Positions 1-21,600 of a DNA stretch of 21,600 bases are shown piece after piece. Positions within the stretch are counted from its first letter, which is position 1. Each line of letters opens with the position of its first letter. Position numbers and translations under genes: made by a program. The stretch is from a virus: the IMG/VR virus record IMGVR_UViG_3300033571_009946, positions 1 to 21,600 of that record. One strand, given 5' to 3'. The notes below the pieces were generated by a model that was given only the letters and a program-made list of their open reading frames with translations, was not told the DNA's origin and ran no database searches.

Positions 1-3000
1 ACCTTGCTGACTTCAGCAAGGTATTTTAACCCGCCTCTGTTTTGTGTGTAGCCCATACTGCCAATTGCATTTTCACCATTGTCTTCGGTATCTTTTTTTC
101 TATCTTCTTCACTAGCGTATACATAAACTACTCCACCAGTATGAATTAAATTTCCATCTAAAGTTCGAGTAACTTCTTCATAATGCTTTAAAAATACTTT
201 TTTGCCATCTTTAGTTTCATATTTTGCATTAGTTAATTTTTCTTGGACTTTTCTTTGCAGACTTCGTTCTTGTGCTAAGTATTCTTCGTAAGTTATTTCT
301 TTATCTAGATATTTAATAAACTGGTCGTCTAAAGCAGCAGACTTTCCTTGAACGGTTTTTTCTTTGACCGAAGACTTTTCATCAATAGTAATTCTTTCTA
401 AGACTTCTTTAGATTTACTACTCTTTCCGTTGATAATATCTTCAGGAGTGATGTCTGGCAAAGTGTCGACAGAAGAAATTGGTGCTGGAGACATAACCGA
501 TGTGGCAAATGCCTCTCCCTTGCTAGTCAAATTGTAGGAATGGTAGAGAGGTTGTTCGGAGTGTCTGCGGGCAAACTCTAACAGTGCCGTCGCTATTCCT
601 TTACGTCTCCAATTTGGAGAAACTTCTACATAACCTACTGTAGAAAAAGGTTTGCTTAAATCGTAGTTCTCTTTACCAAACCAAGCAGGTAGTTCATCTT
701 CAGACCACTCGTCTATTCCTTGAGATTCTTTATATCTGTTCTTTCTTACTGTCCCATAACTGATAGTTCCCACATCAGTTCCAAATTCATCAGAAACATC
801 AACTTGACCAGATACTTTTTTCCAACCTAACCCAGTATCAAGCCTATCTTCTCTAAAATATAGGTGCCAATCATTTCCATCTTCATCAGTGTAAATTCCA
901 CGTGCGTATTTAGTTTCTATGTCAGCGTCGTAGTTGGCTATATTTTGGTAGTTGTCTTCGATTCGGCTAGCAATTTCTCTAGACTTCAAACTCTTTGGGG
1001 TGTATGTTGAAAGGTCTTCGCTAGCGTCAACAAGACCGACGCTTGCTCTGTGAACTAGGTTGGTTGAATTGTCAGATGGATTAACAACTCTACCTAGTTT
1101 TACTTGCTTGTCTGCCAACGGGAAATCGGCGTCTTTCCCATCTAGGGCAAATCCTAAAACAAAAGCATTAGATTCGTCACCAAACAACGCTTGCTCCGCT
1201 GTTATCTCGCCTAGTAAGTATGCTTGCTGTACTACAGGATTAGTTATGTCGTGAGTTCCGTTACCAGTCATTCTCTCTTGTGCTGTGGTAAATACTTCAT
1301 AAGAGGCAAGTGGATGAAGTGCACCATAAATTCTTCCAGTGTAGTTACCCCTAAACATGTCAGCCAGAGTAGGTTCGTCTGGTGGACCCTCTGGGTCATT
1401 TCTTGTATAGGCAGGTACAGGAGCACGAACCAATCTTGGCTCGGAGCCACTTCTATCAAAGTTTTTCTCAGAAACGTGTAGCCACTCTTGCTCTCTAAGT
1501 TCTGGTATGGCTGACTCAATTACGTGACCAATTTCGTGGGTAGATGTCTCCTCGTAAGGCAACATTCCCCTACCGTCGTTGTTGTTAGGACCTATCCTAA
1601 CTATCAAATCTCCAGCATTTTCTCCGTCCATCAAAATATCGAAGAAACCTCTGGCACTACCTTTGTTTTCGTGAACCTCGTTGTCTAATTGAATTCTTAT
1701 CTTGCCAGTCGGTGTAGTAGCAGCAAGTGCTTTAATTCTTTCAATCTGCCACTTAGGGTATCTTCTTAGTGCAGCCTGAGTAGCCTCAATTGCTGCCTTC
1801 TTTGCTGATTCAGAAAAACTCTGCCTAACCTCAACCGTTCTACCGTTTTGATTTTCAGTTAGGGTTTCGTCAATAACAAATATGTCTAAGCCGTCTCCGT
1901 CATAGAATTCAACACCATTCTCTTCCATAAACTTTCTGTATTCTTCGGCAGAAATTATGGCAAAAGAGTCCTCAAGTTTAGTCTGTGCTTTTTCTAATTC
2001 TTTGTTTTCTCTTTGAAGTCTGACTGCTTCGCTGTGCAAGTCTTTTAGTGCTTGATTTTTAGAATTAAGAATTTTTTGAACAATTTCTGCAATGCTTAAA
2101 TACTCTTCACGTTTCTTCCTCAACTCAGAATCAACAAGTTTGTCAAAAGCCTCTGCATCGTTTTTATCGATTCTTAAAAGACCAAGGGAAAGTTTACGTT
2201 GTAAACTTTTTTCTACTTCTTTTCTTCTCTCGTCATACTCCTCGTTCCACTTCTGAATCGCATACTCACGAAGTGTGGCAATAATTTCATTTTTCCTAGC
2301 GATGTTCTGGTTAATCCTCACAGAACCACCAACTAATCTGTCTAAGGCATCTTCACCATTTTCTGCCTTAAATCTAGTGACAACTCTTTTTTGTACTTCT
2401 TTATCTTTTTCAGTAGCCCTATCTAGCCACTCACGATACTCTTTAGCCTTTTGCTCGTCAGGAATAACGTCGTGCCCTGAAATAATTCTGGTAGTTTTTG
2501 AACCCCTAGGTTTTATTTCAAGTTGTCTTCTACCTAACCCAAAATCGCTAGTTTCAAGAACAGGCGGCGGCGACTGCCTCTTAGTGTCAGGTGTACTAGG
2601 CTCAGGTAATTCAGTCTCCGCTCTATCTGGCGGTGGCGTCGACTGCAAAGGTGGACTTGCAGACTCGGAAACTTTAGGTGGGTTACCCTTCCTACCGACT
2701 TCTCCCTGCACCTGCCTAGCGGGGGTAGGTTCTGCATCTGGAGAAGTTGCACCTAGAGTTTGACGAGTGACACCAATGTGGTCGTTGTACTCGTTAGCAA
2801 TTCTTAGTGCGTCTTCATAATCTAAATCAACTACAACAGTCTTCAACTCGATAGGTTTACCGCTAGACATTTGAGCCAGCAAAGCGGATGCCCATCTGTG
2901 GTGACCATCAATTACATAACCGTCACGAGTAACGTAAAGAACTTGGTCATCCATTCCAAACTTTTTACGAAGTTCTGGGTCTAGCCAAGAAGTCATAATC

Positions 3001-6000
3001 AGACCAACGTTACCCATGTCCATCTCAGCCTGAATAGGAGTCAACTGGTCTGGAGTCATAATTCTTGACTCAAACTTAATTCCAAGATTTGTTAGAGCAG
3101 CCTCAAAGTCTGCTTGGTCTTCTGGAGTACCAAGTTGTGGCATCTTTCCACGCTCGGCACCTAAGTTGTTGTTTAGGTAGTTGCTAGTTCCCTTGATTCT
3201 CATGTTCGTCAAGTCAACGCCCATGTTTCTGTAAGTTCTTTGTAGGAACTTCATTTCTGAATCAGTTAGTGGCTCGCCGTTCTTGGCAAGAATAAAATCA
3301 CGTAGAGCCTTAGCACGTTCTTCGTTTAATGCAGCGGGGTTAATCGTACGTCTTAGTCGGTTGACTTGACGCTGAGGCAAACCAGCAAGTGCACTACTCA
3401 CTTCACGAGCAAGAGCAGAACGACCAATTGCATTTGCATCTTGCCCAATAAACTTTCTGTCTTCCATTGCAATTCTTACTGCTTCGATTGCAACTTCTTG
3501 GTCTACTTCAATATAACCACCATCAAAAAGCACTTCATAGGCTTCCTGAGGGTCTGTAATATCTTTTCTGACTTCATCTTCACTAACTTCGTTAGCGTCC
3601 CAGAAACCGTCAACGTGGGTAGGTTTTACTCTAGGAGTTGGGTCTGCTTCTTCTTTGTACTCAGGTTTAAACTCTACGAGTTTTCCGTTTCCATCTAGAA
3701 CTCGGTTGTTCTCTAAGTCACGAACTCTACGTCGCTCAGGAGTTCTGTCAGCATCAGTTAATTGTTCGTCTGGAACTCTGATTCCGTTTTCATCAACGTA
3801 CCACTGCAACAAAGATGGGTCTAATTTCTTTGCAACAGTTTTTCCGTCTTTATCTTTTAGTTTTCCACCTTCAATTGTGTAACCTTCAGGAGAAATTATT
3901 TTTCCATTGCTGTCGGTATAAACTTCAGAAACGTCTGGAACTGGGAAAGTTTCTTCTGGTAGTTCGTCTACTTTAGTTTTCTTTGGGCTAAGTGGTGCAA
4001 CTGGAGAGAGAATCTTTTCTTCTTCAGACCTACTTGGAGTCCTTAAATTATTTTCTTCAGTCAAACGCTCGGCAGCATCTTTCAATGCTTCCTGCTTAGA
4101 GTTAGACGTAATAGTCTTAGATGGTTTTAAGTTTTCTTGGTCTTTAGCGTCGTCATAAATCTCGGTGACATACTGACCTCTGTAGTCCTGAGTAATTCTT
4201 GCCCTAGGAGCGTTAGGGTCTTTTGGAGTGTAGAGCAATCTGCCTTTATCGTCTTCTACAAAGTCAGATGGTAAAACAACGTCTTTTTCATCAACATAAT
4301 CAAGACCAGCCTCTTTTTTAAACTTCTTGCTTTCTGGTCTTCTTGGGTTCTCTCCTCTAGGGTTTGAGAGTTCACTAGCCTCAGCCATAGACTGAACGTC
4401 TTCCCAGTCCTGAGCGTAGCCAATTACGTCTGGAGTTGCGTTTGTCTCCCAAGGTGCTGGCTGGCGAGTAATCTCGAAGATTGGCTCGTCTGGGTCAATA
4501 GTTGAAGTTCCGCTAGTGAAGCCACGAACTTCGGCACCGTCGGCAACTTCTTTCTCCATGTCAGCCTTAACAGCATCGTGCTTGTTTGGCTGGAATCTTC
4601 TAATGGTGTAGCCACCCTCACCCTTAGCGTTGTTCTTAGTGCGGTAAGTAGAGAATGGAGTTTTATCGTCTGACGGATTAACTTGCTCAAAGTTATCGGA
4701 AGGGAAGTCTCCGTCTGGAACGTCTCCCCACATCTTGCGTTCTTTTTTGTCGTCAAGTTTTTTGTAAGCCTTTTTATCTACACGCTGTGCAGCAGCCTGT
4801 ACATCTCCCCAACTTTGGTAGTAACCAACAAATACGTTTTCATCGCTATCCCACTTTTCCTTGTCTGGAGTAGTTAGTGGGTTAGTGAATAACTCGTAGA
4901 CAGGATAGTTAGGGTCTATCTCTCCATCTTTGCCTAGACCTTTTACTTCTACACTTCCATCGGCAATACGCTCTTGATAATTAGGAATTGAATCAACGCC
5001 ATCATACTGACGTAGAACGTAGCCATCGTTAGAAATAAATTGCTTGGAGTAAGGTAAATCCACTCCGTCTTGCTTTGTGTCAACTGACCAGCCGTAAGGA
5101 GCGTCAATCTTTTTTAGGTCTGCAACGTTTATTGCGTAATCATTTGCATAGGTTGCTGACTTAGGTCTTCCGATAGGGAAAACTTTGCCACCCAAGTTTT
5201 TAAGGAAAGCCTTAATACCAGCAACGTTCTTAGTACCCATTCGGTAAATACCAGTACCGAGTATCGGGTCGTCAATGAACTCAACGTCAAAAGTATCGCT
5301 AGATGGGTCAGAGCCAATGAACCTACCAACTACCGAATGAATAAACCCCTTGAGGTCTCGGATGAAGGCTCTAGCACCTCCACCCATCCAAGCAAAGCGA
5401 CCTAAGCGGTCACGGCGTTGAAGTTTAGCCCTCGCCGAGCGTTCTAAAAAAGAGTTCCCCCCAGCAAAGGGATTGATTGCAGCGGTAACTGCAACCACCA
5501 CATCCTTAGGGACATCCTTTGAATCTGCTGACTCTAAGCGGTTCACCAAATAGTTGTACTCAACGCTACCCGGCGAGGTTAGGTAGATTGACGCAACTAG
5601 AGGTTTGAACTCTTCGCTTATTCTTGGGTCAGCAGACATCCACTTACTCTTTTCAAGATTTCTACTTCTAGTAGAAACCTCGGCAGGGTTGGTGGAGAGA
5701 GGGTGTCCGATTGGTAGTAGGTCAGTATGACCGCCAGCAACTACAGGCGTGTGCCCATTTATCGCCATGTTAAGAAAGTCTTCCAACTCTCTTATTGCGG
5801 TGAATACTCTTTTTTGCACATCTGATGCCCCTAGGGTTTTGTACAGCGAACGCTCTACAACTTCCATAGCGGTTCTCTTGTGAACATACCGTGCTAGGTC
5901 GACATCCTTATTTGCCGAAGCAAGAATGGTGTCAATCATCTCCGAAAGAGTTTGGTCAGGTGCGTAAATGTCACCGCCAATCGCTACGGCATGAACAGGC

Positions 6001-6050
6001 TGATTAACTAACCAGTTAATCGGGTTCTGTTCTTTATCTAGGTCTGACAA
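1..6050 (-). CDS. Giant polyvalent-type protein: ParB-like, coiled coil, HExxH peptidase, GNAT domain(s); partial at window edge
   Basis: One frame stays open from a TTG at 6050 to the window edge, giving at least 2016 residues; the C-terminus is outside. AAGGA six bases before the TTG supports the start, nine bases after the Dps stop. An N-terminal region (1-330) carries a RDRLGRFAWMGGG motif near 211-228, of a kind often seen in phage head proteins. A duplicated module lies at about 341-430 and 478-555. A ParB/sulfiredoxin-like domain spans about 1000-1080, with DGHHRW at 1048-1053 as the signature. A Pro/Ser-rich linker and a charged coiled coil (about 1190-1360) follow. A metallopeptidase motif HEIGH sits at 1505-1509 with a possible third ligand, Glu1585, in YEVFTTAQE. 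A GNAT acetyltransferase follows (VGYVEVSP, then RRKGIA at 1815-1820), and a second GNAT fold may begin at the edge. The composition fits polyvalent proteins co-injected with phage DNA. Domain calls are by eye; substrates are unknown. Confidence 0.85.
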   Translation of the reverse strand, partial: MSDLDKEQNPINWLVNQPVHAVAIGGDIYAPDQTLSEMIDTILASANKDVDLARYVHKRTAMEVVERSLYKTLGASDVQKRVFTAIRELEDFLNMAINGHTPVVAGGHTDLLPIGHPLSTNPAEVSTRSRNLEKSKWMSADPRISEEFKPLVASIYLTSPGSVEYNYLVNRLESADSKDVPKDVVVAVTAAINPFAGGNSFLERSARAKLQRRDRLGRFAWMGGGARAFIRDLKGFIHSVVGRFIGSDPSSDTFDVEFIDDPILGTGIYRMGTKNVAGIKAFLKNLGGKVFPIGRPKSATYANDYAINVADLKKIDAPYGWSVDTKQDGVDLPYSKQFISNDGYVLRQYDGVDSIPNYQERIADGSVEVKGLGKDGEIDPNYPVYELFTNPLTTPDKEKWDSDENVFVGYYQSWGDVQAAAQRVDKKAYKKLDDKKERKMWGDVPDGDFPSDNFEQVNPSDDKTPFSTYRTKNNAKGEGGYTIRRFQPNKHDAVKADMEKEVADGAEVRGFTSGTSTIDPDEPIFEITRQPAPWETNATPDVIGYAQDWEDVQSMAEASELSNPRGENPRRPESKKFKKEAGLDYVDEKDVVLPSDFVEDDKGRLLYTPKDPNAPRARITQDYRGQYVTEIYDDAKDQENLKPSKTITSNSKQEALKDAAERLTEENNLRTPSRSEEEKILSPVAPLSPKKTKVDELPEETFPVPDVSEVYTDSNGKIISPEGYTIEGGKLKDKDGKTVAKKLDPSLLQWYVDENGIRVPDEQLTDADRTPERRRVRDLENNRVLDGNGKLVEFKPEYKEEADPTPRVKPTHVDGFWDANEVSEDEVRKDITDPQEAYEVLFDGGYIEVDQEVAIEAVRIAMEDRKFIGQDANAIGRSALAREVSSALAGLPQRQVNRLRRTINPAALNEERAKALRDFILAKNGEPLTDSEMKFLQRTYRNMGVDLTNMRIKGTSNYLNNNLGAERGKMPQLGTPEDQADFEAALTNLGIKFESRIMTPDQLTPIQAEMDMGNVGLIMTSWLDPELRKKFGMDDQVLYVTRDGYVIDGHHRWASALLAQMSSGKPIELKTVVVDLDYEDALRIANEYNDHIGVTRQTLGATSPDAEPTPARQVQGEVGRKGNPPKVSESASPPLQSTPPPDRAETELPEPSTPDTKRQSPPPVLETSDFGLGRRQLEIKPRGSKTTRIISGHDVIPDEQKAKEYREWLDRATEKDKEVQKRVVTRFKAENGEDALDRLVGGSVRINQNIARKNEIIATLREYAIQKWNEEYDERRKEVEKSLQRKLSLGLLRIDKNDAEAFDKLVDSELRKKREEYLSIAEIVQKILNSKNQALKDLHSEAVRLQRENKELEKAQTKLEDSFAIISAEEYRKFMEENGVEFYDGDGLDIFVIDETLTENQNGRTVEVRQSFSESAKKAAIEATQAALRRYPKWQIERIKALAATTPTGKIRIQLDNEVHENKGSARGFFDILMDGENAGDLIVRIGPNNNDGRGMLPYEETSTHEIGHVIESAIPELREQEWLHVSEKNFDRSGSEPRLVRAPVPAYTRNDPEGPPDEPTLADMFRGNYTGRIYGALHPLASYEVFTTAQERMTGNGTHDITNPVVQQAYLLGEITAEQALFGDESNAFVLGFALDGKDADFPLADKQVKLGRVVNPSDNSTNLVHRASVGLVDASEDLSTYTPKSLKSREIASRIEDNYQNIANYDADIETKYARGIYTDEDGNDWHLYFREDRLDTGLGWKKVSGQVDVSDEFGTDVGTISYGTVRKNRYKESQGIDEWSEDELPAWFGKENYDLSKPFSTVGYVEVSPNWRRKGIATALLEFARRHSEQPLYHSYNLTSKGEAFATSVMSPAPISSVDTLPDITPEDIINGKSSKSKEVLERITIDEKSSVKEKTVQGKSAALDDQFIKYLDKEITYEEYLAQERSLQRKVQEKLTNAKYETKDGKKVFLKHYEEVTRTLDGNLIHTGGVVYVYASEEDRKKDTEDNGENAIGSMGYTQNRGGLKYLAEVSK

Positions 6051-6059
6051 TTTGGTTCC

Positions 6060-6572
6060 TTACATTAAATTAGGTACAACGACTGTGGAGTCAGCACCAA
6101 TTGTGGTGCCAAGTTGCCAGTTCCACTTCTGGTGTGCGTCGATACGCTCGGCAATAAAGTTTGCAATTCCCTGCTCACGGCAAGCGTCTGCTAAATCAAA
6201 CGCTTCCATCAGATAGGAAAGAATCTTCTTGTTTGCATCGTACAAAGAAGCAGACATAACTAGATGGTCATAACCAACAGGTCTAGTCTCGATGCAACTT
6301 AGGCTAAGGAAGTCTTCAAGTAGGAACGGTGCATCGAATCCCAATTTGCGTAGGCTCTCTGCAATTGGGTCAACTGCTCCCTCTGCATCTTCGTAAATCT
6401 CTCCGAAGAAGTCATGGAACTGAGTAAACTCTGCTCCACGCACGTTCCAGTGGTACCCCTGTGCCAAAAACTTCAGCACAACTGTGTCAGACAACAGGCA
6501 CAGCAACTTGGATGCAAGAGCATCTTTACTATTGCCCTTGTCCATTTCAATTTTGATAATAGAGTCGTTCAA
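6060..6572 (-). CDS. Dps-like ferritin (DNA-protection / iron-storage family)
   Basis: The 170-residue protein has the Dps core: HWNVRG with His41, then His53 in FHDFFGEIYED, Asp68 and Glu72 in DPIAESLRKLG, and a final helix rich in Trp and Gln. Family members form 12-subunit shells that oxidise Fe(II) and may coat DNA. Two His ligands and the Asp/Glu pair are present, but the position of E. coli Dps Asp67 is Gly57, followed by Glu58, so ferroxidase activity may differ. The start is a TTG at 6572 with AGGAG five bases before it, eight bases after the portal stop. Placement between the portal and the giant polyvalent-type gene suggests late expression, and perhaps packaging in the virion (inference). 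There is no promoter between it and its neighbours. Confidence 0.9.
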   Translation of the reverse strand: MNDSIIKIEMDKGNSKDALASKLLCLLSDTVVLKFLAQGYHWNVRGAEFTQFHDFFGEIYEDAEGAVDPIAESLRKLGFDAPFLLEDFLSLSCIETRPVGYDHLVMSASLYDANKKILSYLMEAFDLADACREQGIANFIAERIDAHQKWNWQLGTTIGADSTVVVPNLM

Positions 6573-6580
6573 TTTATCTC

Positions 6581-8410
6581 CTAGATTTCAATCTTTGGTT
6601 CGGCTAATGCAGGAGGAGCCTGTTCAGCGGGTGGTTGATTAGTTGGTTGCTCTGTTGGAACGGGCGGAACCGCTTCCTGAGGAGCAGGTTGTTCTTCTGC
6701 TGGAGGAGCAGTAGGCTCTCCTGCTGGTGGCTGACCACCCTGAAGCATTTGTTCTACACCTTCTGGAACTGGTGCAGCGGAATTCTGTTGAGCGACTTCA
6801 CGAACCTTAGCCATAACATCTGGGGCAACAGCGTTAAGCATTGCTTCAGTAAGTTCAGGCGTGATGACACCCTTCTCAACTAGCAGACGTAGAGCCAACT
6901 CTGTTGGAGAAGGAGCCTCTGCTTCTGAGAATCCGTGAGTCTTACGCCAAGTCTCAAGGCTAATTGCCATCTTCTCAAAACCTGAGTCTGCATCCTGAGC
7001 ACGGTCGTTACGAGTAGCAACAGCGGTTGGGTCAAACCAAACAACAATGCGGTCTACTTCGTTCTGTGAGAATCCGTTAGCAAGTAGGTAAGGACGTAGA
7101 TAAACAACAGTTAGAGCATCAGCAATCAAAAGCATCAATGGCTCAATGTGAGCCTTGTAAAGTGACTCGTCAATCTGGACAGCGTTTGAGTACTTAACGT
7201 TGGCTAGACCAGTAACGATGTCCTTAGGGACGTCGATGCCTTGCATAATTCTTTCAAGCACACGGTCAGAACGCTCCGCAAGTGCAGGGTCGAACGAACG
7301 CTCAAACTTGAACTGCTTAATCTTGTCACCCAGTTCGGCAGGTCCTCTAATAATAAGTGGCACAACCGCAGACGCAGAATCTTCATCCTTAATCGGAGTG
7401 GTCATAGCGTCGATAAGTTGGTCTTCGAACTCGTCCTGTGCTTCTTCAGCAGTCGGTTCGGTAAAGACACCATCTGCATCATCGTAAGGATAGTTAGGGT
7501 CTGGATTAGCAGCAACGCTTAAACCATCTGGAAGATAAAGAGCACCAGCGTTGAGGCGAGAACGTGCAGTTGCACGGAAGGTGCGGTTTAGAAGTAAAAG
7601 TTCTGCACACAAGTCAAGAACACCACGAAGGCTTGAGTCTGCTTCTTCTGAATAACGTGGGTGTGCTTTCCAAATACGTCCGATGAACGCACCCTTTGGT
7701 AGAACAATTACACCTTGCTTGCTCGCTGCGTTTCCACCACTACGAAGTTCACGACGTGGAGAAATAACATAGTTACCTTTTCCATCCGTGTTCAACTCGT
7801 CGGTAGAGCGAATATCCCAAGACTCTGCAATTCCAGTACCAATACGTGGTGGAATCTGAGTTAGGTAGCACTCACCAGTAACTTGCAAGTTAAGTGCAGC
7901 ATCACGAAGAAGTCCAGCCTGACCGCCATACGCTGAGTCAAGTCGAGCCAAAGCACGTTCAGCAACTTCAATTAGACGTTCGTCTCCAGTCTCAGCGTTT
8001 CTGATTGGAGATGGTGCTTCAGATGGATTTGAAACAACTGCTGCATACAAACGAACACGGGACACAACGCTGGCAACTAGGTTAAAGGCGTACTTGATTT
8101 CACCGATAGCGTCATAGTATTCCCACGCTTCGTGTTGCCAAGTGCTGGACGCTGCAGCCCGACGTGCTTTAAAAAGTTCCGCTTCGCCTCGGTCTCCAAC
8201 TTTAATTTGGCTAGCAGCAGCGGTAAGTGGTCGTGGAATATCGTAAGAGGCTACTGGTGCACTATTAGGTTGAACGTTGAGGAAAACGGAGTTGGCTGGT
8301 AAACCACTAGGAGTGATTCTTGGAACTGATGCGGAGATACGACCACTCGACGTTACGCCATTATTTAATTTGCGTTTCGAGTTAGTCTGCTCTTTCTTAA
8401 AAACGCCCAA
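6581..8410 (-). CDS. Phage portal protein
   Basis: The 609-residue protein matches the length and build of actinophage portal proteins. The Trp-rich stretch STWQHEAWEYYDAIGEIKYA near 88-107 is followed by the helical and wing regions, and the IDVPKDIVTGLANVKYSNA segment resembles the conserved portal clip/stem area. A Pro/Glu/Gln/Ala-rich tail fills about the last 65 residues and is probably disordered. The portal forms the dodecameric ring at one capsid vertex through which the terminase drives DNA. The start is a TTG at 8410, chosen because AGGAG lies six bases upstream; no better ATG exists nearby. It follows the DUF1360 gene by 15 bases and precedes dps by 8, so these are cotranscribed. 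The family assignment is by overall resemblance and context, without a single catalytic motif. Confidence 0.88.
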   Translation of the reverse strand: MGVFKKEQTNSKRKLNNGVTSSGRISASVPRITPSGLPANSVFLNVQPNSAPVASYDIPRPLTAAASQIKVGDRGEAELFKARRAAASSTWQHEAWEYYDAIGEIKYAFNLVASVVSRVRLYAAVVSNPSEAPSPIRNAETGDERLIEVAERALARLDSAYGGQAGLLRDAALNLQVTGECYLTQIPPRIGTGIAESWDIRSTDELNTDGKGNYVISPRRELRSGGNAASKQGVIVLPKGAFIGRIWKAHPRYSEEADSSLRGVLDLCAELLLLNRTFRATARSRLNAGALYLPDGLSVAANPDPNYPYDDADGVFTEPTAEEAQDEFEDQLIDAMTTPIKDEDSASAVVPLIIRGPAELGDKIKQFKFERSFDPALAERSDRVLERIMQGIDVPKDIVTGLANVKYSNAVQIDESLYKAHIEPLMLLIADALTVVYLRPYLLANGFSQNEVDRIVVWFDPTAVATRNDRAQDADSGFEKMAISLETWRKTHGFSEAEAPSPTELALRLLVEKGVITPELTEAMLNAVAPDVMAKVREVAQQNSAAPVPEGVEQMLQGGQPPAGEPTAPPAEEQPAPQEAVPPVPTEQPTNQPPAEQAPPALAEPKIEI

Positions 8411-8425
8411 GAGGGACTCCTGTCA

Positions 8426-8713
8426 TCAGTTATCTAGCCGTGAGGAAACTAAGCCAGCAACTGCGGATAATGCAAAAATTGAGGCAACGACCACAGTTGC
8501 TGTTGGAACTATTGTATAGCAAATTACAACAAGTGATGCTGTCCAAATCGACGTACACCATATGCAAGTGAAAAAATATCCAAAATAAGTGCTAGGCGGA
8601 AAGCGTTTCCAAACTAACTCTCGTAGCCACTCAAAGATGTGGTCTACAACTAACAAACGTGAAAGGCGAAACGTTGCAAGCGAGAGAATTAAAAAGTGAA
8701 AAATCTCTAACAT
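8426..8713 (-). CDS. DUF1360-like small membrane protein
   Basis: The 95-residue protein has an N-terminal LATFRLSRLLVVDHIFEWLRE segment, a central YFGYFFTCIWCTSIW with a CxWC-like pair, and two hydrophobic stretches, one of them near the C-terminus. This order (RLTRL-type helix, then a cysteine pair in CxxC-like context, then membrane helices) is that of DUF1360, a family of unknown function seen in Bacilli and in many actinophages. It sits in the structural operon directly before the portal gene. The start is ATG at 8713 with AAAGG about ten bases upstream, just after the stop of the preceding gene. Function is unknown; membrane location is likely. Confidence 0.75.
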   Translation of the reverse strand: MLEIFHFLILSLATFRLSRLLVVDHIFEWLRELVWKRFPPSTYFGYFFTCIWCTSIWTASLVVICYTIVPTATVVVASIFALSAVAGLVSSRLDN

Positions 8714-8719
8714 AAGAAA

Positions 8720-9079
8720 TTAACCTTTCATAGACGTTAGTGTTTTGTATGGGTTCCAAGAACGTAGACGTGATGAACAGCCACATCCGTTGTCTTTATA
8801 GAAAGCAATCATCTTTCCAGTAACAGTAACAACTCTAGTTAGGTATTCGGGTTTAGTGCCGAGAAACAATTCGGCGATTTGCTCTTGAAAAACAATCTGA
8901 GCACCTGTTGGAGCGTCCATAGCAATCACTAAGTTGTTGTCAGCAATCAAAATGCGACAAACTTCTAGGTAAGTGGCTCCCGTATGTGGTGGACGTACTG
9001 AAAGTTCGTGAACGCTGTCGATAAATCCCGCTGGAACAGCCACGGCGTTGCAAGGAAAGACGTCTAGAGTCAATTGCAT
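8720..9079 (-). CDS. Hypothetical protein with C-terminal CGC motif
   Basis: This 119-residue protein is not one I can assign. The N-terminal part looks like a small beta-rich domain (MQLTLDVFPCNAVAV, then a region with APTGAQIVFQEQ). The C-terminus has KDNGCGCSSRLRSWNPYK, a short Cys-rich, Arg/Trp motif that recalls small proteins in actinophage head operons. It begins at an ATG one base after the stop of the upstream gene, with AGGA for ribosome binding, and it ends seven bases before the DUF1360 start. It is therefore translated as part of the head/packaging operon. There is no signal peptide or membrane helix. A structural or head-accessory role is possible but unsupported by any specific motif. 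Confidence 0.75.
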   Translation of the reverse strand: MQLTLDVFPCNAVAVPAGFIDSVHELSVRPPHTGATYLEVCRILIADNNLVIAMDAPTGAQIVFQEQIAELFLGTKPEYLTRVVTVTGKMIAFYKDNGCGCSSRLRSWNPYKTLTSMKG

Positions 9080-9080
9080 G

Positions 9081-9590
9081 TTATTTTCCTAACCTACGAG
9101 CCATTGCACGGAAGGTTACGCCCGATGCTCGTGCTAATTCGGCGATTGTTACGCCTTGAGAGTGTAAAAACGTCGCTAATTCGGTCATTTCCGAGTTTGC
9201 GGAGCCTTGAATCGAGTTTAAGCCCATTCCAGAGCGGTAATTTCTGGCTAAGGGGGCTAAATAGCGTAAACGTTGGGCATTTTCGGCTGAAATTCCCGGA
9301 GATAGGGGTTTTTTGCGGATATAGCCTGTTTTTTGGGTAAAATTCGACGGAAACGGGAGTTTTTGGTCAATTTTGCTTCGAAAATCGCCATTTTTGACCC
9401 AATATTGCACTGTAGAACGTCGAAAAGGTGGCGAAAATGCGTTTCCAATGGCTTGAAGTGCCCATCCAGCCTCAAAAAGTTGCCTAGCACGGCAATAAAG
9501 TTGCTGTTTTGACCCACTCAACGAACGGAGGAGGGTAATTTCTGATTCTGGGAGCGATTCTTCTCTCGCATAACGTCGACGTTCTTCCAT
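9081..9590 (-). CDS. Two-HTH DNA-binding protein, apparent paralogue of the small-terminase candidate
   Basis: The 169-residue basic protein has a helix-turn-helix-like segment near 38-66 (AGWALQAIGNAF, then STVQYWVKNG) and another at the C-terminus, 146-168 (GVTIAELARASGVTFRAMARRL). The same order and spacing, with local similarity (LAPLARNYRS against LQPMAQQVRS), occur in the protein encoded at 12138-12692 next to the large terminase. That suggests paralogues. The ATG at 9590 is preferred over an in-frame TTG at 9623 because an extended -10, TGCTAAAGT, ends seven bases before it, which would give a leaderless mRNA; there is no Shine-Dalgarno. It heads the operon running into the portal. It may bind DNA in packaging or regulate late genes; which one is unclear. 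Confidence 0.75.
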   Translation of the reverse strand: MEERRRYAREESLPESEITLLRSLSGSKQQLYCRARQLFEAGWALQAIGNAFSPPFRRSTVQYWVKNGDFRSKIDQKLPFPSNFTQKTGYIRKKPLSPGISAENAQRLRYLAPLARNYRSGMGLNSIQGSANSEMTELATFLHSQGVTIAELARASGVTFRAMARRLGK

Positions 9591-9597
9591 AACGTAT

Positions 9598-9606
9598 ACT
9601 TTAGCA
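9598..9606 (-). promoter_or_regulatory. Extended -10 promoter for the 9590 gene (leaderless)
   Basis: On the minus strand TGC is followed directly by TAAAGT (9603-9598). Seven bases later comes the ATG at 9590, so transcription would begin at or next to the start codon. No good -35 is visible at 16-18 bases. The GTGCTA core is shared with five promoters in the accessory region. Confidence 0.4.
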
Positions 9607-9940
9607 CGTTCTGTACAAGACAATGGGCGTCGAAGGCTTCTGTACTGACGATTAAAAATGATACATTAACGATTTTTGCCTTTGGCGTATCAGACGGGAG
9701 TCCTAGTCCGGGAGACCTTTCGTAATCGTTTCGTGATGTTCAAAAATAAACGGGAACAGCATTTCATTCGCAACCAAACAATTACTCATTTGTAGCCTAA
9801 TGATTACTTATTTACATCTCCAGTCAATGATTGCTATAAAAAATAATCTAGATAGCAACTAATCTGAACACCCTTACAACTTTTATGCTAAAACTTATCA
9901 ACTTGACACTAAAAAACAATTCTTATTACTAATCAAACAT

Positions 9941-10045
9941 AGACATAGACATAAATTATTTTTTGATTGACATCTAACGCTCTAGCAATGTCATTACATA
10001 AGAGACATAAAAGATTAGACATAAAGACAAAGACACTAAGACAAG
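9941..10045 (+). repeat. AGACATA/AGACA short repeat cluster
   Basis: AGACATA occurs at 9941, 9947, 10003 and 10017; related AGACAA or AGACAC copies lie between 10025 and 10045. Spacing is irregular, so this is an iteron-like cluster rather than a strict tandem array. It lies wholly in the non-coding gap upstream of the phosphatase gene. Confidence 0.5.
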
Positions 10046-10123
10046 TAAAACTAAAACATAAGTTGTATAAACACTTAGGCAACATTCCATTTTAGTATCA
10101 GCGTGAGTTGCTAAATAATAAAC

Positions 10124-10152
10124 TTGACAAGACCCCGCATAGTTGATAACCT
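10124..10152 (+). promoter_or_regulatory. Promoter of the phosphatase gene (leaderless)
   Basis: TTGACA at 10124-10129 is followed after 17 bases by TAACCT at 10147-10152. The ATG at 10159 begins six bases after the -10, so the transcript would start at or next to the start codon. Confidence 0.65.
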
Positions 10153-10158
10153 TAGTGT

Positions 10159-10743
10159 ATGAATACTAACAATGATAGAGAGACTAAGACAATGACAACT
10201 AATGAACCAGATTACAGAGAGTCAGTTGCTAGAGACCCATTCGCAGGGGATGACATCAACTTGCCTTTATGGTCAGAGATTCTACCTAACCTATGGCAAG
10301 GTGGCACTTACGATAATGACAGAGTTGGAGACCGCAGTTGTCAGTTAGACATACCCGCAATTACCCGCAGAGAGTTCGATAGTGTCTACACCTTTTACGC
10401 CTTCGCCAATCCAGTTGATTGGCAAGTAAAAGAATACCGCTATGGCTATTACGACTCTCCAGATACAGACTTCCCCGTATCGGAGTTCAAGCGTATTGTT
10501 GAGATGGCTCACGCTGATTGGAAGCGTGGAGAGAGAGTTCTAATTAGATGTCAAGCGGGACTGAATAGGTCAGGCATAATCACCGCTCTAGTGTTGATTC
10601 GAGATGGCTACTCACCGCTTGAAGCAATAGACCTAATGAGAGATACCAGACACCCTTATGTCTTATTCAATAAGCATTTCGAGAATTGGATTCTGAAGCA
10701 ACCAGTTGAATTTTGGCGAGAGAATCTAACTACCGAATTCTAA
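10159..10743 (+). CDS. Dual-specificity/tyrosine-phosphatase-like cysteine phosphatase
   Basis: The 194-residue protein carries the Cx5R phosphatase loop as CQAGLNRSG (Cys131, Arg137, Ser138), preceded by the strand RVLI. An N-terminal SEILPNLWQGGT matches the start of dual-specificity phosphatase domains, and Asp99, Asp102 or Asp104 in YYDSPDTDFP may be the general acid. The usual His before the Cys is replaced by Arg. These enzymes remove phosphate from Tyr/Ser/Thr or other phosphate monoesters through a phosphocysteine; the substrate here is unknown. It is the only plus-strand gene, has its own promoter, and ends tail-to-tail with the large terminase gene, overlapping it by 14 bases. That isolated setting resembles a moron (inference). 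The start is ATG 10159, apparently leaderless; ATG 10192 is the alternative. Confidence 0.88.
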   Translation: MNTNNDRETKTMTTNEPDYRESVARDPFAGDDINLPLWSEILPNLWQGGTYDNDRVGDRSCQLDIPAITRREFDSVYTFYAFANPVDWQVKEYRYGYYDSPDTDFPVSEFKRIVEMAHADWKRGERVLIRCQAGLNRSGIITALVLIRDGYSPLEAIDLMRDTRHPYVLFNKHFENWILKQPVEFWRENLTTEF

Positions 10744-12121
10744 AGAGACTACTTTTAGAGTCAGGTAATCTACGAGACCCCATTGACTTAGCGGTTATCT
10801 TACCGCCAGTAAATCCAGGGGGCGGCTTGATTAGTAGAGCAGTAAGAGCGTGGACTAAAGCGTCTACTCGGTCAGGCGACTTACCTTCACCTGGAACCCA
10901 CGAGACCATTTGAGATTCTAGGTCAGCAAGATAACCAATGTGGTGAACACGCCCTTGCTCATAACCTAACACCACAGGCTCGGCTCTAAGAGCCTTGCCA
11001 TACTTCGAGTGGACTTCAAGCACCTTGATACTAGGGTCAATGGTGTTGATAGCATTTCTAACTAACGCACCACCTTGATTGACTTCGGCTACAACAGGAC
11101 AACCCCACTTGCGAGCCATAGCAACTACACGATTAGCCCAGACATCAGGCGACCCTAACACGCTAGCGTCTTCAAGCACCCACGCTTCCCGCTTATACAA
11201 GTCTCTCTCACCAGTTGAAGCAACTACAACAATTCCACATTCATCTCTAGGATTCTCGGCTACCGAAGGGTCTACACCAATTACTCTAAGTGGAGTGTTG
11301 AGTGGATAAGCAGATTGTCTATGATTCTCGATTAGTTCATCAGTCCATAAAGCACCTTCGACTGAATCTAACATCTCACCATAAAGTTCTTGTTGAGCAA
11401 GTCTAGTTCCAGCGTAGACACCTGTAATAGCGTCAAGGTAAGCAGTTGATAAGTTTCCAGAGTTGTCCATAGTTGAACCACGACTAATCACAACACGACC
11501 AGTATTTTTTGCTTCTTCTAATAATTTGTAAAGCAATGGAACACGCTTCGGAGTTGTAGTAATCATAATTTGTGGATTACGACCTAGACGAGTTCCAACA
11601 CGCAAGTTATCGAACGCAGTCATACCCGCCGCATCAGGTGTTTGTCTCCAAGCGGCGACCTCATCTCCCCAAGCGTGAGTGAATTGTGGACCACGCAATG
11701 AGTCAGGTTCATCAGCAGTAAAGCAAGTCGCAGTATTTCCGTTGGGCCAAGTTAGTCTTCGCTTCGAAGGTTCATACAATGGTCTCTCACTAGGTGGAGA
11801 CACATTCATAATTCCAGATTCACCTTCGACAATAACATCTCGAACATCCGCCGCTGTTCTAGCAACTAGAGCGAATCGTCTCTGTCCAGTATTAGTGTAT
11901 TTCGCTTGCTCACGAACCCACTCTGCCGCTGCCCTTGTCTTACCAGCACCACGACCAGCAAGATACATCCAAATTGCCCAATCACCTTCAGGTGCTTGCT
12001 GTTCAGGTCTACCCCAGACAGACCAATCCCACATAAGAGTATCGGGGTCGAACCCAGATAGGATAATCGCTCTCTCGTCATCAGGCAAGAGAGCGATTTG
12101 TTCCATAAGACTTTTAGCCAT
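10730..12121 (-). CDS. terL: Terminase large subunit
   Basis: From ATG 12121 the protein has 463 residues. The N-terminal ATPase shows Walker A GRGAGKT (56-62), Walker B ending in DE (Asp153, Glu154 in WGDEVAAW) and the coupling motif MITTTPKRV near 186-194. The C-terminal RNase H-like nuclease shows acidic residues at Asp284 (VIGVDPSVAEN), Glu346 (VVAEVNQGG) and Asp420 (DRVDALVHAL). The protein cuts concatemeric phage DNA and pumps it through the portal. The frame is open to an ATG at 12214, but that would overlap the upstream gene by 77 bases; ATG 12121 gives a gap of 16 bases and begins with a plausible MAKSLMEQIALLPDDE. Ribosome-binding signals are weak, so the start is moderately sure. 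Confidence 0.95.
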   Translation of the reverse strand: MAKSLMEQIALLPDDERAIILSGFDPDTLMWDWSVWGRPEQQAPEGDWAIWMYLAGRGAGKTRAAAEWVREQAKYTNTGQRRFALVARTAADVRDVIVEGESGIMNVSPPSERPLYEPSKRRLTWPNGNTATCFTADEPDSLRGPQFTHAWGDEVAAWRQTPDAAGMTAFDNLRVGTRLGRNPQIMITTTPKRVPLLYKLLEEAKNTGRVVISRGSTMDNSGNLSTAYLDAITGVYAGTRLAQQELYGEMLDSVEGALWTDELIENHRQSAYPLNTPLRVIGVDPSVAENPRDECGIVVVASTGERDLYKREAWVLEDASVLGSPDVWANRVVAMARKWGCPVVAEVNQGGALVRNAINTIDPSIKVLEVHSKYGKALRAEPVVLGYEQGRVHHIGYLADLESQMVSWVPGEGKSPDRVDALVHALTALLIKPPPGFTGGKITAKSMGSRRLPDSKSSLFRIR

Positions 12122-12137
12122 AGGTCTATTGTATAGA

Positions 12138-12692
12138 CTACAAAATGGCTCTATTCTTCGATTGAATCGGAGTGTAGACCCTACTTTGACCATTGTGGTC
12201 AGTCTTATAGCCATAGCGTGCTAGTCGGAATCGAATAGCAGAGTGAGACACACCTAGTCGCTTACCTAAGCGATAAAGTGGCACGCCTTCAACTTCGTGA
12301 GCGTGATTGAGCAGTCTCACATACTCTTCGGCTTCCGCTCTGAATCGCATAGCGTTAGAGCGAACCTGTTGAGCCATAGGTTGTAGTTCAAGCAAGCGAG
12401 CCAAGATTTCAGGTGAAGGCTCGACAAACTCTCGCTTTGCCTTTTCAGGATAAACAGGTGGTTCAGGAATAACATAAGAATCATCCAGTTCAATTGTTTG
12501 AGAGTGTTCTGAAACAATCTGTCTAGTTCTCTCTCTAGTGATTCCACATACTTCCGCAATGCTAGTTAGAGTCCATCCAGCGTTTTTGAGATTGACAATG
12601 TATTGGTTTCTTTCATCAACATCATTCACCTTCAAAAACTTATTTCTAACTTCATCAGGAAGATTTATTAGTTTCTTGATTTGTTTTGGCAT
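12138..12692 (-). CDS. Two-HTH DNA-binding protein, candidate terminase small subunit
   Basis: The 184-residue protein has two helix-turn-helix segments. The first is at 41-62 (LTSIAEVCGITRERTRQIV), resembling the sigma region 4 / Trp-repressor type. The second is at 137-160 (VPLYRLGKRLGVSHSAIRFR). A charged helical stretch rich in Arg and Glu lies between them. Its place directly upstream of the large terminase gene, 16 bases away, makes it the best small-terminase candidate, which would recognise the packaging site; that is inference from position and DNA-binding character. The protein at 9081-9590 shows the same arrangement. The start is ATG 12692, 11 bases after the upstream stop, with only a weak AGAAAGAA ribosome site. 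A transcription factor is the main alternative. Confidence 0.75.
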   Translation of the reverse strand: MPKQIKKLINLPDEVRNKFLKVNDVDERNQYIVNLKNAGWTLTSIAEVCGITRERTRQIVSEHSQTIELDDSYVIPEPPVYPEKAKREFVEPSPEILARLLELQPMAQQVRSNAMRFRAEAEEYVRLLNHAHEVEGVPLYRLGKRLGVSHSAIRFRLARYGYKTDHNGQSRVYTPIQSKNRAIL

Positions 12693-12703
12693 TTCTATTC
12701 TTT

Positions 12704-12874
12704 CTATACTCTTTGTGCCAGTAAAGCAGACACAATTGAAGACAGACCCAGAGCAAGCACAATGTTGCCAGAGTCATTTACGAAGATGGCTACGAAAATA
12801 GCCACCGCAGATAGTGAGACCGCTAAAACAGCAGACCACACCACATCACGAAGGCGTGCTAGTAATTTCCACAT
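12704..12874 (-). CDS. Small membrane protein (56 aa)
   Basis: This short gene encodes MWKLLARLRDVVWSAVL and onward, ending ALLAQRV. Two hydrophobic segments (about 12-32 and 37-53) are separated by a short polar turn, NDSGN, so a hairpin in the membrane is likely, with the basic N-terminus in the cytoplasm. The ATG overlaps the upstream stop as TAATG, which points to translational coupling. The next gene starts 11 bases downstream. It lies inside the operon that leads to the terminase genes. No family is recognised. Confidence 0.7.
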   Translation of the reverse strand: MWKLLARLRDVVWSAVLAVSLSAVAIFVAIFVNDSGNIVLALGLSSIVSALLAQRV

Positions 12875-13107
12875 TACTTCCACGCACCAATTGCCTTCAT
12901 CAACTCATTCGGACTTACCTTTAGCAACTCGCAGAGTGTTGAGAGAGTTCCAGATGGAATCTCACGCTGTAAGTGGAAGTAGCGACTTAGGCTCGACTTC
13001 TGTAATCCGTGAGCGTTAGCAAACTGATTTAGCGAAGGGTAGCCCATCTTTTGATAGCGAGCGACAAACCAATCCCAAGTTGCTTCAGATTGTTTATTTC
13101 TTTTCAT
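12874..13107 (-). CDS. Cro/CI-type helix-turn-helix DNA-binding protein
   Basis: From the ATG at 13107 the protein has 77 residues. It contains a helix-turn-helix of the lambda-repressor-like fold: SLNQFANAHGLQKSSLSRYF (about 25-44), followed by PSGTLSTLCELLKVSPNELM, the typical fourth and fifth helices. It lacks any dimerisation or protease domain, so it resembles Cro-type regulators or small excisionase-like DNA-binding proteins. GGAG nine bases before ATG 13107 favours this start over an upstream ATG at 13152 that would extend further into the preceding gene. The chosen start overlaps the preceding gene by 14 bases. The stop overlaps the next ATG (TAATG). It may regulate this operon or packaging; the target is unknown. 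Confidence 0.8.
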   Translation of the reverse strand: MKRNKQSEATWDWFVARYQKMGYPSLNQFANAHGLQKSSLSRYFHLQREIPSGTLSTLCELLKVSPNELMKAIGAWK

Positions 13108-13291
13108 TTTTCTTTTCTCCAGTTTCTTTGTCTTTAGGTAAGACAACTCCAAGTAGAGTTATCGGTTCTTCATTCCAATCCAAGTCCAAGTCTTCATCTC
13201 GAAGTGGATTGACTTTGTTGCTAATAATTAGAGCAACCGCAATGATTCCAATGAAGAGCAGAGCGATTAGTCCTAGATTTACAATGTCCAT
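13094..13291 (-). CDS. Small single-pass membrane protein (65 aa)
   Basis: The protein starts MDIVNLGLIALLFIGIIAVA, a hydrophobic helix of about 20 residues. It continues with an acidic stretch (RDEDLDLDWNEEP), a short hydrophobic part and a lysine-rich end (KDKETGEKKNEKK). This suggests an N-terminal membrane anchor with a charged cytoplasmic tail. The ATG shares one base with the stop of the deacetylase-fold gene (TAATG), so the two are probably translationally coupled. It overlaps the next gene by 14 bases. No family is recognised. Confidence 0.72.
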   Translation of the reverse strand: MDIVNLGLIALLFIGIIAVALIISNKVNPLRDEDLDLDWNEEPITLLGVVLPKDKETGEKKNEKK

Positions 13292-14262
13292 TAGACAGCA
13301 ACTTTCTTAGTTCCGTTGTAGATGTCAGAGACAACATTCGCCCAGATTCTAGGCGTGTGTGTCTCCGCTTGATAACCACCAGCACCACCGATAAGCACTC
13401 GACCTTCGGAGTGGCGGTTAGCCAAGTCAGCGACAACCTTAGACGCATAGTGGTAGCCATCATAGGTGTATTTGAGACCCCAATACTCGCCTTCGTGTCC
13501 GTCAGCACCAGTTGCTAGCAGAATCACATCAGGTTTGTAAGAGTCAATCTTCTCGGCAATGTCGTCAATAGCCCAAGCAAATGCTTCATCACCTTCGCCC
13601 TGTTGAAGAGCGTAGTTGTAGATTTGTTTGTCTTCTATCTCATAAAGATAGTTGCCAGTCTCTCCACGAATCCAAGTGTCAGAGTGAGTTGGATAAATTC
13701 CGTGTCCGTGAATCGAGAAGGTTGGAATACCAGAGTTCTCCAGTAGATTCTGAACACCATCTCCAGCGTTCACATCCCAGTCAATGTAGACAGGTCTCAA
13801 CCCAGCCTTCTGAAACTCCAGAGTAGCCCAAGCGAAGTCATTGAATACGCAGAAGCCTTCAGACCATCCGTATTGAGCGTGGTGCTTAGCACCCTGTGGA
13901 TTGAAGCCCACCTGTATTTCTCCAGCAATCATCTTCTCGGTCAGTCTCGCAGTTCCAGCGAACATCTTTAGAGCAATCTCACCCATCTCTAACCTATGTC
14001 CATACCAATCGTGGCTAAGACCTTCGTCAAGCACTTCAGATACAAACTTAGGGGAGTGAATACTCTCTAGGCGTTCTCGGTCGCCAGAGTCCACTTCAGG
14101 CTCGATTACGACCACATTATCCGAACCCAGTTCAGAGACTAGGTAATCGGTAGCAATCTTCGCCCGAATAGGCTTAGTTGGATGTGAGCCATCTCCGCTT
14201 CCAAGTAGCCACTTCAGGTAATCATCGCCATAGGCTATGTGTAATTTTTCTTTATTTGTCAT
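13291..14262 (-). CDS. Histone-deacetylase-fold (HDAC/AcuC/APAH) protein with altered zinc ligand
   Basis: The 323-residue protein has the arginase/deacetylase family signatures in order: AKHHA (His127, His128), GFCVFNDFAWA, YIDWDVNAGDG (Asp161, Asp163), SIHGHG, TGADGHEG (Asp254) and GGAGGYQ (Tyr297). In active enzymes the zinc is held by Asp-His-Asp and Tyr assists catalysis on acetyl-lysine or acetylpolyamines. Here the two Asp ligands, the His pair and Tyr remain, but the DVHHGDG motif reads DVNAGDG, so Asn165 takes the place of the zinc-binding His and Ala166 the next His. Activity may be changed or lost. The gene has its own promoter, TTGACA-17-TAAACT, beside a conserved 24-bp element, and heads the operon that reaches the terminase genes. 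A phage function is unknown. Confidence 0.9.
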   Translation of the reverse strand: MTNKEKLHIAYGDDYLKWLLGSGDGSHPTKPIRAKIATDYLVSELGSDNVVVIEPEVDSGDRERLESIHSPKFVSEVLDEGLSHDWYGHRLEMGEIALKMFAGTARLTEKMIAGEIQVGFNPQGAKHHAQYGWSEGFCVFNDFAWATLEFQKAGLRPVYIDWDVNAGDGVQNLLENSGIPTFSIHGHGIYPTHSDTWIRGETGNYLYEIEDKQIYNYALQQGEGDEAFAWAIDDIAEKIDSYKPDVILLATGADGHEGEYWGLKYTYDGYHYASKVVADLANRHSEGRVLIGGAGGYQAETHTPRIWANVVSDIYNGTKKVAV

Positions 14263-14288
14263 TGTTTCTTTCTTCTTTCTTTTATTTG

Positions 14289-14317
14289 AGTTTATCTGTT
14301 ATTGACTCTTATGTCAA
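14289..14317 (-). promoter_or_regulatory. Promoter of the deacetylase-fold/terminase operon
   Basis: On the minus strand TTGACA (14317-14312) is separated by 17 bases from TAAACT (14294-14289). The predicted start lies about 20 bases before the ATG at 14262. The 24-bp bipartite element begins eight bases upstream of the -35. Confidence 0.65.
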
Positions 14318-14324
14318 AACGGGG

Positions 14325-14348
14325 GGTGGAAAATCACCACTCCCCTGG
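14325..14348 (+). repeat. Bipartite 24-bp element, copy 1
   Basis: GGTGGAA, ten variable bases, then CCCCTGG. It lies in the gap upstream of the operon promoter at 14289-14317. G and C runs flank the two halves, so a short G:C stem with a loop is also possible. No terminator is seen next to this copy. Confidence 0.75.
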
Positions 14349-14373
14349 AATAAAGACATTTCAGGTCAGTTCA

Positions 14374-14532
14374 TCAGAAGATTTTTCCCTTCTGCCTACG
14401 CCCGACAGAGCCTTTGAAGTCTGCCTTTGGATAGATGTTGTAGCATAGCCAGTCAAGTTTCTTTGATAATCCATAAAGACCAAAGGCTAACCTTCGTAGC
14501 ACCCAGTAAAGAGTTTGATACACGATTTTCAT
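14374..14532 (-). CDS. Small basic protein (52 aa)
   Basis: The gene encodes MKIVYQTLYWVLRRLAFGLY and ends RRQKGKIF. It is basic and rich in aromatic residues; the N-terminal half is an amphipathic or membrane-facing helix. GGAG five bases before the ATG is a strong ribosome site, and the ATG overlaps the upstream stop as ATGA, which supports coupled translation with the 56-residue gene before it. No family is recognised. No clear terminator follows it; a short inverted repeat CAGAAG/CTTCTG at its end lacks a T-run. Confidence 0.7.
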   Translation of the reverse strand: MKIVYQTLYWVLRRLAFGLYGLSKKLDWLCYNIYPKADFKGSVGRRQKGKIF

Positions 14533-14699
14533 CTGTTCTCCTTCTCGCTGATAATAATCACTCGTCTGCTCGGAGAGACTTGGATGTCAAGTCCTAAATC
14601 TGTTTGATTTATGAAGTGTATCTGTCTCCGTAGAGCAAACTTGAGACCAGCAATGAACATAAGTGCCATTGCGGGAATTACAGCCCAGAGTGCTACCAT
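14529..14699 (-). CDS. Small membrane-anchored protein (56 aa)
   Basis: The protein begins MVALWAVIPAMALMFIAGLK, a single membrane helix, followed by a basic stretch (FALRRQIHF) and a short soluble tail ending SEKENR. The helix followed by positive charges suggests the tail is cytoplasmic. AAAGGA lies six bases before the ATG within the recurring leader sequence AAAGACGAAAGGAC. A promoter TTGACA-17-TAATCT lies just upstream. The stop overlaps the next start (ATGA). No family is recognised. Confidence 0.72.
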   Translation of the reverse strand: MVALWAVIPAMALMFIAGLKFALRRQIHFINQTDLGLDIQVSPSRRVIIISEKENR

Positions 14700-14724
14700 A
14701 GTTAGTCCTTTCGTCTTTACTTCT

Positions 14725-14753
14725 AGATTACCACTTATAGTCTAGTTTGTCAA
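14725..14753 (-). promoter_or_regulatory. Promoter for the 14699-14374 gene pair
   Basis: TTGACA (14753-14748), 17 bases, TAATCT (14730-14725) on the minus strand. The -35 abuts the end of the preceding gene, whose stop codon is at 14756-14758. Confidence 0.65.
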
Positions 14754-14755
14754 TA

Positions 14756-14983
14756 CTAGGCTTCGGGAATCTCAATGGGGGATTCTGACACCATTGCCAG
14801 TTCTGGCTTATTTGCTTCCAACTTAGAGATAAAACTCTCCGTGTCCACCATCCAGCCAGAGATTAGTAGCCTATCTACTCCAGAGTGAGACTCCGTATGT
14901 TGCTCGTCTAGTTTCTTTAGAGCATACTTGGCTAGTGAGATAGCAAAGGCTAACTCTTCGTCATTTAGATTGAGATTTGGCAT
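14756..14983 (-). CDS. Hypothetical acidic protein (75 aa)
   Basis: The protein starts MPNLNLNDEELAFAISLAKY and looks like a small helical bundle: a first amphipathic helix with ALKKLDEQH, a second segment with VDRLLISGWMVDTESFISKLE, and a Pro/Glu-rich tail (SPIEIPEA). It resembles the many short helical proteins of phage accessory regions, but no family is recognised. AAAGGAC four bases before the ATG is a good ribosome site. It has its own promoter with an extended -10 (GTGCTATTCT). Confidence 0.7.
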   Translation of the reverse strand: MPNLNLNDEELAFAISLAKYALKKLDEQHTESHSGVDRLLISGWMVDTESFISKLEANKPELAMVSESPIEIPEA

Positions 14984-15025
14984 TTCTGTCCTTTCGTCTT
15001 ATGTGTAAGTGTTTCCTACTATTAC

Positions 15026-15054
15026 AGAATAGCACACTAATCTTCTGTTGGCAA
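15026..15054 (-). promoter_or_regulatory. Promoter for the 14983 gene
   Basis: TTGCCA (15054-15049), 17 bases, TATTCT (15031-15026) with TGC directly before the -10. The -35 lies within the 3' end of the upstream gene. Confidence 0.6.
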
Positions 15055-15300
15055 GTCTCCGAGCCGAGATTTTAGTTCAATTTCGCTGTATTTGTAGAGT
15101 TCAGCAAACATTGAATCGGCATTGGGGTTTAGACCAGATTTGACCAGATAATCCACTCCAACCAAGATGTTGAATAGAGTTTCATCACTAAAGTCATACT
15201 CATTGGCAAAGTCTAAAACTTTAGCCTTTACACCTTTGTCATAAGCAGATAAAAACTCTAGAACTTCTGAATCTGTCATCTCTAAAACGGACTTCTTCAT
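15037..15300 (-). CDS. Hypothetical acidic helical protein (87 aa)
   Basis: The protein (MKKSVLEMTDSEVLEFLSAY at the start) is acidic and predicted helical, with repeated Leu/Phe heptad-like spacing and no Cys, membrane helix or known motif. The end reads ELKSRLGDLPTED. AAAGG precedes the ATG by six bases. The promoter upstream has an extended -10, GGTGCTACAAT, whose -35 position is occupied by the end of a 24-bp bipartite element, so regulation through that element is plausible. The gene appears monocistronic or leads into the next unit. Function is unknown. Confidence 0.72.
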   Translation of the reverse strand: MKKSVLEMTDSEVLEFLSAYDKGVKAKVLDFANEYDFSDETLFNILVGVDYLVKSGLNPNADSMFAELYKYSEIELKSRLGDLPTED

Positions 15301-15325
15301 AACAAACCTTTCGCTAACTACCTTT

Positions 15326-15334
15326 ATTGTAGCA
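15326..15334 (-). promoter_or_regulatory. Extended -10 promoter for the 15300 gene
   Basis: TGC followed by TACAAT (15331-15326). Exactly 20 bases separate the -10 from CCACCCC, the C-run side of the element at 15354-15377; no normal -35 is present. The copy at 19705 has the same 20-base distance. Confidence 0.5.
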
Positions 15335-15353
15335 CCAATAACCGCAGTCTAGG

Positions 15354-15377
15354 GGTGGAAAATGGAGACCCCCCTGG
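15354..15377 (+). repeat. Bipartite 24-bp element, copy 2
   Basis: GGTGGAA, ten bases, CCCCTGG. It sits between the terminator at 15428-15458 and the promoter at 15326. CTTATGTCA follows directly at 15378-15386. Confidence 0.8.
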
Positions 15378-15427
15378 CTTATGTCATAGATTTCAAAATG
15401 TCAGAGGTTGGGTTTATACTTCCCGAA

Positions 15428-15458
15428 ATAAAAAAACCCCGTGCCTTTCGGCACGGAG
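15428..15458 (-). terminator. Rho-independent terminator after the 15478 gene
   Basis: On the minus strand CCGTGCC, loop GAAA, GGCACGG is followed by a G pair and seven Ts. It ends the unit encoding 15478-15858. The 9-bp inverted repeat CCCCCCTGG (15369-15377) and CCAGGGGGG (15461-15469) frames it. Confidence 0.85.
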
Positions 15459-15477
15459 TTCCAGGGGGGCGGCTATT

Positions 15478-15858
15478 TTATAGGCAGATGTCAGCCGAAC
15501 AATGTCTTCCGTGTCCAACTCTGTTCGGGAAACTACAATTGAAGTGTGGAACTGGGTGTTCATCTTTACATCTTTGGCAATCGTCAGTTTCAGCCTGTCG
15601 CTTTGCTTCGTATTGCTGTCTCGCTAATTCTTCAGCCACTCTTTCTTGCTCACGCCTTTCAGCAAGTATTGCCTGATACTCTGGGCTTTCAGTTTTCTTA
15701 GGGGCTTTCAAGTATTCAGCAATAAGTTCGCTGGCAATTTCTTTACTAGAGAAAACTATTTCATTCAGTTTTTCGCTCAAGTTAGGTGCGTATCTTTCTT
15801 TATCTAACCGCTTTAGAAATGCCCATTGCTTCTCTGTAATTCCAATTTTATTTTCCAT
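15478..15858 (-). CDS. Protein with TEKQ-type N-terminal module and Cys-rich C-terminus
   Basis: The 126-residue protein starts with ITEKQWAFLKRLDKER and ends this module with EIASELIAEYLKAPKK. The same module occurs in the 15907 protein (ASERQVSFIETLLRER, then DASGLIDNLLKAPK), so the two share an N-terminal domain. The middle is a long charged helix rich in Glu, Gln and Arg (about 60-92). The C-terminus has CQRC, then His, Cys and another Cys pair near its end, a possible zinc-binding site. GGAAGG precedes the ATG. The promoter TTGACA-18-TATACT with TGC is among the strongest in the region. N-terminal modules of this kind occur in actinophage proteins of unknown role. Confidence 0.8.
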   Translation of the reverse strand: MENKIGITEKQWAFLKRLDKERYAPNLSEKLNEIVFSSKEIASELIAEYLKAPKKTESPEYQAILAERREQERVAEELARQQYEAKRQAETDDCQRCKDEHPVPHFNCSFPNRVGHGRHCSADICL

Positions 15859-15880
15859 TTATTTTCCTTCCTACATTTTC

Positions 15881-15910
15881 AGTATAGCACTATAACGCTA
15901 ACCTTGTCAA
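15881..15910 (-). promoter_or_regulatory. Promoter for the 15858 gene
   Basis: TTGACA (15910-15905), 18 bases, TATACT (15886-15881), with TGC before the -10. The -35 overlaps the stop codon of the 15907 gene. Confidence 0.7.
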
Positions 15911-16344
15911 ACATTTTTGATACAGACAGGGCCGATTCCCTGCTCAACGCTTGCTGGGTCAGACAAGAATCTACCGCAGACACAACATAAGCCAGTCGCA
16001 GTTCCGAAGGCTCTCGCTTGCTCTAGGGTCATTTTCTGTTCAGGCTTCAGTTTGTAGATAGCACCCTGCTCATACTCCCACCCACCAGACAAGACAAGTT
16101 TCTTGGCATAAAGTCTGCCAGTCTCTCGACTTGGTTGAACTCGGTAGATGTTTCCATCTTCAAGTTGATAAACACCCATCTCGATACCAGCCAATCTTGA
16201 CACCTTCGGTGCTTTTAGCAAGTTGTCAATTAGACCGCTTGCGTCTTTGCTAGTGAGAATCGAAAAATCTATTTCCTGTTCCCACACTCTTTCTCTAAGT
16301 AAAGTCTCAATGAAACTCACTTGGCGTTCGCTTGCTTTATTCAT
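15907..16344 (-). CDS. DUF6011-like zinc-ribbon protein with TEKQ-type N-terminal module
   Basis: The protein of 145 residues starts with the module SERQVSFIETLLRER, found also in the 15478 protein. A beta-rich middle (YQLEDGNIYRVQPS, AKKLVLSGGWEYE) follows, and the C-terminus has GLCCVCGRFLSDPASVEQGIGPVC. That last motif, CxxCGR-x-L-(S/T)-DP-x-S-x6-GP-x-C, is the signature of DUF6011, a short zinc-binding family in actinobacteria and their phages, with unknown function. Two ATGs are in tandem; the second (16344) lies four bases after AAGGA, the first (16347) too close, so the second is preferred. It is transcribed from an extended -10 promoter at 16374-16402. Confidence 0.85.
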   Translation of the reverse strand: MNKASERQVSFIETLLRERVWEQEIDFSILTSKDASGLIDNLLKAPKVSRLAGIEMGVYQLEDGNIYRVQPSRETGRLYAKKLVLSGGWEYEQGAIYKLKPEQKMTLEQARAFGTATGLCCVCGRFLSDPASVEQGIGPVCIKNV

Positions 16345-16373
16345 CATTTCCTTCTTTCTCTCCTTCCATAATC

Positions 16374-16402
16374 AGTATAGCACTTGACTCTGATAAACGC
16401 AA
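16374..16402 (-). promoter_or_regulatory. Promoter for the DUF6011 gene
   Basis: TTGCGT (16402-16397), 17 bases, TATACT (16379-16374) with TGC directly before the -10. The sequence AGTGCTATACTGA is also found at the 15858 promoter. Confidence 0.65.
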
Positions 16403-16440
16403 CTATAAAGGCGTGTCTTATGTCATAAACCGAAGGGACT

Positions 16441-16464
16441 CCGGGGGCAGCATCTCTTTCCACC
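16441..16464 (-). repeat. Bipartite 24-bp element, copy 3 (one mismatch)
   Basis: On the minus strand GGTGGAA, ten bases, CCCCCGG; the expected T of CCCCTGG is C. It lies 17 bases after the terminator at 16481-16513. CTTATGTCA is at 16417-16425 on the plus strand. Confidence 0.7.
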
Positions 16465-16480
16465 CACCGCACGCCTTCGA

Positions 16481-16513
16481 AATAAAAAAAGAGCCAGATT
16501 TCTCTGGCTCTTT
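16481..16513 (-). terminator. Rho-independent terminator after the 16566 gene
   Basis: On the minus strand AAAGAGCCAGA, loop GAAA, TCTGGCTCTTT, then a run of Ts. It closes the operon of 17189-16566. Confidence 0.9.
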
Positions 16514-16565
16514 CCGTAGGGAGTGGTGATAAATAAGCAGTTTAGCCACTTACTTAGGTGGAGTC

Positions 16566-16805
16566 TTACTCGCCCTTCAAAACCTTCAGGCGTTCCAGAA
16601 TTGCGTCTAGAACTTCAGTCAATGCTTTTAGATTGTCAAGCGACAAGTCTTGAGCAGTCTTACTTCTAGCGATTACCGAAACATTATTCTTCATAATCTC
16701 TAGCAGACTATCCATACCGCTACCAACTTCTTTGTAAGCGATAAGCAGTTCGCCAAGTTCCATCTCTGAAACTTTGTCAATCATTTCTTGATACTTTTTT
16801 TCCAT
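16566..16805 (-). CDS. Coiled-coil hypothetical protein (79 aa)
   Basis: The protein is almost wholly helical (MEKKYQEMIDKVSEMELGEL at the start, DNLKALTEVLDAILERLKVL near the end), with heptad-like Leu/Ile spacing and no Cys or membrane helix, so an oligomeric coiled coil is likely. It is the last gene of a three-gene operon behind two small membrane proteins, separated from the previous stop by one base. A strong terminator follows 53 bases after its stop. Ribosome-binding signal before the ATG is weak (GAAAGA). Function is unknown. Confidence 0.72.
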   Translation of the reverse strand: MEKKYQEMIDKVSEMELGELLIAYKEVGSGMDSLLEIMKNNVSVIARSKTAQDLSLDNLKALTEVLDAILERLKVLKGE

Positions 16806-16806
16806 T

Positions 16807-16980
16807 TTATCTTTCTTTCTTTTTCAAGTATTCGGCAACTGAAATTACAATCGAACCGAAGATTAGTAATACTCCAAGTCCAGCACCAACTAGAAATGAA
16901 TTTATACTTCCGTGCTGACTTGTGAAATAGAATCCAGCACTTGCTGAAACCGCACCTAAACCAAATAACAGATACTTCAC
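16807..16980 (-). CDS. Small two-helix membrane protein (57 aa)
   Basis: The protein begins MKYLLFGLGAVSASAGFYF and ends AEYLKKKER. Two hydrophobic segments (about 3-20 and 29-49) flank a short polar loop (SQHGSINS), and the lysine-rich C-terminus is probably cytoplasmic. The start is a GTG at 16980 that overlaps the preceding stop as GTGA, with AAAGG seven bases upstream; this decides the start. It sits between another membrane protein and a coiled-coil protein in the same operon. No family is recognised. Confidence 0.72.
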   Translation of the reverse strand: MKYLLFGLGAVSASAGFYFTSQHGSINSFLVGAGLGVLLIFGSIVISVAEYLKKKER

Positions 16981-17189
16981 TTATCTACCTTTCTCCAAAC
17001 CAAATCAAGCACGAACAGCAATTCGACCACTCCACCTAGAACTAATCCGTGAATAAACACTTCACTAGCATTACCGATTGGTGTAGCACCATAAGCAATT
17101 AGACCAGCGTGGAATAGAACCCAAGCAACAGCAACCGCAGGGATAATTAGAACTCCAGCAACCAGTCTGGCAATCACATACTTTGTCAT
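16977..17189 (-). CDS. Small two-helix membrane protein (70 aa)
   Basis: The protein starts MTKYVIARLVAGVLIIPAVA and has two membrane segments (about 5-33 and 45-63), ending VLDLVWRKVDK. AGGAG lies five bases before the ATG. It is first in the operon 17189-16566, behind a promoter with TTGACA, 16 bases and TAAACT. Its stop overlaps the next gene's GTG start. The fold resembles small inner-membrane proteins of phage accessory regions, for which a holin or superinfection-exclusion role is sometimes found; nothing here proves either. Confidence 0.75.
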   Translation of the reverse strand: MTKYVIARLVAGVLIIPAVAVAWVLFHAGLIAYGATPIGNASEVFIHGLVLGGVVELLFVLDLVWRKVDK

Positions 17190-17209
17190 TTATCTCTCCT
17201 TCAATTTCA

Positions 17210-17237
17210 AGTTTATAGGCTATTTTAGATTTGTCAA
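17210..17237 (-). promoter_or_regulatory. Promoter of the 17189-16566 operon
   Basis: TTGACA (17237-17232), 16 bases, TAAACT (17215-17210). The -35 begins four bases after the stop of the 17242 gene. Confidence 0.6.
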
Positions 17238-17241
17238 GTGT

Positions 17242-17484
17242 TTAGTTATTCGGGTCGTAATCTGCGTAGTAGTCGTCTCTATCTTCAGATAGCGAACTCT
17301 CTCGGTAAGTAGCACCGCAGAACTCACACTCGATAGCGTAGTTGCCCCAGTCGTCAGTTGCTGTCTCTCCAGCACCATTTTCTTTTAGGCACTCTTCATT
17401 TTCGCACTCGAACGCTTCATACGAAACTTCTTGTGAATAAATACCAGAACCACGCATTGAACCTGGTGGATAATTATCAAACAT
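17242..17484 (-). CDS. Small zinc-ribbon-like protein (80 aa)
   Basis: Cys pairs CENEEC (C-x4-C) and CEFC (C-x2-C), separated by about 24 residues, suggest a zinc ribbon. The C-terminus is acidic (SEDRDDYYADYDPNN), as in many small phage zinc-ribbon proteins that interact with protein partners. The ATG overlaps the end of the ClgR-like gene by eight bases and has AAGGAG seven bases upstream, so coupled translation with the regulator is likely. Function is unknown. Confidence 0.78.
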   Translation of the reverse strand: MFDNYPPGSMRGSGIYSQEVSYEAFECENEECLKENGAGETATDDWGNYAIECEFCGATYRESSLSEDRDDYYADYDPNN

Positions 17485-17755
17485 TTACGAACTCCTTATC
17501 TCTGTCGAACTCATTTATGTAGAACTCCCAACCGCCCATACGATAACCAACTTCGATTACTATCTGGTTAGTCGGAACTCCTAAAGCGTAAGCAATAGAT
17601 TCCATAATCACGGAAGACGCTTCTTTATGACCCCTTTCGATTTCCGAAAGATAGCCTAGAGCAACATTTGCTTTCTTGCTAATCTGTCGCAGAGTTAGAC
17701 CCTTTTCGGTTCTCAACTCTCGCAACACTTCTCCAAGTGCTTCCTTGAACATCAT
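17477..17755 (-). CDS. ClgR-like XRE-family transcriptional regulator
   Basis: The protein (92 residues; ATGATG start) contains a lambda-repressor-like helix-turn-helix at 21-42 and the segment ALGYLSEIERGHKEASS, which closely resembles the recognition region of actinobacterial ClgR (RVSLGYLSEIERGQKEASSE). ClgR activates clp protease and stress genes in Streptomyces, Mycobacterium and Corynebacterium. This copy lacks a longer C-terminal extension. It may imitate or antagonise the host regulator, or control its own operon; both are inference. The ATG overlaps the upstream stop as TAATG. The operon promoter carries a perfect 16-bp palindrome, a candidate operator. Confidence 0.88.
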   Translation of the reverse strand: MMFKEALGEVLRELRTEKGLTLRQISKKANVALGYLSEIERGHKEASSVIMESIAYALGVPTNQIVIEVGYRMGGWEFYINEFDRDKEFVNV

Positions 17756-17937
17756 TATTGTCTCTCCACATCATTATCTTCGGCAACCTTTATCAGTTTC
17801 CAATCGTGAATCTTACGACCATCAACTAGAGTGGTTTTGATTTTGAAGTTTGCTTCTCTTTCTGTCTTTGCTTGAATCTTCAGAATCTCTAGGGGGTCTA
17901 GTCCAGAGACTTTGAAGTAATAGTTTTTATTAGCCAT
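17755..17937 (-). CDS. Hypothetical protein (60 aa)
   Basis: From the ATG at 17937 the protein starts MANKNYYFKVSGLDPLEILK and appears to be a small alpha/beta fold with a strand, a helix (KTEREANFKIKTTL), and a strand (WKLIKVAE). GGAG six bases before ATG 17937 favours this start; the frame is open 33 bases further up, without a ribosome site. It overlaps the upstream gene by eight bases (ATGGCTAA) and its stop overlaps the regulator's ATG (TAATG). No family is recognised. Confidence 0.75.
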   Translation of the reverse strand: MANKNYYFKVSGLDPLEILKIQAKTEREANFKIKTTLVDGRKIHDWKLIKVAEDNDVERQ

Positions 17938-18223
17938 CTTCGTCTCCTTCTTCATCTTTGTATTCAACAAACAGGTCTAGGTGGAAGTTCTCGACAACTG
18001 CGTAAGCAGGTGCTTCAGTTTCTCCGCCTTTGTAAGTGAAACCTATCGGCAAACTAATCTTCACATCTGGCTTCCCATCAGACACCAAGTGAATTGCTGT
18101 CAAGCAAACAGGGTGGAGTTCTGTCGGAACAGGTGGATAGCAGTTGCCTACTAGGTGTAGTTTTAGTTTCTCTTCGAGTGGTAAATCCGTCTCCAAGATT
18201 CCCATTAGGTTCATTAGTCCCAT
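17930..18223 (-). CDS. Hypothetical protein (97 aa), first in the ClgR-like operon
   Basis: The protein starts MGLMNLMGILETDLPLEEKL, contains a beta-rich part (PDVKISLPIGFTYKGGE, AYAVVENFHLDLFVEYK) and ends in an acidic tail (EEGDEDG). It has no motif I recognise. AAAGGAC lies five bases before the ATG, in the recurring leader AAAGACGAAAGGAC. It is the first gene of the operon of 18223-17242, transcribed from a promoter whose -10 and spacer contain a perfect palindrome. Confidence 0.75.
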   Translation of the reverse strand: MGLMNLMGILETDLPLEEKLKLHLVGNCYPPVPTELHPVCLTAIHLVSDGKPDVKISLPIGFTYKGGETEAPAYAVVENFHLDLFVEYKDEEGDEDG

Positions 18224-18262
18224 CTTTTGTCCTTTCGTCTTTATTGTCTCTCTGACATTACA

Positions 18263-18291
18263 AGTATAACAAATTTGTTATTATTCCGCAA
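18263..18291 (-). promoter_or_regulatory. Promoter of the ClgR-like operon with palindromic operator
   Basis: TTGCGG (18291-18286), 17 bases, TATACT (18268-18263). The 16-bp perfect palindrome ATAACAAATTTGTTAT at 18266-18281 covers the spacer and the edge of the -10. That is the geometry of a repressor operator. Confidence 0.65.
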
Positions 18292-18490
18292 CTACCTTTA
18301 CAGCATTTTCGGGAACAGATACCGATACTTTCGGTCCCAAATAGGTAGGGTCTTTTGTTAGGTCGTAGTAGTGAGCAACTACTTCAATCAGACTTTGTTG
18401 AATAAAGTCCGTAGCAGTAATTCCGTCTTTCACAACTCCACCAGTCTCGACTTCAAAGTCAAGCGATACGCTTAGGTTGATTTTTGCCAT
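18281..18490 (-). CDS. Hypothetical protein (69 aa)
   Basis: The protein starts MAKINLSVSLDFEVETGGVV and is beta-rich with an acidic middle helix. It has no Cys, membrane helix or known motif. Its promoter is strong (TTGACA-17-TAAGAT) and leaves a leader of about 75 bases, which holds a short hairpin with stem CGGAA/TTCCG near 18551. Ribosome-binding signal is GAAGG, some eleven bases before the ATG. Its stop codon overlaps the palindromic operator of the next operon. Confidence 0.72.
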   Translation of the reverse strand: MAKINLSVSLDFEVETGGVVKDGITATDFIQQSLIEVVAHYYDLTKDPTYLGPKVSVSVPENAVKVVAE

Positions 18491-18572
18491 TGGTTTTACA
18501 CCTTCTTTCTTGCTTCTTATTTTACACTTTTTGATTATGTTTTATTATCACGGAAACTTCCGCACATTATTT

Positions 18573-18601
18573 ATCTTATCAGACATAGGTGTCCGTGTCA
18601 A
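18573..18601 (-). promoter_or_regulatory. Promoter for the 18490 gene
   Basis: TTGACA (18601-18596), 17 bases, TAAGAT (18578-18573). The 24-bp element ends three bases upstream of the -35. Confidence 0.72.
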
Positions 18602-18604
18602 TCC

Positions 18605-18628
18605 CCAGGGGGTAATACTAATTCCACC
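18605..18628 (-). repeat. Bipartite 24-bp element, copy 4
   Basis: On the minus strand GGTGGAA, ten bases, CCCCTGG, directly between the terminator at 18641-18673 and the -35 of the next promoter. Confidence 0.8.
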
Positions 18629-18640
18629 CCCCAGAAGCAC

Positions 18641-18673
18641 AAAGAAAGAAGCCAGACTTTCGTCTGGCTCTTT
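18641..18673 (-). terminator. Rho-independent terminator after the NlpC/P60 gene
   Basis: On the minus strand AGCCAGAC, loop GAAA, GTCTGGCT, then TCTTTCTTT. The tract is interrupted, so efficiency may be moderate. Confidence 0.8.
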
Positions 18674-18688
18674 CGTTTGATTTGAAAC

Positions 18689-19282
18689 TTATGGAGTTTC
18701 TAGAATCCGCACATAAACTATTCGACTATTTTGGAAATCAGTAATCGGTTGTATGTGAGTTCCACCGAAGCCACGATTGGCGTTTATGACCTTACCCTTA
18801 CCAATGTAGATGGCAGAGTGATAGAAGGACTTGTAGCCCTTGTAGCCGAAGACTACGACATCTCCGACCTTTAGGTCTTGCTTCTTTACTCTCTTGCCAG
18901 CGTAGGCTTGCTTAGTGGCAGAGTGTGGCAGTTCCCTACCAACTTGCTCGTAAGCCCATCTGACCATACCAGAGCAATCCCACCCATAAATAGAAGACCC
19001 TGAAAATACATAGGGGGTTCTACCTACTCGGTGAATTAGGCGGATAACTACTTTATTCAGTTTCTCCCTGTTTTGAACCAATCTCTTTTCGTAAATAACT
19101 CGCTTCTCTAAGAAAGTTAGTTCTCTCTTTTGAATCATAGTTAGAAACGAAATAGTTTTCGGTTCGGTTCGAGTTTCCACACTCTTTGTCTTTACTTCAT
19201 TTGATAACTGACTGGCACTTGCTGAAGATGTTGAACACCCACACAGCACTACTGCCAATGTTATTGTCAGCAACCATCTCAT
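18689..19282 (-). CDS. NlpC/P60 cell-wall peptidase with lipoprotein signal
   Basis: The 197-residue protein opens with MRWLLTITLAVVLCGCS, a lipoprotein signal peptide with lipobox LCGC and Cys16 for lipidation. A basic, helical linker (about 30-85) is followed by an NlpC/P60 domain: catalytic Cys103 in YGWDCSGMVRWAYE, His155 in YHSAIYIGKGK and a likely third polar residue, Asn167. Such enzymes cut D-Glu-diaminopimelate-type bonds in peptidoglycan stems. Lipid anchoring to the membrane surface is unusual for an endolysin and suggests a role at the host surface, such as wall remodelling or blocking superinfection (inference). GGTAGG lies seven bases before the ATG, and a terminator follows. 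The upstream frame start at 19391 is a shadow. Confidence 0.92.
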   Translation of the reverse strand: MRWLLTITLAVVLCGCSTSSASASQLSNEVKTKSVETRTEPKTISFLTMIQKRELTFLEKRVIYEKRLVQNREKLNKVVIRLIHRVGRTPYVFSGSSIYGWDCSGMVRWAYEQVGRELPHSATKQAYAGKRVKKQDLKVGDVVVFGYKGYKSFYHSAIYIGKGKVINANRGFGGTHIQPITDFQNSRIVYVRILETP

Positions 19283-19367
19283 TAGGCGACCTACCTTTCC
19301 TTGCGTTAGTTCTTGGTCGTTGTTTGTTTTGGTTCTCCCAATACTTACTATTCAGTTTTGTTATTAC

Positions 19368-19376
19368 AGGATAGCA
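19368..19376 (-). promoter_or_regulatory. Extended -10 promoter for the NlpC/P60 gene
   Basis: TGC followed by TATCCT (19373-19368), in the shared context GTGCTATCCTGTAATA. The -35 is weak (CATTTA, 17 bases away). The leader is about 80 bases. Confidence 0.45.
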
Positions 19377-19396
19377 CCTATCGGTGTCCATAAATG

Positions 19397-19669
19397 CTAT
19401 TGTATCTCTGTTTTCTGCTTCTTGTCAAGCGTTTTGGTGTGTCCTAGCAGATTCAATGCGTATTCCACATCAACTATCTTGATTACAGCAAGTGCTTTGG
19501 AATAATCTATTTCGCTTCCATCTTTATTACATAAGAAGACCGCAGTTTCTTCGCTTCCCTTTAGATTCTGACATAAGACCGCAACAAACTCGCCAGTTTG
19601 AAGCCTAAACACGAACCCTATTCTTTCAGGCGAAGCATAAATCATTTCAACAGGTTCAGCCAGATACAT
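19397..19669 (-). CDS. Hypothetical protein (90 aa), apparently leaderless
   Basis: From the ATG at 19669 the protein begins MYLAEPVEMIYASPERIGFV and looks like a small beta-barrel fold with strands FRLQTGEFVAVLCQN and ETAVFLCNKDG, then a helix with a basic tail (KTLDKKQKTEIQ). No family is recognised. The frame is open to 19912, but that upstream part runs through the terminator, the 24-bp element and the promoter, so it is not coding. The -10 TAGAAT ends seven bases before this ATG, so the message would be leaderless. Confidence 0.72.
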   Translation of the reverse strand: MYLAEPVEMIYASPERIGFVFRLQTGEFVAVLCQNLKGSEETAVFLCNKDGSEIDYSKALAVIKIVDVEYALNLLGHTKTLDKKQKTEIQ

Positions 19670-19676
19670 AAGAACT

Positions 19677-19682
19677 ATTCTA
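19677..19682 (-). promoter_or_regulatory. -10 of the leaderless 19669 gene
   Basis: TAGAAT (19682-19677), seven bases, then ATG at 19669. The C-run of the bipartite element lies 20 bases upstream of the -10, in place of a -35, as at 15326. Confidence 0.45.
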
Positions 19683-19704
19683 CCTTCAACAAACAATCTG
19701 TGGG

Positions 19705-19728
19705 GGTGGAAATGGGGTAGCCCCCTGG
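19705..19728 (+). repeat. Bipartite 24-bp element, copy 5
   Basis: GGTGGAA, ten bases, CCCCTGG, between the terminator at 19766-19796 and the promoter of the 19669 gene. Confidence 0.8.
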
Positions 19729-19765
19729 AAATCCGTAAGAAAGTTGCGTGTCGGTGGTCGCTGAT

Positions 19766-19796
19766 AAAATAAACGCCCAGATTTCTCTGGGCGTTA
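19766..19796 (-). terminator. Rho-independent terminator after the 19819 gene
   Basis: On the minus strand AACGCCCAGA, loop GAAA, TCTGGGCGTT, then TATTTTAT. It ends the operon that starts at 21247. Confidence 0.88.
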
Positions 19797-19818
19797 TGTC
19801 GGTGGTTGGTTGTAAGAT

Positions 19819-20031
19819 TTAGAACTCTACCGCAGGGGCTGAATCCATTATTACTGCGATAGCGTTTGTGATGGCGTTCTGCTCGTCTGTTTCGCAAGTG
19901 TTGAACTCCCACTCTTCATCTGCTTCGACCCACACATCTCCGTTCTCAAAGTTGATACTGACATCTGGGGCTGTCTCCCATTTCTTAGTGTCGGTATCAT
20001 ACATAACTACAAAGTGATACTGCTTACCCAT
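19819..20031 (-). CDS. Hypothetical acidic protein (70 aa)
   Basis: The protein starts MGKQYHFVVMYDTDTKKWET, with beta strands then an acidic middle (NFENGDVWVEADEEWEFN) and a final helix (EQNAITNAIAVIMDSAP). It is acidic and compact; no family is recognised. Its ATG overlaps the upstream gene by eight bases. It is last in its operon and is followed by a strong terminator. Confidence 0.75.
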   Translation of the reverse strand: MGKQYHFVVMYDTDTKKWETAPDVSINFENGDVWVEADEEWEFNTCETDEQNAITNAIAVIMDSAPAVEF

Positions 20032-20239
20032 TTACACTCTCCCTAATCTCTCTCCAAGAATCTCCCGAACCTTCGATAAGACTTAGGTTCGAACCATTTT
20101 CCCACTCGACCAGAATTGTTCGGCAACCCCAGGGGTCAATGTATTCTCCAACTTTAGTTCCAACCGCACCTGACCTTAGCGAAGTGTAAGGGTCGCTAGT
20201 TGAAATTAGTTCTATTGTTATTTTTTCTTTAGTTGTCAT
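20024..20239 (-). CDS. DUF4314-like protein (71 aa)
   Basis: The sequence IELISTSDPYTSLRSGAVGT, then DPWGCRTILVEWENGSNLSL, matches the DUF4314 pattern: a small SH3-like barrel with STSDPYT, GxxGT and a W-x-(D/N)-G-S core. DUF4314 proteins are common in actinobacterial phages and mobile elements, often near replication or conjugation genes; their function is unknown. AGGAG lies seven bases before the ATG, which overlaps the upstream stop as ATGA. It overlaps the next gene by eight bases. Confidence 0.85.
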   Translation of the reverse strand: MTTKEKITIELISTSDPYTSLRSGAVGTKVGEYIDPWGCRTILVEWENGSNLSLIEGSGDSWREIRESVNG

Positions 20240-20643
20240 TTGTCTCTCCTTATTCTTCCAGCACCATAAATAAACTTAGAAAGTCTTTCTAAGTCTTTGT
20301 TTTTAGAAATCTGGTTGTAGAAACTTTTAGGTGCGTAGTTGAATAACTTTTCGCCCTTCTGCTTGTCGGTTTTTAGTTTCGACATTTCCACGCCAACTTT
20401 TTCCAAAGCGGAAATCTCTGACTTAGTTAGCCAGTAGAATCCATAAGTCCAGTTGAAACCATTACTGGTTCTAAACACTTTTACAATGTAGCCCTTCGAG
20501 TTTTTTCGATACTTACCACCAGAGGTGTTATCTTCAAACTCAATAATCACATTGAAAGTTTTGAACTTTAGTTTTGCGGTAAATTGGTTGAACCAACCAT
20601 CAACTAACGCTAACTCTTCCAGTTTTGTCTCTTTAGTTTTCAA
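20236..20643 (-). CDS. Hypothetical basic protein (135 aa)
   Basis: The protein starts at a TTG (20643) with AGGAG six bases upstream. It is Lys- and Phe-rich: an N-terminal beta region (KLKFKTFNVIIEFEDNTSGG), a segment with aromatic residues (NGFNWTYGFYWLTKSEISAL) and a basic C-terminus ending FIYGAGRIRRDK. Net positive charge suggests nucleic-acid contact, without a motif to prove it. It overlaps the 48-residue gene upstream by 11 bases and the DUF4314 gene downstream by four. Confidence 0.78.
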   Translation of the reverse strand: MKTKETKLEELALVDGWFNQFTAKLKFKTFNVIIEFEDNTSGGKYRKNSKGYIVKVFRTSNGFNWTYGFYWLTKSEISALEKVGVEMSKLKTDKQKGEKLFNYAPKSFYNQISKNKDLERLSKFIYGAGRIRRDK

Positions 20644-20779
20644 TTGTCTCTCCTGTCAATTCGTTCCAAGCAACTTCCGCAGTCAAGGGGTCAATGATTC
20701 CTTCTTTGACCAGACTGGAAAGCAACTCGAAAGTAAATCTTTCTAGACACTCTCCGCACTCGCATTTACTACTCAACAT
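20633..20779 (-). CDS. Small Cys-rich protein (48 aa)
   Basis: This short gene encodes MLSSKCECGECLERFTFELL and ends WNELTGETIEN. The cysteines in CECGEC could bind a metal; the rest is a helical acidic domain with the segment GIIDPLTAEVAWNELTG. The ATG at 20779 lies within the end of the preceding gene (11-base overlap). The end overlaps the TTG start of the next gene by 11 bases, typical of a translationally coupled series. Confidence 0.65.
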   Translation of the reverse strand: MLSSKCECGECLERFTFELLSSLVKEGIIDPLTAEVAWNELTGETIEN

Positions 20780-21014
20780 CATCATCACCCAGCCCAACCA
20801 TTTCATCAAGAATAGCCATCACGCTTTCACCGATAATTCGGTCAATGGTGTTTTCTTTTTCTTTGCGAATAGCAAGTATCACTTCGCTACTAAGTTGCTT
20901 GCCATCTTCATCTTCAAAGTCTTCTTCGGAGATTAGCATAAACTCAACCAACTCGTTCGGCTTGTAATCTTGTTCAAGCATTTTGATTAGGTCTTCTACT
21001 TTTGTCATTGACAT
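20769..21014 (-). CDS. Hypothetical acidic protein (81 aa), paralogue of the 21014-21247 protein
   Basis: The protein starts MSMTKVEDLIKMLEQDYKPN and is very acidic, with EEDFEDEDGKQLSSEV in the middle and a helical C-terminus ending GLGDDDVE. MTK-x-LI-x3-E-x2-Y and the D-K/Q-x-(I/L)-S-x-E-(V/L) core are shared with the preceding gene's product, so the two are likely tandem paralogues. The ATG overlaps the upstream stop as TAATG; the third residue is also a Met and could be the true start. No function is known. Confidence 0.75.
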   Translation of the reverse strand: MSMTKVEDLIKMLEQDYKPNELVEFMLISEEDFEDEDGKQLSSEVILAIRKEKENTIDRIIGESVMAILDEMVGLGDDDVE

Positions 21015-21247
21015 TAGCGACCTACCTTCTCAACAAACTCATTGAAATAATCTACTGCTTGCTCGCTAAAGTTTTCAGCAAGTCCACCATAGTAATCTTG
21101 TTCTTCAACAAATGAATCCCAGAGTTCAGGTGAAATAGTTTTGTCGGAATTAGAAGCAACATCTTCTCTGGAGTTGATTTGCCAGAGCAACTGCTCGCCT
21201 GATTCATAGTGGTTCTCAATGAACTCGATTAGTTTTTCTTTTGTCAT
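21014..21247 (-). CDS. Hypothetical acidic protein (77 aa), paralogue of the 20769-21014 protein
   Basis: The protein starts MTKEKLIEFIENHYESGEQL and continues with INSREDVASNSDKTISPELW, and a helical end with NEFVEKVGR. It is acidic and helical. It shares layout and local residues with the following gene's product. GGAG lies nine bases before the ATG. A promoter with both consensus hexamers stands directly upstream, so this gene leads the six- or seven-gene operon down to 19819. Confidence 0.75.
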   Translation of the reverse strand: MTKEKLIEFIENHYESGEQLLWQINSREDVASNSDKTISPELWDSFVEEQDYYGGLAENFSEQAVDYFNEFVEKVGR

Positions 21248-21285
21248 TTTGTCGTGTCTCCTTTCAAGAAACTCTTTACTTTTTT

Positions 21286-21313
21286 ATTATACAGATTTTA
21301 TGAAGCGTGTCAA
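21286..21313 (-). promoter_or_regulatory. Strong consensus promoter of the 21247-19819 operon
   Basis: TTGACA (21313-21308), 16 bases, TATAAT (21291-21286). Both hexamers match the sigma-70 consensus exactly. The -35 begins six bases after the stop codon of the 21319 gene. Confidence 0.8.
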
Positions 21314-21318
21314 GTATT

Positions 21319-21600
21319 TCACTCGGCAATTTCAACGCAGTCTGCGAAGCAAACTTCACAATGAAATCCCTGCTCGACATACTCGTCAGTTCTATCGCAG
21401 TCGTGCTTAGAGCAAGGACATTTTTCATCTTTGACTACTAATGGTCTGCGTGGTTCGTTCGGGAAATCTTTTATGTCTCTGGCTATCAACTCGGATAAAG
21501 TTCTGCGACCAGATTTCAATGGCATACAATTTTCTAACTTGTTCCAAATCTCTCCTTCGAAGTTTAGTTGTCCATACTTGGATAAGTGTTCGCTAAATTC
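21319..21600 (-). CDS. Cys-rich zinc-finger-like protein, partial at right edge
   Basis: The frame stays open to the right edge of the window, so the N-terminus is missing. An ATG at 21525 exists but lacks a ribosome site, and the upstream part reads as coding (SKYGQLNFEGEIWNKLEN), so a longer protein is preferred. The C-terminus carries CPCSKHDC and CEVCFADC, two Cys clusters separated by about 18 residues that form a likely zinc-binding site. The middle has RRTLSELIARDIKDFP. No family is recognised. Confidence 0.72.
   Translation of the reverse strand, partial: EFSEHLSKYGQLNFEGEIWNKLENCMPLKSGRRTLSELIARDIKDFPNEPRRPLVVKDEKCPCSKHDCDRTDEYVEQGFHCEVCFADCVEIAE

What the first reader, a model, noticed from the sequence alone, without database searches (positions are those of the whole stretch)
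1..6050. Giant ParB-like / HEIGH peptidase / GNAT fusion after the portal and Dps genes
One frame of at least 2016 residues joins domains that are usually separate: ParB-like DGHHRW (1048-1053), a coiled coil, HEIGH (1505-1509) and GNAT RRKGIA (1815-1820). Polyvalent proteins of phages and conjugative elements have this kind of make-up and are thought to be delivered with the DNA to counter host defences. I do not know this exact combination as described. The three motif positions fall in one frame with the TTG start, which supports an intact gene.
Basis: partly seen in the sequence, partly recalled or inferred. Interest (0 to 1): 0.8.

Follow-up and report, generated by a model that had tools for sequence, protein, structure and literature searches.

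The report
Giant multi-enzyme phage virion protein
This is the first part of a very long phage protein, probably packed in the virus particle and injected with the DNA, that strings several host-modifying enzymes behind a shared front section; this kind of protein is known, but this family and its front section appear undescribed.

Summary
An intact reverse-strand gene (window 3-6050, TTG start with a conserved ribosome-binding site) runs off the contig end after 2016 codons, with all three motifs at the stated residues. A relative 54% identical over residues 1-1992 is intact and 4896 aa long, so the window holds about 40% of the gene.

The polyvalent-protein reading is well supported. Two of the three domains are backed by sequence and a predicted model: a GNAT acetyltransferase (8 copies in the intact relative) and a HExxH zincin-like peptidase. 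ParB is backed by sequence. The intact relative also carries a MuF-toxin-type alarmone synthetase.

Behind it the contents change: GNAT, ParB, exonuclease, helicase, ADP-ribosyltransferase, ArdC, primase. Head module A is also fused to Dps in 32 loci. Module B starts a second giant protein, and its core motif recurs in the prohead-protease gene. I infer that A/B loads these proteins into the capsid; packaging, ejection and enzyme activity are untested.

Verdict: new variant of a known kind.

The parts
3..6050 (-). N-terminal ~40% of a giant polyvalent protein gene, 2016 codons, cut by the contig end
6057..6061 (-). AAGGA ribosome-binding site before the TTG start, overlapping the Dps stop codon; conserved in five relatives
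5508..5936 (-). Head module A, residues 39-181, helical; also fused to Dps or carried by the preceding gene in relatives
5202..5462 (-). Head module B, residues 197-283, motif GGNS..AR..RA.LQRRDR.GRFA.MGGG plus a small beta barrel; shared by several giant ORFs and, as a core motif, by the prohead-protease gene
4776..5132 (-). Module C copy 1, residues 307-425
4377..4709 (-). Module C copy 2, residues 448-558
2742..3242 (-). ParB-like nuclease domain, residues 937-1103, DGHHRW
1911..2462 (-). Coiled-coil region, residues 1197-1380
1137..1913 (-). Zincin-like metallopeptidase domain, residues 1380-1638
1524..1538 (-). HEIGH active-site motif, residues 1505-1509; candidate third zinc ligand E1585
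489..899 (-). GNAT acetyltransferase unit 1, residues 1718-1854, RRKGIATALL
3..228 (-). Start of a second GNAT unit, about residues 1942-2016, cut by the contig end (inferred by alignment to unit 2 of the intact relative)
6060..6572 (-). Dps/ferritin-like protein gene; next to the portal in most loci, sometimes fused to module A
6581..8410 (-). Portal protein gene (anchor used to find relatives)
10730..12214 (-). Terminase large subunit gene

Best explanation
The gene encodes a giant virion-borne polyvalent protein of a tailed phage, probably of aquatic Actinobacteria. Shown: an intact late-operon gene after portal and Dps, with a conserved head (A-B-C) and exchangeable enzymatic modules behind it (ParB-like nuclease, coiled coil, zincin-like peptidase, GNAT array, and an alarmone synthetase-like domain in intact relatives). 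Inferred: during prohead assembly the A/B head docks on a head component (portal, scaffold or the prohead-protease polypeptide, which carries the same RD..G.FA motif) and so loads the chain into the capsid; the zincin domain, or the prohead protease at the B motif, may cut it; the chain or its pieces enter the host with the DNA, where the GNATs acetylate host proteins and the ParB-like and other domains act on nucleic acids or nucleotides in the first minutes of infection.
For: Domains: GNAT above Pfam cut-offs in relatives (2e-20, 2e-24 and 1.6e-31 with 5, 6 and 8 units), with the acetyl-CoA loop R..G invariant across 14 units and GNAT structural matches (2wpw Z 7.2). HE.GH..E is kept in all six members that reach this site, and YE[VI][FW]....E downstream in the five that extend far enough; zincin matches over model 461-717 (Z 5.8-6.3). 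ParB: phrog_2859 1e-19, motif kept in 7 ORFs and related in named phages. Effector character: alarmone synthetase domain in intact relatives (8vx3 2e-13 and 4e-11, with RYT and, in L012, GIN as in MuF-Apk2; PMC12226406), Zeta toxin in the following B-headed giant (5e-11), and the varied contents of 19 giants. Head: A and B in 136 loci each, B downstream of the portal in 158 of 159 cases. The ParB cassette sits in the first giant here but in the second B-headed giant in L010, L097 and L104.
Against: No virion proteomics, no ejection data and no enzyme assay. Zincin and GNAT fold scores are below Z 8. The zincin domain has no family or PDB sequence match. The loading role of A/B rests on position and sharing only; A/B could be plain structural domains. 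The loci are related, so counts are not independent. The host group is inferred from portal relatives.
Confidence: 0.72

Rival explanations
1. A purely structural head-interior protein (scaffold, core or minor capsid) whose enzyme-like domains are relics or serve only head assembly.
For: Head-gene position; the conserved head is shared with Dps and with the prohead-protease gene.
Against: Catalytic motifs are kept in nearly all copies; contents differ from phage to phage while the head stays; alarmone synthetase and Zeta-toxin domains have no obvious structural role.
Confidence: 0.13
2. The zincin domain is the main point: a self-processing peptidase that cuts the long chain into separate enzymes in the head or after ejection, as proposed for P1 DdrB.
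For: Zincin-like fold and motif in mid-chain; MPTases are the commonest domain of polyvalent proteins, and P1 DdrB is processed before packaging (PMC5512222).
Against: The domain is found only in the subgroup nearest the window, while most headed giants show no relative of it; no cleavage data.
Confidence: 0.1
3. Assembly or annotation artefact: a chance open frame or chimeric fusion.
For: Unusual length and a non-ATG start; the contig ends inside the gene.
Against: Same order of modules in independent contigs (L006, L089, L162), conserved TTG and ribosome-binding site, and coding-type substitution pattern.
Confidence: 0.02

Closest known systems
Phage polyvalent proteins (Iyer et al. 2017, PMC5512222; e.g. 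P1 DdrB, N4 vRNAP)
   Same: Several unrelated enzyme domains in one late-gene polypeptide near head genes; ParB, zincin and GNAT are all listed domain types.
   Different: A/B/C head of the window protein not matched by any family library used; tandem array of up to 8 like GNAT units; zincin domain outside the MPTase-PolyVal Pfam model; 4896 aa in the intact relative.
MuF polymorphic toxins, Apk2 (PMC12226406)
   Same: A conserved head-associated N-terminal part with a variable toxic part; intact relatives carry the Apk2-type alarmone synthetase domain.
   Different: No MuF domain found in the window protein; no immunity genes sought; many domains in one chain; no relative found in cellular genomes with one short pattern.
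Mycobacterium phage Blubba gp73 and cluster relatives
   Same: ParB-like domain followed by a GNAT unit of the same type in one protein of a large actinophage.
   Different: 504 aa, one GNAT unit, no A/B head, no zincin; its ParB part does not match the window's ParB model.
Actinomycetia phage DSL-LC01 giant gene (WJZ48510.1) and Microbacterium phage Cece gp68
   Same: Same place after the portal, same A/B head (DSL-LC01) or B head (Cece).
   Different: Contents behind the head differ; both annotated only as hypothetical proteins.
Pseudomonas phage LKA5 (Hollowayvirus) giant protein
   Same: Contains the same kind of ParB-like domain in a giant protein over 3600 aa.
   Different: Unrelated phage group, no A/B head; its relatives are annotated as PLxRFG-domain or structural protein.

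Membership tests
Phage polyvalent proteins | Two or more domains of disparate activity in one polypeptide | tested here: met
   GNAT, zincin-like and ParB-like domains in one frame
Phage polyvalent proteins | Gene lies among late virion genes | tested here: met
   Terminase, portal and Dps upstream; prohead-protease gene downstream in the intact relative
Phage polyvalent proteins | Domains belong to the published polyvalent repertoire | tested here: met
   Family members carry MPTase-PolyVal, ArdC-N, ART, DnaG, UvrD, GNAT; the window's own zincin did not match PF18818
Phage polyvalent proteins | Protein is packaged and enters the host with the DNA | not testable with these tools
   Needs virion proteomics and infection experiments
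GNAT acetyltransferases | Motif A acetyl-CoA loop (R/Q-x-x-G-x-G/A) and GNAT fold | tested here: met
   RRKGIA; 14-unit alignment; Pfam above cut-off in relatives; fold matches up to Z 7.2
Zincin metallopeptidases | HExxH plus a downstream acidic ligand | tested here: met
   HE[ILF]GH in all six members that reach the site; downstream E1585 conserved in the five that extend far enough; its ligand role is inferred
Zincin metallopeptidases | Zincin fold | tested here: inconclusive
   Several zincins matched at the right place but only Z 5.8-6.3
ParB/Srx nucleases (DdrB-like) | Domain family match and active-site residues | tested here: inconclusive
   phrog_1033 E 0.004, ParBc_2 E 0.14; DG.H motif conserved with named phages; low model confidence there
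MuF polymorphic toxins | N-terminal MuF domain | tested here: not met
   No MuF model matched the window protein in Pfam or PHROGs at E 1
MuF polymorphic toxins | C-terminal toxin domain | tested here: inconclusive
   Window lacks the 3' part; relatives L012 and L162 have the Apk2-like domain

The most novel reading that the evidence does not exclude
Modules A and B are a virion-loading address in this phage group: A loads Dps and the giant protein, B loads one or two giant effector chains, and B's core motif in the prohead-protease polypeptide marks the docking or cleavage partner, so that some 25 kb of genome codes for exchangeable effectors carried in each particle, including an array of like acetyltransferases.
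Probability: 0.4. Interest if true: 0.78.

Novelty: new variant of a known kind. Interest (0 to 1): 0.57.

Why it matters
How polyvalent proteins get into phage heads is not settled. Here one gene position carries a constant head and changing contents across more than 100 phage loci, with the same head module on Dps and the same motif in the prohead-protease gene, which makes a loading-signal hypothesis directly testable in cultured Microbacterium phages. The contents are also a source of uncharacterised early-infection effectors from environmental phages, including an array of up to eight related acetyltransferase units in one chain.

Tried and rejected
Scanning viral contigs with the window protein alone found nothing; the portal was needed as an anchor. 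The zincin domain had no hit in PDB sequences, Pfam, or the phage collection. A scan of 84,980 cellular genomes with the B module found no relative, but it used a single short pattern and so is weak evidence; the full head alignment could not be used as a query. Foldseek on the head model gave only weak tudor/SH3-like matches to the B barrel, none at E<=0.001, and no assignment for module A. DUF5824 overlaps module A in the Dps-fusion protein L026 (2.6e-7) but was not seen in the window's own A region. The idea that the window's histone-deacetylase-like gene pairs with GNAT arrays was rejected: it occurs in 5 of 19 related records, both with and without GNAT units. An ADP-ribosyltransferase at the end of L006/L086 is my reading of the residues and had no profile or PDB support. 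Chance frame or broken gene: rejected.

Full report
Observation. The frame exists exactly as described: 3..6050 on the minus strand, 2016 codons, open at the end of a 21,600-base virus record. The three motifs are at residues 1048, 1505 and 1815 of one frame. The TTG start is preceded by AAGGA overlapping the Dps stop codon, and the same start and site are kept in L006, L162, L089, L088 and L047. Upstream genes are Dps, portal and terminase.

Is the gene intact? Yes, apart from the contig end. The nearest complete homologue, in a 49-kb viral contig (L162, 1197-15884), is 4896 aa and aligns from residue 4 to 1985 with window residues 1-1992 at 54% identity. Codon-position differences are 0.34/0.26/0.54, the pattern of a protein-coding gene. 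The window therefore holds about 40% of the gene and stops inside what aligns to a second GNAT unit.

Domains. GNAT: weak on the window protein alone but above Pfam cut-offs in relatives with 5, 6 and 8 units; the acetyl-CoA loop is kept in 14 aligned units, and the predicted structure of residues 925-1900 matches GNATs over the right stretch, first a tandem GNAT protein, 2wpw, Z 7.2. Peptidase: HE[ILF]GH is kept in all six members that reach this site, and a downstream glutamate helix in the five that extend far enough; the model matches several zincins at residues 1385-1641 with Z 5.8-6.3. These Z values are modest and would not stand without the motif. ParB: phrog_2859 at 1e-19 and phrog_1033 at 0.004, with the motif shared by named Pseudomonas, Vibrio and enterobacterial phages; the model is of low confidence there. 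Coiled coil: long helices at about residues 1199-1377.

What lies beyond the window. The intact relative continues with eight GNAT units in all and a domain that matches the solved exported alarmone synthetase 8vx3 at 2e-13; L012 has the same domain at 4e-11 with the RYT and GxN signatures reported for the MuF-linked (p)ppApp synthetases Apk2 (PMC12226406, PMC12691689). The next gene is a second giant (3540 aa) with module B at its start and a Zeta-toxin domain near its end (5e-11), then a small gene, then the prohead-protease gene.

The head. Residues 1-430 contain three modules. A (39-181) is helical, B (197-283) is the motif GGNS..AR..RA.LQRRDR.GRFA.MGGG plus a small barrel, C (307-425) is followed by a second copy (448-558). 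Profiles of A and B each hit 136 loci; B lies downstream of the portal in 158 of 159 cases, always on the portal's strand, while 656 kb upstream and 1,043 kb downstream of portals were covered. Of 162 B-bearing ORFs, 116 also carry A, 33 begin with B and 12 carry B after residue 270; B-bearing ORFs of at least 1000 aa number 112. I looked closer at five late cases (L002, L003, L049, L063 and the L164 ORF); those with an annotation or a profile match (L002, L003, L164) are capsid-maturation/prohead-protease genes. A Dps gene was found in 90 loci, as a rule right after the portal, and is fused to A in 32. These loci are related and partly redundant, so the counts show a pattern, not independent events.

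The contents. Of 19 headed giants, 7 carry a DnaQ-type exonuclease, 5 a UvrD helicase, 4 GNAT, 3 DRAT-type ADP-ribosyltransferase, 2 ArdC-N, and one each DnaG primase, MPTase-PolyVal, NUDIX, WYL and an ADP-ribosyl exoenzyme-type domain. The ParB cassette occupies the first giant here and the second, B-headed giant in L010, L097 and L104. A constant head with exchangeable contents is what one expects of a delivery system.

Mechanism. I think it most likely that the head loads the chain into the prohead through a head component, and that the enzymes act in the host right after DNA entry. Steps shown: gene, position, domains, head sharing, module exchange. Steps inferred: loading, cutting, ejection, activity.

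Known or new. Polyvalent proteins with ParB, GNAT and zincin domains were described in 2017 (PMC5512222), and Mycobacterium phage Blubba gp73 already joins a ParB-like domain to the same kind of GNAT. The named relatives DSL-LC01 and Cece carry the gene as 'hypothetical protein'; DSL-LC01 is a metagenome-assembled phage predicted to infect Actinomycetia (PMC10611076), and the portal's other relatives infect Microbacterium, Arthrobacter, Gordonia and Mycobacterium. Neither A nor B of the window protein matched Pfam, PHROGs or NCBIfam. My literature searches found no description of this head, but the library holds open-licence papers only.

Noticed in passing
window 13291-14262 (-): Histone-deacetylase-family protein (PF00850, 1.2e-40) in the phage late region; 55-83% identical genes in 5 of 19 related records.
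   Followed up: partly
window 10159-10743 (+): Dual-specificity phosphatase-like gene on the opposite strand, converging with the terminase gene.
   Followed up: no
window 18689-19282 (-): NlpC/P60 hydrolase whose N-terminus looks like a lipoprotein signal (LCGCS).
   Followed up: no
G007 (record of L037), around C1:33794-35560: Headed giant ORF of 6023 aa with at least three GNAT-like units; G017 (record of L027) has one of 4305 aa.
   Followed up: no
L164 912-11531: Second B-headed giant, 3540 aa, ending with a Zeta-toxin-type kinase (5e-11); by eye it also holds a HipA-like kinase domain.
   Followed up: partly
L071 898-3102: The single B-bearing ORF (735 aa) found upstream of a portal gene.
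   Followed up: no
L026 2747-4342 and 31 other loci: Dps fused to module A; a Pfam model of unknown function (DUF5824) overlaps the A part in L026.
   Followed up: partly
window 12138-12692 (-) and 9081-9623 (-): Two helix-turn-helix-like proteins flanking the terminase gene; the second has no solid family match.
   Followed up: no
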